From Paenibacillaceae bacterium (GTDB lineage Bacteria; Bacillota; Clostridia; Lachnospirales; Lachnospiraceae): a DNA stretch of 64,000 nucleotides. A program made the position numbers and the translations under genes. Every line of letters begins with the position of its first letter. The stretch's first letter is position 1. The stretch covers positions 1 through 64,000 of the forward strand of contig SVDU01000013.1 of NCBI GenBank assembly GCA_015057705.1. The letters run 5' to 3'. Under the pieces are notes generated by a model that had not been told where the DNA came from, did not search any database, and saw only the letters and a program-made list of their open reading frames with translations. Positions 1 through 64,000 of this stretch are shown one piece after another.

Positions 1-50
1 ACAGCTTATTATTAGAATTTTCAGGGTTTTACATACTGTTCAATCTTCTG

Positions 51-64
51 TTTTCAAAGTGCTT
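51..64 (-). promoter_or_regulatory. boxA-like antitermination element
   Basis: Read on the minus strand this is AGCACTTTGAAAAC, close to the boxA element (TGYTCTTTGAAAAC-like) found in rRNA leaders of Firmicutes. It lies about 35 nt downstream of the second of two strong promoters pointing the same way. The context, rather than the short match alone, supports an rRNA leader. The rRNA gene itself would be outside the window. Confidence 0.5.
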
Positions 65-96
65 TTTGTTGTTATCTCTCGATCAGCAACTCATTT

Positions 97-125
97 ATTC
101 TATCATGTTGCCGTTTCTTTGTCAA
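97..125 (-). promoter_or_regulatory. strong promoter P2 (rRNA-operon type), reading left
   Basis: On the minus strand a TTGACA -35 (120-125) is separated by exactly 17 bp from a TAGAAT -10 (97-102). It is the downstream member of a tandem pair and is followed by a boxA-like sequence. Strength, tandem arrangement and leader composition fit an rRNA operon beginning just outside the left end. Confidence 0.75.
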
Positions 126-193
126 CAACTTTTTTTATTTTTTCAATCTGTTTAAATCGATTGCCTTTGCGGTGTGTTCCGCATCGGAACTAT

Positions 194-222
194 AATATAT
201 CATGTCCCTAAAAGATTGTCAA
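194..222 (-). promoter_or_regulatory. strong promoter P1 (rRNA-operon type), reading left
   Basis: On the minus strand TTGACA (217-222), a 17-bp spacer and TATATT (194-199) form a near-consensus sigma-A promoter. It sits about 97 bp upstream of a second consensus promoter in the same orientation, the usual tandem P1-P2 arrangement of rrn operons. No open reading frame lies between it and the left edge. Confidence 0.75.
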
Positions 223-321
223 GGGAATTTGTGTCATTTATTCATACAATTTTTTGAGAATTGATTTTACTACTATATATATACGTTTTTACAGAATTTC
301 TCTATATGTTGGGATGGCAAT

Positions 322-361
322 AAAAAACTGCAGGAATGACTTTCCGTCCTTTTCCCTGCAG
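322..361 (-). terminator. rho-independent terminator of the pfkA-cvpA block
   Basis: CTGCAGG (328-334) pairs with CCTGCAG (355-361), and on the minus strand the hairpin is followed by six T (322-327). It lies 40 bp after the stop codon of the last gene of the minus-strand block and just before the rRNA-type promoters. Confidence 0.8.
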
Positions 362-401
362 ATTTGTTTTAATTGCATATATCATAAATACAATTATTTT
401 C

Positions 402-1136
402 TCAGATCAGGCCATGCAATACCCCCAGAACCATCAGGTTCAGCAGATTATGGCTGTAAAGAAATGATAGCCACTGGCTTGATTCAATTTGGCGGGTAAT
501 CATCATGCCCCATTCCGTGCCAGAGAAGGCTGTAACTAACAGACACGCCAGCCATAGGAACAATAATCCTTCCAGTCCGCCTGCTATTGCACCCGCTAAT
601 TTATTAATTCCCGATATAATAGGAAGTCTCGCTATTATATCCAGCCATCGGATTATCAGCTTAGACGCCATATAGACAGCTGCAAACAGCAAAACGAATC
701 CCGCTGAATTAATAATGGTGTCTGCAAGATAGTTCCCTACATAATCAGTAAATGCCTGAACTCCCATCATCTGATAAATCTCACTGTTGTTATTCTCAAT
801 CAGCGCCGATTTGACCGTATGGGGTAAATTCAGATTTTCTATAATGGTTCTCTGCGCAGAAGGCTTGTCTGAGATCTCTTCTCCGGAACTCTGTTCCTGA
901 GCAAGACCTGCTGCCTTTACAATATTTTGAGATACTGTCTGCTGAAGAGTGGTATTCTCTTTTAAATAGGTAGTTACAGCCGGCAGCGATACCCGAACAA
1001 CGGTCAGAGATAAGATCATTGCGAATATCGATACAACCAGCCGGATAAATCCTCTGTGATGACCGTAAAGAACCATCCCAAGCAAATAAACTCCGGCAAT
1101 TACCGATAACCAGTTTTCCATATACAGTCTCGTCAT
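402..1136 (-). CDS. CvpA-like integral membrane protein
   Basis: A 244-residue membrane protein resembling the CvpA (colicin V production) family. There are hydrophobic segments at about residues 8-25, 30-50, 145-170 and 185-212, and a charged Gln/Ser-rich loop at about 60-130 that may lie outside the membrane. CvpA proteins span the membrane about four times, and those in Firmicutes have been linked to cell-surface processes; no precise function is established. The ATG overlaps the preceding HAD gene's stop codon (ATGA), so translation is probably coupled. It is the last gene of the minus-strand block and is followed by a terminator. The family call rests on length, topology and the N-terminal pattern, since CvpA proteins are poorly conserved. 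Confidence 0.7.
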   Translation of the reverse strand: MTRLYMENWLSVIAGVYLLGMVLYGHHRGFIRLVVSIFAMILSLTVVRVSLPAVTTYLKENTTLQQTVSQNIVKAAGLAQEQSSGEEISDKPSAQRTIIENLNLPHTVKSALIENNNSEIYQMMGVQAFTDYVGNYLADTIINSAGFVLLFAAVYMASKLIIRWLDIIARLPIISGINKLAGAIAGGLEGLLFLWLACLLVTAFSGTEWGMMITRQIESSQWLSFLYSHNLLNLMVLGVLHGLI

Positions 1137-1966
1137 AGTTCCATTTCCAATACCAATTTCCTGATGGCGGAGGCTACTCCGTCCTCATCATTGGTTTCCG
1201 TTACATAGTCTGCTGCTTCCATCAGTTCTTTGCTGCCATTTTTCATGACAACTCCGACACCGGCTTTTAGAATCATAGTGAAATCATTTTCTCCGTCACC
1301 AATTCCCATAGTCTGACTGGGACTGATTCCGAGATGGGACGAAAGCCTTATGATTGCGTCTCCTTTTGTGGCATCAGGTGCATTAATTTCCAGATTATTG
1401 ATAATTGATGAGGTGACCAGAATATCATTTCTTTTTTTCAGCTCTGCTCTTAGCTTTGCTCGTTCTTCCATATCACCAAAAAACAAATTGATCTTTTCAA
1501 CAGGTTTCCTGGCATTCTCTACGAACTCTATAATATTCGGGCAAACGTCACGGGTGTTTCGTACCAGTTCCTGGAGCTCAGAAGTCAGTGCAAACTCTGA
1601 TAAATGATCCATGAAACGCGGTTCTGTGATTCCCCGTCTATCTATGTACGGATCATACATCACATGGTACGAATCTACAAACCGTAAAAGTTCCAATGCG
1701 AGATCACAACTTAACAGCCTTGTATCTATCACTACATTTTCTTTCATGTCCTCAACAACCGCACCATTGGTGGTGATGGCATACCGGATTCCAGGTATCT
1801 CTTTTACCTCAGCCGGTATTCCATCAACAGTCCTTCCGGTACATGGAACAATGTGTATTCCTTTGCGAATACAGCTTATCAAAGCTTCCCGATTTTGGTC
1901 GGTCAAACATTTCCTGCTGTTTAACAGCGTTCCGTCCAGATCAATTGCAATGAGTTTAATATCCAC
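1133..1966 (-). CDS. Cof-type HAD-superfamily hydrolase
   Basis: A 277-residue haloacid-dehalogenase phosphatase of the Cof/YidA type. Motif I is DLDGTLLNS at residues 9-17, with Asp9 as nucleophile and Asp11 as acid/base. Motif II is the CTGR segment near residue 43. The C-terminal motifs III and IV are seen as a conserved Lys in the TKGDAI segment and GIGDGEND near residue 222. The central stretch, about 85-190, is the C2 cap. Members dephosphorylate sugar phosphates, flavin or pyridoxal phosphates; the substrate cannot be read here. The start is GTG, with GGAG 8 nt upstream. It lies 13 nt after the TPR gene and overlaps the cvpA-like gene by 4 nt. Confidence 0.9.
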   Translation of the reverse strand: MDIKLIAIDLDGTLLNSRKCLTDQNREALISCIRKGIHIVPCTGRTVDGIPAEVKEIPGIRYAITTNGAVVEDMKENVVIDTRLLSCDLALELLRFVDSYHVMYDPYIDRRGITEPRFMDHLSEFALTSELQELVRNTRDVCPNIIEFVENARKPVEKINLFFGDMEERAKLRAELKKRNDILVTSSIINNLEINAPDATKGDAIIRLSSHLGISPSQTMGIGDGENDFTMILKAGVGVVMKNGSKELMEAADYVTETNDEDGVASAIRKLVLEMEL

Positions 1967-1979
1967 GTTTTATCTCCAT

Positions 1980-4151
1980 TTAATAAATGAAATGTTCCTC
2001 TTTTAATATAAGCAATCCGTCTTTATCGTATTTTGTAGAAAACAGACCTTTGATACGCCTTCCTACTGTCGGCTTCTCAGCCCGGTCTGCAGCTTCTTCA
2101 ATCAGTCCTTCTGCATTTGCTCTGTTTAAAGGAACGCCGTCTTCCTCCATGATTTCAATTCTCTCGTAGAGGGCAAGCATACTTTTTCCAGTAATGTTAC
2201 AGTCAATTTCGTTGGCATACCGGCAGGCATACTGTGCAAATTCGTCGATATCCATCTCCTCGCCAGAATACTCAGGCTGACTTTGCTGTCTGAAAGAGGG
2301 CTCGTCCACAGGTTGGTATGCAGACTCCTCGTAATAATCACTATCTTCGTAATTCTGCTCCTGACTATAATCATCATACTGATCGTACTCAGCGTAATGG
2401 TTTTCCTGACTCTGCTGGTATTCCACAGCATTGTTTTGCATTACCGGAGCGTGCTGATACTTCTCTCTCTCCTGTACACCCCGGGAATTCCTCTGAACAG
2501 GCGCCGGTTCGGATTCAGTAATTGGAACTTCCTCTCCGCTGCCAATGCATTCGAATTTGCTGGCCAGAGCCGGATGGTCCTGATGCAGCGTTTCCATCTG
2601 CTTTGGATTATCGATTAAAACTACGATCATTCCGCTGGCATCTCTTTCCATGAGCTGGTTTAACTCATCAAGAGCTTCCGGAGTTAAGTCTCCGGCTTCT
2701 TCGATCACTAAATCTTTTCCAGCAAGCTTATCTGCAGAAGCAAATACTCCCCGCTTTGAAAGTTTGGATCCTGAAATCTTGGCAACAGGATTATTCACAC
2801 CGCTTTCCCTGTGGATCTGCTTTAATGCTTCTACTGCCATCTGAAGTCCTTTTTCAGGATTTCTGGCTTCGATCATTAGATGATTGCGGACAGGCTCTTC
2901 AATAGCCTCCTCTTCTTCTTCCTCATCTTCATACAGATCCTCAAAAGCAAACTCTTCCCCTTCTTCCTGCTGAGGGAAATGATATCCGCTTCCATCTTCC
3001 TCCGGATATGCTGCTTCTTCTGCCTCATAATAGTTAGAATACTGCTCTTCCTCATTATCATAGACTTCTTCCTGAGGGAGATCATAGACTTCCTCTTCCT
3101 CTGCAGTAGCAGCTGACTGGATACCGTAAATCTCCTGGTCAAACTCCTGAGGCTCTTCCTCTTCAATTACCGGTTCGGAGTATGTTTCCATTTCTTCCTC
3201 TTCCGGCATATAATCTTCCACTGTTCTTGGAAATATGGAAATGTTGCGTCCTACTCTGCGGATATCTTCCAGCACTCTGGTATGTTCTGCAGCCGGTTCT
3301 TCTTCAACCACCGGATCTTCGTAAGAAATTCTGGACATCTCTCTGGCAAGAGACTCCTGAACTTCCGCTTCCTGCATGCTGGCTTCGTAATCCTCTTCCA
3401 CTGATTCCTCATATACCATGTTGGAATACTGGCTGATCTCCGGTTCTTCCTGATAATAATCGATCTCCGGTTCCAACTGTACACTAACTTTTTTACCGGT
3501 TCCATACTCCTGCTCTACTGCGCGAAGTCTGGCTTCGTATTTATCTCTGTTTTCTATGAGATCCATCTGGTAATTTGTCAGAGGGGCATACTGAACTTTT
3601 AAGTCCATTGCCTTTTCTACATATTTTCCAAGACCGAACATCAGCATAATACGGTCACAGGTCTCTACACAGCGCTCCCCCATCCCGGCAAGGCTGTAAA
3701 GTTCCGCCAGTTCGTAAAGCCATTTTTCATCAAGCTCCACACTGGTGTAGGATTCAAGTGAATGAATGAGCTGCTGAGCCGGTGCTCCTTTTGCCTTTAA
3801 AATCATGTAGCGCAGGAGCTGCTGTCTGGGATCCTCAGAAGCCAGATCTCCAAATTCCTTATAATAGCTTTCGGCTTCTTCGATATTGCCTTCTTTAATG
3901 GCCAGCTCTGCCAGCTTATAGAGAAGTCTTTTTCCAATAGGCGCACGCTCAAATGCCTGTAAAAGGATCTCCTTTGCCTCCTGATAATCCTCATTTTTCT
4001 CGTATACCATGGCTACCATGGAAAGCAAATTGGTGTTGCGGACTCTTCTCCAGTCGATTGTGTCGGCGATTTTCATAGCCGTCTCATAGTCGTTTTTACC
4101 GACCAGTTTTTTAATTTGTTCAACTTTTATATTAAACTCGTACTTATCCAT
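1980..4151 (-). CDS. TPR protein with acidic linker and degenerate AAA+-like domain
   Basis: A 723-residue protein not known by name. Residues 1-215 are helical and TPR-like (repeats around 40-110). Residues 225-420 are an extremely acidic Glu/Tyr linker. Residues about 424-540 resemble the SpoVK/CbbX AAA+ ATPase fold: a Walker-B-like LVIEEAGDL is followed by an LMERDASGMIVVLIDNPKQM-type strand and a sensor-1-like region. The Walker A position lacks the GxxGxGKT lysine and threonine. After a second low-complexity Gln/Tyr segment, residues 630-690 look like a helical lid. It is therefore probably a scaffold rather than an ATPase (inference). The ATG at 4151 is chosen because GGAG lies 9 nt upstream; an earlier ATG sits directly on that site. 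It follows recR by 29 nt. Confidence 0.75.
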   Translation of the reverse strand: MDKYEFNIKVEQIKKLVGKNDYETAMKIADTIDWRRVRNTNLLSMVAMVYEKNEDYQEAKEILLQAFERAPIGKRLLYKLAELAIKEGNIEEAESYYKEFGDLASEDPRQQLLRYMILKAKGAPAQQLIHSLESYTSVELDEKWLYELAELYSLAGMGERCVETCDRIMLMFGLGKYVEKAMDLKVQYAPLTNYQMDLIENRDKYEARLRAVEQEYGTGKKVSVQLEPEIDYYQEEPEISQYSNMVYEESVEEDYEASMQEAEVQESLAREMSRISYEDPVVEEEPAAEHTRVLEDIRRVGRNISIFPRTVEDYMPEEEEMETYSEPVIEEEEPQEFDQEIYGIQSAATAEEEEVYDLPQEEVYDNEEEQYSNYYEAEEAAYPEEDGSGYHFPQQEEGEEFAFEDLYEDEEEEEEAIEEPVRNHLMIEARNPEKGLQMAVEALKQIHRESGVNNPVAKISGSKLSKRGVFASADKLAGKDLVIEEAGDLTPEALDELNQLMERDASGMIVVLIDNPKQMETLHQDHPALASKFECIGSGEEVPITESEPAPVQRNSRGVQEREKYQHAPVMQNNAVEYQQSQENHYAEYDQYDDYSQEQNYEDSDYYEESAYQPVDEPSFRQQSQPEYSGEEMDIDEFAQYACRYANEIDCNITGKSMLALYERIEIMEEDGVPLNRANAEGLIEEAADRAEKPTVGRRIKGLFSTKYDKDGLLILKEEHFIY

Positions 4152-4180
4152 TCTTTGCATCTCCTAACAAGGCAAATGAG

Positions 4181-4777
4181 TTACAGTTCGACTCTGCCCT
4201 CCAGAGCCCGTAACAATGTCACCTCATCTATGTACTCTAAGTCTCCGCCAACGGGAACACCGCTGGCTATGCGGGTAACCCTGATTCCTGTAGGTTTGAT
4301 CAGCTTACTGATGTACATGGCTGTTGTCTCACCTTCCAGACTGGAGTTTGTGGCTATGATCACTTCTTCCACATCTCCCTGCAGCCTCTGCATTAATTCT
4401 TTCAGCTTAATATCTCCAGGTCCGATTCCCAGCATAGGGGATATGGCTCCATGGAGCACATGGTAAACGCCTTCAAACTTTCCGGTTTTTTCATAGGCAG
4501 CTAGATCTCTGGTATCTTCCACCACCATAATAACCTTATGATTGCGTTTCTCACTCTTGCAAATGGGGCAGCGCTCCTGATCCGTCAAAGTAAAACACTC
4601 TTTGCAGTAATGCACGTTACGTTTTGCTTCTGTTATGGATGAAGCAAGGCCTGTTACCTGCTCCTCCGGCATATTAATAATATGAAATGCCAGACGCTGT
4701 GCTGATTTACTGCCAATACCGGGGAGCTTTGAAAGCTCTTCAATTAATTTGGTTATCTGACTGCTGTAATAATCCAT
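4181..4777 (-). CDS. recR: recombination mediator RecR
   Basis: A 198-residue RecR, the usual length. The N-terminal helix-hairpin-helix ([18 protein letters not shown]) is at residues 14-31. A C4 zinc finger CxxC...CxxC lies at about 57-72. It is followed by a Toprim domain containing [12 protein letters not shown] and a C-terminal Walker-B-like segment ending in ALEGRVEL. RecR acts with RecO and RecF to load RecA on SSB-coated single-stranded DNA. It begins 2 nt after ebfC and follows dnaX, the classic dnaX-ebfC-recR order. Confidence 0.97.
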
Positions 4778-4779
4778 AA

Positions 4780-5133
4780 TTAGAACGGAAATCCTCCGCC
4801 TAATCCTCCCATTCCACCGGTTAATTTAGACATGGCAGAGCTGCTGTCTTCTTCCATCTGACGGAATGCTTCATTGGTAGCCGCCATAATTAAGTCTTCC
4901 AGCATCTCAATGTCATCGGGATCAACCACTTCCTGGGATAATTTTACGGAAGTTACCTCTTTCTTACCTGAAACTGTTACGGTAACCGCTCCGCCGCCTG
5001 CTGTCGCTTTATATTCTTTCTCTTCCAGAGCTTTTGTCGTCTCTTCCATCTGACGCTGCATCTTCTGTGCCTGCTTCATTAAATTATTCATATTGCCAGG
5101 CATAGCGCCTGGAAAACCGCCACGTTTTGCCAT
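4780..5133 (-). CDS. ebfC: nucleoid-associated protein, YbaB/EbfC family
   Basis: A 117-residue YbaB/EbfC protein. An N-terminal Gly/Met-rich stretch ([19 protein letters not shown]) leads into the long helix, then the family's beta core with [16 protein letters not shown] near residue 55, then a C-terminal helix and a Gly-rich tail ([12 protein letters not shown]). The family binds DNA as a dimer and is nearly always encoded between dnaX and recR, as here. A good GGAGG ribosome-binding site precedes the ATG. Confidence 0.96.
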
Positions 5134-5165
5134 GGTGTATATCCTCCTATATTTTCATAATCATT

Positions 5166-6755
5166 TTATTCTTCTATTGTTATGTCCATTAAAATGTTGG
5201 CTTTTAGTTCTTCGTCGCTGACGTAAATGGTATCCATACGCTCGCCTCCGCCTCTGAGTCTTGTCTGAAAGGCAATGGATTTTTTATAATGATCCTCCAC
5301 ATACCGTTCAATATCCCCAATGGTGGTTTCTCTGCTTCCAATCATATAATTACTCTGATCGGAAAAGACCACACAAAGACGGCTCTCACCAGCGGGTTCC
5401 ACCACAGTCTCCCGAAAACTGGCCCGTATGGGACCACCCAGTTCCCGTATGATTTTACCCCAATCACTTCGGATTAGGTTTAAATCCTCTAACTGCCCCT
5501 GTGGAAGTGCAACTCTCTGGGCCGGAGTCAGTTCCTCTGACTCACCTGCACTTAAGCTGGCTTCAGTGGTTGCGGACGCTTCTCCTTTTTGCAGAAATGT
5601 TCCGCTCTCCAGCTGTTTTTCTATGCCTTTGATGCGCTGCAGAATCGAATCATAGTTCTGCTCCATCTGAGGCCGGGTCAGCTTAATCAGTGCAACTTCT
5701 ATCAGCACACGCTTTTGTGAAGCGTAGCGCAGCTGATTGGACAGATCTGAGAACACACGGATATACCGGAGAAGTGTCTCAGGATCCGCAAGAGCACTGT
5801 CCTCTCTTAACAGATTCTGGTTCTCCGTTGACATATCTATAAGATTCTCTCCGTTATCCACTGATTTAATAATCAAAAGATTTCTTAAATACCAGATAAA
5901 ATCAACTACGAACTGTCCTAACTCTCTACCCTGAATCACCATATCTTCCAGACATGCGATGCAGTCTTTTGTTTTGTTTTGTGCAACGGCCCGAAACAAC
6001 TTTCCGAATACCGTAATATCCACTGCTCCAAGCACATCAAGTACGTTATCATAGGTAAGCAGTTCTCCGTAATGAAAGGCAATACACTGATCTAACAGGC
6101 TTAATGCATCTCTTAACGCTCCGTCTGCCGATTTGGCAATGTAAGTCAGCGCCTTCTCCTCTACCTGGATCTGTTCTGCTTGTGTAAGTTCTTTCAGATG
6201 TTCAGCAATTGTCTCAACTGTGATGCGTTTAAAATCATAGCGCTGACATCTGGATAATACTGTGACCGGAATCTTGTGCACTTCTGTTGTTGCCAGAATA
6301 AATATAACGTACGAGGGAGGTTCTTCCAGGGTTTTTAATAATGCGTTAAATGCTCCTGTTGAAAGCATATGAACCTCATCGATAATATAAACCCGGTATT
6401 TACCTTCTGTAGGCGGATACTGAACCTGCTCTCTGATCTCCCGGATATTCTCCACACCATTATTTGATGCCGCATCAATCTCAACAACGTTTAATGAAGC
6501 ACCTGCTGCTATATTCCTGCAGGTATGGCATTCCCCGCAGGGGCTGCCTTCTGCAGGCTGTTCACAATTGACTGCTTTTGCGAAAATCTTTGCAATACTG
6601 GTCTTACCGGTTCCCCGGGTTCCGCAGAACAGATATGCATGCCCGATACGCTGGGATATAATCTGGTTTTTAAGTGTTTGCACAATATGGTCCTGCCCCT
6701 TTACATCTGCAAAGGATGAAGGGCGCCATTTCCGATATAATGCCGTATATGACAT
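5166..6755 (-). CDS. dnaX: DNA polymerase III subunit gamma/tau
   Basis: A 529-residue clamp-loader ATPase. The Walker A motif GTRGTGKTS is at about residues 45-53, a zinc-binding Cys cluster (CGECHTC) at about 77-83, and Walker B with DEVHM at about 126-130. The SRC motif (LSRCQRYDFK) is near 168, followed by the lid domain and the delta-binding domain III. The C-terminal 150 residues are shorter than in E. coli tau, typical of clostridia. I see no obvious slippery frameshift signal for a separate gamma form, though I did not examine this exhaustively. GGAG lies 8 nt before the ATG. The gene is 12 nt after pfkA and 32 nt before ebfC, so it is probably cotranscribed with both. Confidence 0.97.
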   Translation of the reverse strand: MSYTALYRKWRPSSFADVKGQDHIVQTLKNQIISQRIGHAYLFCGTRGTGKTSIAKIFAKAVNCEQPAEGSPCGECHTCRNIAAGASLNVVEIDAASNNGVENIREIREQVQYPPTEGKYRVYIIDEVHMLSTGAFNALLKTLEEPPSYVIFILATTEVHKIPVTVLSRCQRYDFKRITVETIAEHLKELTQAEQIQVEEKALTYIAKSADGALRDALSLLDQCIAFHYGELLTYDNVLDVLGAVDITVFGKLFRAVAQNKTKDCIACLEDMVIQGRELGQFVVDFIWYLRNLLIIKSVDNGENLIDMSTENQNLLREDSALADPETLLRYIRVFSDLSNQLRYASQKRVLIEVALIKLTRPQMEQNYDSILQRIKGIEKQLESGTFLQKGEASATTEASLSAGESEELTPAQRVALPQGQLEDLNLIRSDWGKIIRELGGPIRASFRETVVEPAGESRLCVVFSDQSNYMIGSRETTIGDIERYVEDHYKKSIAFQTRLRGGGERMDTIYVSDEELKANILMDITIEE

Positions 6756-6767
6756 GCCTGTTACTCC

Positions 6768-7847
6768 TTATTTGTCGCCGAAGCTGATTCCGATCATCTT
6801 GGCTTCCTTAACGATGGAACATTCCGGATCGACGGTTTTTAATTTACCGGCTACCTCAGCTAAAGGTGCCTTAACAATTTCATTGTTACTAACTGCCACC
6901 ATGTAGCCATATTCCTTATTCTTTATCAGTTTTGCTGCTTCTGCCCCAAGGCGGGTGGAAATCACTCTGTCATATGGACATGGTTCTCCGCCCCTCTGCA
7001 TATGACCGGGAACGGTAACCCTGACTTCTTGTCCGGTCCGTTCAGTGATCTGTGCTCCGATCTCATAGGCCACAGAAGGATAAATCACGCCATTCTTCTT
7101 TTTTTCTTTCAGTTCTTTTTTTGTCAGGACCGAATTTTCTTTGGAAATCGCGCCTTCTGCAACGGCAATAATGGAAAACTTCTTGCCTTCTCTCGTTCTG
7201 CTCTTTAACGCTTCTATAATTACATCCAGATCATATGGAATTTCCGGAACCAGAATAATATCAGCTCCACCGGCGATCCCTGCATAAAGAGTCAGCCAGC
7301 CTACCTTATGACCCATAACTTCAACAATAAAGACTCGTCCATGGGAAGCAGCCGTTGTATGGATGCAATCGATGGCATTGGTTGCCACATTAACCGCACT
7401 CTGAAAGCCAAAGGTGATATCCGTTCCCCACAAGTCATTATCAATGGTCTTGGGCAGCGATACTACGTTTAAGCCTTCCTCCCTAAGAAGATTGGCCGTC
7501 TTCTGACTGCCGTTGCCGCCAAGGACAACCAGGCACTCCAGCTTTAAGTTTTTATAGGTGTGCTTCATCGCTTCTACCTTATCGAGACCGTTCCCGTCGG
7601 GTATCCGCATCAGTTTAAACGGCTGTCTGGAGGTTCCAAGAATTGTACCCCCTTTTGTCAGGATTCCAGAAAACTCTTCCGGCTTCATCACACGGTAATT
7701 CGCATAAATAAGACCCTTATAACCGTCTTCAAATCCTACAATCTCAATATCATCAAACAGCCGGTACAATGCTTTGGCAACGCCCCGCATGGTAGCATTT
7801 AAGCTTTGGCAGTCACCGCCGCTTGTAAGAATTCCAATTCTCATCAT
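6768..7847 (-). CDS. pfkA: 6-phosphofructokinase
   Basis: A 359-residue group A phosphofructokinase, phosphorylating fructose 6-phosphate to fructose 1,6-bisphosphate in glycolysis. GILTSGGDCQSLNA at the N-terminus and LPKTIDNDL near residue 133 (catalytic Asp) are diagnostic, as are the VEVMGHKVGWLT and PGHMQRGGEP segments. Two positions decide donor preference. GGNGS has Gly where PPi-dependent enzymes have Asp, pointing to ATP. PKTIDND has Lys where E. coli PfkA has Gly, a residue also seen in PPi-type enzymes. The Asn in GGNGS replaces the usual Asp. ATP use is likely but not proven. It heads a block with dnaX 12 nt downstream. GAGGTG precedes an ATGATG start; either ATG is possible. Confidence 0.93.
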   Translation of the reverse strand: MMRIGILTSGGDCQSLNATMRGVAKALYRLFDDIEIVGFEDGYKGLIYANYRVMKPEEFSGILTKGGTILGTSRQPFKLMRIPDGNGLDKVEAMKHTYKNLKLECLVVLGGNGSQKTANLLREEGLNVVSLPKTIDNDLWGTDITFGFQSAVNVATNAIDCIHTTAASHGRVFIVEVMGHKVGWLTLYAGIAGGADIILVPEIPYDLDVIIEALKSRTREGKKFSIIAVAEGAISKENSVLTKKELKEKKKNGVIYPSVAYEIGAQITERTGQEVRVTVPGHMQRGGEPCPYDRVISTRLGAEAAKLIKNKEYGYMVAVSNNEIVKAPLAEVAGKLKTVDPECSIVKEAKMIGISFGDK

Positions 7848-7991
7848 AAAAGCACACCTCTTCTTTGATTAGATTTGTTATTTGGAAATAGGTACATTAT
7901 ACCCATTTTATTCTCAATTATAATACAAAGGGGAATGTGGGGCAAGGGAAAACTTTATTTCATAAGATAATGTAAGGAAATATTAAAAATG

Positions 7992-8028
7992 AAAAAACAC
8001 CGCAAAGCAATTCACTGCTCTCCGGCGT
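7992..8028 (-). terminator. terminator of the SRP RNA gene
   Basis: On the minus strand a 13-position stem with one mismatch (7997-8009 with 8016-8028, loop about 6 nt) is followed by a T run at 7992-7996. It lies about 20 nt beyond the 3' end of the SRP RNA. Confidence 0.85.
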
Positions 8029-8046
8029 CCTGATAACTATATTTTA

Positions 8047-8317
8047 ATCCGTGCGTCTCACTTTGAACCGCTATCACAGGCGTTACCCTGACAGTTAACT
8101 CGGTCCAGGCACCCTCACGGCACACAGAAGGTTCCACTTAGTGCTGCTGCATTCCTGCCCTGACACGGTTCATGAAGATCTGTTGCGTAAGACCCAAACG
8201 TCATCGTCACTTATCAGGGGCAGCCCTACAATAGCCGGCCCTGGGTGAGACATCACCCCTGCTGGAGCGGATTGCAGGTACAGGGCACCGCTATCTCCCC
8301 GGCTGCACGGAAACTTT
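8047..8317 (-). ncRNA. ffs: signal recognition particle RNA, large bacterial type
   Basis: About 270 nt on the minus strand matching the Bacillus scRNA layout. The 5' part contains the Alu-domain sequences GGGGAGATAGCGGTGCCCTG and TGCAATCCGCT. The centre has GACGTTTGGGTC. Domain IV has GTCAGGGCAGGAATGCAGCA, where a GGAA tetraloop closes a GCA/TGC stem inside the conserved asymmetric internal loop that binds Ffh. The 3' end (GCACGG) pairs with CCGTGC at the 5' end, which sets the approximate ends. The RNA forms SRP with Ffh for cotranslational targeting, and the Alu domain implies elongation retardation. It has its own promoter and terminator. Confidence 0.95.
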
Positions 8318-8345
8318 ATGACGTATTATGACTTAATCGCAGTTA

Positions 8346-8374
8346 AGTATACATGGAAACCACCGGATTGTCAA
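8346..8374 (-). promoter_or_regulatory. promoter of the SRP RNA
   Basis: On the minus strand TTGACA (8369-8374), 17 bp, then TATACT (8346-8351): near consensus. Transcription would start about 8339, about 20 nt before the mature 5' end. It lies immediately after the stop codon of tadA. Confidence 0.85.
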
Positions 8375-8378
8375 GGAT

Positions 8379-8867
8379 TTAGGGGGTAATTGTATCTTCC
8401 ATTTTCTGTTTTTTATTATCCCTTAATTCTTTAAAAAATTTTTTCATCATCTGGGCACATTCTTCCCCCAACACTCCGGATTCCATTTCCACCTGATGAT
8501 TAAATCCTTTTTCATGAAACAAATCAAGTACAGAGCCGGCGCATCCTGCCTTGGGATTCATACAGCCAACGACAACTTTCTTCATTCTTGACTGTACGAT
8601 TGCTCCCGCACACATGGGACAGGGTTCCAGGGTTACATACATGGTACAGTCTTCCAGTCTCCAGTCCCCCAGCTTTTTGCAGGCTTTTCGGATTGCAATG
8701 ATTTCTGCGTGGGATAGCACATCTTTATCTGATGTTCGCCGGTTGTATCCTCTGGCTATAACTTTATCTTCATAAACAATCACGCAGCCAATGGGTACTT
8801 CACCAACTGCTCCTGCTTTCTTTGCCTGTGTAACTGCCTGACGCATATATTTTTCATCTATTGTCAT
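8379..8867 (-). CDS. tadA: tRNA-specific adenosine deaminase
   Basis: A 162-residue TadA, which converts A34 to inosine in tRNA-Arg(ACG). The zinc/catalytic signature is complete: HAE (SHAEIIAI) at about residues 53-55 and PCPMC (LEPCPMCAGAI) at about 83-87. Length is normal for the family. The C-terminal region (HEKGFNHQVEMESGVL) is also typical. AGAGG precedes the ATG. It lies upstream of the SRP RNA on the same strand, as in Bacillus. Not to be confused with the pilus ATPase also called TadA at 41202. Confidence 0.96.
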   Translation of the reverse strand: MTIDEKYMRQAVTQAKKAGAVGEVPIGCVIVYEDKVIARGYNRRTSDKDVLSHAEIIAIRKACKKLGDWRLEDCTMYVTLEPCPMCAGAIVQSRMKKVVVGCMNPKAGCAGSVLDLFHEKGFNHQVEMESGVLGEECAQMMKKFFKELRDNKKQKMEDTITP

Positions 8868-8940
8868 AATGATTCCTCTTTGCTGTTTAATGTGTTATAC
8901 TTGTCCTAAGTATATCATGAAATAAAGGAATGGTGAATAG

Positions 8941-9636
8941 ATGAAGCTATGTGGTCTTCAAAAAACAACACTTCTGGATTATCCAGGTCATGTGGCTGCC
9001 ACAATTTTTCTCGGCGGCTGCAATTTCCGCTGCCCTTTTTGCCATAACAGCGGATTGATCGGGAGCGATGCAGAGTCACTGTTCTCAGAGGAAGAAATTT
9101 TAGATTTTCTTAAAAAGAGAAAAGGAATTCTGGAAGGTGTCTGTATTACTGGAGGAGAGCCCACCCTGGCTGCAGAACTGGAGTCATTGATCCGAAAAAT
9201 CCGGGAACTGGGTTATCTTATTAAACTTGACACCAACGGCTATCGTCCTGATGTATTAAAAAAGCTGATTACAGAAGATCTTCTGGATTATATAGCCATG
9301 GACATAAAATCCGGTCGGGAGCATTATAAGAAAGCGGCCGGAACCGGGGATCTTAAAATAAGGAATGTGGAAGAAAGCGCTGCATTTTTAATGGAAAACC
9401 GTATCCCATACGAATTTCGCACAACAGTCGTAAAAGGGATCCATACAATGGGGGATTTCGTGGATATCGGCAACTGGCTGGAGGGAGACTCTCAGTATTT
9501 TCTTCAGAATTATGTGGATTCTGATCAGGTTTTATGCCCGGGCTACTCTTCTTTTTCAGAAAGTGAACTGAAGGGATTTTTAAAAATATTAAAACCTTTT
9601 CTTCCGGGAGCTGCGCTTCGGGGTGAATCTTTTTAA
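8941..9636 (+). CDS. nrdG: anaerobic ribonucleotide reductase-activating-type radical SAM protein
   Basis: A 231-residue radical SAM protein. The CxxxCxxC cluster is GGCNFRCPFCHN at residues 27-38, preceded by the TTLLDYPGHVAATIF motif of the NrdG2 type (TIGR02495-like). GGEPT follows near residue 70 and an AMDIKS segment near 120. Such proteins reduce SAM to install a glycyl radical on class III ribonucleotide reductase or a related glycyl-radical enzyme. No nrdD or other glycyl-radical enzyme is in this window, so the partner is unknown. A GGAATGGTG-type ribosome-binding site precedes the ATG. It is divergent from tadA and convergent with the repeat-rich gene. Confidence 0.88.
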   Translation: MKLCGLQKTTLLDYPGHVAATIFLGGCNFRCPFCHNSGLIGSDAESLFSEEEILDFLKKRKGILEGVCITGGEPTLAAELESLIRKIRELGYLIKLDTNGYRPDVLKKLITEDLLDYIAMDIKSGREHYKKAAGTGDLKIRNVEESAAFLMENRIPYEFRTTVVKGIHTMGDFVDIGNWLEGDSQYFLQNYVDSDQVLCPGYSSFSESELKGFLKILKPFLPGAALRGESF

Positions 9637-9644
9637 CGCAAACC

Positions 9645-9665
9645 AGGGGGCTTTTTCAGCCCCCT
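9645..9665. terminator. shared hairpin between convergent genes
   Basis: AGGGGGCT (9645-9652) and AGCCCCCT (9658-9665) form a perfect 8-bp stem with a 5-nt loop. The stop codon of the minus-strand gene (9656-9658) lies in the loop and stem edge. The T tract is weak on both sides, so its efficiency is uncertain. Confidence 0.6.
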
Positions 9666-11449
9666 ACTTTTATATCCGTATACCAGAACCCAAAACGTCC
9701 GTCTTCCATTGGTTGATCTTTTGACAGCACAAAATTAGGAAAACCGAACATAGATGCCATATATCTTTCATTGCTGTAATAATGTCCCGGGATTCCCAGC
9801 AGATAGCGGGGAGTTCCTTCCGTGTTAAGCCTGGCGAGGATCAGATACCGGTAATTGTAGTAACCATGCAATAAGAAACTGTTATTTCCATATACCCAGG
9901 CATCTCTGGGGAGAAGACCGATATCCTGAGGCTTGATCGTCAGAATTTCACATCCATCTTCATAATCAAACGCCAGAATCCTGGTATGTTCTTTCTTTAA
10001 TTTTTCCCAGATCACACTATGTTGATTTTCTTCCTGGCTTTCATTTTGGCGCAAATGTTCCAGTACCTCCGGATCACCAAGCTTTGGTTCCGTTTGGTCT
10101 TGGTTTTTCGTTTCTTTTATTACGGCATCTGCGCGGTACAAACGGGTAGTTCCTGCTTCAGGCTCAAGAAATACATCTGCATCCTCTGCCAGATCTGCGT
10201 CGCCCGAACTCATCTGAACAGATTCTTTTAATCCGCCATCTTCCGCTTCAGACATCGTTGGCTTTGGCATTAAGGGAACAGATTCCTGCTGACTTTGCAA
10301 AACGGTCTGAGCCTCTTCGGATGGGTCTGTATGTACGGACTCTGCAGACATCGGTACCGTTGGACGCGGCGTTGGAGATGTCGGGCCGGTTGGGTTGGGC
10401 ACAGGAGGCATTGACCCTGTCGGCATTGGGGCTGTGGGCATAGTTCCGGCCGGCATTGGTGATGTCGGCATTGGCCCTGTCGGCATTGACCGTGTCGGCA
10501 TTGGCCCTGTCGGCATTGACCGTGTCGGCATTGGCCCTGTCGGCATTGACCGTGTTGGCATTGGCTCTGTCGGCATTGACCGTGTTGGCATTGGCCCTGT
10601 CGGCATTGACCGTGGCATTGCACCATTAGGTATTGGCGCTGTTGGCATTGAACCATTGGGCATTGGGGCTGTGGGCATTGGTCCTGTGGGACGCGGTTCC
10701 TGCCACCAGCCAGGAATCGGTCCGGTCATGGCCGGGCGTGTGTTTTGCTGTCTATCCGGCGCAGGCGCAGTCACTGAAGGCGGATTTCCCTGCCTCACTC
10801 CTGCTGTTGGACCGGTCATTCTGGTTTTTCCATCTTGCGGTATGGAACCTGTCATCTGCTGGATCTCAGGCATGAGACTCTCGGCCTCCGGGCTTGGCTC
10901 ACTGTCGGATGACACCGGACTCTCCGCCTGGAGAAGAACCTCTTCTTTATTTTTTGTATCCTGACTGTCTCCATCTTCCAGTGGAAACTCTTTTTCTATC
11001 TCCTGAACAGCTTTTTTGATCTGTTCTTCCGATATGGCAGAATTTTCTTTTACAGCAGAATCTGTATTTTCCAGATCAACTGCCGCCGCATGAGCAACTG
11101 CGTCCTCCCATATGGTGGTATAAGATCTCCATGTATTTTTTACATCATGTATGGTCAGTCCAAAACATTGGTCCATATTAAAACCGGAACGTTCAATATC
11201 ATTTACGGATACTGTGGCTCTGAATTCACCGGAACCGCCTCGTATGAAAATATTACCAAGGTATATTTCCTGTTCTCCGGCCAATAGATAAACTCCAATG
11301 TCGTTACCGCCTACATAAATTCTTTTCACACTTACCGTAATTTTGCACTGGATCCCTCTCGTCTCTATCTTGGCAAATCCGATGTTTTTTCCTTTGACTC
11401 CGCCTTCGTAGGCATAAATATATGAGATTAGTCTTCGATAGTTAGACAT
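9656..11449 (-). CDS. repeat-rich two-domain protein of unknown function
   Basis: A 597-residue protein with no signal peptide or membrane segment. Residues 1-110 form a predicted beta-rich domain (starts MSNYRRLISYIYAYEGG). Residues 110-230 are acidic and disordered. Residues about 230-360 are a Met-Pro-Thr-rich tract of decapeptides (TGPMPTRSMP), encoded by 30-bp near-identical DNA repeats. Residues 470-597 form a second domain with many aromatics (DAWVYGNNSFLLHGYYNYRY). From memory the C-terminal domain resembles a Lachnospiraceae family annotated as DUF6128; this needs a search. AGGAG lies 7 nt before the ATG. The gene stands alone between convergent nrdG and divergent nagB. Confidence 0.8.
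   Translation of the reverse strand: MSNYRRLISYIYAYEGGVKGKNIGFAKIETRGIQCKITVSVKRIYVGGNDIGVYLLAGEQEIYLGNIFIRGGSGEFRATVSVNDIERSGFNMDQCFGLTIHDVKNTWRSYTTIWEDAVAHAAAVDLENTDSAVKENSAISEEQIKKAVQEIEKEFPLEDGDSQDTKNKEEVLLQAESPVSSDSEPSPEAESLMPEIQQMTGSIPQDGKTRMTGPTAGVRQGNPPSVTAPAPDRQQNTRPAMTGPIPGWWQEPRPTGPMPTAPMPNGSMPTAPIPNGAMPRSMPTGPMPTRSMPTEPMPTRSMPTGPMPTRSMPTGPMPTRSMPTGPMPTSPMPAGTMPTAPMPTGSMPPVPNPTGPTSPTPRPTVPMSAESVHTDPSEEAQTVLQSQQESVPLMPKPTMSEAEDGGLKESVQMSSGDADLAEDADVFLEPEAGTTRLYRADAVIKETKNQDQTEPKLGDPEVLEHLRQNESQEENQHSVIWEKLKKEHTRILAFDYEDGCEILTIKPQDIGLLPRDAWVYGNNSFLLHGYYNYRYLILARLNTEGTPRYLLGIPGHYYSNERYMASMFGFPNFVLSKDQPMEDGRFGFWYTDIKVGG
10407..10690. repeat. 30-bp tandem repeat inside the coding sequence
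   Basis: A core of about five 30-bp units (GGCATTGGCCCTGTCGGCAT followed by TGACCGTGTC) runs from about 10467 to 10615 with only one or two base changes. Degenerate 15-bp half-units flank it from about 10407 to 10690. Each unit encodes TGPMPTRSMP on the minus strand. The near identity at DNA level implies recent slippage or unequal exchange, so copy number may vary between strains and could be affected by assembly. Confidence 0.95.
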
Positions 11450-11487
11450 GCCACCACTCCTTTATCACTATTTTATGCAAAATGGCA

Positions 11488-11516
11488 TTGCATCTATGAC
11501 ATAAAAATGATATCCT
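11488..11516 (+). promoter_or_regulatory. promoter of nagB
   Basis: TTGCAT (11488-11493), 17 bp, TATCCT (11511-11516), about 50 bp before the nagB start codon. A moderate match, placed correctly. Confidence 0.55.
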
Positions 11517-11566
11517 AATGAAAGAATAAAATAAAAATTTTTTCCAAAATATGGAGGATGATAAAA

Positions 11567-12301
11567 ATGAAGCTTTACCGTGCAAAAGACTACTATGACA
11601 TGAGCCGAAAAGCAGCCAATATTATATCTGCCCAGATCATTATGAAACCAAATTGCGTTCTGGGACTTGCTACCGGTTCTACACCTGTAGGTACCTACAA
11701 ACAGCTGATTGAATGGTACAACAAAGGTGATTTGGATTTTTCCCGGGTAAAAACAGCAAACCTTGATGAATACAAGGGATTAACCAGAGACAATGACCAG
11801 AGTTACTACCACTTTATGAAGCAGAATTTATTTATGCACGTAAATATCGATGTAACCAATACCCATATACCTGATGGAATGGAATCTGATGCAGAAAAAG
11901 AAGCTGCCAGATATGAAGAGATTCTCAGAAATCTGGGCGGCATTGACTTACAGATTCTTGGACTTGGTCATAATGGGCACATCGGTTTTAATGAGCCTTC
12001 CGATATCTTCCCAAAAGATACCCACATTGTTGACTTACAGGAAAGCACCATTGAAGCCAATAAGCGTTTTTTTGAATCTGTAGATGAGGTTCCGCGCCAG
12101 GCTTATACCATGGGAATCGGTACAATTATCAGAGCGAAAAAAATCCTGTTAATGGTAAGCGGCGAAGATAAGGCTGAAATTCTGTATAATGCCCTTTGCG
12201 GTCCGGTAACTCCAAAAGTTCCTGCTTCCATACTGCAGCTCCATCCGGATGTAATTATTGTAGCCGATGAAGCAGCATTGTCAAAATGGGAAACAAACTA
12301 A
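11567..12301 (+). CDS. nagB: glucosamine-6-phosphate deaminase
   Basis: A 244-residue NagB, converting glucosamine 6-phosphate to fructose 6-phosphate and ammonia. GLATGSTPVGTY near residue 33 is the phosphate-binding loop. NLDEY at about residues 64-68 contains the catalytic Asp. GLGHNGHIGFNEP near residue 127 contains the active-site Asp/His region. Length fits the short bacterial form without the allosteric extension of E. coli NagB. The start is the ATG at 11567, because the upstream in-frame ATG at 11558 abuts the GGAGG ribosome-binding site, which sits 9 nt before 11567. No nagA or PTS gene is adjacent. Confidence 0.96.
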   Translation: MKLYRAKDYYDMSRKAANIISAQIIMKPNCVLGLATGSTPVGTYKQLIEWYNKGDLDFSRVKTANLDEYKGLTRDNDQSYYHFMKQNLFMHVNIDVTNTHIPDGMESDAEKEAARYEEILRNLGGIDLQILGLGHNGHIGFNEPSDIFPKDTHIVDLQESTIEANKRFFESVDEVPRQAYTMGIGTIIRAKKILLMVSGEDKAEILYNALCGPVTPKVPASILQLHPDVIIVADEAALSKWETN

Positions 12302-12303
12302 TC

Positions 12304-12332
12304 TTGACGTAAATTGCTTACAATGATATAAT
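12304..12332 (+). promoter_or_regulatory. consensus promoter of the ABC-2 exporter leader
   Basis: TTGACG (12304-12309), exactly 17 bp, TATAAT (12327-12332). It starts 3 nt after the nagB stop codon. Predicted transcription start is near 12340, giving a leader of about 315 nt before the first exporter gene. Confidence 0.85.
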
Positions 12333-12364
12333 GAGTTAAATTTTTTTAAAGGAGGTGAGACGCT

Positions 12365-12517
12365 GTGGGAAATATATCTATTAAAGCTACTTCATTATGG
12401 ACTAATATTAATAATATATCTGCTGTTTTCGGTAATTTTGACGCGTCCGTGTATCAGTGCGCCCATTTTTACGAAAAAGGCAGCGTCTCATCTGAAAATT
12501 ATTCTGTTAGCCGGTAG
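12365..12517 (+). CDS. possible 50-codon leader peptide
   Basis: An in-frame GTG start with AAAGGAGGTGA about 9 nt upstream opens a 50-codon frame ending in TAG at 12515-12517. The peptide is rich in Asn, Ser and aromatic residues and has no recognisable domain. Its start codon lies at the 3' end of one arm of the 10-nt inverted repeat and its 3' part contains the other arm, so translation would disrupt the closed structure and could affect the downstream terminator. It may be a regulatory uORF, or the frame may be incidental to a structured RNA. Confidence 0.4.
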   Translation: MGNISIKATSLWTNINNISAVFGNFDASVYQCAHFYEKGSVSSENYSVSR

Positions 12518-12549
12518 GCTTTACCACTGGTTTTTCGGTTGATTTTCCG

Positions 12550-12577
12550 CCCGGATGCTCCTGCACCGGGTTTTTTT
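12550..12577 (+). terminator. leader terminator before the ABC-2 exporter
   Basis: CCCGG (12550-12554) pairs with CCGGG (12566-12570), with an A/A mismatch then TGC/GCA above it, followed by seven T (12571-12577). It lies 80 nt before the first exporter gene, so read-through must occur for expression. Confidence 0.8.
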
Positions 12578-12656
12578 GTGCGTTTTTTTCGAAATGGCAG
12601 TCTGAACGGACATTTTCCACTTTGATTCTAAACACACAATATGGAGGAAATGACCT

Positions 12657-13487
12657 ATGAAACAGGTAAAAACCATTCTGTCCGGCTGCGGCTCTCTCTC
12701 AAGAGTCGTATGCTCCACAACTTTAATCTGCTCGAAACAAATTTTTGACGGAGGCTTTCTCTGTGTAGCTGGAGGATACGTTGTCCAGATTGTCCAGTTC
12801 ATTATGCTGACCTTTATCTGGAAGACTTTGGCCAGCACAAATGCTCTGCCAACAAACGTATCTTTGGACCAGTTAATGACCTACACGCTGATGTCTGCTG
12901 TATTACATGTGGAATTAAATATTATTTCTCCCGCCACTTCGTCCTTGTGGGAGGGATCCGTCATTGGGCGTTTTTTAAGGCCCATGGCAATTGAAGCAAG
13001 CTTTATTTCAGAAACCATTGGCCGATTCTGGGTTCCCAACTTCTTATTTCTGGGTATTCCTTTATTGCTTTTTGCACCAGTTCTGTCTGTCAGTCCATTG
13101 CCTGCTTCTTTCCGTATGGGAATTCTCTCTCTCATAAGCCTGCTGCTGGCTATTTGTATTGGATTTGCCATAGATTTGCTTTTCGCTTCTCTGGCCATGA
13201 ATCTGAAAAATGGATGCTTTGCGGCTCTTGCGGTCAGAGAGGCGGTTTATTCCCTGCTTTCCGGAGAAATGATACCATTTTCTTTATTTCCAAAGAAATT
13301 GGGAACGCTTTTTTCCCTGCTTCCATTGGGCTCAGTCGCCCATGGACCTTTAACCATCTACACCGGCACCGCCCATTTCCCTCACAGGGTTCTGGCGCTT
13401 CAGTTTTTCTGGACTGTTAGTTTATGGGCTCTTGCTATTTACGTATTTAATAAAAGCAAAGAAAGGATGATCTCTTTTGGTGGATAA
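12657..13487 (+). CDS. ABC-2 type exporter permease, first subunit
   Basis: A 276-residue integral membrane protein with about six hydrophobic segments (about residues 37-57, 65-80, 125-150, 158-185, 200-225, 245-265). The overall pattern matches ABC-2 permeases paired with a COG4586-type ATPase. The substrate is unknown; such three-gene systems are often drug or lipid exporters. GGAGG lies 9 nt before the ATG. It overlaps the second permease gene by 11 nt, so the two are probably translationally coupled and form a heterodimeric channel. Expression is probably controlled by the leader at 12340-12600. Confidence 0.85.
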   Translation: MKQVKTILSGCGSLSRVVCSTTLICSKQIFDGGFLCVAGGYVVQIVQFIMLTFIWKTLASTNALPTNVSLDQLMTYTLMSAVLHVELNIISPATSSLWEGSVIGRFLRPMAIEASFISETIGRFWVPNFLFLGIPLLLFAPVLSVSPLPASFRMGILSLISLLLAICIGFAIDLLFASLAMNLKNGCFAALAVREAVYSLLSGEMIPFSLFPKKLGTLFSLLPLGSVAHGPLTIYTGTAHFPHRVLALQFFWTVSLWALAIYVFNKSKERMISFGG

Positions 13488-14337
13488 TTTTAAAATATTA
13501 ATCAGGCTTTACAGGCAATATGCAAAAATGGATTTATTATGGTTTCTACGGGATACCCGTTATTTCTTTATTCAACTGGTCTCTGATGTTGTTAGTTGTG
13601 GCTGCACCATTGCAGGTGTCTGCCTGTTATCCGCAAATTTTAAAAACTTTTCCGGTATGACCCAAAATGAAATTTTATTTATGATGGGTTACGCTCTCTT
13701 TATTGACGGTATTTTCATGGTATTTTTTATGGGCAATAATACCGGCATGGTCAGCCGGATTATTGGCCGTGGGCAGCTTGACCACATAATGATTCAGCCT
13801 GTCCCTCTGTGGGCAGAACTTCTGGCACAGGGTTTTTCCCCTGTTTCTGGTTCTCCCATCATGATTTTCGGAACAGGGCTTACTGCTTACAGTGCCATAA
13901 GAGCTGGTTTACCTATAAATGCTTTTACTTTATTGCTGTTTCTTTTTTACAGCATTTGCTCAATTATCATTGTAATGTCATTTATCTATCTGATTTCCTG
14001 CTCTGCGTTCTATGCCCCTGCTGCTGCAGAGGAGATTGCTGGCGTGGGCAAGGAATTATTTTCTTCATTAAAAACTTACCCGCTGGGTAATATGAAAGGC
14101 TTTCAAAAACACATTTTTTTGTCCTTGATTCCTGTGGGACTTTGTGCCTGGCTTCCTTCCACACTTTTAATAAAAGCTGGGAAATACGGATTAGAGGAAG
14201 TTTTCGTTCCGGAAGCGTTCTATCTGCCTATTGCAGCCGCAATTTTTTCTATTATAGCAATTATCACATTCAGGAAAGGAATGAAATATTATGAAACCTA
14301 TGGTTCTCCAAGATACTCCGGCTTTGGCCATCGATAA
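13477..14337 (+). CDS. ABC-2 type exporter permease, second subunit
   Basis: A 286-residue membrane protein of the ABC-2 class, with about six hydrophobic segments including ones near residues 30-55, 65-90, 145-180 and 240-265. It begins with GTG inside the 3' end of the first permease gene. The segment IIGRGQLDHIMIQPVPLWAELL resembles the cytoplasmic loop of this permease family (PF06182-like, from memory). It pairs with the permease at 12657 and the ATPase at 14291. The 47-nt overlap with the ATPase gene again suggests coupled translation. Confidence 0.85.
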   Translation: MVDNFKILIRLYRQYAKMDLLWFLRDTRYFFIQLVSDVVSCGCTIAGVCLLSANFKNFSGMTQNEILFMMGYALFIDGIFMVFFMGNNTGMVSRIIGRGQLDHIMIQPVPLWAELLAQGFSPVSGSPIMIFGTGLTAYSAIRAGLPINAFTLLLFLFYSICSIIIVMSFIYLISCSAFYAPAAAEEIAGVGKELFSSLKTYPLGNMKGFQKHIFLSLIPVGLCAWLPSTLLIKAGKYGLEEVFVPEAFYLPIAAAIFSIIAIITFRKGMKYYETYGSPRYSGFGHR

Positions 14338-15301
14338 TATAACAAAAGAATACTGCCAGTGGCAGCGAAGCGGCAATGCCCGCGACATTATTAAAAATCT
14401 TCTTCACCCGGATAAGCGAGTGGTAACAGCTCTTGATCACGTATCGCTTGAGGTAAAGAAAGGGGAATTCGTGGCTTATGCAGGTGCCAATGGTGCCGGT
14501 AAAAGCACTACAATAAAAATTCTTTCCGGTATTCTCATGCCTACAGAAGGAACGGTATCTGTACTGGGATTAAATCCTGCCAAAGACCGGATCAGACTCA
14601 TGAGCCATATCGGAGTCCTGTTTGGTCAGCGTACAGAATTATGGTGGGACCATCCGGTGATATCCAGCTTCCAATGGAAAAAGGAGGTATGGAACATTCC
14701 GGATTCCGTTTACAAAAAGAATCTGGATATGGTTACAGATCTTTTGGATCTTTCCGATATTCTAAAAACCTTTACCAGGGAGCTGAGTCTTGGGCAGCGA
14801 ATGCGGGCGGATATCGCCATGCTTCTGCTTCACAGTCCGGAACTGATTTTTCTTGATGAGCCCACACTTGGTCTTGATGTACTTGCCAAGCAGCAGATGA
14901 TCCGGTTTTTAAAGATGATTAACCTTGAAAACAAAACAACCGTGGTGGTAACCAGCCATGATATGGACGATCTGGAGGAAATGGCCCAGAGAATCATTCT
15001 TATTAACAAGGGGAAAATTGCATTTGACGGTGACTTTGATGAACTACGAAATGTGATGGGAGGCTTTTACCGGATTGTCCTTACTACGGAAAAAGAAGAG
15101 ACACCACTTTCCATTCCGGGTATGTGGCTTTTAAAAACAGAAAGCGGTGTACACGAATACGAATTTGACCGGAATGTACTAGGAATCCATAAGGTTATGG
15201 GGTTACTTTCTGAATTTTCCCAGATCCTTGATATGGAAATTAAAAAGGCACCCATTGAAGATGTAGTGGCTAATTTATATCTGAGCTGGCGTGAAAATTA
15301 A
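14291..15301 (+). CDS. ABC-2 exporter ATP-binding protein
   Basis: A 336-residue ATPase. Walker A GANGAGKSTT is at about residues 69-78, the Q-loop region contains FGQRTELWWD, the signature is LSLGQRMRAD (a variant of LSGGQ) near 170, Walker B LIFLDEPTLGLD near 191, and the H-loop TSHDMDD near 222. The C-terminal 80 residues are an extension typical of COG4586-type (YadG/NatA-like) ATPases. AGGAAAGGA lies 10 nt before the ATG. Together with the two permeases it makes a complete exporter. Confidence 0.92.
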   Translation: MKPMVLQDTPALAIDNITKEYCQWQRSGNARDIIKNLLHPDKRVVTALDHVSLEVKKGEFVAYAGANGAGKSTTIKILSGILMPTEGTVSVLGLNPAKDRIRLMSHIGVLFGQRTELWWDHPVISSFQWKKEVWNIPDSVYKKNLDMVTDLLDLSDILKTFTRELSLGQRMRADIAMLLLHSPELIFLDEPTLGLDVLAKQQMIRFLKMINLENKTTVVVTSHDMDDLEEMAQRIILINKGKIAFDGDFDELRNVMGGFYRIVLTTEKEETPLSIPGMWLLKTESGVHEYEFDRNVLGIHKVMGLLSEFSQILDMEIKKAPIEDVVANLYLSWREN

Positions 15302-15303
15302 CA

Positions 15304-15332
15304 GTTGGTTTTTTCGTAGGTTTAGTGTAGAA
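15304..15332 (+). promoter_or_regulatory. possible promoter of bacteriohemerythrin
   Basis: TTGGTT (15304-15309), 17 bp, TAGAAT (15327-15332), about 37 bp before the start codon. A partial match to consensus; alternatives cannot be excluded. Confidence 0.45.
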
Positions 15333-15368
15333 TATACTTACATTATTTATAACGAAAGAGGTGTACAT

Positions 15369-15773
15369 ATGGCATACGCATTTACAAAAGATCTGGAGAC
15401 CGGAAACCAGTTAATCGATTCAGAACACCGTCAGCTGATTGATGCGATCAATAATTTACTGACTGCCTGCTCCACCGGCAAAGGCCGTGCAGAGCTGGCC
15501 AATACTACTAAGTTTTTACAGGATTATACTGCCAAGCATTTTGGAGACGAGGAAAAACTCCAGCTTCAGAGCCAGTATCCCGATTATGCAAATCACAAGC
15601 GCTACCATGAAGAGTTTAAGAAGGTAGTTGCAGGAATCTGCCAGAAGCTTGATAAGGAAGGCCCTACCATTGCACTGGTTGGCGAAGTAAACAGTGCCAT
15701 TGCAGGTTGGCTGATTAACCATATCAAAAAAGAAGATGTCAAAGTTGCAACTCATATAAAAAACAGATCCTGA
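15369..15773 (+). CDS. bacteriohemerythrin
   Basis: A 134-residue four-helix di-iron oxygen-binding protein. The ligand pattern is complete: His in DSEHRQLID near residue 20, His/Glu in KHFGDEEKL near 56-60, paired His in NHKRYHEEF near 75-79, and His/Asp in HIKKEDVKV near the C-terminus. In anaerobes these soluble single-domain proteins are thought to bind or scavenge O2. The ATG at 15369 is chosen because AAGAGGTG lies just upstream and the homologous region begins there; a longer frame from 15291 overlaps the ATPase gene. Own terminator downstream. Confidence 0.95.
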   Translation: MAYAFTKDLETGNQLIDSEHRQLIDAINNLLTACSTGKGRAELANTTKFLQDYTAKHFGDEEKLQLQSQYPDYANHKRYHEEFKKVVAGICQKLDKEGPTIALVGEVNSAIAGWLINHIKKEDVKVATHIKNRS

Positions 15774-15794
15774 TCCAAATAAGAATAATCAGCA

Positions 15795-15834
15795 AACAGC
15801 TTCTTACCAGATTTCTGGCAGGAAGCTGTTTTTT
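15795..15834 (+). terminator. terminator of bacteriohemerythrin
   Basis: AACAGCTTC (15795-15803) pairs with GAAGCTGTT (15822-15830) with further CCAG/CTGG pairing inside, followed by T run to 15834. Confidence 0.9.
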
Positions 15835-15941
15835 GTGCTGTGGCACAAAATAATTGCTGTGCTCTCTTTTCATTCCGTCTGTATTTTGGTAAAATAGGTT
15901 CAGAAATCAAAAACAAACTACTGGAAAGAAGGTACATGATT

Positions 15942-16361
15942 ATGAAAGACACAAATTGCGCATATTGTATGAAAGGAGACTTGGTTGCTAAATTTGGTTA
16001 TCCTGTCTGTGAAATGGAAACAGGCTTTTTATATTTATTTAAAGAACAGAGCAAGAAAGGCAGAGTCATCCTTGCATATAAAGATCATGTCAGCGAGATG
16101 ATTGATATCAGCGATGAAGAGAGAAATTCATTTTTTGCTGAAGTTTCCAAAGTATCTAAAGCCATTCACAAGGTTTTTAATCCGGATAAAGTAAATTACG
16201 GCGCTTATGGAGATACAGGCTGTCATCTTCACATGCATATCGTTCCCAAATACAATGGGGGAGATGAGTGGGGAGGCACATTTACCATGAATCCGGATAA
16301 GGTATATTTAACCGATGATGAATATGAGAAAATGGCTGAAGCCATTCGTGCAGCCTTATAA
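15942..16361 (+). CDS. HIT-family protein
   Basis: A 139-residue histidine-triad protein. The triad HLHMHIVPK (HxHxHxx) lies near residues 90-98, with catalytic His in the middle. An N-terminal CAYC motif (Cys7 and Cys10) is positioned where other HIT proteins bind zinc. Members hydrolyse nucleoside phosphoramidates or dinucleotides. The ATG at 15942 is preferred over 15936 because AAGAAGG is 9 nt upstream. It precedes the DUF436 gene by 39 nt, so cotranscription is likely. A second HIT gene lies at 32926. Confidence 0.9.
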   Translation: MKDTNCAYCMKGDLVAKFGYPVCEMETGFLYLFKEQSKKGRVILAYKDHVSEMIDISDEERNSFFAEVSKVSKAIHKVFNPDKVNYGAYGDTGCHLHMHIVPKYNGGDEWGGTFTMNPDKVYLTDDEYEKMAEAIRAAL

Positions 16362-16400
16362 TTAAACAGACAGACTGTACAGGAAGGAAGGTGCCGGATT

Positions 16401-16952
16401 ATGTTAGATGAAATCAGAAAGCAGGCAGGCAAAGCTGCAAAAGAAGTTTTGGACGCATCTCATTTAAAGGAGAAGGACCTGGTAGTGATCGGCTGCTCTT
16501 CCAGTGAGATATCCGATCACAGAATCGGCTCTCATTCCAGTGCAGAGATCGGCCAGGCAGTATTTTCGGCTATTTATGAAGTCTTTCATAAACAGGGAAT
16601 TTATGTGGCTGCCCAGTGCTGTGAGCATTTAAACAGGGCACTCATATTAGAAAGGGAAGCAGCAGAGTTCTATCATTATGAACCGGTCAATGTGGTGCCG
16701 CAGCTTAAGGCCGGTGGCTCCTTCTCACTTGCAGCCTACCATAGTCTTGAACATCCGGTTGCAGTAGAATCCATTAAAGCTCATGCTGGAATTGATATTG
16801 GAGATACACTAATTGGAATGCATTTGAAAGCTGTAGCGGTTCCCATTCGCATAAAAACCCAGTATATTGGCTCTGCCCATGTGGTTGCAGCCCGTACCAG
16901 ACCAAAATATATCGGCGGTGTCCGCGCTTCTTATGATGATACCATTGAATAA
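16401..16952 (+). CDS. DUF436 / TIGR01440 family protein (YwlG-like)
   Basis: A 183-residue protein of the conserved YwlG family, function unknown. Recognised by VVIGCSSSEISDHRIG near residue 28, AAQCCEHLNRAL near 72, the KAGGSFSLAAY segment near 108, and the C-terminal RTRPKYIGGVRASY. The paired Cys and the His suggest metal binding, but this is inference. GAAGG precedes the ATG. It follows the HIT gene on the same strand and ends at a bidirectional terminator. Confidence 0.93.
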   Translation: MLDEIRKQAGKAAKEVLDASHLKEKDLVVIGCSSSEISDHRIGSHSSAEIGQAVFSAIYEVFHKQGIYVAAQCCEHLNRALILEREAAEFYHYEPVNVVPQLKAGGSFSLAAYHSLEHPVAVESIKAHAGIDIGDTLIGMHLKAVAVPIRIKTQYIGSAHVVAARTRPKYIGGVRASYDDTIE

Positions 16953-17003
16953 TAGAAAAACCTGCTGTCAGGCGGTATAACCGATGACAGCAGGTTTTTC
17001 TAT
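16952..17003. terminator. bidirectional terminator
   Basis: A long hairpin: 16952-16970 pairs almost perfectly with 16985-17003, loop region GCGG/CCGA inside. It has A and T runs on both sides, serving the DUF436 gene (+) and the solute-binding protein gene (-). Confidence 0.9.
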
Positions 17004-17010
17004 TATTCGA

Positions 17011-18684
17011 TTATTTTGTAGCGTACATAAAGAACCAGTAGCCGTATGGAGAATGCCATGTTCCTTTAATTTCAGGTTTCTGCAGGTAATAATCACTGGA
17101 ATATACAAGTGGAGATACTGCAGCATCTTCCATCATGATTTTTTCTGCCTTATGAAGCTTATCAAAATGCTCCGTTTTATCAGCAGTGATTCTTGCCTCA
17201 GTCAGGAGTTTATCTACTTCCGCATTGGAATATTTTCCATCATTGTTTCCGCTCTCAGTTGAGAACAGGTTCAGCATGTTGGAAGGATCATCGTAATCAT
17301 AAACCCAGCCTCCGCGGCAGATCTGGAAATCACCGGCACGGCGGGTAGGTGTGAATGTAGACCACTCAACAATCTTGATATCCATTCTGATTCCAAGCTC
17401 ACTCCAGGCACTCTGTAAGTACTCAGCAACTGCTTTGTTGTAGCCGGCGTCGTTGGTCATATATTCAATAGCAGGGAATCCTTCCCCGTTAGGATATCCA
17501 GCTTCAGTCAGCAGTGCTTTTGCTTTTTCAAGATCAGCTGCATAATTATCTACGCTGAAATAGTCACCACCGTTATTTGTACGGCTTACCTCTTCAAATG
17601 AAGAACCTTCTTTTTCATCAGAGATACCAGGTCCTACGAAATTGGCTGCAGGAAGTGCTGTTCCCATCATAAGGGTATCCGCAATATAGCCGCGGTCAAT
17701 TGCAAGGCTTAATGCACGACGTACTTTGGCATCTGTAAATGGTTCTTTCTGGGTATTAAAGATGGTATAGGATGTTGCCATACGTGGTTCTAAATGAAAT
17801 TCAGCGGAATCTCTAAGGCCTGGAATCTCCTCAGTTGGAACATCACGAATCATCTGAACTTCACCTGTCCGGTATGCGCTGTATGCAGCATTAGCATCTT
17901 CCATAAGAACGAACTTTAAAGTATTTAAAGTTACCTTATCGGCATTCCAGTAATTTTCATTCTTAGCGAATGTGATGTGAGATCCTGGTACCCATTCGAT
18001 CATCTTTAACGGACCGTTTGAAATATAGGAATCCGGAGTCAGGGACCACTGGTCACCTTTCGCTTCCACTACATCTTTTTTCACAGGTGCCATACTTGCA
18101 TGAGTCACAATCTTATCAAAGTATACACAAGGACCTGAAAGCTCAACTACGAAAGTTTTTGCATCAGGAGCAGAGACTGCCAGTGCATCAACATTGCCTG
18201 CTGCTGCTTCGTCATAACCTTTGACAACGGAAAGCATATCTGCTGCATAGGGTGCTGCTGTAGCAGGATCAGCCATACGTTTCCATGAATATACAAAGTC
18301 CTCTGCCGTGAAATCGGAACCATCGCTCCATTTTAAACCATCTCTTAAATGGAAGGTATAAGTAAGTCCGTCATCACTGACATCATAGGATTCTGCCTGA
18401 CCAGGAACGATTTTGTTGTTCTCATCAAATGTCATAAGAGTCTCAAAGGCATGCATAATGATGTTAGATGCATCAATTGCTGTACTAAGAGCCGGATCAA
18501 TTGTTTCCGGATCAGATCCGATCTGTACTGCCAGGTCAAGCCCCCCTGTTGAGGTGTTGGCTGCTGCTTCTGTCTTCTCGGTGCTGCTTTGTGTTGTGCC
18601 GGTCTTTCCGGTACTACCTCCACATGCACTTAAAACAAGGCCAGAGACAAGAACAGCGGCTAATACGATTGCTGTTTTCTTCAT
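17011..18684 (-). CDS. oligopeptide ABC transporter substrate-binding lipoprotein (OppA-like)
   Basis: A 557-residue extracellular solute-binding protein, family 5. A lipoprotein signal peptide is evident: MKKTAIVLAAVLVSGLVLSAC with lipobox LSAC (Cys21). The mature part has the SBP_bac_5 features LDLAVQIGSDPETIDPAL, YTFHLRDGLKWSDG and DAKVRRALSLAIDR. It binds peptides or related ligands at the membrane surface. The ATG at 18684 has GGAGGG just upstream. No permease or ATPase gene adjoins it, so it is an orphan that would dock to a transporter encoded elsewhere. Confidence 0.95.
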   Translation of the reverse strand: MKKTAIVLAAVLVSGLVLSACGGSTGKTGTTQSSTEKTEAAANTSTGGLDLAVQIGSDPETIDPALSTAIDASNIIMHAFETLMTFDENNKIVPGQAESYDVSDDGLTYTFHLRDGLKWSDGSDFTAEDFVYSWKRMADPATAAPYAADMLSVVKGYDEAAAGNVDALAVSAPDAKTFVVELSGPCVYFDKIVTHASMAPVKKDVVEAKGDQWSLTPDSYISNGPLKMIEWVPGSHITFAKNENYWNADKVTLNTLKFVLMEDANAAYSAYRTGEVQMIRDVPTEEIPGLRDSAEFHLEPRMATSYTIFNTQKEPFTDAKVRRALSLAIDRGYIADTLMMGTALPAANFVGPGISDEKEGSSFEEVSRTNNGGDYFSVDNYAADLEKAKALLTEAGYPNGEGFPAIEYMTNDAGYNKAVAEYLQSAWSELGIRMDIKIVEWSTFTPTRRAGDFQICRGGWVYDYDDPSNMLNLFSTESGNNDGKYSNAEVDKLLTEARITADKTEHFDKLHKAEKIMMEDAAVSPLVYSSDYYLQKPEIKGTWHSPYGYWFFMYATK

Positions 18685-18742
18685 AATACTTCCCTCCGTA
18701 TTTACGTTCATTCGTCCGTCCTTCAAGGACAGCACGAGTAAT

Positions 18743-18771
18743 AGCATACCACAAAAAGGACAATCATGCAA
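18743..18771 (-). promoter_or_regulatory. promoter of the OppA-like gene
   Basis: On the minus strand TTGCAT (18766-18771), 17 bp, TATGCT (18743-18748), about 60 bp upstream of the start codon. Confidence 0.65.
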
Positions 18772-18829
18772 CGAGCTTTTTCGCATTAAACTCTTGTGTA
18801 TTAAGGTTATAACGTGATAAAGTACCAAA

Positions 18830-18865
18830 GAGCCAGACGATTGATATGCATCTTTCGTCTGGCTC
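18830..18865 (-). terminator. hairpin after oleate hydratase
   Basis: GAGCCAGACG (18830-18839) pairs perfectly with CGTCTGGCTC (18856-18865). It follows the oleate hydratase stop codon by 18 nt on the minus strand. The T tract is weak (CTTTGG), so efficiency is uncertain. Confidence 0.6.
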
Positions 18866-18883
18866 ACAAAGACATTTTGATTT

Positions 18884-20614
18884 TTAACGATAGGAGGTCT
18901 GCACTGCCTTAACTAATACCTTAGGATCTTTCACATAGGGAGTAACCGGACAGATCTTTTTATCAATTCCCATCAGTGTGTAAACTGCTATTCTTGCAGC
19001 ACGAACTGAATACTCTTCCGTAAATACCATATCATCCGGGATCTCAACAAACTGACTGATCATTGCAAAGTTGGTAGAGCCGGCAGGAACTACCTCAGGA
19101 CGGTCAACCATTTTACGCGGCTGGAACTGGGCATCTACATAAGGCATCATGCATGGGATTACATTTATCACATCTGCCATTATCTCATCCTTGCGGTCTT
19201 CCATATGAAGGTGGCAGAGAAGTTCTATAAGAAGTTCCTCTCCTGTACAATCTTTCATTGGTTTCTTGATATAATCTCCTATTTTATCGGTGTATAAGCC
19301 ATAGCCCCAGAATATAGTCTGATCCATGGGCTGATTAGGAAAGTGAGGCTGCGCAGCAACAACAATACTCATTAACCAGTTAGAGTCCTTAAAGGTCATT
19401 AAGGCTCCGCTTCCCGGAACGTTGCCGGAATAATCCTCAATAAGCTTTAAAAGCTTGTTTCCTTTGCTGGTTACGGTAAAGCTCAGCCAGTTGGTTTCGC
19501 TGGCATCTCCGAAAAATGGATATGGATTTCCAAGTCCCTGCTTTTTCACTGCCACTTTACTCCACAATTCCCCGGATATGGGCCTCAAAATAGGCTCTGG
19601 GGCTGGCGTATGAAGATCGCCTAATGTAGCACTGTCTGTCATACATGCATTGGTCATAATGCAGATATCGTCATCTTCCAGTTCTAACATACGGGTAACC
19701 CCATGATCAGTCAGATGAAGAACTTTAGCGGTAATCTCATCTCCTTCTGCAAAGTCGATGTCAGTTACTGTACAGTTCTCTGCAAAAATAACCCCCTCTT
19801 TTCTTAAATATGTTTCAAGCGGGCGTATTACACTGTCATATTGATTAAGAGGAGTCCTTGTAACGCCTTCCAATGTATTAATACGGGAGAACTCCAATAT
19901 CATCCTGCGCATATAACGGCGGAATTCAAATAGGCTGCTCCATTTTTGGAATGCAAAGGTAGTCTGCCACATATACCAGAAGTTGGTGGTAAAAAAGTGG
20001 GGCGTATCTGCAAACCACTCTTCAATGGTCATATCATCAAGCTTTTCTTCCGGTGTGTTCATCAATTTTAATAAAGCCATACGTTCTTTCTGATTAAATC
20101 CCATGCTTTTCACGTCAAGGATGGTTCCATCTTTGTCAATCAGTCTTGCCTTGGCTGAGGTAGGATGCGCATGATCAAAATCCAAAATTTCTTCCGTTAC
20201 ACTTCTTCCCGGTTTACTTAAAGAGGGAATGGATCGAAACAGCTCCCAGAAGTTTTCATAGGTCTCTTCATTGAGCATGCGTCCTCCCCTGCAGACAAAT
20301 CCCTTTTCAGGAGTACCGATACCGTCATTGCTTCCGCCAAAGATGGGCATGCCCTCAAAGATGGTGATCTGGTTACCCGGCATCTTGCAGTCTCTGATAA
20401 GATAGGCTGCTCCCGCAAGGCTGCCAAGACCGCCTCCTACAAAATAAGCCTTTCCTTTTGGAATAACGGAATTGTTTTTGGAATCCATTCGCTTTGCCTT
20501 TTTTGATTTCCCAGTACGTTCATACAGTGTCTTGGCAGCCACACCTGCTGCCGTAGCCGCCGCCCCCAGTGCCAGCAATTTCATCATGTTACTTCTCTCC
20601 ATTTTTTTAAACAT
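18884..20614 (-). CDS. ohyA: oleate hydratase (myosin-cross-reactive-antigen family)
   Basis: A 576-residue FAD enzyme that adds water to unsaturated fatty acids, for example oleate to 10-hydroxystearate, detoxifying free fatty acids. The dinucleotide-binding motif is AYFVGGGLGSLAGAAYL near residue 56, followed by FEGMPIFGGSNDG and GFVCRGGRMLNEETYEN, all typical of the family. The N-terminus carries about 25 hydrophobic residues (LLALGAAATAAGVAA) before a basic stretch, which could anchor it to the membrane; many oleate hydratases lack this. The start at 20614 has GGAG 10 nt upstream; the ATGATG about 30 nt further in is also possible. A TetR gene lies upstream and may regulate it. Confidence 0.93.
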   Translation of the reverse strand: MFKKMERSNMMKLLALGAAATAAGVAAKTLYERTGKSKKAKRMDSKNNSVIPKGKAYFVGGGLGSLAGAAYLIRDCKMPGNQITIFEGMPIFGGSNDGIGTPEKGFVCRGGRMLNEETYENFWELFRSIPSLSKPGRSVTEEILDFDHAHPTSAKARLIDKDGTILDVKSMGFNQKERMALLKLMNTPEEKLDDMTIEEWFADTPHFFTTNFWYMWQTTFAFQKWSSLFEFRRYMRRMILEFSRINTLEGVTRTPLNQYDSVIRPLETYLRKEGVIFAENCTVTDIDFAEGDEITAKVLHLTDHGVTRMLELEDDDICIMTNACMTDSATLGDLHTPAPEPILRPISGELWSKVAVKKQGLGNPYPFFGDASETNWLSFTVTSKGNKLLKLIEDYSGNVPGSGALMTFKDSNWLMSIVVAAQPHFPNQPMDQTIFWGYGLYTDKIGDYIKKPMKDCTGEELLIELLCHLHMEDRKDEIMADVINVIPCMMPYVDAQFQPRKMVDRPEVVPAGSTNFAMISQFVEIPDDMVFTEEYSVRAARIAVYTLMGIDKKICPVTPYVKDPKVLVKAVQTSYR

Positions 20615-20638
20615 AAGCCACACTCCAATCTCTTTTAA

Positions 20639-20680
20639 AATCAATTGATAAACTTATATTATCATATAACATTTTTAACG
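20639..20680. promoter_or_regulatory. AT-rich palindromic region upstream of oleate hydratase
   Basis: A 10-bp palindrome ATCAATTGAT near 20640 and an imperfect inverted repeat TTATAT/ATATAA near 20656-20671 lie where the oleate hydratase promoter should be. Either could be an operator for the nearby TetR protein; AT-rich palindromes are common by chance. Confidence 0.3.
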
Positions 20681-20707
20681 TCACCATACATGCTTTTGTT
20701 CCTGTAT

Positions 20708-20736
20708 AAAAAAACGACACCCACAAAATGGTGTCG
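20708..20736 (-). terminator. terminator on the minus strand, probably of the TetR transcript
   Basis: CGACACC (20715-20721) and GGTGTCG (20730-20736) form a 7-bp stem; on the minus strand seven T follow (20708-20714). The only minus-strand gene upstream is tetR, whose stop is at 21053. Its transcript would run antisense through the small plus-strand gene at 20823-21056 before stopping here. Confidence 0.75.
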
Positions 20737-20822
20737 AAAAACCAGACAATTCTTGTATATTGTCTATCGTAATTTTTTATATATTCTTTTACAATGAAAA
20801 TAATGAATAAGGAGGACTATCC

Positions 20823-21056
20823 ATGTCGGGAACGTTACACAACCATATACGGGAAAGCGTTTTAAAAACAGCACTTTTTCATCAACTTAAAAATGGTCAG
20901 AAAGCACCGGAACGGACCGCCCGTAACTTAAGGGAACTGTTGCAAAAGTTCAGTCCCGCCTCCAGTGAACTTTTTACTTACGAAGAACTGCTTATCATGA
21001 TAAAAAATTGTTCCAGAGACGATTGCCTGAATATGATTATTCAGAAACTGGCTTAA
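20823..21056 (+). CDS. small helical protein of unknown function
   Basis: A 77-residue protein with no recognised domain and no membrane segment. It looks all-helical and is mildly basic (begins MSGTLHNHIRESVLK). TAAGGAGG lies 7 nt upstream of the ATG, a strong signal for real translation. Its stop overlaps the convergent tetR stop by 4 bp, with no terminator between. It may belong functionally with oleate hydratase and TetR, but only position suggests so. A frame arising by chance opposite the TetR leader region cannot be excluded. Confidence 0.6.
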   Translation: MSGTLHNHIRESVLKTALFHQLKNGQKAPERTARNLRELLQKFSPASSELFTYEELLIMIKNCSRDDCLNMIIQKLA

Positions 21057-21616
21057 AGCTCCGCCTGGCTGCGAATATATCCGATCCGCTCCGTAGCCCT
21101 GGCGAGGCTTTTTAACCGTTTTGAGACTTCTTTCGGCTCCATCTTCATTCCTTCTTTTACCCAGTCCATGATTACTCCACATAGACCATAGGCATAAAAT
21201 CCGGCATCAAAATCCCGTTCTTCAAAGGTCAGTTTTCCCTTTTCATCAAGTAATTCAATTGCCTCTGAAAATAATGCTTTCGTCATCTCATACAAATAAC
21301 TCTCAAAGGTATGCTCCTGCTCTTTTATGGTATTTACGTAAAAGTTTTTTTCCTGTTTCATATTACTCAAAAGCTCATGGATTTTCTCATTCCAGTTATC
21401 AAGACTGATATCATCTGCAATTGCAGCAAAATTTTCATTATAATAAATCCAGCTTAATAGTTCATACTTATCCTGATAGTGATAATAAAAGGTCTGCCGG
21501 TTCAGACCACATACTGCCGTAATATCTGATATGGATATCTTATCAAATGGTTTCTCTTTGCACACCTGCTTCAATGCTTCTGCAATTGCACGTTTTGTAA
21601 TAAGCGAATCCGACAT
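21053..21616 (-). CDS. TetR/AcrR-family transcriptional regulator
   Basis: A 187-residue regulator. The N-terminal helix-turn-helix spans about residues 8-50: ITKRAIAEALKQVC, ISISDITAVCGLNRQTFYYHY, with the TFYYHY recognition helix. The C-terminal ligand-binding part resembles the DhaS-type group. The ligand is unknown; given the neighbouring oleate hydratase, a fatty acid or acyl-CoA is a reasonable guess. AGGAGG lies just upstream of the ATG. rsmA lies upstream on the same strand, 16 nt away. Confidence 0.92.
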   Translation of the reverse strand: MSDSLITKRAIAEALKQVCKEKPFDKISISDITAVCGLNRQTFYYHYQDKYELLSWIYYNENFAAIADDISLDNWNEKIHELLSNMKQEKNFYVNTIKEQEHTFESYLYEMTKALFSEAIELLDEKGKLTFEERDFDAGFYAYGLCGVIMDWVKEGMKMEPKEVSKRLKSLARATERIGYIRSQAEL

Positions 21617-21632
21617 AGGCCCTCCTGTTATA

Positions 21633-22505
21633 CTATTCCTTTATATTCGTAAAATAATTGGCAAGTGCCGCAAACTGCTTTAAATTCAGTGCTTCTCCTC
21701 TCACAGACGGGGAAAGACCCAGGCTTTCAATTGCCGATATAATCTGTTCTTTGGTATAAGGAACTTCAGGAGAGTTATTCAAACCATTTTGAAGTGTTTT
21801 TCTTCTTTGGTTAAAGGATGCCCGGATCAGGCGAAACATCAGTCCCGGATCCTGTGCACTGACAGGGGGATTTTTATGCCTGGTCAGGCGGATTACAGCT
21901 GAACCCACGTTGGGGCGGGGCATAAAGCAGTTGGGGGGAACATTAGCTACAATATACGGCTCTGCATAATATTGAACAGCCAGTGAGAGGGCGCCGTAAT
22001 CCTTGGAACCTGGTCCTACCTGCATACGGTCTGCCACTTCCTTCTGCACCATGACTGTGATGTTATCAATAGGTACCTGACCTTCAAAAAGTCCCATAAT
22101 AATGGGTGTGGTAATATAATAAGGGAGATTTGCCACCACCTTTATGGGGCGTCCGCCGTTAAATTTCTGAGTCAGCTCATTGATGTCAGTCTTTAGAATA
22201 TCCGCATGGATTACAGTTACATTATCATAATCAGCCAGCGTTTCCTTTAGAATTGGTATTAAGTTTGAATCGATCTCTACTGCGACCACATGGCCTGCTG
22301 CTTCTGCCAGATACTGAGTCATCGTACCGATTCCAGGACCGATCTCTAAAACGCAGTCATCCTTGGTTACACCTGCTGCAAGAATGATTTTATCAAGTAC
22401 GTGTGTATCAATTAAAAAATTCTGTCCGAACTTCTTTTGAAATGCGAACTCATATTTTTGGATGATCTGGATTGTATTTTGAGGGTTGCCTAATTTATTT
22501 TGCAT
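21633..22505 (-). CDS. rsmA: 16S rRNA dimethyladenosine transferase
   Basis: A 290-residue KsgA/RsmA, which dimethylates A1518 and A1519 of 16S rRNA. KKFGQNFLID near residue 25, the SAM-binding VLEIGPGIGTMTQYLAE near 52, and NLPYYITTPII near 120 (catalytic NLPY) are diagnostic, with PPNCFMPRPNVGSAV near 180. The ATG at 22505 is chosen because the ATG two codons earlier lies too close to the AGGAAA site. It is 16 nt before tetR on the same strand. Confidence 0.96.
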   Translation of the reverse strand: MQNKLGNPQNTIQIIQKYEFAFQKKFGQNFLIDTHVLDKIILAAGVTKDDCVLEIGPGIGTMTQYLAEAAGHVVAVEIDSNLIPILKETLADYDNVTVIHADILKTDINELTQKFNGGRPIKVVANLPYYITTPIIMGLFEGQVPIDNITVMVQKEVADRMQVGPGSKDYGALSLAVQYYAEPYIVANVPPNCFMPRPNVGSAVIRLTRHKNPPVSAQDPGLMFRLIRASFNQRRKTLQNGLNNSPEVPYTKEQIISAIESLGLSPSVRGEALNLKQFAALANYFTNIKE

Positions 22506-22573
22506 ACACATTTTCCTATCGTTTTTTATTAATCAATGGTATCTTATTATAAACAAAAAGTCAATAAATATAA

Positions 22574-22600
22574 GACGGGTCCGAAGCCCGGATACCCGCC
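22574..22600 (-). terminator. possible terminator of the GNAT gene
   Basis: GACGGGT (22574-22580) pairs with ACCCGCC (22594-22600) with CCG/CGG inside, giving a GC-rich hairpin; the tail on the minus strand is T-rich but interrupted. Confidence 0.5.
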
Positions 22601-22629
22601 ACTAAATATGATATTTGGAAAAGCTAACA

Positions 22630-23151
22630 CTATAAATCATATTGATTAACATATTCACTTTTCAAAATTGACATAACTATCAGTGATTCATAACTGCCAT
22701 AATATAAAATACATTCTCTTAGTATGCCTTCTTCAACAAAGCCTTCTGACTTGTATAGTCTTTGTGCTTTCTGATTTTTATATCTGACATCAAGCCATAA
22801 TCTATGTGCGTTTAACTGCTCAAAGGCAATTTTTTTTACTAACTTCAGAGTTTCTCTTCCAAAGCCGTGACCTTTATCTGATATAACAATTCTCCGAAAT
22901 TCAATGTTGTGATTTGGATTTGTAATACCAGCTAAAATTACATATCCGATCAGCTTATTGGTGGATCTTTCTTCTATTGACAAATGCAAGATGTCTTCCT
23001 GAGACAATGAAACTCTATGTTGTTCTCTTGTCCACTGTCCAACATACTGAGCATTATCAGGCTGATGTTCCCATTCAACCACGAAGTCTAAATCGTTTTC
23101 CTGAGTGTTTTTCAGTATCATGATATCGGTTTTTTCCTTGATTTCTTTCAC
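22630..23151 (-). CDS. GNAT-family N-acetyltransferase
   Basis: A 173-residue acetyltransferase. The core includes the acetyl-CoA pyrophosphate-binding loop region RRIVISDKGHGFGRETLKLV near residues 87-106, followed by the RLWLDVRYKNQKAQRLYKSEGF segment typical of the RimJ/RimL-like GNATs. The acceptor substrate cannot be inferred. Start is GTG with AAGGAG 5 nt upstream. It follows tatD by 29 nt on the same strand but is separated from rsmA by a hairpin. Confidence 0.88.
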   Translation of the reverse strand: MKEIKEKTDIMILKNTQENDLDFVVEWEHQPDNAQYVGQWTREQHRVSLSQEDILHLSIEERSTNKLIGYVILAGITNPNHNIEFRRIVISDKGHGFGRETLKLVKKIAFEQLNAHRLWLDVRYKNQKAQRLYKSEGFVEEGILRECILYYGSYESLIVMSILKSEYVNQYDL

Positions 23152-23180
23152 ATATACTCCTTACCAACTCTTTGTCTTTT

Positions 23181-23945
23181 CTACAGATGATAAAGCTTTT
23201 TAGCATTCCGGTTGGTAACTTCTACAACCTCTTCCCTGGAAATTCCTTTTATGGCGCTAATCTCATCAATAACATAAGAAAGATTCAAGGATGAATTGCG
23301 CTTTCCCCGATTGGGAACAGGGGCCAGGTATGGGCAGTCTGTCTCAAGCACCAGCTGATCCAAAGGCATATATTCTACTACTTCTTTTAGCTTTCTTGCA
23401 TTTTTAAATGTCAGAACGCCGCCAATTCCCAAATAAAAGCCCATATTCAGATATTCCCTGGCCACCTCTTTTCCATAGGAAAAACAGTGAATCACACCGC
23501 CTACATCTTGGGAATGCTCCGCCTTCATAATATCAAGGGTATCTTTTGCCGCATCACGGCTGTGAATAATAACCGGAAGCTTTACCTCCTTAGCCAGATT
23601 CAGCTGCCGCACAAACCAGGTCTTCTGTGTTTCATGATCTGGTTCCTCCCAGTAATAATCAAGTCCTATTTCGCCAATGGCCACTATTTTGTTACGGCTG
23701 GAATTTTCTTTCAGCCAGTTTAACTTCTCATCATTTAACTCACCAGTCTCATTGGGGTGAACACCGATTGCCCCGTATATATAAGAATACTTCTCTGTGA
23801 GTTTAATGGTATTCTCTGATGTCTTTATGCTGGCTCCAACATTGGTAACCGCTTCTATGCCATGAGACTGCAGACTTACAAGCAGCTCTTCTCTGTCTTC
23901 ATTAAATGCTTCATCATCGTAATGAGCGTGTGTATCAAAAATCAT
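23181..23945 (-). CDS. TatD-family DNase/hydrolase
   Basis: A 254-residue metal-dependent hydrolase. FDTHAHYDD at the N-terminus gives the HxH metal pair. The catalytic Glu is in AIGEIGLDYYW near residue 93. LPVIIHSRDA near 127 and GVIHCFSYG near 151 supply further His ligands, and LETDCPYLAPVPNRGKRN near 200 is the C-terminal signature. TatD enzymes are Mg-dependent 3'-5' exonucleases and possibly D-aminoacyl deacylases. GGAG precedes the ATG. Confidence 0.95.
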   Translation of the reverse strand: MIFDTHAHYDDEAFNEDREELLVSLQSHGIEAVTNVGASIKTSENTIKLTEKYSYIYGAIGVHPNETGELNDEKLNWLKENSSRNKIVAIGEIGLDYYWEEPDHETQKTWFVRQLNLAKEVKLPVIIHSRDAAKDTLDIMKAEHSQDVGGVIHCFSYGKEVAREYLNMGFYLGIGGVLTFKNARKLKEVVEYMPLDQLVLETDCPYLAPVPNRGKRNSSLNLSYVIDEISAIKGISREEVVEVTNRNAKKLYHL

Positions 23946-23968
23946 AGATATCTCCTTTAAAACGTTTG

Positions 23969-24724
23969 TCAGCCTGTAATCAATAATCGAACTATATAAA
24001 GCAGGATTAAATGAATAGGATAAAACCCGTAAAATAAATATTTTAAATTCCTCTCACCTTTTTTCCCGTTATACAAGTGGATCGGCAAAAGCGCAAATAT
24101 TCCTGCTCCAAAACAGCTTGCACTGATTAATGCAGCCATTATTCCTGCAAATATTGTCTGAAGTTTTTTATTATTTCGAAATATATATATGATCAGTATC
24201 AATACTATTCCGTCTAAGTTGTAATCTGATTTCAGCAGTATGGATACCCCACATCCCACTCCTATCGCCAGAAACTGCCGTAGGGGATCACCCATGGCCT
24301 TCTGGTACCACTCAAGCACCCACAGACCGATAAAAAGGGTGAAAAATACATTCTGATACCCGGGGTGAAACCAGCTGTTAAAAATCGCAAGGTCAAACGG
24401 TATTTCTGAAATCAAAGCAAATGCCAAAAGTCTGATTCCGTATTTTCTAACATCTTTGGTATGAAGAAACCCCTCTACCAGCAAAAAGCAGAAAATCGGA
24501 AAGGATATTCTTCCAATGGTTCTGAGAACAAAATCAATGGTACTCCACTTTACGCCTTCTGGCGTAGCCAGGATTGTCTGCATCAGTAAAGGGTCCTGAT
24601 ACTTTAATATCCCGTTTTCAATTACAACCGCACCAATATGGTCAATCAGCATGGTTATGATCGCGATTATCTTTAAGGTATTTCCTGAAATTCCTTTCTT
24701 TTGGAAAGCAGTGGAATCTGTCAT
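23969..24724 (-). CDS. TraX-family membrane protein
   Basis: A 251-residue protein with about seven hydrophobic segments. It starts with the family pattern SGNTLKIIAIITMLIDHIGAV, followed by RTIGRISFPIFCFLLVEG and FDLAIF. In F plasmids TraX N-acetylates pilin; chromosomal clostridial homologues are acyltransferase-like proteins of unknown role. The ATG at 24724 has GGAGG 7 nt upstream and is preferred over the TTG one codon earlier. It lies downstream of metG, separated by a hairpin. Confidence 0.9.
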   Translation of the reverse strand: MTDSTAFQKKGISGNTLKIIAIITMLIDHIGAVVIENGILKYQDPLLMQTILATPEGVKWSTIDFVLRTIGRISFPIFCFLLVEGFLHTKDVRKYGIRLLAFALISEIPFDLAIFNSWFHPGYQNVFFTLFIGLWVLEWYQKAMGDPLRQFLAIGVGCGVSILLKSDYNLDGIVLILIIYIFRNNKKLQTIFAGIMAALISASCFGAGIFALLPIHLYNGKKGERNLKYLFYGFYPIHLILLYIVRLLITG

Positions 24725-24747
24725 CAAGTCCTCCTCTTAAACGATAA

Positions 24748-24770
24748 GACCGGATTATAAAAATCCGGCC
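24748..24770 (-). terminator. possible terminator of metG
   Basis: GACCGGATT (24748-24756) pairs with AATCCGGCC (24762-24770). The T tail on the minus strand is imperfect (CTTATCGTTT). Confidence 0.5.
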
Positions 24771-24808
24771 TCATTATCATCTTTTCCTGTTCTTAAAACA
24801 GCTTTTTA

Positions 24809-26785
24809 TTAGCAGATCTCCGCTCCTGATGGCATTGCCTTTTCCGGAACCATAAGAGATAAGTTGCCCTGTGCATCTTCCGCACATAAAAGCATGCCTT
24901 CGGATAAAACACCAGCCAGCTTCGCTGGTTTTAAGTTTACCACAACCATAACCTTTTTACCAACCATTTCTTCTGGTGAGTAATGGGCCTTAATGCCGCT
25001 GACAATCTGTTTTACCTGACTTCCTATTTTAACTTTGGAACATAAAAGTTTTTTTGATTTCGCTACTGCTTCGCAGGCAATGATCTCACCCACCTGGAAC
25101 TGCAGCTTTGCAAAATCCTCATATTCGATTTCTGCTTTTGCCTCTATATCAATTCCATCATCTTCCTGTGATTCTTTCTCCTCTGTAGCACCTTCTGCAG
25201 CTGTATGCATAGCTTCCACTTTTTCCATCACTTCCTTCATATCCATACGGGCAAATAAAATCTCGGGCTTGTCGGTCACTTTATTGCCAGATGGGTATAA
25301 ACCAAATTCATTCATCTGGGACAGCTCTCTTTTTGTTGTATTAAGCTGAGAAAGAATTTTAGCAGAGGTCTCCGGCATAAAAGAAGCCAAAAGAGATGCT
25401 CCGATGGTAATAGCTTCTGTCAGATTATAAAGAACCGTCTCCAGACGGGCTTTTGAAGCCTCATCCTTTGCAAGAGTCCATGGCGCTGTTTCATCAATAT
25501 ATTTATTGCTTCTTCTGAAGATATTAAAAATAGAAGTTATTGCATCTGCGACGCGGAGTTTTTCCATCTTCTCGCTGACCTTTTTCTCCTCTTCAAGCAC
25601 AACTGCTTTTAAATCCTCATCAAACTCATCTGTGATACCGCCATCTCTTACCACACCGTCGAAATACTTATTGGACATGGAAATGGTACGGTTTACAAGG
25701 TTGCCCAGAATATTGGCAAGATCCGAGTTCATACGCTCCACCATCAGCTCCCAGGAAATGATTCCATCATTATCGAAAGGCATTTCGTGAAGAACGAAAT
25801 AACGAACTGCATCCACTCCGAAGAAATCTACCAGTGTATCTGCATAAAGAACGTTACCCTTTGATTTACTCATCTTTCCGTCGCCCTGCAACAGCCATGG
25901 ATGACCAAATACCTGTTTTGGAAGGGGTACATTCAGTGCCATTAAGAAAATTGGCCAGTAAATAGTATGGAAGCGGATAATATCCTTACCAATCAGATGT
26001 AGATCTGCAGGCCAGAGTTTTGAAAACTGGTCAGTGTTATTTCCATCGCAGTCATATCCAATTCCTGTAATATAATTTGTCAATGCATCCAGCCATACAT
26101 AAGTAACATGTCTTGGATCAAATGTTACCGGGATTCCCCATGTGAATGTGGTTCTGGACACGCATAAATCCTGAAGTCCCGGAAGAAGGAAGTTATTCAT
26201 CATCTCATTCTTTCTTGATACCGGCTGAATAAAATCAGGATTTTCGTTAATATGCTGGATCAGACGATCTGCATACTTGCTCATACGGAAGAAATAAGCC
26301 TCTTCCTTTGCCGGTTTTACTTCACGTCCGCAATCCGGGCATTTTCCGTCTACCAGCTGGGACTCAGTAAAGAAAGATTCACATGGAGTGCAGTATAAAC
26401 CTTCATAATATCCCTTATAGATATCACCCTGATCGTAAAGTTTTTTGAAGATTTTTTGAACCTGTGCTTCATGATCCGGATCAGTAGTACGAATAAACTT
26501 GTCATAGGAGGTATTCATCAGATCCCAGATAGTTTTAATCTGACCAGCAGCCTGATCTACAAATTCCTTGGGAGTTATGCCTGCTGCCGCAGCTTTCTCC
26601 TCAATCTTTTGTCCGTGTTCATCCGTTCCTGTCTGGAAAAATACATCGTATCCTTCTTCTCTTTTAAACCTTGCTATGGCATCAGCTAAAACAGCCTCAT
26701 AGGTGTTGCCAATGTGAGGCTTACCAGATGCGTATGCAATTGCTGTGGTGATATAATATGGCTTTTTGTTTGAATCTTTACACAT
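24809..26785 (-). CDS. metG: methionyl-tRNA synthetase
   Basis: A 658-residue class I synthetase charging tRNA-Met. The HIGH motif is PHIGNTYE near residue 18, KMSKSKGN near 300. A knuckle with CTPC and CPDC near residues 132-150 supports zinc. The C-terminal 110 residues form an EMAP/Trbp111-like tRNA-binding domain (FQVGEIIACEAVAKSKKL), as in many Firmicutes. GGAGG precedes the ATG. A T-box leader lies immediately upstream, so expression should rise when uncharged tRNA-Met accumulates. Confidence 0.97.
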   Translation of the reverse strand: MCKDSNKKPYYITTAIAYASGKPHIGNTYEAVLADAIARFKREEGYDVFFQTGTDEHGQKIEEKAAAAGITPKEFVDQAAGQIKTIWDLMNTSYDKFIRTTDPDHEAQVQKIFKKLYDQGDIYKGYYEGLYCTPCESFFTESQLVDGKCPDCGREVKPAKEEAYFFRMSKYADRLIQHINENPDFIQPVSRKNEMMNNFLLPGLQDLCVSRTTFTWGIPVTFDPRHVTYVWLDALTNYITGIGYDCDGNNTDQFSKLWPADLHLIGKDIIRFHTIYWPIFLMALNVPLPKQVFGHPWLLQGDGKMSKSKGNVLYADTLVDFFGVDAVRYFVLHEMPFDNDGIISWELMVERMNSDLANILGNLVNRTISMSNKYFDGVVRDGGITDEFDEDLKAVVLEEEKKVSEKMEKLRVADAITSIFNIFRRSNKYIDETAPWTLAKDEASKARLETVLYNLTEAITIGASLLASFMPETSAKILSQLNTTKRELSQMNEFGLYPSGNKVTDKPEILFARMDMKEVMEKVEAMHTAAEGATEEKESQEDDGIDIEAKAEIEYEDFAKLQFQVGEIIACEAVAKSKKLLCSKVKIGSQVKQIVSGIKAHYSPEEMVGKKVMVVVNLKPAKLAGVLSEGMLLCAEDAQGNLSLMVPEKAMPSGAEIC

Positions 26786-26840
26786 AATCTTTTCCTCCAG
26801 AAATATAATGAGATGCAGGGTGAATCATTTCCCAACAAAG

Positions 26841-27180
26841 AAAAACCCGTCTTAAAAAATCCACATAGGAAATTTAAAGACGGGGCACTATCCCGTGATA
26901 CCACTTTAATTTATCCATGCCTTACGACACAGACCTCACCGGCTGCGTTCTAATCAAAAGCTTTCCAGAATGATGCTTTTGGTATATAATAACAGTCTGA
27001 CACGATAACGGGTGTGACCGTCGAAATTTAAAGGCTTATTAAGCCAATTCAACTTCGCTGCTCCAAGGCCATGTTGGGAAATACGCTCAGGCTTCCTTTT
27101 CAGCTACCGGAATTCTCTGTACATGAGGCGGGTTTCTTACTCTTCTTTTCTCAGCATTCTCAAATGAATCAATTGTCAGT
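26841..27180 (-). promoter_or_regulatory. T-box leader specific for tRNA-Met
   Basis: On the minus strand the conserved T-box bulge reads AAAGTGGTATCACGGG (26892-26907); the UGGU allows pairing with discriminator A73. It is followed by a terminator: CCCGTCTTTA (26875-26884) with TAAGACGGG (26846-26854) and T5 (26841-26845). The Stem I region (about 27040-27160) carries the AGTA GA-motif near its base. An ATG specifier is plausible at 27070-27072, followed by a purine. Uncharged tRNA-Met binding would stabilise the antiterminator and turn on metG. This accounts for the 518-bp gap here. Confidence 0.9.
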
Positions 27181-27186
27181 AACCCT

Positions 27187-27215
27187 AGTGTAATAGTTTC
27201 ATTCCCGTTTGTCAA
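27187..27215 (-). promoter_or_regulatory. promoter of the metG T-box leader
   Basis: On the minus strand TTGACA (27210-27215), 17 bp, TACACT (27187-27192). Confidence 0.8.
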
Positions 27216-27303
27216 GCAGGTAAGTTACAGGATCTGACCTTTTGTCATTACTTTTTTCTTATTAACATATAAATAATATTAGTGAATTGTGGAGGATCTT
27301 AAT

Positions 27304-29121
27304 ATGAAAAACATGATCATCAGGCAGGGACGCCGTATCCTTTCCATTGTCTTGGCGGCCTCTCTGTTTTGCGCCTGTACACCGCCTCCAAGACAGACGG
27401 GAACGCCTTCCGATGCCCAATACGAAAAATACCATGCCCAGGATATATCCATGCAGAAAGCATTCGATCAATTTACTGCAGATATATTCCGGGATGAAAT
27501 CAGCGATTCCGGCATTAGTTTTCATTTCAGTATTGCCGATCCTGCTTCCAGAGGAATTAATACGGTTCCTTTGACTCTTGGAGATTACTCTCTGGATAAG
27601 ATGAAGCAGGGTACAAAGGACCTTCAGGAGGTTAAGAAAAAGCTGGAAAGCTTTAACCCCCGGAAGCTGACTGCTGACCAGAGGCTTACATATCAGATTC
27701 TGTATTCCTACGTTGATACCGAATTAAGTTCTGATGGAATGGAACTTTACGCCCAGCCGCTGACCACGACCATCGGAATTCAGGCCCAGCTCCCTGTTCT
27801 CTTTGCCGAGTATACGTTCAACAATAAAGCGGATGTAGACCATTATCTATCATTGCTGTCTTCCATTGACGAGTATTACGGGCAGATAATGGAATTCGAA
27901 AAGAAGAAATCAGAGGCGGGACTTTTTATGTCAGATGTTGCAGCTGACCATGTTTTAAAATCCTGCGAAGCTTATTTAATACAGCCGGATCACAGCTTCC
28001 TTGCAGAAACGTTCAATACCAGAATTGATTCCCTGACAGACTTAACCGATGAGGAGAAAGCAGAATATAAGAAGCAAAATATTAAAATACTAGAAGAACA
28101 TTTCGTTCCCGCCTATAAGAATATAATAAGCGGCATTACAGCTTTAATGGGAACCGGAACCAATGACAAAGGTCTCTCCTGGTATCCCGACGGAAAGAAA
28201 TACTTTGAATATCTGGTTCAGTCCAATACAGGTACCTCCTATGATTCAGTCAAAAGCCTGAAAAAAGCCATTGAAAAACAGATGAATAGCGATATCAGGG
28301 CATTGGGACAGATTACCAAAGATCATCCTGAAGTAATTGATTCTCTGGACAATTACTCCTTTAAATACACAAAACCGGAAGAAATTCTGGAATCTTTAAA
28401 ATCTCAGATTACTAAAGATTTTCCGGAGCTTCCACCTTGTAACTACACCGTTAAGTATGTGCCAAGCGCTTTGGAGTCCTCTTTAAGCCCGGCCTTTTAC
28501 CTGGTGCCCCCTTTGGACCAGTACCAGAATAATGTTATTTACATCAACAACAACCCCCGTTTTCAAAATGATGACCTTTATACTACCCTGGCTCACGAAG
28601 GATATCCGGGACATTTATATCAGAACGTATACTTCCTAAGCAAAAAACCAAATGATTTAAGGAGCATCCTTTCATTTTCAAGCTATTCCGAAGGATGGGC
28701 TACCTATGTAGAATATTATTCCTATTCATTAGATAACGGGCTGGATCCAGAACTTGGCAAGCTTCTGGCACATAATACGGCCATTACACTGGGAATTTAC
28801 GCTTACCTTGATATTTGTATCAATTATGAAGGCTGGGATAAGGAAGCTACCGCTAAATATCTTGGAACCTTTTATAACGTGGAAAATACAGATATCGCAG
28901 ATTCCATCTACAACAGCCTGGTGGAAAATCCAACGAATTATATGGAGTATTACGTAGGCTATCTGGAAATCATGGAAATGCGAAACACGGCGGAGAGAGT
29001 CTTAAAAGATGACTTTAACTTAAAAGACTTTCATACTTTCTTGCTTGATGTGGGGCCAGCTCCATTTTCAGTAATTCAGCCTGCTTTCCGCAACTGGCTG
29101 GCAAAACAGCTTAGAAGTTGA
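27304..29121 (+). CDS. DUF885-family lipoprotein, putative metallopeptidase
   Basis: A 605-residue exported lipoprotein. Its signal peptide (ILSIVLAASLFCAC) ends in a lipobox-like FCAC. The rest matches DUF885: HEGYPGHLYQN near residue 435 carries the paired His and Glu, YSEGWATYVEYYS follows near 464, and the C-terminus ends with the LDVGPAPFSVIQPAF segment. DUF885 proteins resemble gluzincin peptidases; the substrate is unknown. The ATG at 27304 is chosen because GGAGG lies 8 nt upstream, while an in-frame GTG at 27289 overlaps that site. It is divergent from metG and ends in a terminator. Confidence 0.9.
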   Translation: MKNMIIRQGRRILSIVLAASLFCACTPPPRQTGTPSDAQYEKYHAQDISMQKAFDQFTADIFRDEISDSGISFHFSIADPASRGINTVPLTLGDYSLDKMKQGTKDLQEVKKKLESFNPRKLTADQRLTYQILYSYVDTELSSDGMELYAQPLTTTIGIQAQLPVLFAEYTFNNKADVDHYLSLLSSIDEYYGQIMEFEKKKSEAGLFMSDVAADHVLKSCEAYLIQPDHSFLAETFNTRIDSLTDLTDEEKAEYKKQNIKILEEHFVPAYKNIISGITALMGTGTNDKGLSWYPDGKKYFEYLVQSNTGTSYDSVKSLKKAIEKQMNSDIRALGQITKDHPEVIDSLDNYSFKYTKPEEILESLKSQITKDFPELPPCNYTVKYVPSALESSLSPAFYLVPPLDQYQNNVIYINNNPRFQNDDLYTTLAHEGYPGHLYQNVYFLSKKPNDLRSILSFSSYSEGWATYVEYYSYSLDNGLDPELGKLLAHNTAITLGIYAYLDICINYEGWDKEATAKYLGTFYNVENTDIADSIYNSLVENPTNYMEYYVGYLEIMEMRNTAERVLKDDFNLKDFHTFLLDVGPAPFSVIQPAFRNWLAKQLRS

Positions 29122-29130
29122 TATTAAAAG

Positions 29131-29172
29131 ACAGGCAAAAGCCATAAAATCCATTGGCTTTTGCCTGTTTTT
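29131..29172. terminator. bidirectional terminator
   Basis: ACAGGCAAAAGCCA (29131-29144) pairs perfectly with TGGCTTTTGCCTGT (29155-29168), followed by a T run on the plus strand and by A/T on the minus strand. It serves the DUF885 gene and the GerMN gene; the latter's stop codon lies at its edge. Confidence 0.9.
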
Positions 29173-29708
29173 TATTTTATTTCCTTATAATTCTTTACAT
29201 ATTCCAGATAATCATTATCGCCCTGTTTGATAGAACCGCTGGAATAATTTTTGCCGTTCACCAGAAGTTTTAATTTATCCAGTTCAAAGTTCTCTACAAA
29301 GGTGTTGGCAATGGCTGTAATGGTAAGTCTGTCATCACCAGAACCGCTTTGCGGAACTGCAGATAAATCCAATGTACCAATTCCATTAGCTGAATCATAT
29401 TTCAGAACCTTTGTGCCGTCCTCTAATACGCCGTATTCTATGAGTTTGCTTACGATTGCATCTGCAGTCAGCTTGTCCACTGCATCCATCGCCTGATTTA
29501 AACCTGTCTTATTTTCATTCTTACTGTATACAGAAATAATCTCCATGGGTTCTGCATTAGGGTCAGGAACTTTATCACTGGCACCTCCTGTTGATGCCAT
29601 TACCTGTGGATCAGGTGCTGTTGTCTCCATCTTTGGCTGAGTTGGTGTACAGGCAGCCAGGGATACCATCAGCATAGCGCTCACTAAATATAAAATAATT
29701 TTTTTCAT
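29172..29708 (-). CDS. GerMN-domain lipoprotein
   Basis: A 178-residue lipoprotein. Signal peptide MKKIILYLVSAMLMVSLAAC with lipobox LAAC (Cys20). After a linker rich in Pro and Thr, residues 58-165 resemble the GerMN domain: SVYSKNENKTGL, LTADAIVSKLIEYGVL, NTFVENFELDKLKLLVNG. GerMN domains occur in spore germination protein GerM and in LpqB. A role in sporulation or envelope assembly is possible but unproven. It lies 27 nt after the MarR gene on the same strand and probably shares its promoter. Confidence 0.8.
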   Translation of the reverse strand: MKKIILYLVSAMLMVSLAACTPTQPKMETTAPDPQVMASTGGASDKVPDPNAEPMEIISVYSKNENKTGLNQAMDAVDKLTADAIVSKLIEYGVLEDGTKVLKYDSANGIGTLDLSAVPQSGSGDDRLTITAIANTFVENFELDKLKLLVNGKNYSSGSIKQGDNDYLEYVKNYKEIK

Positions 29709-29735
29709 AAATGCGTATTGCCTCCTTTAATTCTG

Positions 29736-30170
29736 TTAAAGACTTCGAAACCATTTATTCAGTTTGGTCAGAACTTTGATTAAAACTTCTACCTCATTCT
29801 CACTTAGCCCTTTTATCATTCCGGCTATCATCTCCCGATGAAATGTAGCATGATGTTCAAAGGCTTGTTTTCCTTTATCTGAAAGAGAAATATAAACAAC
29901 GCGCCGGTCTTCTTCTCCCCTTTGGCGGGTAACATAACCTTTTTTAACAAGACTGTTCATGGCTATGGTCAATGTCCCCACTGTGACAGACAATTCCCTG
30001 GCTATTGCGGACATATTCTTAGGTTCTCCGACTCCGATCGCCTCAATCACATGCATATCATTATTGGTGATATTATTAAATTCCTGTGTAATGATAGCCT
30101 GCTGTTCGATATCCATTACGTCCCGAAACAGCCTTACCAGTACTTCGTTAAGAGTTCCGTAAGTATCCAC
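29736..30170 (-). CDS. MarR-family transcriptional regulator
   Basis: A 144-residue winged-helix regulator. The DNA-binding part contains MSAIARELSVTVGTLTIAMN near residue 60, then the wing VTRQRGEEDRRVVYISLSDKG near 88. GTG at 30170 is preferred, because AAGGGG lies 6 nt upstream; a TTG five codons earlier overlaps that site. The ligand is unknown. Its promoter contains a 32-bp imperfect palindrome, so it probably represses itself and the GerMN gene behind it. Confidence 0.92.
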   Translation of the reverse strand: MDTYGTLNEVLVRLFRDVMDIEQQAIITQEFNNITNNDMHVIEAIGVGEPKNMSAIARELSVTVGTLTIAMNSLVKKGYVTRQRGEEDRRVVYISLSDKGKQAFEHHATFHREMIAGMIKGLSENEVEVLIKVLTKLNKWFRSL

Positions 30171-30207
30171 GTTTATCCCCTTCAAATCTATATGACAATA
30201 AAAGCTT

Positions 30208-30243
30208 CTTCGTAATTATACATGATTATGTATACGAAGACAA
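30208..30243 (-). promoter_or_regulatory. promoter of marR with embedded palindromic operator
   Basis: On the minus strand TTGTCT (30238-30243), exactly 17 bp, TATAAT (30215-30220). A 32-bp imperfect palindrome (30208-30239; outer arms CTTCGTA/TACGAAG, inner arms ATACAT/ATGTAT) covers the spacer and the -10, an ideal place for a repressor. MarR family members bind such sites. Confidence 0.75.
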
Positions 30244-30291
30244 CCACCTGAATTCTTATGAAATTCTTAAATCAAAATGATTAATTTCCTT

Positions 30292-30831
30292 TTATACCAA
30301 AATCCGGCTTAAAAATACACTGGCTGCAATACCAGCAACAGTTGCTGTTAAGGCTCCCCCAAGAGTGTATCTGGTTTTTCTGATTTTAACAGTACCAAAA
30401 TAAACACTGAGGCAGTAAAATAATGTCTCAGTACAACTCATCAGAACAGAAGTCATAAATCCAATATAAGAATCTGTACCATATTTTTTAAAGATATCCA
30501 AAACAAGCCCGATGGCCGCCGAATTGGAGACCAGCCGAACTAAAATAACCGGCACAACCGGTGCCGGAAGAAACAAATAAGATGCGGGTTTTGTAAGCAG
30601 CTTTGCCAGAAAGTCCAAAAACCCGGATGCTCTAAGTACTCCTACCGCTGTCATCAGACCAATTAGTGTAGGCATAATGCCTGCAACCGTTTTCATGCCA
30701 TCTTTTGCGCCGTTTAAAAAATCATCAAATACCGGACGCTTTGATAAAATGCCAAATCCAACAATATAAAAGATGATCAGCGGAACCGCAGCCTCAGAGA
30801 GAAATAATAAAAATCCCATAGTTTTACCCAC
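30292..30831 (-). CDS. spmB: spore maturation protein SpmB
   Basis: A 179-residue membrane protein with about five hydrophobic segments and the nucleoside-recognition (Gate) domain pattern: PLIIFYIVGFGILSKRPVFD, GAKDGMKTVAGIMPTLIGLM and VRLVSNSAAIGLVLDI. SpmB acts with SpmA in spore core dehydration. No spmA is present beside it, unlike the usual spmA-spmB pair. The start at 30831 is GTG; an ATG four codons later is also possible, and neither has a strong ribosome-binding site. Confidence 0.9.
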   Translation of the reverse strand: MGKTMGFLLFLSEAAVPLIIFYIVGFGILSKRPVFDDFLNGAKDGMKTVAGIMPTLIGLMTAVGVLRASGFLDFLAKLLTKPASYLFLPAPVVPVILVRLVSNSAAIGLVLDIFKKYGTDSYIGFMTSVLMSCTETLFYCLSVYFGTVKIRKTRYTLGGALTATVAGIAASVFLSRILV

Positions 30832-30889
30832 TATCCGTTAATTATTATAGTCTATTCCGGCTACTCCCCTTTCATTCTTTGCATTTATT

Positions 30890-31183
30890 TCAAAATCCTT
30901 CTTTAAAAATAAAGACAATCTTTTGAAAGAAGTGAATGACAAAATTCCAGTAATTCAGTATTTTCAGCTGCTTTCTTACAATCGTCTTGGATCCCCTTTT
31001 ATTAAACTCTGCCATAATCTTTTGAAATTCATCTGGTGGAGGCGCAGGCACAGACGGTGTTAATTCCGGGTGTTTTTGCATATAATCAAGCAAACGGGCT
31101 TCCAGTTTCTCTCTTGAATTATGATTTGTATGAAACAAATAAAAGATGGAACACTTATTGACGGAATCTTTCTTCTGCTCCAC
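30890..31183 (-). CDS. small protein of unknown function
   Basis: A 97-residue protein I do not recognise. It has a charged N-terminus, a helix (EKLEARLLDYMQKHPELTP), then a PSVPAPPPDEFQKIM motif and a hydrophobic/basic C-terminal third (LNYWNFVIHFFQKIVFIFK) that may associate with the membrane. The layout recalls the cytoplasmic part of small anti-sigma-type proteins in clostridia, but this is weak. The GTG start has AGAGGT 6 nt upstream. It is divergent from murG. Confidence 0.6.
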   Translation of the reverse strand: MEQKKDSVNKCSIFYLFHTNHNSREKLEARLLDYMQKHPELTPSVPAPPPDEFQKIMAEFNKRGSKTIVRKQLKILNYWNFVIHFFQKIVFIFKEGF

Positions 31184-31234
31184 GTCTATACCTCTTTATG
31201 TTTGGTTATCCTTTGGTTCTCATACGCTTTGGGG

Positions 31235-31265
31235 TTGACTTTTTACCACTAACGTTTACTATAAT
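31235..31265 (+). promoter_or_regulatory. promoter of murG
   Basis: TTGACT at 31235-31240 and TATAAT at 31260-31265. The spacing between these is 19 bp; a -10 read as ACTATA two bases earlier would give 17. Placed 31 bp before the murG start. Confidence 0.6.
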
Positions 31266-31295
31266 AGTATATCGAATTTGGGAGGCAGCTTTTAT

Positions 31296-32366
31296 ATGAA
31301 AAAAATAATATTAACTGGCGGCGGTACTGCCGGTCATGTTACCCCGAACCTGGCTTTAATTCCTTCACTAAAAGGAAAAAATTATGAGATTCGTTACATC
31401 GGCTCCTATCAGGGAATTGAACGAAAATTGATCGAGAATGCTCAGATCCCATATAGCGGTATCTCAACAGGTAAATTCCGAAGATATTTTGACATCAAAA
31501 ACTTTACGGATCCTTTCCGTGTAATTAAGGGATTTGGAGAAGCGCTTAAATTGATTAAAAGTTACAAACCTGATATAGTATTTTCCAAAGGCGGCTTTGT
31601 TGCCGTTCCTGTAGTGTTAGCTGCAAAGCATTTAAAAATACCGGTAATCATACATGAATCAGACATGACTCCTGGCCTTGCCAACCGGATCTGCATTCCG
31701 GCTGCAACCCGTGTCTGCTGTAATTTTCCGGAAACACTCAGCTATCTCCCGAAAAATAAGGCAATACTAACCGGTTCCCCTATTCGGAAAGAACTCTTAG
31801 AGGGCGACCGTATGACTGGATTAAAGTATGCCAGACTAAACGACAATAAGCCTGTTATACTGATCATCGGAGGCAGCCTTGGTTCTGTAACCGTCAACAA
31901 CGCTATAAGGGGCATCCTTCCAAAATTATTAAACAATTACCAGATCATACATATCTGCGGAAAGGGCAATCTGGATGAAAGCCTTGCTGGTGTCCATGGA
32001 TATGTACAGTACGAATATGTAGATGCCCCTTTGAAACATCTTTTTGCTGCTGCTGACTTAATGATTTCCAGAGCTGGTGCCAACGCGATCTGTGAAATAC
32101 TGGCACTGAGAAAACTTAATATTCTGATTCCCCTTTCCGCTGCTGCCAGCAGAGGTGATCAGATTTTAAATGCCAGATCTTTTTCAAAACAGGGATTCAG
32201 TTATCTTCTGGAAGAAGAAAGCTTAAATGGAGACACCTTACTGCAGGCCATTACAGATACTTTTGCTAACCGTCAGACCTATCTTTCAAAAATGGAAAGC
32301 AGCGAACTTCATGATGCTGTTAATACAATTATAGAAATGATAGAGAGCCTTGTTTCCAAAAATTAA
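31296..32366 (+). CDS. murG: MurG glycosyltransferase
   Basis: A 356-residue GT28 enzyme that transfers GlcNAc from UDP-GlcNAc to lipid I to make lipid II on the inner face of the membrane. The N-terminal loop TGGGTAGHVTPNLAL, the second glycine loop GGSLGSVTVN near residue 190, and the nucleotide-binding segment ISRAGANAICEILAL near 258 are typical. The HESDMTPGLANRI segment near residue 123 is also characteristic. ATG at 31296 has GGGAGG upstream. It stands alone with its own promoter, not in a division/cell-wall cluster, and its 3' end overlaps the convergent sigma factor gene by 4 bp. Confidence 0.94.
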   Translation: MKKIILTGGGTAGHVTPNLALIPSLKGKNYEIRYIGSYQGIERKLIENAQIPYSGISTGKFRRYFDIKNFTDPFRVIKGFGEALKLIKSYKPDIVFSKGGFVAVPVVLAAKHLKIPVIIHESDMTPGLANRICIPAATRVCCNFPETLSYLPKNKAILTGSPIRKELLEGDRMTGLKYARLNDNKPVILIIGGSLGSVTVNNAIRGILPKLLNNYQIIHICGKGNLDESLAGVHGYVQYEYVDAPLKHLFAAADLMISRAGANAICEILALRKLNILIPLSAAASRGDQILNARSFSKQGFSYLLEEESLNGDTLLQAITDTFANRQTYLSKMESSELHDAVNTIIEMIESLVSKN

Positions 32367-32908
32367 TCAGCTTTATAATTTGGACCGAGGATATTCTTTA
32401 AACAGACTCTTGTCCGATAGATCCGGGAGCGGCAGACCGTTCCCGGAATTTCAAGCTTCTCACAGATCTCCGGAATCGTCAGCTGTTCCAGAAAATATAG
32501 TACAGCCATCTCCTTCCACTCATCTCTCATATTGGAAATCTCACTGGTGATTTTTAAAACAGACTCTTCCCCAAGAACTAACTCAAGAGGATCCGTTACC
32601 ACATACCTTGCGAGCATCGCCATCTCGTTGGATGCATCTTCCTCATCAAGACTTACTTTCTCATAATGACCATTTTTGCGAAGAGAGTCTATGCTTTTGC
32701 GTTTTAATATTTTGATCAACATGCTTTTTTTCCGCGTGTCTGACCAGGTTAATGAATAATTCTCAAAATAAGAAATAAATGTCTCCTGTACCACATCATC
32801 AAGTTCCAGATCCGGTACATTCAGTGTTTTAGCTATTCGTCGCAACAGCCCCTGATATTTACCATATATGGACTGAAGCAACAGATTTTCATCTTCATGT
32901 ATGCTCAT
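32363..32908 (-). CDS. RNA polymerase sigma factor, ECF-like
   Basis: A 181-residue sigma-70 family protein with regions 2 and 4 only. Region 2 includes LELDDVVQETFISYFENY near residue 36 and KILKRKSIDSLRK near 67. Region 4 includes an HTH-like segment (LTIPEICEKLEIPGTVCRSR) near 143-162. There is no obvious cognate anti-sigma gene next to it. The start is ATG with a modest AGGGG site. It is 17 nt after the HIT gene and lies at the end of the FHA-rhomboid-HIT series, so it may share transcription with the Tad locus. Confidence 0.85.
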   Translation of the reverse strand: MSIHEDENLLLQSIYGKYQGLLRRIAKTLNVPDLELDDVVQETFISYFENYSLTWSDTRKKSMLIKILKRKSIDSLRKNGHYEKVSLDEEDASNEMAMLARYVVTDPLELVLGEESVLKITSEISNMRDEWKEMAVLYFLEQLTIPEICEKLEIPGTVCRSRIYRTRVCLKNILGPNYKAD

Positions 32909-32925
32909 ATCATATGCCCCTCTGA

Positions 32926-33342
32926 TTACAGGGCGCTCCTGATGGCGGCTCCTGTCTGTGCTAGTTCTTCCGGACTTACCTTACCTGGCATCCAGGAAAC
33001 CATAACAGGACCTTCCTCGTAACGGGGAATCAAATGCACGTGAAAATGAAAAACCGTCTGGCCCGCCTCTTTTCCATTATTCTGCACTACATTGAACCCG
33101 GAGCATCCCAGCGCCTTTTTCATGGCGACTCCTATTTTTGCTGCCAATGGAAGGACCTTTGCTGCCGTTTCTTCATCCAGATCACAGATATCTCTGTAAT
33201 GCTGTTTGGGAAGAATCAGGGCATGCCCTTTGGAAGCTGGTCCTAAATCCATAATTACACGAAACATGTCATCCTCATAAATTGTCTCTGAGGGAATACC
33301 CCCATTTGCAATTTTACAGAAAATGCAGTCATCTTCTCTCAC
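32926..33342 (-). CDS. HIT-family protein (HinT-like)
   Basis: A 138-residue histidine-triad hydrolase. The N-terminus DDCIFCKIANGGIPSETIYE with Cys pair CIFC is the classic HinT/PKCI opening. The triad FHFHVHLIPRY is near residues 93-103. HinT enzymes hydrolyse AMP-lysine and related phosphoramidates. GTG at 33342 is chosen because AAGGAGG lies 7 nt upstream; a longer frame starts 10 codons earlier without such a site. It follows the rhomboid gene by 32 nt. Confidence 0.93.
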   Translation of the reverse strand: MREDDCIFCKIANGGIPSETIYEDDMFRVIMDLGPASKGHALILPKQHYRDICDLDEETAAKVLPLAAKIGVAMKKALGCSGFNVVQNNGKEAGQTVFHFHVHLIPRYEEGPVMVSWMPGKVSPEELAQTGAAIRSAL

Positions 33343-33374
33343 ACACTCACCTCCTTCCAGCATTTTTTCCAAAA

Positions 33375-33983
33375 CTACCGGCTGCGACCGTTCCTGGGTC
33401 TGCGATATAAAACAACTCCCATTATTATGCCTATTACAAGACCTCCAATATGGGCAGCATTATCAACACCTGTGCTGGTAAAGCCAAAATACAGAGAGAA
33501 TAAAATCACCACCACCAACTGCCGGGTGCTTAGGTCTTCCAATTGCCCACGATTAACTGCCACGGCATAAAAAACACCTCCGATTACTCCGAAAATGGCA
33601 CCGGAAGCGCCAGCGGAAACCACATTTCTATATCCGGACAGATTTATAATCATGGAAGCAACATTCGCTCCCACACCACAGATCAAATAAAAAACCAGGT
33701 ATTTAATATGACCCAGAGCACGTTCCAGATTATCTCCCAGAATGAACAGAATCAGCATATTGTTCATAATATGATTTATTCCAAAATGCATGAACGTGGA
33801 AGTAATTAACCTGTAATACTCCCCTCTTTCAAAAACCAGCGGCGCGTACATAGCCCCATGGGAAACCATAAACTGGGTATCCTCGGTAGATCCATTCATC
33901 TCCAGGTATAGAAAATAAATGATATTCACCGCAATGAGACCAATATTGACAAAGGCCTTCTTGCGCCTGCTAAATTCATCCAT
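33375..33983 (-). CDS. rhomboid-family intramembrane serine protease
   Basis: A 202-residue membrane protein with six predicted transmembrane segments. The catalytic pair is visible: Ser in GASGAIFGVIGG near residue 130, and His in AAHIGGLVIGIIMG near 181. HFGINHIMNNMLILF near 68 gives the conserved His/Asn region of the oxyanion site. Rhomboids cleave membrane-embedded substrates. Its position right after the Tad pilus genes suggests a pilin or FHA protein as a substrate, but this is only inference. GGAGCG precedes the ATG. Confidence 0.93.
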   Translation of the reverse strand: MDEFSRRKKAFVNIGLIAVNIIYFLYLEMNGSTEDTQFMVSHGAMYAPLVFERGEYYRLITSTFMHFGINHIMNNMLILFILGDNLERALGHIKYLVFYLICGVGANVASMIINLSGYRNVVSAGASGAIFGVIGGVFYAVAVNRGQLEDLSTRQLVVVILFSLYFGFTSTGVDNAAHIGGLVIGIIMGVVLYRRPRNGRSR

Positions 33984-34035
33984 TGAAGCGCTCCTTCTGA
34001 ACTATAATATGCTTATTTTATCATAAACTGACAGA

Positions 34036-35337
34036 TTATGTAAATATAAACGCAAAATTTGCGATAAAAATTTCATCTCCTATGTTTAATAAAACTGTTT
34101 CGTTTGTTTCCATAAGCCGACCGTTGACATATGTCCCATTGGTAGAGTTTAAATCACTGATACAGTAATCATTTCCTTCCTTCTCTATTTTCGCATGAAT
34201 ACGGCTGATTGCTTCTCCATTAAGAACATAATCCACCAACCCCTCCTGCTTTCCTATGAGATAGGGAGTATATGTAATTATTATATCTGGAATTCCAGGA
34301 CTGGCAGATTTAAAAACCCGTACCTGTGTATCTTTTTGACTATTAGTAAGAAGTACTGTCTGTAAGGGTTCTTCTACGGCTGCAGCTGATTTTAGCAGAA
34401 CTGACGATTCCTCCTTACTCTCATAAAAAGCAGTCTGCCACTCTTCCTGTTCGCTGTCATAACTACAGTCTTTTGTGGGGCTGTCTTCCTCTGGGTGCTG
34501 GTATTGATTTTTGCCTGTTGTTTTGAATCCAAATAAAACGGACAATATTCCTGCTGCCATGACCAGATACCAGTATCTTAATATTCCCCTGTAACCAGAT
34601 ATACTCCACAACACAGCTGAAAAACCAGTAACTACTACAGACGATATGATAAGCGGTCTCCACAAGCCAAAGCCGGATGTTTTGGTTTGTACAGGACTTG
34701 AAAATTCCTCAATAGCCTGTATCTCCTCTTTTTCTGTATTTATAAATCCCGATTGAGGCTCACATTCCTTTTCTTCCTGCCTTGCCTCCAACTTATCATT
34801 GTGGAGACAAACCAGTTCCGCCAAAGCATCCATACCGTAATTTTCCTTTACACTCTCCTGATATAACGCATAAGCCATAACCACGCATTCTTTATCCTGA
34901 TGGTTAATCTTTCCCAAAAGATAACGAAGTAATTCGCTCATCTCCTCTGAGAATTTCCTGGCTCTTCCAGGTATCAGACAGAGAGACACAAAAAACTGTT
35001 CTGGCTCAATATAGATGAATTCCGGCTGTAGAAGTATCTGATCTTCTTTAAGAAGATATGCAGGAAGACGGTTAAGTATCTGGTCAATACCTGTAATTAA
35101 ATTAATAAGTTCCTGTTTATTTATGCTGTGAAACTCTAAAATTCGGCTTAAAGGCTGTTTTGAAGTGATTTCATAATAAAAGTATTTACGATTATCAATC
35201 TGCTTTAATTGAAATTTCAGCAAACCATTTATCTGATTTTCTTTGAGCATGTTTTCCTCATATCCCTGCATCTGGGCATTATCCTGCTCTATAATCAGAT
35301 AATTATGCTTCATCTCCCGTCTATATGTAACATTCAT
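34036..35337 (-). CDS. FHA-domain protein with N-terminal DUF6382-like region
   Basis: A 433-residue protein. Residues 1-190 match, from memory, the DUF6382 region found before FHA domains in clostridia (MKHNYLIIEQ, KQPLSRILE). Two hydrophobic segments lie near residues 228-246 and 253-268. The C-terminal FHA domain (about 340-433) has AISRIHAKIEKEG with the Ser-Arg and His, and LNSTNGTYVNG. FHA domains bind phosphothreonine, so a Ser/Thr kinase elsewhere may signal to this locus. It is 1 nt after the TadE-like gene and so belongs to the Tad operon. Confidence 0.88.
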   Translation of the reverse strand: MNVTYRREMKHNYLIIEQDNAQMQGYEENMLKENQINGLLKFQLKQIDNRKYFYYEITSKQPLSRILEFHSINKQELINLITGIDQILNRLPAYLLKEDQILLQPEFIYIEPEQFFVSLCLIPGRARKFSEEMSELLRYLLGKINHQDKECVVMAYALYQESVKENYGMDALAELVCLHNDKLEARQEEKECEPQSGFINTEKEEIQAIEEFSSPVQTKTSGFGLWRPLIISSVVVTGFSAVLWSISGYRGILRYWYLVMAAGILSVLFGFKTTGKNQYQHPEEDSPTKDCSYDSEQEEWQTAFYESKEESSVLLKSAAAVEEPLQTVLLTNSQKDTQVRVFKSASPGIPDIIITYTPYLIGKQEGLVDYVLNGEAISRIHAKIEKEGNDYCISDLNSTNGTYVNGRLMETNETVLLNIGDEIFIANFAFIFT

Positions 35338-35338
35338 A

Positions 35339-35728
35339 TCATTCCTCCTGACTGATCAGTGTCAGCTTTCTCAGAAAATTTTCAGGATCAAATACTTGTT
35401 GTTCCAGTTCAAGCTTCCATCTGCCACCAACTCCTGTACCCTTAATTCGCTTTCCTGTAAGCAAATTTCCGGACAAATTTAATTCAAATTGATATTCCTT
35501 CCATGAAAAAGGGGTTCCAGCCCTGTGAACTGCCCAATTTATAGCATCACCAGGCGACTCTGTCTCATTATGCCTTAATCTCTGCACTGTTTCAGCAAGT
35601 GCCATAGCCCCTGCCACCTCATCTCTCAGGCGATACGCAGACTGAATGGACATCATAAGAGAGAATAATATGACGGCCATAACAAAAGAAGCTTCTACCG
35701 TATAACTTCCGTTTAAGCGCTTGTTCAT
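35339..35728 (-). CDS. TadE-like pseudopilin
   Basis: A 129-residue pilin-like protein. Its class III (type IV pilin) signal is clear: a basic N-terminus ending in G, then SYTVEASFVMAVILFSLMM, with Glu at +5 of the mature protein. The remainder is a small periplasm-equivalent domain. It overlaps the second prepilin peptidase gene by 4 nt (ATGA), and the FHA gene begins 1 nt after it. It is a minor pilin candidate of the Tad apparatus. Confidence 0.82.
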   Translation of the reverse strand: MNKRLNGSYTVEASFVMAVILFSLMMSIQSAYRLRDEVAGAMALAETVQRLRHNETESPGDAINWAVHRAGTPFSWKEYQFELNLSGNLLTGKRIKGTGVGGRWKLELEQQVFDPENFLRKLTLISQEE

Positions 35729-36156
35729 CTCATCACCATGATTAGCCAGACCGGAACCAGAAACGGAATAAACGGGATTCTCTTTTTTCCAACATCAATT
35801 CCTTTTACCCGGTTTAACAGATAGAACAGACCGCAAAAAATACCGCTCAGACTTAAGCCATAGAAAAATAATATGAGATTGGACAGTGCCGGCAAAAACA
35901 AACCGCTTATGATAAAGAAACAGCCATCCCCAGTGCCCACCGACTCCTTTGATAATTTACTTACTGCTAATAAGGCAATACCAACCAGACAGCCCGTAAA
36001 CTTAAAACAATTATCTCTCTGTAATAAACACAAAACAATCCCTGCAGCACCACCGCTTAAAAGGAGCAAGATACTAATACTTTTCTTTCTCCCATCTTCC
36101 CAGGCTGCTGCCAGAAGAAACATACCAAAAATAATACAATTTAATTGTTCAACCAT
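35725..36156 (-). CDS. prepilin peptidase (A24 family), second copy
   Basis: A 143-residue aspartic membrane protease. The two catalytic Asp are in AAAWEDGRKKSI near residue 22 and in the SVGTGDG motif near 75 (GxGD). About five hydrophobic segments follow. ATG at 36156 has GGAGG 5 nt upstream; an earlier frame start would overlap the preceding pseudopilin gene. Of two such peptidases in the locus this is the smaller, lying between two pseudopilin genes. Confidence 0.85.
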   Translation of the reverse strand: MVEQLNCIIFGMFLLAAAWEDGRKKSISILLLLSGGAAGIVLCLLQRDNCFKFTGCLVGIALLAVSKLSKESVGTGDGCFFIISGLFLPALSNLILFFYGLSLSGIFCGLFYLLNRVKGIDVGKKRIPFIPFLVPVWLIMVMR

Positions 36157-36166
36157 CATTGCCTCC

Positions 36167-37090
36167 TTACTGAGAACAATAAGAACAAGCACCTAAATGA
36201 ATCACTTCTGATATAGGAACAAGTCTTACATATGCCGTAATTGCGCTGCATTCTCTACTGTTGTGGAATTTTTCACCTGATGGCATGATATAGACAATAC
36301 TGCCTTCTTTTGCCAGACTGCTGCATCTGCTGCAGGGTTTGTATATCCCTCCGCCAGTATTGCGGATACTCTCCAGATCCGTTTCATTCACTGCCCTTAT
36401 ATGATTGAATAAATAATGACAGGTCCTTTTTTTGTGATATCTGGTGCTGTTTCTTCCTACATAAACCATCTCTTCCGTATCGCCGGACTCTTCCTCATAG
36501 AGCAGTGTATTTCCAATCCACGCTCTCCTGAAACACCGGGCGGACATTGGAACACTTTTCAGTCCTAAAACAGGAAATGGAAGGCGGATCCGATAATCCA
36601 TAATCAAATCAATGGTTTCTTTATCTTTTAAAACAGAGGATCTTAAAAAAGATACAGACTGGGCATTTCGGTATACTTCATACTTTCCCATTTTCATTCT
36701 TGCATATAGAAGAATACTCTGTTCTGTTATTCCCTCCAGCAAACCATCCGGCAGCTCATTTAATCCCGCTGCACTTAAATCTTCGCCTCTCTTTAACTCT
36801 TTTAAAGCTGATACATACTGACTTAACTCTTCTCCTGTAATCTCAAGCGCAGTCTGAACTTTTCTTCCATCATTTAAAAGTTTCATTGGCGTCATCAGTA
36901 TTATAACTGCAAACAGAAAAAGCGGAAGTGCCATAGCTGCTTCGATTGTCAGACTGCCCGGTTTTGATTGAAAGGAAGCGAATAATAATACCCTTTTTGC
37001 AGAGATGTTTTTTCTTATCAAGGGGAAATGTACCTGGAGAGTAACCTTTGCTTTATAAATGATTTTTATTAACTCTCTGAAAAAGGGCAT
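36167..37090 (-). CDS. pseudopilin with paired Cys/His C-terminal motifs
   Basis: A 307-residue protein. The prepilin-type signal is KPGSLTIEAAMALPLFLFAV near residues 43-62: cleavage after Gly would leave Glu at +5. The N-terminal leader before it is unusually long, about 44 residues. The C-terminal part has two related units: VYVGRNSTRYHKKRTCHYL ending in PCSRC, and VYIMPSGEKFHNSRECS ending in CSYC. Each has a His-x3-5-Cys then a CxxC, resembling small Ada-like or nuclease-associated zinc motifs. Surface metal binding or disulfides are possible. GGAGG lies 9 nt before the ATG. Confidence 0.8.
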   Translation of the reverse strand: MPFFRELIKIIYKAKVTLQVHFPLIRKNISAKRVLLFASFQSKPGSLTIEAAMALPLFLFAVIILMTPMKLLNDGRKVQTALEITGEELSQYVSALKELKRGEDLSAAGLNELPDGLLEGITEQSILLYARMKMGKYEVYRNAQSVSFLRSSVLKDKETIDLIMDYRIRLPFPVLGLKSVPMSARCFRRAWIGNTLLYEEESGDTEEMVYVGRNSTRYHKKRTCHYLFNHIRAVNETDLESIRNTGGGIYKPCSRCSSLAKEGSIVYIMPSGEKFHNSRECSAITAYVRLVPISEVIHLGACSYCSQ

Positions 37091-37109
37091 AATTATTCGC
37101 CTCCTTATC

Positions 37110-38999
37110 CTAATATGCTTTTTCCGTCCGCACCTCTATCAGATAAACAGGTTCCAGCGCTCCGAAAAAGAAATGCTGCCCACGCCCTTTTCCCTGAATT
37201 TCTGCCCCATATACACAATGAGTCATGCGAAACTCAGTATCGGTTGTCCGAAGATTCATCTGAATAACATCCATAAGCCTGTAATACTGCCGGATACTAT
37301 GTGAGAGAAACAGAAGCAATTTTAAATATCCGGTATAGTTAACACCGTTATCGTCACTTCCCTCACCCTCAAACGAACCACTGCTTCCTGAATCCAACAA
37401 GCCCTGAAGTGAAAGCCTCCAGTTATCCTTTGACTTGATAAATGCAACCTTTTCTCCCTGTAACAGCCGTCTGACATCCATAATGGCTTCTCCCATTGCC
37501 CAGATACTCATAACAAAGAAGGCCACCAGTCCCGTAAGAGGGGTAATTCCTGTCACTCCGGTTATCACACCTGCCAAAGCTTCTGCTTCTTTCCTTTTTT
37601 CCTGATCCATTAAAATATGTACCAGATTGAGACCTTCCCTTATGGTCAAAACATCTGTTACAGCCTGTGAAAAATTTTTCTCATCGCTATTCATCCCTCC
37701 GATTAAATATTCCAGTTCATATTTAACCGCCTTATCTTCTTCTGATAAAAAACTGGTAAGAAAACGTCCACAGTATTCCTCAAATAAAATACGGTCTATC
37801 AAACCATCAATTTCTCCCTGTTCCTCTGAATAGATCAGAGATGGAAACGAGTTAAGGTCAAGCTGCCCTTTTGATATTTGTGTCCCCTCTGGAAGTACAA
37901 GGCTCATAAGACCATTTCGCACAAGGCTTTCCACCTTTTCTAAAATCTTTTCTTTTTGAGGATCTTTCACACCATTTGTATAGGAAAGCATAGAAATATG
38001 GATTTCACACCAGATCTCCCTGACAGAACCCCATAACTCAGATAAATCTGGTCCATCATCATCGTCATCTGAACTTCTTTCCCATTCATCAATTATTTGT
38101 CCTACTTCCAACGCCCGGTCTTTTGAACGTTCTATTTTATTCTTAATATTAATAGCCTCTGCGGCAAGTGCTTCGACTTCTTTTCGCCTTTCTCCATCCT
38201 GCCTCACATAAGAATCAAACCAATCGGTATCACTGTTTAATGTTATCTGGATTGGATCGCTTAACTGATCCATTTCTTCTGTTTTTTTACTTTTTGTTAG
38301 CTGTAATTGAGCATATAATTTATCTGCAATATTTCCATAAGATTTTACAAGAGCCGGAATACGATCCGTCTCTTTCCCCAATTCAACCGCTTTTCTTATA
38401 AATTCCTGTCCATCGTAATTGCTCAAACATGAATTTGCCTCATTCCAGATGTATTTCTGCTTTTCTAAGGAACTATTAATTTCTTCAATCACATGCTCCA
38501 GACGTACTGCTTCTTTTGTGTGATCCCCATATGACCTGGAAAGATCTTTTACTACAGCAGCTTCCTTAAGATCAGTAAGGATTGTAACGGCTCCTGCCTC
38601 GTCTGGTATGTGATCAAAAATTCCATACTTCATATAATCCAGAATCTCCTGCTTCATATATTTCCCACCTGCACTGGTTATGAGGTCACGATGTAACACA
38701 TTGGCACCCTCTATATCCACACGATACCAGCCAGAATGCTCCATATACGGTGCTATATACTCCTGCCATTTCTGTTCCAGATCATTCCCGCTTTTATCTT
38801 CCAGAAGAAAAATTCGGTACTTATCCCACGCCTCTCTGTGATATCTGCTAAATACAGAATCCATTGCGGAATCCGCAGCAATCTTTAAATACCATCTCGT
38901 CCCTGCAGTCCGTGCGGACTCTAAAAGTCCGCACATTAAACTGACAATGCATAAAAGGGTTAAACTTAGAAATACCGTTATATGACCATTGTTATGCAT
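37110..38999 (-). CDS. DUF5702-family pilin-like protein
   Basis: A 629-residue protein beginning MHNNGHITVFLSLTLLCIVSLMCGLLES, a pilin-like N-terminal helix after NG; the +5 position is Phe, not Glu. The rest is long and mostly helical with charged stretches (about residues 160-330), plus a possible hydrophobic segment near 475-500 (ITGVTGITPLTGLVAFFVMS). It matches, from memory, the DUF5702 family of clostridial Tad-type loci. Its length makes it a candidate for a large tip or adhesin-like subunit. It overlaps the flp stop codon by 1 nt. Confidence 0.8.
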   Translation of the reverse strand: MHNNGHITVFLSLTLLCIVSLMCGLLESARTAGTRWYLKIAADSAMDSVFSRYHREAWDKYRIFLLEDKSGNDLEQKWQEYIAPYMEHSGWYRVDIEGANVLHRDLITSAGGKYMKQEILDYMKYGIFDHIPDEAGAVTILTDLKEAAVVKDLSRSYGDHTKEAVRLEHVIEEINSSLEKQKYIWNEANSCLSNYDGQEFIRKAVELGKETDRIPALVKSYGNIADKLYAQLQLTKSKKTEEMDQLSDPIQITLNSDTDWFDSYVRQDGERRKEVEALAAEAINIKNKIERSKDRALEVGQIIDEWERSSDDDDDGPDLSELWGSVREIWCEIHISMLSYTNGVKDPQKEKILEKVESLVRNGLMSLVLPEGTQISKGQLDLNSFPSLIYSEEQGEIDGLIDRILFEEYCGRFLTSFLSEEDKAVKYELEYLIGGMNSDEKNFSQAVTDVLTIREGLNLVHILMDQEKRKEAEALAGVITGVTGITPLTGLVAFFVMSIWAMGEAIMDVRRLLQGEKVAFIKSKDNWRLSLQGLLDSGSSGSFEGEGSDDNGVNYTGYLKLLLFLSHSIRQYYRLMDVIQMNLRTTDTEFRMTHCVYGAEIQGKGRGQHFFFGALEPVYLIEVRTEKAY

Positions 39000-39184
39000 T
39001 AATACACCTCTTTCGACTGCTTATTAATCTCCTCAAAAATGCTATCCAGCAGTTTTTTAATATTGGTTTTAAAAATAATAACAAGACCAATTAAAACTAC
39101 CAGAATTAATACAATTTCAATAACCCCTACTCCATCTTCTTCTCTTATAAAATGTTGGATCTGCTCTTTTATTATTAAAGCCAT
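38999..39184 (-). CDS. Flp-like major pilin
   Basis: A 61-residue protein. The signature is EDGVGVIEIVLILVVLIGL: cleavage after the first Gly would leave V-G-V-I-E with Glu at +5, then a hydrophobic helix. This is the Flp/Flp1-like architecture. The mature protein would be about 43 residues. A strong ribosome-binding site (AGAGGAGGTGATACC) precedes the ATG, as expected for an abundant structural subunit. It lies between tadC and the DUF5702 gene. Confidence 0.85.
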   Translation of the reverse strand: MALIIKEQIQHFIREEDGVGVIEIVLILVVLIGLVIIFKTNIKKLLDSIFEEINKQSKEVY

Positions 39185-39199
39185 GGTATCACCTCCTCT

Positions 39200-40462
39200 C
39201 TAGTAAAATGCAAGAAATGCAGGTACTACGATCATAGTCATGACAACGAATAACATTAGAAGTAGGGGCAGTAAAAGCTTTGTACCTGCTTCTTCTCCCA
39301 ACTTTCTGGCTGCATTCTTTCTCTGCTCAAAAGCAGAAGCCATTTCTATATCAAGTGCATTTCTTAACTGCCTGCCTCCATTTTTCTGATTTTGCTCCAG
39401 TAAAGCTGCAAGCTTCATGTATGGCTGGAGGTTGCAACGCCTTCCAAATTCATTGTAAGCACGGCTTTCCGACAAACCACTTTTTAACTGTGATGCCGTA
39501 TGTACCATCTCTTCATAAGCGGGGCGCATGACACGCCTTCCATCTTTAAGAGACTCCCTGTATCCTGCTGCAATTCGTTCCCATGCCCCCCTTACTGTAT
39601 AACCTGCTCCAATATAAACCACAAGCTTTGATACCACTTCTGAATAATCCATTAAAAGCTGCTGCTCTCTCAACCTGCTTTTTTTCTGCTTTTCAACCTG
39701 AGTCCTGACCTGCAAAAGTACAGCCAGCACAAGACCAAGCACAGGCAAAACTCCATAACTCCCTTCTTTTGGTTTAGAGTACTTGAGCTTTTGTCCTTCA
39801 AATATATCAGGTAAAATAAGTGATGTGTCTGTCTGCTGCTTCGTATCAAGATCATCTGCCCATTTTTGAAAGGCTGCTTTCTTTTTTTCTTCCAATGTCA
39901 GAACAGGTGGATATACTTTACCTTTGTATTGATAGCTTCGCTGGTGGATACCATCTGATACCATAGCCAGAATCAGAATTTCTTTCCCTGCCTCAGGAAT
40001 ATCCTTGTTATAAACTGTTCCAAAGGAGTCAATGAGCTCAGGGTCACTGGTTTCCCAGCGCACGGTTAATCCAAAAGTGTCAAGTCTGGTTCTCAGATTC
40101 AGATTTTGTCTTATTGCATTAAGAGAATCATTTTCTGAAAGTATTTGGGTTGGAAGTTGAGTTTCCAATTGGTCAAACAGGTCCTCTGCTTCTTTGTCTG
40201 TATATCTCCGCTCCCTTACAGGAATTTCTATTAATAATTTTTTATCTTCCTGATCTTTATCCAGTCCTTTTACTAAAACCTCATAAATGTTCTCTCCCTG
40301 CCCTGGTCCGGATCTTTTAAGCCCCTCGCCGTAAAACACATCCTGCCTGCCCCAAAAAGTGGAAAGCTCCAGAACTGCATATAAAACAATCCCGCCCGCT
40401 GCACATGCAGCCTGTACCTTTGTTACAGGCGGTTTCCATTTAATATTTAATTGTTTTTTCAT
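39200..40462 (-). CDS. TadC-like T2SSF membrane protein with large N-terminal domain
   Basis: A 420-residue protein. Residues about 260-400 match the type II/IV secretion F domain: YSEVVSKLVVYIGAGYTVRGAWERI and LEQNQKNGGRQLRNALDIE, with a final hydrophobic segment (LLLPLLLMLFVVMTMIVVPA). The first 250 residues are extra: a transmembrane segment near 17-35, a soluble domain of about 200 residues (including YTDKEAEDLFDQLETQL), then a second segment near 238-255. This domain would lie outside the cell (inference from topology). GGAG precedes the ATG. It lies 12 nt after tadB. Confidence 0.88.
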   Translation of the reverse strand: MKKQLNIKWKPPVTKVQAACAAGGIVLYAVLELSTFWGRQDVFYGEGLKRSGPGQGENIYEVLVKGLDKDQEDKKLLIEIPVRERRYTDKEAEDLFDQLETQLPTQILSENDSLNAIRQNLNLRTRLDTFGLTVRWETSDPELIDSFGTVYNKDIPEAGKEILILAMVSDGIHQRSYQYKGKVYPPVLTLEEKKKAAFQKWADDLDTKQQTDTSLILPDIFEGQKLKYSKPKEGSYGVLPVLGLVLAVLLQVRTQVEKQKKSRLREQQLLMDYSEVVSKLVVYIGAGYTVRGAWERIAAGYRESLKDGRRVMRPAYEEMVHTASQLKSGLSESRAYNEFGRRCNLQPYMKLAALLEQNQKNGGRQLRNALDIEMASAFEQRKNAARKLGEEAGTKLLLPLLLMLFVVMTMIVVPAFLAFY

Positions 40463-40474
40463 AAGGCTCCCCGA

Positions 40475-41212
40475 TTATATCTCAATTTCCATAATCCGCT
40501 TTGCTGTCTGGTAAGCAATCATATAAAGGATCATACATATGGTCATTAAAATTTTTCCCGCTCCAGTGGTATACATAATCTGAAAAAAGCCCGGGGATGT
40601 GAAATCAATATAAATGACTATGAAAAAAGGAATAAGATTCATAATTTTTAGTTCAAACTGCTTGGAAGCCGTCATGGTCAGAATCTCCTGCCTTACCTGT
40701 ACTTTGTCCCGAATTACATCTGCCGTGTGACTGATAATAGAAACCAATTCTCCTCCACTGCGCTTTGCAGTGGAAAATACCTCTGCAAAGTTCTTCACAT
40801 CATCCAGACCGCTTCTTAATGCAAATTCTAAAAATGCCTGCTCAACGGACCGGTTCATTTGAATCTGACTCTCAATGAACTTGAATTCCTTTGTTATGAG
40901 TCCCTCTGCACCATAAAGAACAGACAACTCTCTTGAAGCGGAAATAACAGAGTTTTCTACTGAATAACCTGCACTTAAAAAGGAAGAGAGAAGTAAAATA
41001 CCTTCTTTAAATTCCAGATTCAACTGCTGAAGCTGTTTGCTTTTTAATTCTTTTCTTTTGGTTAAGGGAATTATAATTCCGAAAGGAGTGAAAACAAGAA
41101 ATACCGCCAGACTGCGATAGAAAATATATGAAAAAAGTGCTGCTATTAAGACTCCCTGTCCGCTATAATACAGCCACTCCCTCATAGAAAGGGTATAAAT
41201 ATCATAATTCAA
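40475..41212 (-). CDS. TadB-like T2SSF membrane protein
   Basis: A 245-residue inner-membrane platform protein of the pilus assembly machine. A T2SSF domain (about residues 80-200) includes FKEGILLLSSFLSAGYSVENS and GGELVSIISHTADVIRDK, with flanking hydrophobic segments. The start is uncertain. A frame open to 41353 has a GGAGG site but would overlap the CpaF gene by 152 nt, and that site is part of the CpaF coding motif VEVAGYEDG. I favour TTG at 41212, giving MNYDIYTLSM, or ATG at 41185. Confidence 0.85.
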   Translation of the reverse strand: MNYDIYTLSMREWLYYSGQGVLIAALFSYIFYRSLAVFLVFTPFGIIIPLTKRKELKSKQLQQLNLEFKEGILLLSSFLSAGYSVENSVISASRELSVLYGAEGLITKEFKFIESQIQMNRSVEQAFLEFALRSGLDDVKNFAEVFSTAKRSGGELVSIISHTADVIRDKVQVRQEILTMTASKQFELKIMNLIPFFIVIYIDFTSPGFFQIMYTTGAGKILMTICMILYMIAYQTAKRIMEIEI

Positions 41213-42422
41213 TGCCTGCTGTTTTGAGCTTTTCTGTATTTTTAAGACCCCCAACCTTCTTAAGGCTTCCCCCAACTTTCCTGGCATCTCCCCTGACGGT
41301 TTCCCCTTCTTCAAACCGGTAAATGGGATTAAGTCTGATTTCACCATCTTCATATCCAGCTACCTCCACAATTGATAAGACCCGTCTGCTTTTATCCCTT
41401 AATCTGCCTAAATGAATTAAGATATCAATTGCTGCCGCTACCTGACTTCGCACCGCCAAAAGAGGAATGTCTGTTCCCATGAGCACCATGGTTTCTAACC
41501 TTGACAGCATGTCCTTTGGACTGTTTCCATGCCCGGTACTTAAACTTCCATCATGTCCGGTATTCATGGCAGAAATCATATCAAGTGCTTCTCTTCCTCT
41601 TACTTCACCCACGATAATTCTGGATGGGTTCATGCGAAGTGCTGCCTTTATTAAATCGCCGATGGTCACCTCGCCCTCCCCTTCTCCATTGGCACCTCTC
41701 GTCTCCAGACGCACCAGATTGGAGATATGAGTGATCTGCAGCTCTGCAGAATCTTCAATGGTTACAATACGCTCGTTTTTGGGTATGTAAGAAGAAAGAG
41801 CATTTAAAAAAGTACTTTTACCAGAATTGGTTCCTCCGCTGATGAAAATATTATATCCAGCTTCCACAATTACTTTTAAAAAGTCTGCAGCTTCCCTGGT
41901 TATTGATCCCAGCTTTAAAAGCTTATCAATGGTTATGGGTTCTGGAAACTTTCTGATTGTTACAGCTGGTCCGTCAATAGAAACCGGGGGCAGGACAACA
42001 TGAACTCTGGAACCGTCGCCCAGTCTGGCATCTGCTATGGGTCTTGAAACGTTCACGGTCCTGTTTACACGGCTGACAATCTGCTGAATCATATCTTCCA
42101 ATTGTTCCTGACTCTCAAATTCCTTTTCCCAACGTTCCATATGACCATTTCGCTCAATAAATATGTTATTTGCCCCATTTACCATGATTTCAGTGACAGT
42201 TTTATCATCTACCAGTTCCTGAAGAATCCCCAGGCGTCTGAAGGAGTCAAACAGCCAGCCCCTTAATATTAATTTTTCCCTTAAAGGCAGATATTCGGTC
42301 ATTCCCAATTTGATTATCTTCTCATCAATCATGGTGTAAAGCTCTTCATCTGAAATCTGTTGATGCTGATTTAGTTCCAGCATAATATCTTCCCGCATCA
42401 CAATGCGTTGTTCTTCATTCAT
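41202..42422 (-). CDS. CpaF/TadA-type secretion ATPase
   Basis: A 406-residue hexameric ATPase that powers pilus assembly. Walker A is SGGTNSGKSTFLN near residue 195. The Walker B and His box region is seen as SRIIVGEVRGREALDMISAMNTGHDGSLSTGH near 275-305. The N-terminal domain has EIMVNGANNIFIERNG near 90. The C-terminus NTEKLKTAGIEL is a family ending. GGGAGGGAG precedes the ATG. It follows the TadZ gene by 13 nt. Confidence 0.95.
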   Translation of the reverse strand: MNEEQRIVMREDIMLELNQHQQISDEELYTMIDEKIIKLGMTEYLPLREKLILRGWLFDSFRRLGILQELVDDKTVTEIMVNGANNIFIERNGHMERWEKEFESQEQLEDMIQQIVSRVNRTVNVSRPIADARLGDGSRVHVVLPPVSIDGPAVTIRKFPEPITIDKLLKLGSITREAADFLKVIVEAGYNIFISGGTNSGKSTFLNALSSYIPKNERIVTIEDSAELQITHISNLVRLETRGANGEGEGEVTIGDLIKAALRMNPSRIIVGEVRGREALDMISAMNTGHDGSLSTGHGNSPKDMLSRLETMVLMGTDIPLLAVRSQVAAAIDILIHLGRLRDKSRRVLSIVEVAGYEDGEIRLNPIYRFEEGETVRGDARKVGGSLKKVGGLKNTEKLKTAGIEL

Positions 42423-42435
42423 ATCTTCTCCCTCC

Positions 42436-43437
42436 CTATGGCTGTTTTCTTAACAGCTGCCGGGTATAATCTCCTAATTCACTCCACAAAAGCTGATCCA
42501 GATAATTGTCCTTCCTGCCAAAGGTACAATGATAGGGAAGATTGATTTTCTGAATCCTGCTCATTACGGCATTGTGGCCGGAAGCAGCAAGGTATGCCTC
42601 AAACTCTTCTACTTTGGCTGCTGATACACAATCATCTTTCACCGGCATATAGATTCCGTCGCATACTTCCAAAACGTCAGCTGCTCTTTTTCCCATCTGC
42701 CCCAGATCAAGGATAATGGTACCGTATGTACTCTCTTTAGAGATCTGCTTAATTAGTCCCGCTATCTCCTGAGATGAAATAAATGCCAGATCTTCCGGAT
42801 ACTGAACCGGTGGCACATAATCCAAATCCCCCCATGTATAAATAACAGAACCAAGCCGTCCAAATGAAAAGCTGCCCTGTCTGTAATAATAAAACAGATC
42901 TGACATCCCCCTTTTATACTCTTCTCCTGTCAGACCCGCAAAACCAGAGCAATCTTCCATATTTAAGTAAAGAACCTTTAAATCCCGCGACAAAAGCTGG
43001 GCCATTGCAAGAGAAAAAGATGTTTTTAAACAACGGTTTACCGGTGAATAGACACCTACTACCCTGCTTCTTTCAGACAGTGTGGTATATCCTGTTTCTT
43101 CCAAATCTGCGCAGTATTGTTCCATAATCTCCCGAATGAGGTGATCTGCCGCCTGGTACTTATAAACACTGGGATGGGACTCACTTGCAGGAATTAGTTT
43201 CTCTTCTGCAAGCAGAACTACTTTATCTGCGCCAATCTGCCCGATCTCCTGGTTTGAAACTCTGGAACTGATGAGCAGAAGTTTAATATCATGATCGCAG
43301 CTGTAACTCTTAAGTTCTTCTAGCGATGAAAACGACACAATGGACAAAGGCAAACGCTCTTTAAAATTTACAAATTCTGCAAATCGTTCCCCAAATCCAG
43401 AGTCCGCATCGTATATTGCCATAATACGTTTTGTCAT
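42436..43437 (-). CDS. TadZ/CpaE-like protein with degenerate P-loop
   Basis: A 333-residue protein. Residues 1-110 resemble the atypical receiver domain of TadZ. Residues 125-310 resemble a MinD/ParA ATPase: the P-loop position reads VYSPVNRCLKTSFSLAMA, retaining Lys-Thr but lacking the glycines of KGGxGKT; a strand with IILDLG is near 241. TadZ localises the pilus machine in the cell. AAGGAGG precedes the ATG. It lies 14 nt after the first prepilin peptidase gene. Confidence 0.85.
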   Translation of the reverse strand: MTKRIMAIYDADSGFGERFAEFVNFKERLPLSIVSFSSLEELKSYSCDHDIKLLLISSRVSNQEIGQIGADKVVLLAEEKLIPASESHPSVYKYQAADHLIREIMEQYCADLEETGYTTLSERSRVVGVYSPVNRCLKTSFSLAMAQLLSRDLKVLYLNMEDCSGFAGLTGEEYKRGMSDLFYYYRQGSFSFGRLGSVIYTWGDLDYVPPVQYPEDLAFISSQEIAGLIKQISKESTYGTIILDLGQMGKRAADVLEVCDGIYMPVKDDCVSAAKVEEFEAYLAASGHNAVMSRIQKINLPYHCTFGRKDNYLDQLLWSELGDYTRQLLRKQP

Positions 43438-43451
43438 AGCAAACCTCCTTG

Positions 43452-43973
43452 TTAAAAGAAAACAACAGTAAGTATTGTTCCTAAAAACATGCAGAATCCT
43501 AACGGAATTACTGCATCGTACCCATCCCGGGCGGAACTATAATAAGCTGTAATTTTTTTTGTCTGAATCAATGACCTGATATAGGTCAGAAAGTAAGAAA
43601 ACCGCTGAAAGGTACAGCCTTTAACAGTCATTAGAATCAGGGACCAGAATGCCCCTATTATAAAACCACTGGCAACTGCTGCAAAACCGTTGCCATAACC
43701 CAGATACCCGAATATCAAAGCAATGATTTTAATATCACCGGCTCCAATCATACGAAATAGAAAAAGAAGAAAAAACAACGCTGTTACCACTAAGAAACGG
43801 CTTAAAAAGAAGATTGCTCCCCATAGTACTGCCTGATTCCCTGCCTCCCAGCCAAATAAAATAACTCCCGCTGCCACACCAATCAGCACCAGCCTGTTGG
43901 GTATTCTGTGCTCTTTTACATCAAAATAAGAACCGGCTGCCAGAATAAAAAATAATAACACGAATTTTACAAT
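43452..43973 (-). CDS. prepilin peptidase (A24 family), first copy
   Basis: A 173-residue membrane aspartic protease. The catalytic Asp residues are in AAGSYFDVKEHRIPN near residue 18 and FRMIGAGDIKI near 73 (GxGD). About six hydrophobic segments. The start is unusual. The promoter (-10 at 44106-44111) excludes the upstream ATG at 44114. AAAGGGG sits 5 nt before an in-frame ATT at 43973, so a rare AUU start is proposed. Alternatives are ATG at 44057 (no ribosome-binding site) or GTG at 43961 (site too far). It is the first gene of the Tad operon. Confidence 0.8.
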   Translation of the reverse strand: MVKFVLLFFILAAGSYFDVKEHRIPNRLVLIGVAAGVILFGWEAGNQAVLWGAIFFLSRFLVVTALFFLLFLFRMIGAGDIKIIALIFGYLGYGNGFAAVASGFIIGAFWSLILMTVKGCTFQRFSYFLTYIRSLIQTKKITAYYSSARDGYDAVIPLGFCMFLGTILTVVFF

Positions 43974-44105
43974 ATCATCCCCTTTATCTAAACTATAAAT
44001 CTGGAAATAGTGCCGGAATATCGGCCTTGAACGACGGAATAAAGAATTCCAATTCATTGATAATGAGAAAGTCCGTATACAGAACGTATGCGGGATTCTG
44101 ACTTT

Positions 44106-44134
44106 ATTATGCACAAGATATATACAAAAGTCAA
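44106..44134 (-). promoter_or_regulatory. promoter of the Tad operon
   Basis: On the minus strand TTGACT (44129-44134), exactly 17 bp, CATAAT (44106-44111). The only strong promoter visible upstream of the prepilin peptidase gene, giving an untranslated leader of about 125 nt. Confidence 0.8.
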
Positions 44135-44178
44135 CAGCTTTTTACATTTTTTATAAAAGATTTTAAACAGGTGTATGT

Positions 44179-44193
44179 AACACGAATCGTGTT
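44179..44193. promoter_or_regulatory. 15-bp palindrome between Tad promoter and arsR
   Basis: AACACGAATCGTGTT: two 7-bp arms around a central A. It lies about 45 bp upstream of the Tad -35 and about 67 bp upstream of the arsR -35 region. Winged-helix ArsR repressors bind 12-2-12-type or similar inverted repeats, so it may be an operator for the divergent ArsR-family protein. Confidence 0.5.
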
Positions 44194-44260
44194 TTATTGT
44201 TATATTTTACAATATTTAACCTTTTTTTTATTTTATATAAGTGATTTTATACAATATCAG

Positions 44261-44292
44261 TTGACCTTTTTCTTCCCGGGTGTTAATATAAT
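44261..44292 (+). promoter_or_regulatory. promoter of arsR-DUF2508
   Basis: TTGACC (44261-44266) with TAATAT (44284-44289, 17-bp spacer) or TATAAT (44287-44292, 20-bp spacer). Confidence 0.55.
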
Positions 44293-44329
44293 ATTAGTTT
44301 ACTATTTTAAACCAAAGGAGATGTTTCGG

Positions 44330-44692
44330 GTGGCAAATAGCGAATTTTCAGAGCTTTTTAAAAGCTGCATGCCGCTTTTTATTGCATTGGGAGACGAGGT
44401 CCGGCTATCAATTATTGAAGTTCTGGCCAGTACGGATTCGTTTCAGACAAATGTCCGGGGAATGAACGTGAACGAGATCACGGATCAGACAAATTTATCC
44501 CGGCCGGCCATATCTCATCATTTAAAGATTCTCAAGGAAGCAGGACTGGTGTCTGCCAGACAGGAAGGAACTGCTAATTATTACTTTCTTACCTTTGGAG
44601 AAAGCACAAGAAAGTTATGTACTCTTGGGCAGTATCTCCAGAATTTTATGGATCCAGTCCAATTAATTTATGGAGATTCAGGCAATAGATGA
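44330..44692 (+). CDS. ArsR-family transcriptional regulator
   Basis: A 120-residue winged-helix regulator. The HTH lies at about residues 50-75: MNVNEITDQTNLSRPAISHHLKILKEAGLVSARQEG, a typical ArsR core. No CxC metal motif of the classic arsenic sensors is seen, so the signal is unknown. GTG at 44330 is chosen: AAAGGAG is 9 nt upstream. It is divergent from the Tad operon and overlaps the following DUF2508 gene by 4 nt. Confidence 0.9.
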   Translation: MANSEFSELFKSCMPLFIALGDEVRLSIIEVLASTDSFQTNVRGMNVNEITDQTNLSRPAISHHLKILKEAGLVSARQEGTANYYFLTFGESTRKLCTLGQYLQNFMDPVQLIYGDSGNR

Positions 44693-44982
44693 ATAAAGTT
44701 CCAATTTCCAGATATACTGAGAGTTATAGGTACCTCGTTAATTTGTTATCTGGAGATGATCGTATGAAAAATTTATTGTTAGGAAATCACTTTTCCCTTA
44801 CGGAAGAGGAACGGAATTTACGCAAAGAAATCGAACGTTCCAAAACCGCCATTGATGCAGCAAGAAATCATTTTGAACAGGTCGTTGACCCGACATTAAT
44901 TGACTGTTACATTTACGAGCTTAATGCCGCACAGCTACGTTACCAGTTTCTTTTGCGTCGTTTTAAAAGCCGTGAAGTATAG
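44689..44982 (+). CDS. DUF2508-family protein (YaaL-like)
   Basis: A 97-residue protein whose second half (about 40-95) is a conserved helical region, LRKEIERSKTAIDAARNHFE and LIDCYIYELNAAQLRYQFLL, matching the YaaL/DUF2508 family. The role is unknown. In Bacillus yaaL follows recR; here it is 40 kb from recR and is instead joined by an ATGA overlap to an ArsR gene and followed by glgB 88 nt later. Confidence 0.82.
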   Translation: MNKVPISRYTESYRYLVNLLSGDDRMKNLLLGNHFSLTEEERNLRKEIERSKTAIDAARNHFEQVVDPTLIDCYIYELNAAQLRYQFLLRRFKSREV

Positions 44983-45070
44983 CCAGACAAAAAATACGCT
45001 TTAATACGTAACCTGTTGCAAACGCTGCTTCTACCTGTGGAATCGTGTACCAAAATGGAGGGGTGAGCAA

Positions 45071-46981
45071 ATGGAAGATTTAACAAATGAATTGGAAACA
45101 GGTTTTATAACTGAGCTTGACCGGTATTTATACAACAACGGCCGGCATTACGAGATCTATGAAAAATTGGGCGCTCATCCAAAAACATGCAATGGAAAAC
45201 AGGGAATGTATTTTGCTGTTTGGGCACCTCATGCCAGTCAGGTTGGTGTTGTGGGAGATTTCAATGGCTGGAACCCCGACTTAAATCCTATGGTTCCCTT
45301 AGCCGACTCCGGAATTTGGGAAGTATTTGTACCAGGAGTCGGTACGGGACAGTTGTACAAATATTCTGTGACCACACGCAGCGGAAAGATTCTTTTTAAA
45401 GCGGATCCCTATGCTTTTTATGCAGAGTTCCGCCCACAGACCGCTTCTATTACTGCAGATTTATCTGTTTATTCATGGAATGATCTGGAATGGGTTGCAA
45501 AAAGGGAAGAACAGGATCCATTATCAGGGCCATTAAGCATTTATGAGGTTCATTTAGGATCCTGGAAAAGAAAAAGCCGAGAGGATAAAGAAGGTTTTTA
45601 TACATACAAAGAAGCTGCTCATGAACTGGCAGAATACATAAAGGATATGGGTTATACCCACATAGAGTTATTGGGAATTGCAGAACACCCCTACGACGGT
45701 TCCTGGGGCTATCAGGTGACCGGTTATTATGCTCCTACTTCCCGGTACGGGACACCGGAAGAGTTCATGTACTTTGTTGATTACATGCATCAGAATGGAA
45801 TTGGAGTCATACTTGACTGGGTGCCTGCACATTTTCCCAAGGATGCCCACGGACTTTCAGAATTTGATGGAGAGGCCTGTTATGAGTATGCAGATCCACG
45901 TAAGGGAGAGCACCCTGACTGGGGAACCAAGGTTTTTGATTACAGTAAGTACGAGGTTGATAATTTCCTGATTGCCAATGCTCTTTACTGGGTAGAAAAA
46001 TATCATATCGACGGGCTGCGGGTGGATGCAGTGGCTTCCATGCTGTATTTAGACTACGGAAGATCCCAGGGTGAATGGGTGAAAAACTGTCTGGGTGGTA
46101 ATGAAAACCTTGAGGCAATCGAGTTCTTTAAGCACTTAAACAGCGTTATGAAGGAACGTGGAAAGGGTGCTGTTGTAATTGCGGAAGAATCCACTACCTG
46201 GCCAAAGGTTACGGAGAAGCCGGAAAACTCAGGTCTTGGCTTTACATTTAAGTGGAATATGGGCTGGATGCATGATTTTTTGGAGTATATGAAGCTGGAT
46301 CCGTATTTCAGAAAATATAATCATCATAAAATGACCTTCGGAATTACATATTTTACCAGTGAAAAATATATACTTGTATTATCCCATGATGAAGTGGTTC
46401 ATTTAAAAGGTTCCATGATTGGCAAAATGCCCGGACTTCTTGAGGATAAGTTTTCTAATTTAAAACTTGGTTATACCTTCATGCTTGGTCATCCCGGTAA
46501 GAAGCTGCTTTTTATGGGACAGGATTTCGGGCAGTTTCACGAGTGGGATGAAAAAGATTCCCTGGACTGGTATCAGGCCAAGGAACCTCTTGGAGAAGAT
46601 CTTCAAAATTATGTCAGAGATCTTCTACACCTGTATCGGAAATTTCCTGCACTTTATGACAATGATTACGTCTGGGAAGGTTTTTCCTGGATAAATGCCA
46701 ATGATAACGAGCATAGTATTTTCAGTTTTATAAGGCACGGAAAGGACACTCAGGGCAGCTTGCTGTTTGTTCTTAACTTTACTCCTGTAACCCGTCCTGA
46801 ATACCGTGTGGGTGTGCCAAAATCAGGAAAATACACACTTGTGCTGGATACTTCCAACGGTCTGTATAAAAAAGCAAAAACAGCTCTGGTTTATAAATCT
46901 GAAAAGACTCCATGGGATGGTCAGGATTATTCCATTGCTTATCCCCTTCCGGCTTATGGAGCCGCCATATTTTGTTTCTGA
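45071..46981 (+). CDS. glgB: 1,4-alpha-glucan branching enzyme
   Basis: A 636-residue GH13 enzyme that forms alpha-1,6 branches in glycogen. The N-terminal CBM48 includes WAPHASQVGVVGDFNGWN near residue 50. The four GH13 motifs are DWVPAHF near 258, GLRVDAV near 317 (Asp nucleophile), IAEEST near 370 (Glu acid/base) and LSHDEV near 439. The C-terminal beta domain is complete. GGAGGGGTGA precedes the ATG. The other glycogen synthesis genes in the window, glgC and glgD, are 8 kb away on the other strand; no glgA or glgP is here. Confidence 0.96.
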   Translation: MEDLTNELETGFITELDRYLYNNGRHYEIYEKLGAHPKTCNGKQGMYFAVWAPHASQVGVVGDFNGWNPDLNPMVPLADSGIWEVFVPGVGTGQLYKYSVTTRSGKILFKADPYAFYAEFRPQTASITADLSVYSWNDLEWVAKREEQDPLSGPLSIYEVHLGSWKRKSREDKEGFYTYKEAAHELAEYIKDMGYTHIELLGIAEHPYDGSWGYQVTGYYAPTSRYGTPEEFMYFVDYMHQNGIGVILDWVPAHFPKDAHGLSEFDGEACYEYADPRKGEHPDWGTKVFDYSKYEVDNFLIANALYWVEKYHIDGLRVDAVASMLYLDYGRSQGEWVKNCLGGNENLEAIEFFKHLNSVMKERGKGAVVIAEESTTWPKVTEKPENSGLGFTFKWNMGWMHDFLEYMKLDPYFRKYNHHKMTFGITYFTSEKYILVLSHDEVVHLKGSMIGKMPGLLEDKFSNLKLGYTFMLGHPGKKLLFMGQDFGQFHEWDEKDSLDWYQAKEPLGEDLQNYVRDLLHLYRKFPALYDNDYVWEGFSWINANDNEHSIFSFIRHGKDTQGSLLFVLNFTPVTRPEYRVGVPKSGKYTLVLDTSNGLYKKAKTALVYKSEKTPWDGQDYSIAYPLPAYGAAIFCF

Positions 46982-47110
46982 TACACAAATTATTTGGTAA
47001 TTTATTCTATATATTTCTATAAATTGCTATACTTTTTCGGTATTTTGTAGTAAAATAAACGTATAAAATTACTTAATATGCTAGACTCAAAGATGGAAGG
47101 AGAGGTTCAT

Positions 47111-47860
47111 ATGGCAGCAGAATTAATCGCTACAACAGCAACAAAAAAGGTCTTTCACGATGGTGAAAAGGCAATCAAGGTTTTCAACGCTGAGTTTCCA
47201 AAGGCTGAAGTTTTAAACGAAGCACTGATCAGCGCCAGAGTGGAAGAAATTGGCGGCATTAATGTTCCAAGAGTACTGGAAGTCGGTGTTTTTGATAACC
47301 AGTGGTCCATTACCTTTGATTTTATTGAAGGCAAAACCCTCCAGCAGCTTATGGATGAAAATCCGGAAAAACTGCCTGAATATATGGAACAGATGGTAAA
47401 TCTTCACCTGAATGTCATGTCTAAGCATTGTCCCCATCTAAATAAGCTGAAGGATAAAATATCCAAACAGATCCAGGACATTGAAGAACTTGGTGACGTT
47501 ACAAGATATGACATGCGCACTCAGCTTGACAGCATGCCAAAGCATACAAAACTCTGCCATGGCGATTTTAACCCCTCCAATATTATTGTAAAGGAAGACG
47601 GCACCATGTTTGTTCTGGACTGGGTTCATGCCACTCAGGGCAATGCCAGTGCAGATGTAGCAAGAACCTATCTGCTGTTCTGTCTGCAGGACCAGAATAA
47701 GGCAGATATGTATATGAACCTGTTCTGTAAGAAGACCGGAACCGCGAAAAAGTATGTTCAGTCATGGCTTCCCATTGTTGCAGCTGCCCAGCTTTCCAAG
47801 AAGCGGCCGGAAGAAGCTGAGCTTCTGAATAAATGGGCCGGAGTTTGTGATTATCAGTAA
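47111..47860 (+). CDS. APH/choline-kinase-like phosphotransferase
   Basis: A 249-residue kinase-like protein. The Brenner motif HGDFNPSNIIV (catalytic Asp) is near residue 154. VLDWVHA near 170 provides the metal-binding Asp. The N-lobe has a conserved Lys in AIKVFNAEF near residue 22 and a Glu in the following helix. The family phosphorylates small molecules, such as sugars or choline, and includes aminoglycoside kinases; resistance function cannot be assumed. ATG at 47111 has GGAAGGAGAGG upstream. Confidence 0.85.
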   Translation: MAAELIATTATKKVFHDGEKAIKVFNAEFPKAEVLNEALISARVEEIGGINVPRVLEVGVFDNQWSITFDFIEGKTLQQLMDENPEKLPEYMEQMVNLHLNVMSKHCPHLNKLKDKISKQIQDIEELGDVTRYDMRTQLDSMPKHTKLCHGDFNPSNIIVKEDGTMFVLDWVHATQGNASADVARTYLLFCLQDQNKADMYMNLFCKKTGTAKKYVQSWLPIVAAAQLSKKRPEEAELLNKWAGVCDYQ

Positions 47861-47870
47861 AAGACAGGAA

Positions 47871-47902
47871 AAGGGAACGGAGTTTATTTCATCCGTTCCC
47901 TT
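47871..47902. terminator. bidirectional terminator
   Basis: AAGGGAACGG (47871-47880) pairs with CCGTTCCCTT (47893-47902). It separates the kinase-like gene from the convergent ABC exporter gene ending at 47904. Confidence 0.85.
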
Positions 47903-47903
47903 A

Positions 47904-49661
47904 TTAAGAATCATATTGAGCCATAACCATTTCATAATATCTGCCCCGTTTTTCCATTAAACTCTGATGAGTTCCCTGTTCTGCAACTCCCCCCTGATAA
48001 ACAACCGCTATCAGATCTGCATCCTGAATGGTAGAGAGACGGTGTGCTATAACAAAACAGGTTTTTCCTGCCATCAGGTGGCGCATGGCCTGCTGAATCC
48101 GAATTTCAGTTCTTGTGTCCACATTCGATGTTGCTTCATCCAGAATTAGTATTTTACTATCAAGCAGCATGGCTCTTGCTATGGTTAAAAGCTGCTTCTG
48201 GCCCTTAGATATATTTGTTCCGTCTTCTTTTAAGATGGTATTATAACCTTCCGGCAATTGTTCAATAAAGGAATGAATCCGTGCATCTTTTGCCGCTTTT
48301 ACCACTTCATCCAAAGTCGCATCTTCTTTTCCGTAAGCCAGGTTCTCATAGATGGTTCCCTGAAACAGCCATGTTTCCTGTAATACCATGGCAAATGCCT
48401 TTCTGAGACTTTTCCTGGTCAGATCTCTTATATCCATACCATCAATGGTAATTTTACCGCCATCCACGTCATAAAAGCGCATTAACAGATTTATAATTGT
48501 TGTTTTTCCTGCTCCAGTCGGACCTACAATCGCAATCAGCTTTCCAGGTTCTGCTTTTAAGGATAGATTCTGCAGTATGGGTTTTCCGGGTTCATATCCA
48601 AAATCCACATGAGCGAATTCAATACAGCCTTTAACTGATTGTTTTAAATCAGAGATTACCACCGCATCTTTTCTGTCTTCCTGTTCCGGAATTTCATCCA
48701 TAAGCTTAAACACCCGCTCTGCCGCGGCAAGGGCAGACTGAAGATCGTTCATAATATTTGCAGCCTCATTAATGGGACCAGAGAATTTTCTTGAATAGAG
48801 TACAAAGGAGGAAATCTGGCCCACTGACATGGCACCTGTCAGATAAAGGAATGCACCAAATACGCTGATTAAGGTCAGTGACAGATTATTGATGAAATTG
48901 ACCATTGGACCTGTCATGCTTCCATAATATTCTGATTTATAATAACTTTCCACTGCCTCTTTATTTTTAAAGGAAAATTTACGGATTATCTCTTCTTCCT
49001 CACAATAGGCTTTAATACTTTTCTGCCCAGTAACCGTTTCTTCCACAAAACCATTGAGCGCTCCAAGGCTTTTCGCCCGCTCACGAAACAGTGGTCTTGT
49101 TCGGCTTGTTATAAATCTGGTCATCAGACCTGACAAGGGCACCGTTATTACAAATACCAGTACAAGTTTTGGCGAGATGATCACCATCATATATAAAGCC
49201 CCAACAACCGTCACCAGTGTGGTAAGAATCTGAATTAAGTCACTGGACAGAGATTCATTTACCGTATCAATATCATAAGAAATACGGCTTATGATATCTC
49301 CTGTCTGATGGGTATCATAATAACCGGTTGGCAGGTAAAGCATTCGGTCAAACACCTCCTTACGCATCTGATATACTACCTTCCGGCTGATTGTAATCAT
49401 CAATACAGACAGGATATAGGACAGGATAGAAGATACCAGATAAAACAATGCCATAAGACCTGCGTATTGAAATACGCGGGGAAAATTTACACTTCCTTTC
49501 CCAGGTTCTATGGCATCAACAGCATAACCGGAAAGCAATGGTCCCAGTAATGCCAGCAGATTGCTACCTATTGTCATAACAAAGGCAAGAAGAAGCAAAA
49601 ACCGGTATTTCATCAGATAAGGAATCAAACGTTTTATTGTGCTTTTTTGTGAGTCCTTCAT
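47904..49661 (-). CDS. ABC exporter half-transporter, catalytic-site subunit
   Basis: A 585-residue type IV ABC half-transporter with six transmembrane segments then the ATPase domain. Walker A is GPTGAGKTTI near residue 372, Walker B ILILDEATSNVD near 494 with intact catalytic Glu, and the H-loop is IAHRL. The signature is altered: ISKGQKQ in place of LSGGQ. Together with the partner's degenerate Walker B this is the asymmetric arrangement of heterodimeric exporters such as BmrC/BmrD or TmrA/TmrB. It overlaps the partner gene by 4 nt. Confidence 0.93.
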   Translation of the reverse strand: MKDSQKSTIKRLIPYLMKYRFLLLLAFVMTIGSNLLALLGPLLSGYAVDAIEPGKGSVNFPRVFQYAGLMALFYLVSSILSYILSVLMITISRKVVYQMRKEVFDRMLYLPTGYYDTHQTGDIISRISYDIDTVNESLSSDLIQILTTLVTVVGALYMMVIISPKLVLVFVITVPLSGLMTRFITSRTRPLFRERAKSLGALNGFVEETVTGQKSIKAYCEEEEIIRKFSFKNKEAVESYYKSEYYGSMTGPMVNFINNLSLTLISVFGAFLYLTGAMSVGQISSFVLYSRKFSGPINEAANIMNDLQSALAAAERVFKLMDEIPEQEDRKDAVVISDLKQSVKGCIEFAHVDFGYEPGKPILQNLSLKAEPGKLIAIVGPTGAGKTTIINLLMRFYDVDGGKITIDGMDIRDLTRKSLRKAFAMVLQETWLFQGTIYENLAYGKEDATLDEVVKAAKDARIHSFIEQLPEGYNTILKEDGTNISKGQKQLLTIARAMLLDSKILILDEATSNVDTRTEIRIQQAMRHLMAGKTCFVIAHRLSTIQDADLIAVVYQGGVAEQGTHQSLMEKRGRYYEMVMAQYDS

Positions 49662-51382
49662 ACGTTTCCTTCTCCCATCTGAGAAATAACTATTTCCCTA
49701 TAGCCTTCACAGGTTTTCATCAATTCTTCATGAGTGCCCTGGCCAATAACAGCCCCCTCATCCAGTACCAGGATCTGATTTAAGTTCATAACAGAGCTAA
49801 CCCTCTGGGCAATCAGGATACAGGTTGTTCGGGAAAAGTTTTCCTTTAGCTCTCGCCTTAGCTGGGAATCTGTTTTGTAGTCCAGAGCGCTTGAAGAATC
49901 ATCAAGTACTAAAATTTCAGGATGAGCGGCAAGGGCTCTTGCTATAAGGATTCTCTGCTTCTGACCTCCGCTTAAATTGGCACCCCGGATATTTAAGGAT
50001 TCTAAGATCCCCCCTTTTTCTCCAATAAAATCAAGCGCCCTGGCATAACCGGCTGCATCAACTGCTTCTTTCTCAGAAAGATTACGCCCCATTCGTATAT
50101 TTTCCAATATGGATTCTTCAAATATCACATCATTTTGAAATACAGTTCCAAACCTGGACCGTAAATCTTTAAGGCTCATTGCACGGATATCCCGCCCATT
50201 GATCCGGATTGTCCCCTCATCCGGATCGTAATATCTCATAAGAAGATTGACAACCGTAGATTTTCCCGATCCCGTTGCCCCTATAATGCCCAGTGTTTCT
50301 CCTTTTTCCATATGAAACGAGATGTCCCTTAAATGATTACCAGTACCGTCATAAGAAAAGGATACATGATCGAATTCCAGAAATGAAATTTCTTTTTCCT
50401 TCTCTTTTAATGAAGGTGCCAATTGAAAAGAGGTCTCATCTTCACCTTTAAGAACTCTGTCAATCCGCTCTGCTGACGCGGCTGCCTTTGATACAATAAC
50501 GAACATTCTGGAAATAGACATGAGAGCATTTAAAATTATTGTAAAGTAAGTCATAAATGCCAATATGGTGCCGACTTTGGATAGCCCCTCATTAACACGG
50601 TATGCTCCTGCAATTACCACACACACCAGCCCCATATTGAGAAACAGATTCATGACCGGGTTTATTATGGCTGTTGTAACGGTAGCACGTTTTTCCCAAT
50701 CCACTACCTCACGATTATGTTGATTGAACCGTTCCCGCTCAAAGTCCTCTTTGGAAAGGGCTTTAATGACACGGATTCCGGCTATGTCTTCCCGAATCAG
50801 GCGCACAAATCCATCTACCTTTTCCTGCAGCTGGGTAAACTGGGGAATACTTTTACCGGAAACGCCAATGACTACTGCTGTCAGAAGGGGAAGAACCCCT
50901 AAAAGGATACAGGCTAAAACAGGATCCAGTAAAAAAGTCATTATAATTCCGCCCACCAGTAAGATTGGGGATCGAACTCCAAGTCTCTGAATTCTTCCAA
51001 TCATCTGATGCACATTATAAGTATCACTGGTAAGTCTGGAGATCAGGGAGGGTCTTGTTATTTCATCAACCTGCCGGTTTGAAAGAATCATTACCTTACA
51101 AAATAAATCCTCTCGTATGGTAAAAATCGAATCACTTGCCACTCTCGATGCCATCCGGTTTGCAATAATGCTTAGTGTCACCGCCAGAACAGAGCATACC
51201 AGCATGAAAATTCCCCACAGAAAAATTTCCTCTTTTTTTCCTGCCGGAATCACCACATCAATCATGCGGGCCAGTGTCCAGGGGAGAAAAAGATCCATCA
51301 GCGTACCTGAAAATTTAATGAAAAAGCCCACAGTCATCCGAAGATAATAGGGCTTTAAATAATACGTTATAATTCGTTTCAT
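49658..51382 (-). CDS. ABC exporter half-transporter, degenerate-site subunit
   Basis: A 574-residue half-transporter with six transmembrane segments then the ATPase domain. Walker A GATGSGKST near residue 364 and the signature LSGGQKQRI near 468 are canonical. Walker B is ILVLDDSSSALD with Asp instead of catalytic Glu, and the H-loop His is Gln (IAQRVSS). Its own nucleotide site is therefore probably non-hydrolytic, while its signature completes the partner's active site. Substrate unknown; lipids and drugs are typical. It overlaps both neighbours by 4 nt. Confidence 0.93.
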   Translation of the reverse strand: MKRIITYYLKPYYLRMTVGFFIKFSGTLMDLFLPWTLARMIDVVIPAGKKEEIFLWGIFMLVCSVLAVTLSIIANRMASRVASDSIFTIREDLFCKVMILSNRQVDEITRPSLISRLTSDTYNVHQMIGRIQRLGVRSPILLVGGIIMTFLLDPVLACILLGVLPLLTAVVIGVSGKSIPQFTQLQEKVDGFVRLIREDIAGIRVIKALSKEDFERERFNQHNREVVDWEKRATVTTAIINPVMNLFLNMGLVCVVIAGAYRVNEGLSKVGTILAFMTYFTIILNALMSISRMFVIVSKAAASAERIDRVLKGEDETSFQLAPSLKEKEKEISFLEFDHVSFSYDGTGNHLRDISFHMEKGETLGIIGATGSGKSTVVNLLMRYYDPDEGTIRINGRDIRAMSLKDLRSRFGTVFQNDVIFEESILENIRMGRNLSEKEAVDAAGYARALDFIGEKGGILESLNIRGANLSGGQKQRILIARALAAHPEILVLDDSSSALDYKTDSQLRRELKENFSRTTCILIAQRVSSVMNLNQILVLDEGAVIGQGTHEELMKTCEGYREIVISQMGEGNV

Positions 51383-51789
51383 GACTCTTCTTTACCAGAC
51401 ATAGTCTCATGTTCTTTTTTCAGTTCCTGATATAATTCGTAGAAACTCCATTTTGAATTAGTATCCGTTATCACAGCCTTTAGAGCTATTTTTGATACTC
51501 CAGAACGCCTTAAATTCATTAGCAGTTCATCAATTTTCCTGCTGGAAAAATTCTTCATTACCAGGATTTCTTCCTCCACCATGGGATAATCACCTGATGG
51601 CTGCTCTTCAAATCCCTCAATACCAGCCAGATAACCAATCGTCTGACCGGTCTGGCCTGGTGTAATATTTTTAATGCGGATTCCCATTCGTACCAGAACT
51701 GCCTTTAACCTGGCAATTCTTGAATCATTCCCTTTCTGACTATCCTTTTCCGGGCAATAATACAATACCATTTCTTTTTTTACTGACAT
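51379..51789 (-). CDS. DUF3783-family protein
   Basis: A 136-residue protein. A DUF3783-like region occupies about residues 35-110: MVEEEILVMKNFSSRKIDELL and SGVSKIALKAVITDTNSKWS. The family has no known function. It overlaps the exporter gene by 4 nt and follows the ddh gene by 21 nt, so it belongs to the same operon. Confidence 0.8.
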   Translation of the reverse strand: MSVKKEMVLYYCPEKDSQKGNDSRIARLKAVLVRMGIRIKNITPGQTGQTIGYLAGIEGFEEQPSGDYPMVEEEILVMKNFSSRKIDELLMNLRRSGVSKIALKAVITDTNSKWSFYELYQELKKEHETMSGKEES

Positions 51790-51810
51790 TTCGTCTCCTC
51801 CTGCTGCTGT

Positions 51811-52797
51811 CTATAGCAGTTGTCTGCGAAGTTGTTCGCCGTCTAATATGCTTAAATAGGAAGGTGCAATATCAAACACGGTTTTACAACCGCTCACCCC
51901 TTCTTTATTCAAACGATAGGCAGCTCTTGCATAAGCAATCAGAACAGATGACGTAAATTCAGGGTTTGAATCCAGTTTTAAGCTGTATTCTACCACATGA
52001 CCGTTCTCATCTTTCCAGCCGGTTGTTCCTGTTCTTATCACAGATCCGCCATGGGGAATTCCTTTATGATCCCGCAGCAGTTCCTCTTCACTGATAAAAT
52101 GAACCTCTGTATCATAATCAGCAAAATAATTGGGCATGGTCACAATCTCTTCCCTTATTTTTTCCTGATCTGCCCCTTCTTTTAAAACTACATAGCACTC
52201 CCGGGTATGTTTCTGTCTGGTGGTGAGCTCTGGATTTTCCCCACTCCGTACTGCTTCCAAAGATTCTTTAACAGGAATGGTATACTGCCTTGCATCTTTA
52301 ACACCTTCTATCTTACGTATGGCATCTGAATGTCCCTGGCTGACTCCCTTGCCCCAGAAGGTATAATCGTGACCACCTGGTAATATGGCTCCTGCATACA
52401 GGCGGTTTAAGGAGAACATACCCGGATCCCAGCCAACGGATATGATTCCTGTTTTATTACCCTCTTTGGCGCTGGCATCCACCTTTTCAAAGTGTTCCTG
52501 AATTTTAGCATGGGTGTCAAAGCTGTCCACCACATTAAAATATCTGGCAAACTGGGGAGTCTGCTCTGGAAGATCATGCGCGCTTCCTCCGCAGAGAATC
52601 AGTACATCAACTGCATCTTTCATGGAAATGGCCTCTTCAACCGGATAAACCTCTACCCCCGGTGTAAGCAGACTGATTGATTTGGGATCTCTCCTGGTAA
52701 ATACCCCACTAAGTTCCATATCCGGATTATGTAGAATTGCACATTCCACACCTCTTCCAAGATTTCCATAGCCTAAAATTCCTATTTTTATAGTCAT
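51811..52797 (-). CDS. ddh: meso-diaminopimelate dehydrogenase
   Basis: A 328-residue NADP-dependent enzyme that aminates L-2-amino-6-oxopimelate (tetrahydrodipicolinate) to meso-diaminopimelate in one step, for lysine and peptidoglycan. The N-terminal Rossmann motif is GILGYGNLGRGVE near residue 6. Substrate-binding segments CGGSAHDLPEQTP, VDSFDTHAKI and SVGWDPGMFSLNR near residue 120 are diagnostic, as is WGKGVSQGHSDAIR near 148. It heads the transcript ddh-DUF3783-ABC exporter. AAAGGTGG precedes the ATG. Confidence 0.95.
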   Translation of the reverse strand: MTIKIGILGYGNLGRGVECAILHNPDMELSGVFTRRDPKSISLLTPGVEVYPVEEAISMKDAVDVLILCGGSAHDLPEQTPQFARYFNVVDSFDTHAKIQEHFEKVDASAKEGNKTGIISVGWDPGMFSLNRLYAGAILPGGHDYTFWGKGVSQGHSDAIRKIEGVKDARQYTIPVKESLEAVRSGENPELTTRQKHTRECYVVLKEGADQEKIREEIVTMPNYFADYDTEVHFISEEELLRDHKGIPHGGSVIRTGTTGWKDENGHVVEYSLKLDSNPEFTSSVLIAYARAAYRLNKEGVSGCKTVFDIAPSYLSILDGEQLRRQLL

Positions 52798-52831
52798 AAA
52801 TGACCCACCTTTCGCAAATTTATTACTTTCT

Positions 52832-52860
52832 ATTATAGTTTACAAGAACACTGGTGTAAA
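52832..52860 (-). promoter_or_regulatory. promoter of ddh
   Basis: On the minus strand TTTACA (52855-52860), exactly 17 bp, TATAAT (52832-52837). Confidence 0.75.
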
Positions 52861-52885
52861 TCCCGTATTCCATTGATTTTTTGAT

Positions 52886-52924
52886 AAAAAAAATCCGCAG
52901 CCGGACTAAACTGGTCTGCGGATT
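52886..52924 (-). terminator. terminator of glgC-glgD-spoVG
   Basis: AATCCGCAG (52892-52900) pairs with CTGCGGATT (52916-52924); on the minus strand six or more T follow (52886-52891). It lies 17 nt after spoVG. Confidence 0.9.
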
Positions 52925-52940
52925 AAAATTATATAGTTTC

Positions 52941-53228
52941 TTAAGCAAATGCTGCTGCAACCTCCGGCATCTCAAGAGCCGTGGTCTCATACTTATCCAA
53001 AATTACTCTCTGGATCATATCCCGGGTTCCGGAATTAATGGGATGTGCGATATCCCGGTACTCCCCGTCTGCAGCCTTGCGGCTTGGCATGGCAATAAAC
53101 AGGCCTTTTTCTCCTTCAATTACCTTAATATCATGAATCACAAATTCATTGTCCAGTGTTATGGATACAATAGCTTTCATCTTACCCTCTTTTTCGATGC
53201 GTCTAACTCTTACGTCTGTAATCTGCAT
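52941..53228 (-). CDS. spoVG: septation/sporulation regulator SpoVG
   Basis: A 95-residue Spo[42 protein letters not shown] and [13 protein letters not shown] are family signatures. SpoVG is a small nucleic-acid-binding protein (DNA and RNA) that affects sporulation, division and virulence gene expression. ATG at 53228 has GAAGGGG upstream and matches family starts; a frame from 53249 adds 7 residues without support. It begins 26 nt after glgD and is followed by a strong terminator, so it is likely cotranscribed with glycogen genes. Confidence 0.96.
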
Positions 53229-53254
53229 GTTAAAGCCCCTTCCCGTCACATTTC

Positions 53255-54376
53255 CTATAATGTGTATCTCTCGTTTTTTTCTATGACAATTTTTACATTG
53301 TCTGGCGTTCCTATATAGGTGGTATTAGCCCGGATGGTATCCCGGCTTTCCACGATACAGTTTTCTATTACCGTATTGTCTCCTATATAAACATCATTTA
53401 AAATGATGGAATTCCTGATGACACAGTTGTTACCAATATAAGCTTTTTTAAATAAAACGGAGTTTTCTACTACTCCGTTGACAATACTGCCGCTGGAGAT
53501 CAGGCTGTTTTTCACAGAAGCTCCAGGATTGTACTTTGCTGGTGGCAGATCATCAATCTTCGAATAAACATCCGGATACTGTCGGAAGAAATAATCCCTG
53601 ACCTCTGGTTTTAAAAAGTCCATATTGGTCTTATAATAGGACTCCACAGAGGCAATGTTTCTCCAGTATGTATTCATACGGTAGGCATAGATTCTTTTAA
53701 GATTCCGGTAACGGACGAGAATGTCACTCACAAAATCATATCGGTCTTCCATTGCACACCGTTCAATTAACTCAATCAGCTGTCGTCTGCGGATTACATA
53801 AATACCACAGGAGACTGTGTTAGAGGAAGCAACCATAGGTTTTTCCTCAAAATCTGTAATCCTTCCGTCATCATTGGTTTTCACAATTCCAAAGCGGGTT
53901 GTGTCCTCTCCTGCCGGAAGTTCCGTACAGACAACGGTGATGTCAGCCTTCTTTTCAATATGATATTCCAGTACTTTTCCATAATCAAGCTTATAGATGC
54001 CATCTCCTGCAGCAATAACCACATATGGCTCATGACTGTTTTTTAAGAATATCAGATTCTGATAAAGAGCGTCGGCAGTTCCTCTGTACCAGTCGCTGCT
54101 TTCTGCTGTAATGGTCGGGGTAAATACATACAAACCTCCCTGCTTTCTACCGAAATCCCACCACTTGGAAGAACTTAAATGCAGATGAAGAGATCTGGAA
54201 TTATACTGTGTTAAAACCGCCACATTCTGTATATGAGAGTTCGTCATATTACTGAGTGCAAAATCTATGCTGCGGTAGTTTCCTGCAATGGGCATAGCGG
54301 CAATGGCCCTTTTATTGGATAATTCCCTCATTCTTTTGCTGTTTCCGCCTGCTAATACAATTCCTATGGCCCTCAT
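53255..54376 (-). CDS. glgD: GlgD, regulatory ADP-glucose pyrophosphorylase-like subunit
   Basis: A 373-residue nucleotidyltransferase-like protein. The N-terminal loop reads [20 protein letters not shown], deviating from the GGxGxRLxxLTxxxAKPAV of GlgC; GlgD proteins are poorly active alone but stimulate GlgC. The C-terminal part has the left-handed beta-helix hexapeptide repeats ([20 protein letters not shown]). It overlaps glgC by 4 nt. Start ATG within the overlap. Confidence 0.93.
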
Positions 54377-55647
54377 TTCATACCACCTGCCTTTATGATG
54401 TAGTCACCGCCTGCCAGCTCCCCATCCGGATAATCCTCCAGTCTGGTCTCTCCGACAATTGCTGTGTTCTTCCCCACCTTTACTTTATCTGGTATGACTG
54501 AATTTTCACCAATGGTTACCAGATCAAACTGATAAACCTTGGGATCGTATTTGCTGGGTGCGAAATCACCTGCTCCCAATTCACAGTCTGAACCGACAAT
54601 AACGTTCTCAGCGATGATCGCTTTACTGATTGTAGTATTCTCCCCTATCACGCACTCTCTCATGATAATGGAATCTTTCACTACAGCCCCTGACTTGATT
54701 ACTACACCCGCACCAATGACAGAGTTATGAACCTCTCCGCAGATTTCAGTTCCTTCTCCGATGATACTTCTGTCAATGACAGCCTCTTTTGACACATACT
54801 GAGGCGGAATAATATCACTCTTGGTATAAATCTTCCAATACTCTTCATAGAGATTAAATTCCGGAATGATATCAATCAGTTCCATATTGGCTTCCCAATA
54901 AGAGCTTAAGGTTCCTACATCCTTCCAGTAACCGTTGTATTCGTATGCAAATACACGATTCCCTGATTCAAAACAATCTGGTATGATATGCTTTCCAAAG
55001 TCACAGCCTGGAACATCTGACATTTTGATTAACGCTTCTTTTAAGACCTTCCAGCTGAATATGTAGATGCCCATGGAAGCAAGATTGCTTCTGGGATTTG
55101 CAGGTTTTTCCTCGAATTCTGTTATCCGGTTGTTCTCATCGGTGATCAGAATTCCGAAACGGCTGGCCTCTTCGATAGGGACCGGCATGGCAGCAATAGT
55201 GATATCAGCATTATTTGCTTTATGATACTCCAGCATAACCTCATAATCCATCTTATAAATATGATCCCCTGAGAGGATAAGAACATAATCCGGGTTATAG
55301 GTCTCCATATACTCCAGGTTCTGATAGATGGCATTGGCTGTACCGGTATACCAGTCGCTTCCCTTGCTTCTTTCATAGGGAGGAAGAATCGTGACACCGC
55401 CAACGTTACGGTCTAAATCCCACGGAATACCTATTCCGATATGAGTGTTTAAACGCAATGGCTGATACTGAGTCAGGACCCCTACTGTATCGACTCCTGA
55501 ATTGATGCAATTGCTGAGCGGAAAATCGATGATCCGGTATTTTCCGCCAAAGGATACTGCGGGTTTTGCCACCTTCTGCGTCAGAACACCTAAACGACTG
55601 CCCTGACCGCCCGCAAGAAGCATGGCAATCATCTCTTTTTTAATCAC
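54373..55647 (-). CDS. glgC: glucose-1-phosphate adenylyltransferase
   Basis: A 424-residue enzyme that makes ADP-glucose from glucose 1-phosphate and ATP, the first committed step of glycogen synthesis. Motifs are [20 protein letters not shown] near residue 11, [10 protein letters not shown] near 129, and [11 protein letters not shown] near 180; C-terminal beta-helix repeats follow. Start is GTG with GAGGTG 7 nt upstream. The first gene of glgC-glgD-spoVG, with a consensus promoter. Confidence 0.96.
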
Positions 55648-55683
55648 GTTATCACCTCTTGCTGTTGATATTTATTGTACTAG

Positions 55684-55712
55684 CATTATACCACACATTC
55701 ATAAAATAGTGA
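55684..55712 (-). promoter_or_regulatory. promoter of glgC-glgD-spoVG
   Basis: On the minus strand TTCACT (55707-55712), 17 bp, TATAAT (55684-55689), 36 bp before the glgC start. Confidence 0.7.
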
Positions 55713-55825
55713 ACAAATTTTTGAATTATTGTGATAATTTTTTGTGCATTTTCCGACATTTTTCATGCTTTTATCATTTCTTTTACATTTTAGTACAGAT
55801 ACAGCGTTTTTGCCCCCCATCCCCC

Positions 55826-55854
55826 TTGAATCGAGGCCGAAAATACAGTATAAT
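55826..55854 (+). promoter_or_regulatory. promoter of asnS
   Basis: TTGAAT (55826-55831), exactly 17 bp, TATAAT (55849-55854), 38 bp before the asnS start. Confidence 0.8.
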
Positions 55855-55892
55855 CTTACTAAGTATGCGAACATGTAAAAGGAGAAGCTATT

Positions 55893-57284
55893 ATGGAATT
55901 AACCACAGTAAGACAAATATATAGAGACAAAGATTCATTTCTCAACAAGGAAGTTACAATTGGCGGCTGGGTGAGAAGCTTAAGGGATTCTAAAACCTTT
56001 GGTTTCATTGTATTAAATGACGGAAGCTATTTTGACACGCTTCAGATTGTATATCATGACACCATGGATAATTTTTCAGAGATATCCAAATTAAACGTTG
56101 GAGCAGCGGTTATCGTCACAGGAACCCTGATTCCGACACCGGAAGCCAAACAGCCTTTCGAGATACAAGCCGCAAAAATCGACATTGAAGGTGCCTCTGC
56201 CCCTGACTACCCACTTCAGAAAAAGCGTCATACCTTTGAATATTTAAGAACCATCTCTCATCTTCGTCCAAGAACGAATACGTTTCAGGCAGTTTTTCGT
56301 GTACGTTCTCTCATTGCCTATGCCATTCATCAGTTCTTTCAGGAGCGGGATTTTGTCTATGTACACACTCCCCTCATTACAGGAAGTGACTGTGAAGGTG
56401 CTGGTGAGATGTTCCAGGTAACAACCATGGATTTAAAGAATATTCCCATGACCCAGGAGGGTGCTGTGGACTTTTCTCAGGATTTCTTTGGAAAACCAAC
56501 CAACTTAACCGTAAGCGGACAGCTCAATGCAGAAACCTATGCCATGGCTTTCCGGAATGTTTATACCTTTGGACCTACATTCCGTGCTGAGAACTCCAAT
56601 ACCACCCGGCACGCAGCAGAATTCTGGATGATTGAGCCTGAGATGGCTTTTGCTGATCTTCAGGATGATATGGAGCTGGCAGAATCCATGTTAAAATATG
56701 TGATCCGTTATGTTCTTGAGCACGCACCGGAAGAGATGAACTTCTTTAACCAGTTTGTGGACAAGGAATTGTTAGAAAGACTGAACCATGTATTAAATTC
56801 CGAATTCGCTCATGTTACTTACACCGAAGCAGTTGAGCTTTTAGAGAAACACAATGAAGAATTTGATTATAAAGTATTCTGGGGCTGTGACTTACAGACC
56901 GAGCATGAACGTTATTTAACAGAACAGCTCTATAAAAAACCGGTATTTGTAACTGATTATCCAAAGGAAATCAAAGCATTTTACATGAAGATGAACCCAG
57001 ACAACAAAACTGTTGCTGCTGTTGACTGTCTGGTACCAGGAATCGGTGAGATTATTGGCGGAAGCCAGAGGGAAGACGACTTGGACAAGCTCACCGCACG
57101 TATGGATGAACTGGGACTTAGGAAAGAAGATTACGATTTCTACCTTGATTTAAGAAAATACGGTTCTACCCGTCATGCCGGGTTCGGTCTTGGATTTGAA
57201 CGCTGTGTTATGTATTTAACAGGTATGTCCAACATCCGCGACGTGGTTCCATTCCCAAGAACCGTTAACAACTGCGAACTTTAA
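55893..57284 (+). CDS. asnS: asparaginyl-tRNA synthetase
   Basis: A 463-residue class IIb synthetase. The N-terminal OB-fold anticodon-binding domain has [19 protein letters not shown] near residue 21. Motif 2 is [21 protein letters not shown] near 225; motif 3 is [15 protein letters not shown] near 430. Charges tRNA-Asn with asparagine. No T-box precedes it. AAGGAG precedes the ATG. A weak hairpin follows at 57291-57319. Confidence 0.96.
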
Positions 57285-57290
57285 GCCGCT

Positions 57291-57319
57291 GAGGCTGCTG
57301 CCAATAATCAGACAGCCTC
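57291..57319 (+). terminator. weak terminator after asnS
   Basis: GAGGCTG (57291-57297) pairs with CAGCCTC (57313-57319) followed by TTTATA. The T tract is short. Confidence 0.5.
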
Positions 57320-57447
57320 TTTATACCGGAACCATGTATGAAGGGAGTTTAAGATTTCTTTTATATGTGGTTCCAAGTCTATGAAAGAGGATTCCGTACA
57401 GCAAGACCAGATTCTCTGTACAGTGCTGTACCAGCGAGGTATTGACG

Positions 57448-58518
57448 ATGAAATTCATACATATTGCAGATGTTCACTGGGGCATGAGCCCCGACAGCGA
57501 TAAGCCCTGGAGCCGGGAACGTTCCCAGGATATAAAAGACACTTTTGCAAAGGCGGTAAACCAGGCAAAGACTCTGGAAGCTGACTGTCTTTTTATTTCC
57601 GGCGATCTTTTTCACCGCCAGCCCCTTGCCAGAGACTTAAAAGAGGTTAATTATTTATTTTCAACCATTCCGGGTGTCCGTGTGGTCATCATTGCAGGAA
57701 ATCATGACCGCATCCGTAATAATTCAGCTCTTTTAAGCTTTACATGGGCTCCTAACGTGTCTTATATCATGGGAGAGGAGCTGGAAAGCGTTTATTTTAA
57801 AGAGATCAATACGGAGGTTTATGGATTTAGCTACCACTCTGTGGAGATACCCGAAAACCGTCTTGATCATTTAAAGGTACCAAACAACGGAAGAATTCAC
57901 GTCCTTTTAGGCCACGGAGGAGATGCCAACCATATCCCCTTTGATAAAGGCGCTATGTCTAGTCTGGACTTCTCCTACATCGCTATGGGACATATTCACC
58001 GTCCTGAGATCCTCATTGAAAACCGTATGGCATTTGCAGGTTCTCTGGAGCCTCTGGACAAGACAGAGTCCGGTCCTCACGGCATAATGGTTGGAGAGAT
58101 CAACGAGGTGACCCGTATGGTAACCTCATTAAAATTCATCCCTCTTGCAAAGCTTCAGTACATCTCTCTTGCAGTCAATGTCACCCCAGCCACGACCAAC
58201 ACAGAACTAGCCATGAAAATCACCCAGGAGATCCAAAACCGGGGCGGGGAGAACATTTACCGGTTCCGCATACGTGGTATGAGGGATCCTGATATTACCT
58301 TTGATTTGGATATGCTTTCCGCCCGTTTTAAAATATTGGAAATTATAGACGAATCTGAACCACAGTATAATTTCTCTGCTCTCTTTGCGGAACACCCAAG
58401 CGATATGATCGGCTTTTTTATCCAGGCACTTCAAAAGCCGGAGATGAGCGGGGTGGAGAAGAAAGCACTTTATTACGGAATCAATGCTTTGCTTCGTACA
58501 ACGGATGAAAGGAGCTGA
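57448..58518 (+). CDS. DNA repair exonuclease subunit, SbcD/YhaO-like
   Basis: A 356-residue calcineurin-like phosphoesterase. Metal-binding motifs are HIADVHWG near residue 4, ISGDLFHRQP near 49, IAGNHDRIR near 79, LLGHGGD near 146 and MGHIHRPE near 173. With an ATPase gene directly after (3-nt gap) it forms a Mre11/Rad50-like pair as YhaO/YhaN in Bacillus. ATG at 57448 follows GAGGT; an in-frame TTG two codons earlier is less likely. Confidence 0.92.
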   Translation: MKFIHIADVHWGMSPDSDKPWSRERSQDIKDTFAKAVNQAKTLEADCLFISGDLFHRQPLARDLKEVNYLFSTIPGVRVVIIAGNHDRIRNNSALLSFTWAPNVSYIMGEELESVYFKEINTEVYGFSYHSVEIPENRLDHLKVPNNGRIHVLLGHGGDANHIPFDKGAMSSLDFSYIAMGHIHRPEILIENRMAFAGSLEPLDKTESGPHGIMVGEINEVTRMVTSLKFIPLAKLQYISLAVNVTPATTNTELAMKITQEIQNRGGENIYRFRIRGMRDPDITFDLDMLSARFKILEIIDESEPQYNFSALFAEHPSDMIGFFIQALQKPEMSGVEKKALYYGINALLRTTDERS

Positions 58519-58521
58519 CCC

Positions 58522-60384
58522 ATGAAAATACTGGACATCTACATCAATGGATTTGGAAAATTTCACGGCAGGAACTTAACGTTCCATGATGGAATCAACA
58601 TTGTTTACGGAAAAAATGAAGCTGGAAAATCCACAATCCATACCTTTATCCGCAGCATGCTCTTTGGAATTGAACGGCAAAGAGGCAGAGCTTCCAGAAA
58701 TGATCTCTACTCCCGTTTCGAGCCGTGGGAAAACAGCGGAACTTATGAAGGCCAGATCCGGGTGGAACATAAGGAACATATCTACCGGATTGAACGAACT
58801 TTCCAGAAAAATAAAAAAGAGTTTAAGGTAGTGGATGAAACGGCTGGAAAAGAAATCGAGCCCACTAAGGCGTTTTTAGATGATCTTCTTTGCGGTTTAA
58901 GCGAGACCTCCTACATCAACACCATCAGCATCGGTCAGTTAAAAAGTGCCACTGATGAAGGTATGGTGACGGAGCTGAAAAATTACATTGCAAACTTAAA
59001 TACAACTGGCAATCTTGCGCTTAATATAACCAAGGCAGCCGCCTGCTTAAAGTCTCAGAGAAAGGAACTGGAATCCCAGATGGTACCGGAAGCTGCCCGT
59101 ACCTATACCTCTCTGTTAAGTGAAATACGCAACATTGAAAAGGAAATTTCAGCCCCTGAGTACGAAAACCAGATTCAGACCTATCAAAAGCTTCGGGTGG
59201 ATATGAAGACGGATCTGGAAGAACGTCAGGCAGAAAAGGAAGAGTTAATTAAAAAAGTGGCAAGAGGCAGGCAGGTTCTTACAAGCAACCAGTTTACCGA
59301 CCACGACTCCATAAATTCCTATTCCCAGAAGGCTCAGGAGCATTATGATGATTATATGGAAGCTCAGGCCGCCTGTAACAGGAAACCTACAAAGTTTGCT
59401 TCCGCCATTTCACTTATTTTAGCCACACTTTTACTTTGCAGCACCGGTGTTATTTACTATATGGGAGAATCCAATTATTTTTCCGCGTATTACGGCGTTG
59501 ATCTCATTTTGCTGTTAAGTGTTTTTGTAAGCGGTGCTCTTATTTTCTATCTGATTGGCCTCCTCCTTTTTCTAAGGATTCGTCATCATATGAAGGATAT
59601 GGAAATGAGTGGTAAGGTACTTGAAGAGATTTTGTCCCGGCACTTAGGTGATACGGATATTACTCCAGAATCCATACAGGCATTTAAGAACCGCATGGCT
59701 GAATTCACACGGCTTTGCTCTGCCGTATCCAAATCAGAAGCGGCCATCAACCAGAAAGCATCCCAGATCGAAGAGCTTAATAAGAAGCTGGAAGGCTGCG
59801 GAGTTACCATAGAGACACAGCAAAAAAGTCAGTGGGAGCTGGAGAAGAAGCTGGATCATTTATCCGGCTGTAAAACCCAGGCGGAAGGATTAAAGCATAT
59901 CATTGCTGAAAATGACCGTATACGGGAAGAAATCTCAGCGGTAGACTTAGCGTTGGAAACTATGACCAGCTTATCTTCCTCAATCCGGGACTCGTTCGGA
60001 CTATACTTAAATAAAGCGGCTTCCGATTTAATTTCTGGAATTACTGGCGGAATCTACACCAGTATGAGTGTCGATGAGAATTTAAACATCTTCTTAAATA
60101 CGAAAACCAAGCTGGTACCTTTGGAGCAGGTCAGCAGTGGAACTATGGATCAGGTTTATCTGGCTCTCCGTCTAGCTGCTGCAACACTGATTCAGACCGG
60201 TGACGAAAGAATGCCATTTATCTTTGATGACAGCTTCGTTCTTTATGATGACGACAGGTTAAAGACCGGATTAAAATGGCTGGCTGGCACTTATACAAAT
60301 CAGATCATTATTTTTACCTGCCACCAGCGGGAAGCTCAGATGATGACTGCAAACTTAATGCCTTATCATTTAATTGAAATATAG
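58522..60384 (+). CDS. AAA ATPase, Rad50/YhaN-like, with internal hydrophobic pair
   Basis: A 620-residue SMC/Rad50-type ATPase. Walker A IVYGKNEAGKSTIHTFI is near residue 28. Coiled coil occupies about 165-260 and 360-480. Two long hydrophobic segments (about 287-309 and 318-345) interrupt the coil where Rad50 proteins carry the zinc hook, so it may be membrane-attached. The C-terminal lobe has the signature LVPLEQVSSGTMDQVYLALRLA near 532 and Walker B MPFIFDDSF near 570. It is shorter than typical YhaN. Works with the preceding nuclease. Confidence 0.88.
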   Translation: MKILDIYINGFGKFHGRNLTFHDGINIVYGKNEAGKSTIHTFIRSMLFGIERQRGRASRNDLYSRFEPWENSGTYEGQIRVEHKEHIYRIERTFQKNKKEFKVVDETAGKEIEPTKAFLDDLLCGLSETSYINTISIGQLKSATDEGMVTELKNYIANLNTTGNLALNITKAAACLKSQRKELESQMVPEAARTYTSLLSEIRNIEKEISAPEYENQIQTYQKLRVDMKTDLEERQAEKEELIKKVARGRQVLTSNQFTDHDSINSYSQKAQEHYDDYMEAQAACNRKPTKFASAISLILATLLLCSTGVIYYMGESNYFSAYYGVDLILLLSVFVSGALIFYLIGLLLFLRIRHHMKDMEMSGKVLEEILSRHLGDTDITPESIQAFKNRMAEFTRLCSAVSKSEAAINQKASQIEELNKKLEGCGVTIETQQKSQWELEKKLDHLSGCKTQAEGLKHIIAENDRIREEISAVDLALETMTSLSSSIRDSFGLYLNKAASDLISGITGGIYTSMSVDENLNIFLNTKTKLVPLEQVSSGTMDQVYLALRLAAATLIQTGDERMPFIFDDSFVLYDDDRLKTGLKWLAGTYTNQIIIFTCHQREAQMMTANLMPYHLIEI

Positions 60385-60387
60385 AAA

Positions 60388-60423
60388 AATCCCTGAAGGA
60401 GATTCACATCTCTTTCAGGGATT
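60388..60423. terminator. bidirectional terminator
   Basis: AATCCCTGAA (60388-60397) pairs perfectly with TTCAGGGATT (60414-60423), between the ATPase gene and the convergent brnQ gene. Confidence 0.85.
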
Positions 60424-60428
60424 ATTTA

Positions 60429-61733
60429 TTAATTACGGGCTTTTGCTGACCCGATTATGACTCCGATTATAATACCCACGACTGCGGGACAGATCCAGGC
60501 AAGTCCGGCTGTATAAAGCGGAAGCTTTATGAGTACTGGTTGTAAAAATACAGCACCCGCCTGTGCCAGTGCCAGCAGCACTCCTGTAATTCCAGTTAGA
60601 CCTATGGCACACACATAGACCGCTCTCCATCGTTTTCCATCACGAAAAACAAATGATAGTATAATCAGTACAATGGAAATAGGATATAAAGCACTTAAAA
60701 CAGGTACTGATATCTCCAGTATCTTATTAAGTCCTGCATTAGATATAATAAGGCTGACAAACGCGAATAAAAACGCCCACGTCCGGTACCCAACCTTAGG
60801 TATAATGGTGCAGAAATATTTGCTGCAGCAACTGATCAAACCAATACACGTATTCAGACATGCAATAAAAAAAACTGCTGCCAGCAAAATAAGACCTACT
60901 TTCCCATATAAAAACTGTACTGCCTGGTTCAAGGTCTGAGCACCGTTATCTGCTAGTCCAAATGCACCGCCGGTCACTGCGCCAACATGTGTTAAGGCAC
61001 TGTAAACCAGCAGGAGAATTCCACCTGCAAAAAAACCGGCCCTGATGGTTTCATGAACTACATCTGCTTCTTTCTTTATACCCATGGCCCTAATATTTAA
61101 CGATATAATAATACCGAAATTTAAGGCTGCAATGGTATCCATAGTCATATAACCTTCTAAAAACCCTTTAATAAACGGAGCTTTCTGATATGTTTCAGAA
61201 GGTGTTCCATAGGCTCCCGCCGGGTGAATGATACAGCCAGCAAAGATCACTGCGATCAGAACCAAAAGTATGGGAGTCAGAATTTTCCCCAGACGGTCTG
61301 TCAGTTTATCTGGCTTTAGCGCTACTACAAACGCAATGGTAAAAAATACCACCGAATACAAAAACTGCATCAGTGCACTTGAAGTTCCCTCTTTTAAGAA
61401 GGGAACCACTGCCATCTCAAAAGATGTACTTGCAGTCCTTGGTATTGCAAGGCAGGGGCCAATGGATAAATAGATTAATAGGGTAAAAATAAAAGCAAAC
61501 TTCGGATGAACACGCCCCGCCAGCTTGTCCAGTCCTCCGGACTGAGCCACTGCCACGACGCCAAAAACCGGAAAGCCGATTGCAGTCACTGCAAATCCTG
61601 CTAATGCAATCCAGGTAACGGTTCCTGCTGACGCTCCCAGAAAAGGCGGAAAGATCAGGTTTCCTGCTCCAAAAAACATGGAGAATACAGTAAGTCCGGC
61701 TATAACTAATTTTTCTTTTGTTAATCGCTCCAT
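60429..61733 (-). CDS. brnQ: branched-chain amino acid transport carrier
   Basis: A 434-residue transporter with about 12 hydrophobic segments. The N-terminal VFSMFFGAGNLIFPPFLG near residue 17 is the hallmark of the LIVCS family, which carries Leu, Ile and Val with Na+ or H+. ATG at 61733 is chosen because GAGGGG is just upstream; a longer frame runs into the prs gene. It starts 13 nt after prs on the same strand, an unusual partner. Confidence 0.94.
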   Translation of the reverse strand: MERLTKEKLVIAGLTVFSMFFGAGNLIFPPFLGASAGTVTWIALAGFAVTAIGFPVFGVVAVAQSGGLDKLAGRVHPKFAFIFTLLIYLSIGPCLAIPRTASTSFEMAVVPFLKEGTSSALMQFLYSVVFFTIAFVVALKPDKLTDRLGKILTPILLVLIAVIFAGCIIHPAGAYGTPSETYQKAPFIKGFLEGYMTMDTIAALNFGIIISLNIRAMGIKKEADVVHETIRAGFFAGGILLLVYSALTHVGAVTGGAFGLADNGAQTLNQAVQFLYGKVGLILLAAVFFIACLNTCIGLISCCSKYFCTIIPKVGYRTWAFLFAFVSLIISNAGLNKILEISVPVLSALYPISIVLIILSFVFRDGKRWRAVYVCAIGLTGITGVLLALAQAGAVFLQPVLIKLPLYTAGLAWICPAVVGIIIGVIIGSAKARN

Positions 61734-61746
61734 AATCCCCTCGAAA

Positions 61747-62925
61747 TTAACGGTCACCGGCGCGGTAACGCTCCAACAGCCGGTTAATTCTGTTTGTTGG
61801 GTTGAGCAGACCGCTAAGGGAAGCATCATGGTTTAAGTTATCAATTATAAGGGCTATATACTTACTCATATCAACATTAATATAATAAGGTCTGGACAAA
61901 AGATCAGGTGTCTGGTATACCAGATTGGTGGTTAAGATCCTGTCGATTAATCCATTTTCATAATATTCATCAAACTTTGCAAGTCCATTGGTAAAGAGTC
62001 CGAACGTAGCGCAGACAAATACTTTTCTGGCCTTTCTCCGTTTCAGTTCTTTTGCAACATCAAGCATACTTTCGCCAGAGGAAATCATGTCATCAACAAT
62101 GATTACATCTTTGCCTTCTACACTGCTTCCCAGGAATTCATGGGCAACAATGGGATTGCGTCCATTGATAATCTGGGTGTAATCACGACGCTTATAGAAC
62201 ATACCCATATCCAGTCCCAATACATTGGCAAAGAATACTGCACGTCCCATGCCGCCTTCGTCCGGGCTGATTACCATCATATGTTCGCTGTCAATATCCA
62301 GTTCTTTCTCTTCTTTTAACAAGTATTTGATAAACTGGTAAATCGGCTGAACCGTCTCAAAGCCTTTTAACGGAATAGCATTTTGTACTCTGGGGTCATG
62401 GGCATCAAAGGTGATAATATTTTCCACACCCATATTCACAAGCTCACGAAGCGCCAATGCGCAGTCAAGAGACTCTCTTCTGGAACGTTTATGCTGACGG
62501 CTCTCATATAAGAAAGGCATAATCACATTAATTCGTCTAGGTTTACCTGCTGATGCAGCGATCACACGCTTTAAATCCTGAAAATGATCATCAGGAGACA
62601 TGTGGTTGGTCATCCCGCACAGAGAATAGGTCAGGCTGTAGTTACACACGTCGACCATGATATAAAGGTCATCACCTCGCACAGACTGCTGCAGGGTACC
62701 TTTTGCCTCTCCGGTTCCGAATCTGGGGGTGCTGGCACCAATGATGTAAGTATCTCTCTGATAGCCGGAAAAAGCGATGGTAGACTTATGTTCACTTTCC
62801 CGCTCCTGTCTCCATGACACCAGGTAATCATTTACTTTCTCTCCCAGTTCCTTGCAGCTTTTTAAAGGAATTAAGCCCAATGGTCCAACCGGAATGGTTT
62901 CTATCGTTTTCTCTTCGTAAAGCAT
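61747..62925 (-). CDS. prs: ribose-phosphate pyrophosphokinase
   Basis: A 392-residue PRPP synthetase, making PRPP from ribose 5-phosphate and ATP for nucleotides, His and Trp. The PRPP loop is DVIIVDDMISSGESMLD near residue 280. The N-terminal region and the catalytic flexible loop (ESRQHKRSRRESLDCA) near 160 support the assignment. It is about 70 residues longer than standard Prs (about 315), typical of a clostridial long form. ATG at 62925 has GGAGG upstream. Confidence 0.92.
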   Translation of the reverse strand: MLYEEKTIETIPVGPLGLIPLKSCKELGEKVNDYLVSWRQERESEHKSTIAFSGYQRDTYIIGASTPRFGTGEAKGTLQQSVRGDDLYIMVDVCNYSLTYSLCGMTNHMSPDDHFQDLKRVIAASAGKPRRINVIMPFLYESRQHKRSRRESLDCALALRELVNMGVENIITFDAHDPRVQNAIPLKGFETVQPIYQFIKYLLKEEKELDIDSEHMMVISPDEGGMGRAVFFANVLGLDMGMFYKRRDYTQIINGRNPIVAHEFLGSSVEGKDVIIVDDMISSGESMLDVAKELKRRKARKVFVCATFGLFTNGLAKFDEYYENGLIDRILTTNLVYQTPDLLSRPYYINVDMSKYIALIIDNLNHDASLSGLLNPTNRINRLLERYRAGDR

Positions 62926-62967
62926 TTGTTTCTCCTCCAACGTGTCCTTATGCAATGCAACGGTTCT

Positions 62968-62996
62968 TTTATAACATTATGTGCCTCTTTAGTCAA
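62968..62996 (-). promoter_or_regulatory. promoter of prs-brnQ
   Basis: On the minus strand TTGACT (62991-62996), exactly 17 bp, TATAAA (62968-62973), 43 bp before the prs start. Confidence 0.75.
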
Positions 62997-63082
62997 GTCA
63001 ATCAGAAGATTTGCCCCTAATTTCTAAAATATCTACTTTATTTATTCAACCTTTTACCATTTATACCAAAACTTAGAAATAA

Positions 63083-63116
63083 GAACAGCTTCATCCAATA
63101 AATGGAGAAGCTATTC
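63083..63116 (-). terminator. terminator of the GntR gene
   Basis: GAACAGCTTC (63083-63092) pairs with GAAGCTATTC (63107-63116) with one mismatch. On the minus strand a T-rich tail (TTATTTC) follows, 18 nt after the GntR stop codon. Confidence 0.65.
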
Positions 63117-63134
63117 CTATACTTATGTCATCAA

Positions 63135-63872
63135 CTAGCCTTTTACCAGACCTCCCAGGAAATCATCACCAAAGATCCTCATCTTACCCTTTTTGGGCAA
63201 AGCTTCAAATAATTCCGGGTACTGTTCCCCAATTTTAATGGCGTTATCGTCAATATCAAGCAGATGCTGGCTTGCAATATGAATCAGAGACTCCTCGTCC
63301 TTCTTTCTAATTGCCTCAATCATTTGACGATGTTCAGAAAGCACGCTTTCCTCATGAGTGGTATCCACACAGATCAGCTGTCGAAGACGCTGGTAATTGC
63401 CCGCATCGCCCCAAATAAGTTCCGCACAATACTGCTTATCCGTTGCAGCAAAAAAATACTTATGGAATTCGTCATCCAGAGACAAAAAAGCCCTGGTGTC
63501 TTTATCCTTAATGGCTTTTTCCTGCTGTTCAATCAGACTGTTTAAATCCGAAATATGTTTTCTTGTATAATTATCAACAAACTCTTTTAAAACGTTTATC
63601 TCAACGCTGTACCTGATATATTGTTCTTTCTGTGCCTTTTCCAGATTGATTTTTGAAATCATTATGCCTTTTTGGGGAAGAGTCATGATAAGCCCTTCTC
63701 TTTCCAGACGAATTAAAGCATCACGTACCGGAGAGCGGCTTACATTCATTTCCTGTGCAAGATCATTGATGGTAAGAATGACTCCCGGCCGAATCCGCAT
63801 TTCGATAATGCTATTGCCAAGTTCACTATAAATATTATCTGCAGTAGTTTTCTTTTCGGGTTTATTCAGCAA
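63135..63872 (-). CDS. GntR-family regulator with FCD domain
   Basis: A 245-residue regulator. The winged helix has LTINDLAQEMNVSRSPVRDALIRLEREGLI near residues 34-63. The C-terminal FCD domain (about 95-220) binds small acids and metals: DDEFHKYFFAA and LSEHRQMIEAIRKKDE supply the Asp and His ligands. Start is TTG with GGAGG 7 nt upstream. The regulated genes may lie beyond the right edge. Its promoter overlaps an AT-rich palindrome. Confidence 0.92.
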   Translation of the reverse strand: MLNKPEKKTTADNIYSELGNSIIEMRIRPGVILTINDLAQEMNVSRSPVRDALIRLEREGLIMTLPQKGIMISKINLEKAQKEQYIRYSVEINVLKEFVDNYTRKHISDLNSLIEQQEKAIKDKDTRAFLSLDDEFHKYFFAATDKQYCAELIWGDAGNYQRLRQLICVDTTHEESVLSEHRQMIEAIRKKDEESLIHIASQHLLDIDDNAIKIGEQYPELFEALPKKGKMRIFGDDFLGGLVKG

Positions 63873-63922
63873 CAGATGTCCTCCTTTTCTATCTTTACTA
63901 TAATTAGGCGTATTTTTACTAA

Positions 63923-63957
63923 TATATTAATATACCACATTTGGGGAGAAACGTCAA
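63923..63957 (-). promoter_or_regulatory. promoter of the GntR gene with AT-rich palindrome
   Basis: On the minus strand TTGACG (63952-63957), exactly 17 bp, TATATT (63929-63934). TATATTAATATA (63923-63934) is a perfect palindrome over the -10, a possible autoregulatory site. Confidence 0.65.
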
Positions 63958-63958
63958 A

Positions 63959-64000
63959 TTAATTAAGAATGTCATCACTTAAAGCCATGTCAAGTAACCG
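63959..64000 (-). CDS. possible 3' end of a gene cut by the right edge
   Basis: On the minus strand one frame is open from the edge for 13 codons and ends in TAA at 63959-63961 (ends LLDMALSDDILN). Only 42 bp are visible, so this is weak. It would run toward the GntR gene and overlap its promoter region. Confidence 0.25.
   Translation of the reverse strand, partial: RLLDMALSDDILN

Follow-up and report, generated by a model that had tools for sequence, protein, structure and literature searches.

A putative ribosome-controlled attenuator with a long, end-paired uORF precedes an ABC-2 exporter in Lachnospiraceae and relatives

The leader between a nagB-like gene (ending at 12301) and the genes of an ABC-2 exporter (12657-15301) is probably a ribosome-controlled transcription attenuator of the vmlR/bmrCD type, in which a single long upstream open reading frame (uORF) has paired ends. 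The probability assigned to this reading is roughly 0.7. Comparison of related leaders shows conservation of the uORF, of the helix that joins its ends (P1) and of a putative terminator (T2). Stalling would be the signal, a ribosome-targeting drug the cue and readthrough into the exporter genes the outcome. All features of the leader and exporter lie on the plus strand, and their positions are those of the window, the whole 64,000-nucleotide stretch of DNA analysed.

Structure of the locus

A preliminary description of this DNA had listed a promoter, a strong Shine-Dalgarno (SD) sequence, a GTG-started frame of 50 codons, a 10-nucleotide inverted repeat and two hairpins, and all of these were found where it placed them. 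The promoter (TTGACG-17-TATAAT, 12304-12332) matches the consensus at 11 of 12 positions and has TG ahead of the -10 element. Counting both strands, 12250-12700 contains three promoter-like sites, where shuffled sequences average 1.2, and counterparts of the promoter are present in an 18-leader alignment, in which L028 is truncated by the contig end. The SD AAAGGAGGTGA (12348-12358; GGAGGTG in 17 of 17 alignment rows) is followed by the uORF (12365-12517), whose GTG start is replaced by ATG in more distant relatives. Segment 1, the 5' arm of P1 (12353-12366), holds the SD, the spacer and the start codon, and segment 2, the 3' arm (12480-12493), lies within uORF codons 39-43. The most conserved nucleotide block, TCCGTGTATCAGTGCGCCCATTTTTACGA (12446-12474), consists of a small hairpin and a U-tract. 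A candidate antiterminator strand was placed at 12478-12488, with its partner at 12553-12562.

Two hairpins follow P1. The first, P2 (12494-12547, predicted by folding), includes the uORF stop codon and is a putative weak terminator, T1; the second, T2 (12550-12577 with its U-tract), is made of segments 3 and 4 (12550-12570) and seven T, and its pairs are changed on both sides in relatives. These hairpins correspond to the one weak and one good terminator of the earlier view; a simple terminator scan reported none of the hairpins of the leader. The predicted RNA fold of 12334-12580 contains P1, the stop-codon hairpin 12494-12547 and T2 at -70.7 kcal/mol (z -3.39; equalled by 0 of 200 shuffles). 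A second T-rich stretch, GTGCGTTTTTTTCGAAA, past the U-tract of T2 (12571-12595), resembles the uORF block GTGCGCCCATTTTTACGAAA, and similar stretches occur in several relatives.

The exporter is encoded by two ABC-2 type permease genes and an ATPase gene. Permease 1 (12657-13487) had no Pfam or NCBIfam match at E <= 1, permease 2 (13477-14337) matches PF06182 ABC2_membrane_6 (84.8 bits, gathering cut-off 22), and the ABC ATPase gene spans 14291-15301. The exporter may be of the kind called 'viologen exporter-like'. Elsewhere in the window, a minus-strand ORF of 597 residues (9656-11449) carries a long run of GPMPTRSMPT-like repeats, and the large bacterial SRP RNA is found on the minus strand at 8049-8310 (Rfam RF01854, 192.8 bits).

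Distribution of the leader

Among 25 genomes of the same genus, the exporter (at least 67% identity) was found in 17 and the leader in the same 17, and 8 have neither. The two may have come or gone as a unit. Leader DNA has matches in 18 of the 25, and the additional match (L018 in G006) is only a T2-like terminator after nagB. In that exporter-less genome, the order is nagB, the T2-like terminator (L018:1380-1760) and a gene that starts like the window's gene 3' of the exporter.

The family search covered 397 genomes; Lacrimispora belongs to Lachnospiraceae. It gave nine exporter matches at 1e-20: the window, one of the same genus and seven from six other genera. These seven are 31-62% identical, and all have a uORF leader directly upstream (L020/L041, L021, L075, L135, L169, L170, L171). 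In the order (392 genomes) there were twelve matches at 1e-25, of which five belong to the window and its own genus. Each of the remaining seven (32-36% identity) has the leader, directly upstream in L159, L160 and L164 and before an intervening ABC-F gene in L191-L194; that of L159 was called by SD, uORF and motif only, because its pairing is not significant. The phylum (299 genomes) gave five matches at 1e-25, with a leader in one of the four non-own loci (L165). In L166-L168, outside the order, none was seen by eye upstream of the exporter match. Weak exporter paralogues (22-27% identity) were left out of the leader search.

The leader also occurs before genes for ABC-F proteins. When the core motif of the block was searched in 59 genomes with two mismatches allowed, it gave 19 places, spread over 14 genomes; the reversed pattern gave 13. 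All four perfect matches are leaders: three, all from one genus, precede the exporter (L179 and L171 being the same leader), and the fourth (L185/L195 in G242) stands before an ABC-F gene. Within 845 bases behind that ABC-F gene, no other frame of at least 150 codons was found on its strand. In L191-L194 (G401, G335, G321, G445) the leader precedes an ABC-F gene with an exporter gene directly behind it. The ABC-F proteins of L191, L192, L194 and L195 all exceed the NCBIfam ribosomal protection-like cut-off (419-500 bits against 380), and among the best 25 models for each, no named resistance type was reached at its own cut-off. An exporter lies next to the ABC-F gene in three of the four scanned loci and in a fifth, unscanned one. 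An ABC-F gene and an ABC-2 exporter behind one leader look like a two-layer resistance operon.

Several other matches were discarded. The remaining 15 motif places are chance or other genes. One of them (L174) is an unrelated erm-like methyltransferase gene, which has a leader peptide MTHSIRLRFPTLNQ with an RLR motif and a terminator-like GGGATTAGTCTGTCCTTTTTT resembling the block motif. The short DNA matches L018 and L022-L025 are not leaders. A two-mismatch pattern had 66 places, and the 11 loci examined were two known leaders and nine other genes or chance hits. A uORF profile (HMM) found four leaders (L072-L075); of its 26 other matches, four were examined and contained no leader. In plasmids neither the window leader nor, at 1e-20, the exporter was found, and the plasmid match L199 lies immediately after a transposase-like frame and is no leader. 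The L194 leader was not found in phages, nor were two ABC-F-type strings in IMG/VR.

Pairing of the two uORF ends

The inverted repeat noticed earlier (12356-12365/12481-12490) is perfect, and with two G-U pairs it grows to the 14-bp P1 (12353-12366/12480-12493), which covers the SD in part, together with two bases of the GTG start. The pairing energy of the SD-to-start region with the second half of the uORF is better than in synonymous recodings (p <= 0.05) in 18 of 20 leaders. Under a second null, recoding with uniform codon use, 11 of 13 leaders pass (p 0.003 for the window leader) and L159 (0.33) and L160 (0.11) fail. When segment 1 was extended to codon 4 and dinucleotide shuffles served as the null, 15 of 19 leaders passed (failures: L032, L033, L160, L164). 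Combined by Fisher's method over eight dissimilar leaders, the value is 1.8e-8, and when partners were permuted among nine leaders the true ones were best in sum (p 5e-5); Fisher's method assumes independence and the leaders are related, so these two values are fairer than those over 12 or 13 leaders, which overstate the case. As a control, 27 SD-led starts of ORFs of at least 150 codons in the window were treated likewise, and 7% reached p <= 0.05 (median p 0.55).

The arm sequences diverge between lineages and the pairing persists: the arms are GGTGAGACGCTG/CAGCGTCTCATC in the window, AAGCACATG/CATGTGCTT in L170, GGACCTTG/CAAGGTCC in L165 and, with a bulge, GGTATGAAACAATC/GATTGTTTTGAATGCC in L135. 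From a 17-leader alignment RNAalifold recovered P1 and T2 unaided, plus two further small helices. Six of the 15 P1/T2 pairs are changed on both sides, a number reached by 0 of 500 shuffles, and 95.7% of the cells are paired against 26-50% for slid partners. P1/T2 also exceed all 500 shuffles in covariation score, in percentage paired and in each of the two counts of two-sided changes. Neither the repeat nor the terminator is lost in these relatives, where both P1 and T2 persist with compensating changes. The pairing over the uORF start, a candidate anti-antiterminator, is therefore conserved; it fails in L159 and is marginal in L160.

Reading frame and conserved block

The uORF has 50 codons in L075 and in every leader of an 18-row alignment, 52 in L021, L169 and L170, and 35-79 across 20 leaders. 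None of the 20 has lost the SD, the start or the open frame through segment 2; in L159 the last bases of segment 2 fall past the stop. Along the frame, pN/pS in 11 representatives takes the values 0.58 (codons 2-8), 0.43 (codons 9-15), 0.84 (codons 16-27), 1.34 (codons 28-37) and 1.23 (codons 38-43). Codons 28-37 have a pS of 0.09 and a pN of 0.12, and such a low pS suggests that the block is conserved as a nucleotide sequence. Its core, GCC[CT][AT]TTTT, occurs in 18 of 20 uORFs (missing from L164 and L165) against 0.08 expected from mononucleotide shuffling, although the leaders are related and not independent. The string common to nearly all leaders is only about nine bases long.

The frame in which the block is read varies. 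In L135, L192 and L193 translation of its nucleotides is shifted by one base, so that VCPF takes the place of xA[HL]F, and the common string GATTGTTTTGAATGCCTGTCACC is translated in different frames by L135 and L195. This suggests that the RNA and the openness of the frame are kept while the peptide changes. The block precedes segment 2 by a few codons in most leaders and by about 25 codons in L159. Its hairpin (-4.7 kcal/mol) is among the best 2% of 22-nucleotide windows in the window uORF and ordinary in several relatives; that the hairpin at 12446-12474 pauses the polymerase is a guess. The motif GCCC[A/T]TTTT occurs twice in the same uORF in L194 (870-1190) and L160, and in L194 the second of these copies (GGGCAGTCTGCCCTTTTT) resembles a terminator hairpin within the ORF. 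A hydrophobic +1 frame from CTG 12363 to TGA 12540, with a frameshift over T1, was also considered. It is open in the window, L033 and L169 and broken in 13 of 16 leaders, and was rejected.

T2 and its alternative partner

T2 is kept with compensating changes in the 17-leader alignment, and a putative intrinsic terminator is found between the uORF and the gene; the terminator after nagB may be its origin. In 14 of 22 leaders (10 of 16 once near-identical copies are removed), the stretch that best complements the first part of T2 is in segment 2 or immediately next to it, and in L021 there is a tie. It lies elsewhere in L041, L038, L037, L039, L169, L170 and L171, the T2 hairpin used for L171 having later been judged wrong. 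The pairing of segment 2 with segment 3 (2:3) reaches p <= 0.05 in 7 of 19 leaders and <= 0.1 in 12 of 19, with a Fisher value of 6.1e-5 over eight dissimilar leaders and 1e-4 by partner permutation. In the window leader (12478-12488/12553-12562) the p values are 0.009, 0.036 and 0.076 by three nulls and 0.098 by a fourth, and the true terminator ranks 4th of 9 against foreign ones. The 2:3 pairing thus appears to be supported across lineages and weak in the window leader itself.

The ABC-F-type leaders L191 and L195, together with L135 before the exporter, probably make the best case for 2:3. In these three, segment 2 (GATTGTTTTG) complements both codons 2-4 (AAACAATC) and the T2 loop CAAAACARTC, and variants of this double complementarity occur in L192, where both sides are changed, and L194. 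An alternative antiterminator may be formed by 12442-12448, which is the best complement of T2 in L041, L038, L037 and L039 and the second best in L001, L030, L027, L031, L032, L033 and L036. The sequence CCGGTA at the uORF stop, present in 18 of 18 alignment rows, was dropped as an antiterminator, since it is missing in L021, L169, L075 and L170.

Proposed mechanism and alternatives

In the proposed attenuator, segment 1 (in ABC-F relatives with codons 2-4 added) would pair with segment 2. This 1:2 helix would act as an anti-antiterminator, leaving T2 (3:4) free to form and the exporter off. A ribosome would be held on segment 1 by a drug that acts at the start codon or at one of the early codons, or because ribosomes queue behind a stalled one. 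With segment 1 occupied, segment 2 could catch the nascent first part of T2 (2:3), so that polymerase would read through and the exporter would be made. A freely translating ribosome would clear segment 1 and cross segment 2, and T2 would form. Occupancy by ribosomes would therefore alter the fold of the leader, as had been suggested. In this leader the uORF is long and ends at segment 2 or a little past it. Through queues that reach back to segment 1, stalls anywhere before segment 2 could be sensed, and the leader would be a sensor of ribosome transit.

The scheme was examined with a fold model that keeps the footprint of a ribosome unpaired. For the window leader, the predicted number of pairs between the uORF and an unfinished T2 rises from 0.0 with no ribosome to 9.6 when the start is masked, and stays at 0.0 when the stop region is masked. 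With the start masked, at least 2 pairs are gained in 16 of 18 leaders and almost none in L075 and L170, in a model run without a shuffle control. At equilibrium the completed T2 wins in 18 of 18 leaders at every ribosome position tried (P >= 0.77). In this model 2:3 could therefore act only kinetically, and the switch, if real, would be a kinetic one.

The preliminary description had left two readings open, translation-sensing attenuation as at antibiotic-responsive exporters and an aptamer of an unassigned class, to be separated by covariation of the stems or conservation of the peptide. The outcome was mixed: the stem covaries strongly and the SD and open frame are always kept, but the peptide is not conserved. 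Openness kept with a changeable peptide fits a sensor of ribosome transit, and attenuation is the better supported of the two. An unassigned aptamer with an incidental ORF is very unlikely. Its closing stem would covary, as P1 does, and would enclose a conserved nucleotide block, but the SD, start and open frame persist in 20 of 20 leaders while length and peptide vary, and the only near-universal string is the nine or so bases of the block. Minimum-energy folds compared by eye likewise have no common interior. The leader had not been recognised as a known riboswitch, and Rfam agrees: no family matched 12340-12650 at its gathering score, and the lowest E value below it was 0.96, at chance level and far under that score.

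If ribosomes stalled inside the block (codons 28-37), at a motif of the nascent peptide or of the codons like those in erm/TlrB-type leaders, P1 would be melted or segment 2 masked. This reading is unlikely, though it deserves more weight than the aptamer: the block is the most conserved part and in most leaders stands shortly before segment 2, but non-synonymous changes are as common there as synonymous ones and three leaders read it in another frame. A ribosome on segment 2 would presumably hinder 2:3 as well. That the 50-residue peptide is itself an exporter cargo or a functional small protein is highly improbable. The constant 50 codons of the 18-row alignment and the low pN/pS of codons 9-15 would suit a peptide product, yet the peptides encoded before homologous exporters are unrelated and 35-79 residues long, segment 2 and the motif are conserved whatever the frame, and putative terminators separate the ORF from the exporter. 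Hardly credible at all is a set of ordinary intergenic terminators with a spurious ORF; T2 does resemble the post-nagB terminator of the exporter-less genome, but the leader is found only with the exporter, P1 covaries, and SD and ORF are conserved.

A broader proposal going beyond the attenuator is held tentatively, at somewhat less than even odds. The leader would be a separate class of antibiotic-sensing leaders, found in several families within the order and on at least one occasion outside it, and common to ABC-F and ABC-2 exporter genes. Start-to-end pairing of a long uORF would report any failure of transit, whatever the drug or peptide, and the frame-independent GCCC[A/T]TTTT hairpin with its U-tract would be a programmed polymerase pause for timing.

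Comparison with known systems

No report of this leader was found in the literature covered, and in the one paper examined among the matches to leader peptide strings, the string was a primer name. The closest likenesses are to vmlR and bmrCD of Bacillus subtilis. Experiments on vmlR support an order of anti-antiterminator, antiterminator and terminator, with trapped initiating ribosomes blocking the anti-antiterminator (PMC9226507). Its leader likewise has the uORF start in the anti-antiterminator, an alternative antiterminator, an intrinsic terminator and a gene of the ABC-F kind. However, the vmlR uORF has three codons (MIN), whereas here it has 35-79 and both anti-antiterminator strands are the two ends of one uORF.

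A comparable attenuation logic has been proposed for bmrCD (PMC4191407). The bmrB-bmrCD locus has a 53-residue GTG-started ORF, three alternative stem-loops and an ABC exporter downstream, and is induced by lincomycin, erythromycin and chloramphenicol. The three structures lie in nucleotides 60-162 of bmrB, and the likeness to the present leader is drawn from the described layout. In the window leader, unlike bmrB, the SD and start codon supply one strand, and T2 is located past the stop codon.

For cplR of Clostridioides the predicted fold has a 5' hairpin hiding the uORF, a terminator and an antiterminator; stalling was essential for induction and premature termination was not (PMC10201436). 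The cplR uORF differs in having three codons (MR[I/M]), and its terminator also hides the main SD. With its 35-79 codons, the uORF described here falls outside the short ARE-ABCF leader type (MIN, MR[I/M], MAGN; about three to four codons). The toiL uORF of topAI in Escherichia coli is similar in its reported sensing of several drug classes, with stalls at various codons including the start, but it works on translation and Rho termination and without an intrinsic terminator (PMC12121999).

The leader predicts that a poorly characterised family of ABC-2 exporters responds to ribosome-targeting drugs and ties that exporter to ABC-F ribosome protection. It also allows a long uORF to be tested as a general sensor of ribosome transit against a sensor of a single drug. 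Judged from sequence comparison, the leader is most likely a built-in switch common to the exporter and to the ribosome-protection genes of its relatives, and a variant of known antibiotic-responsive control.
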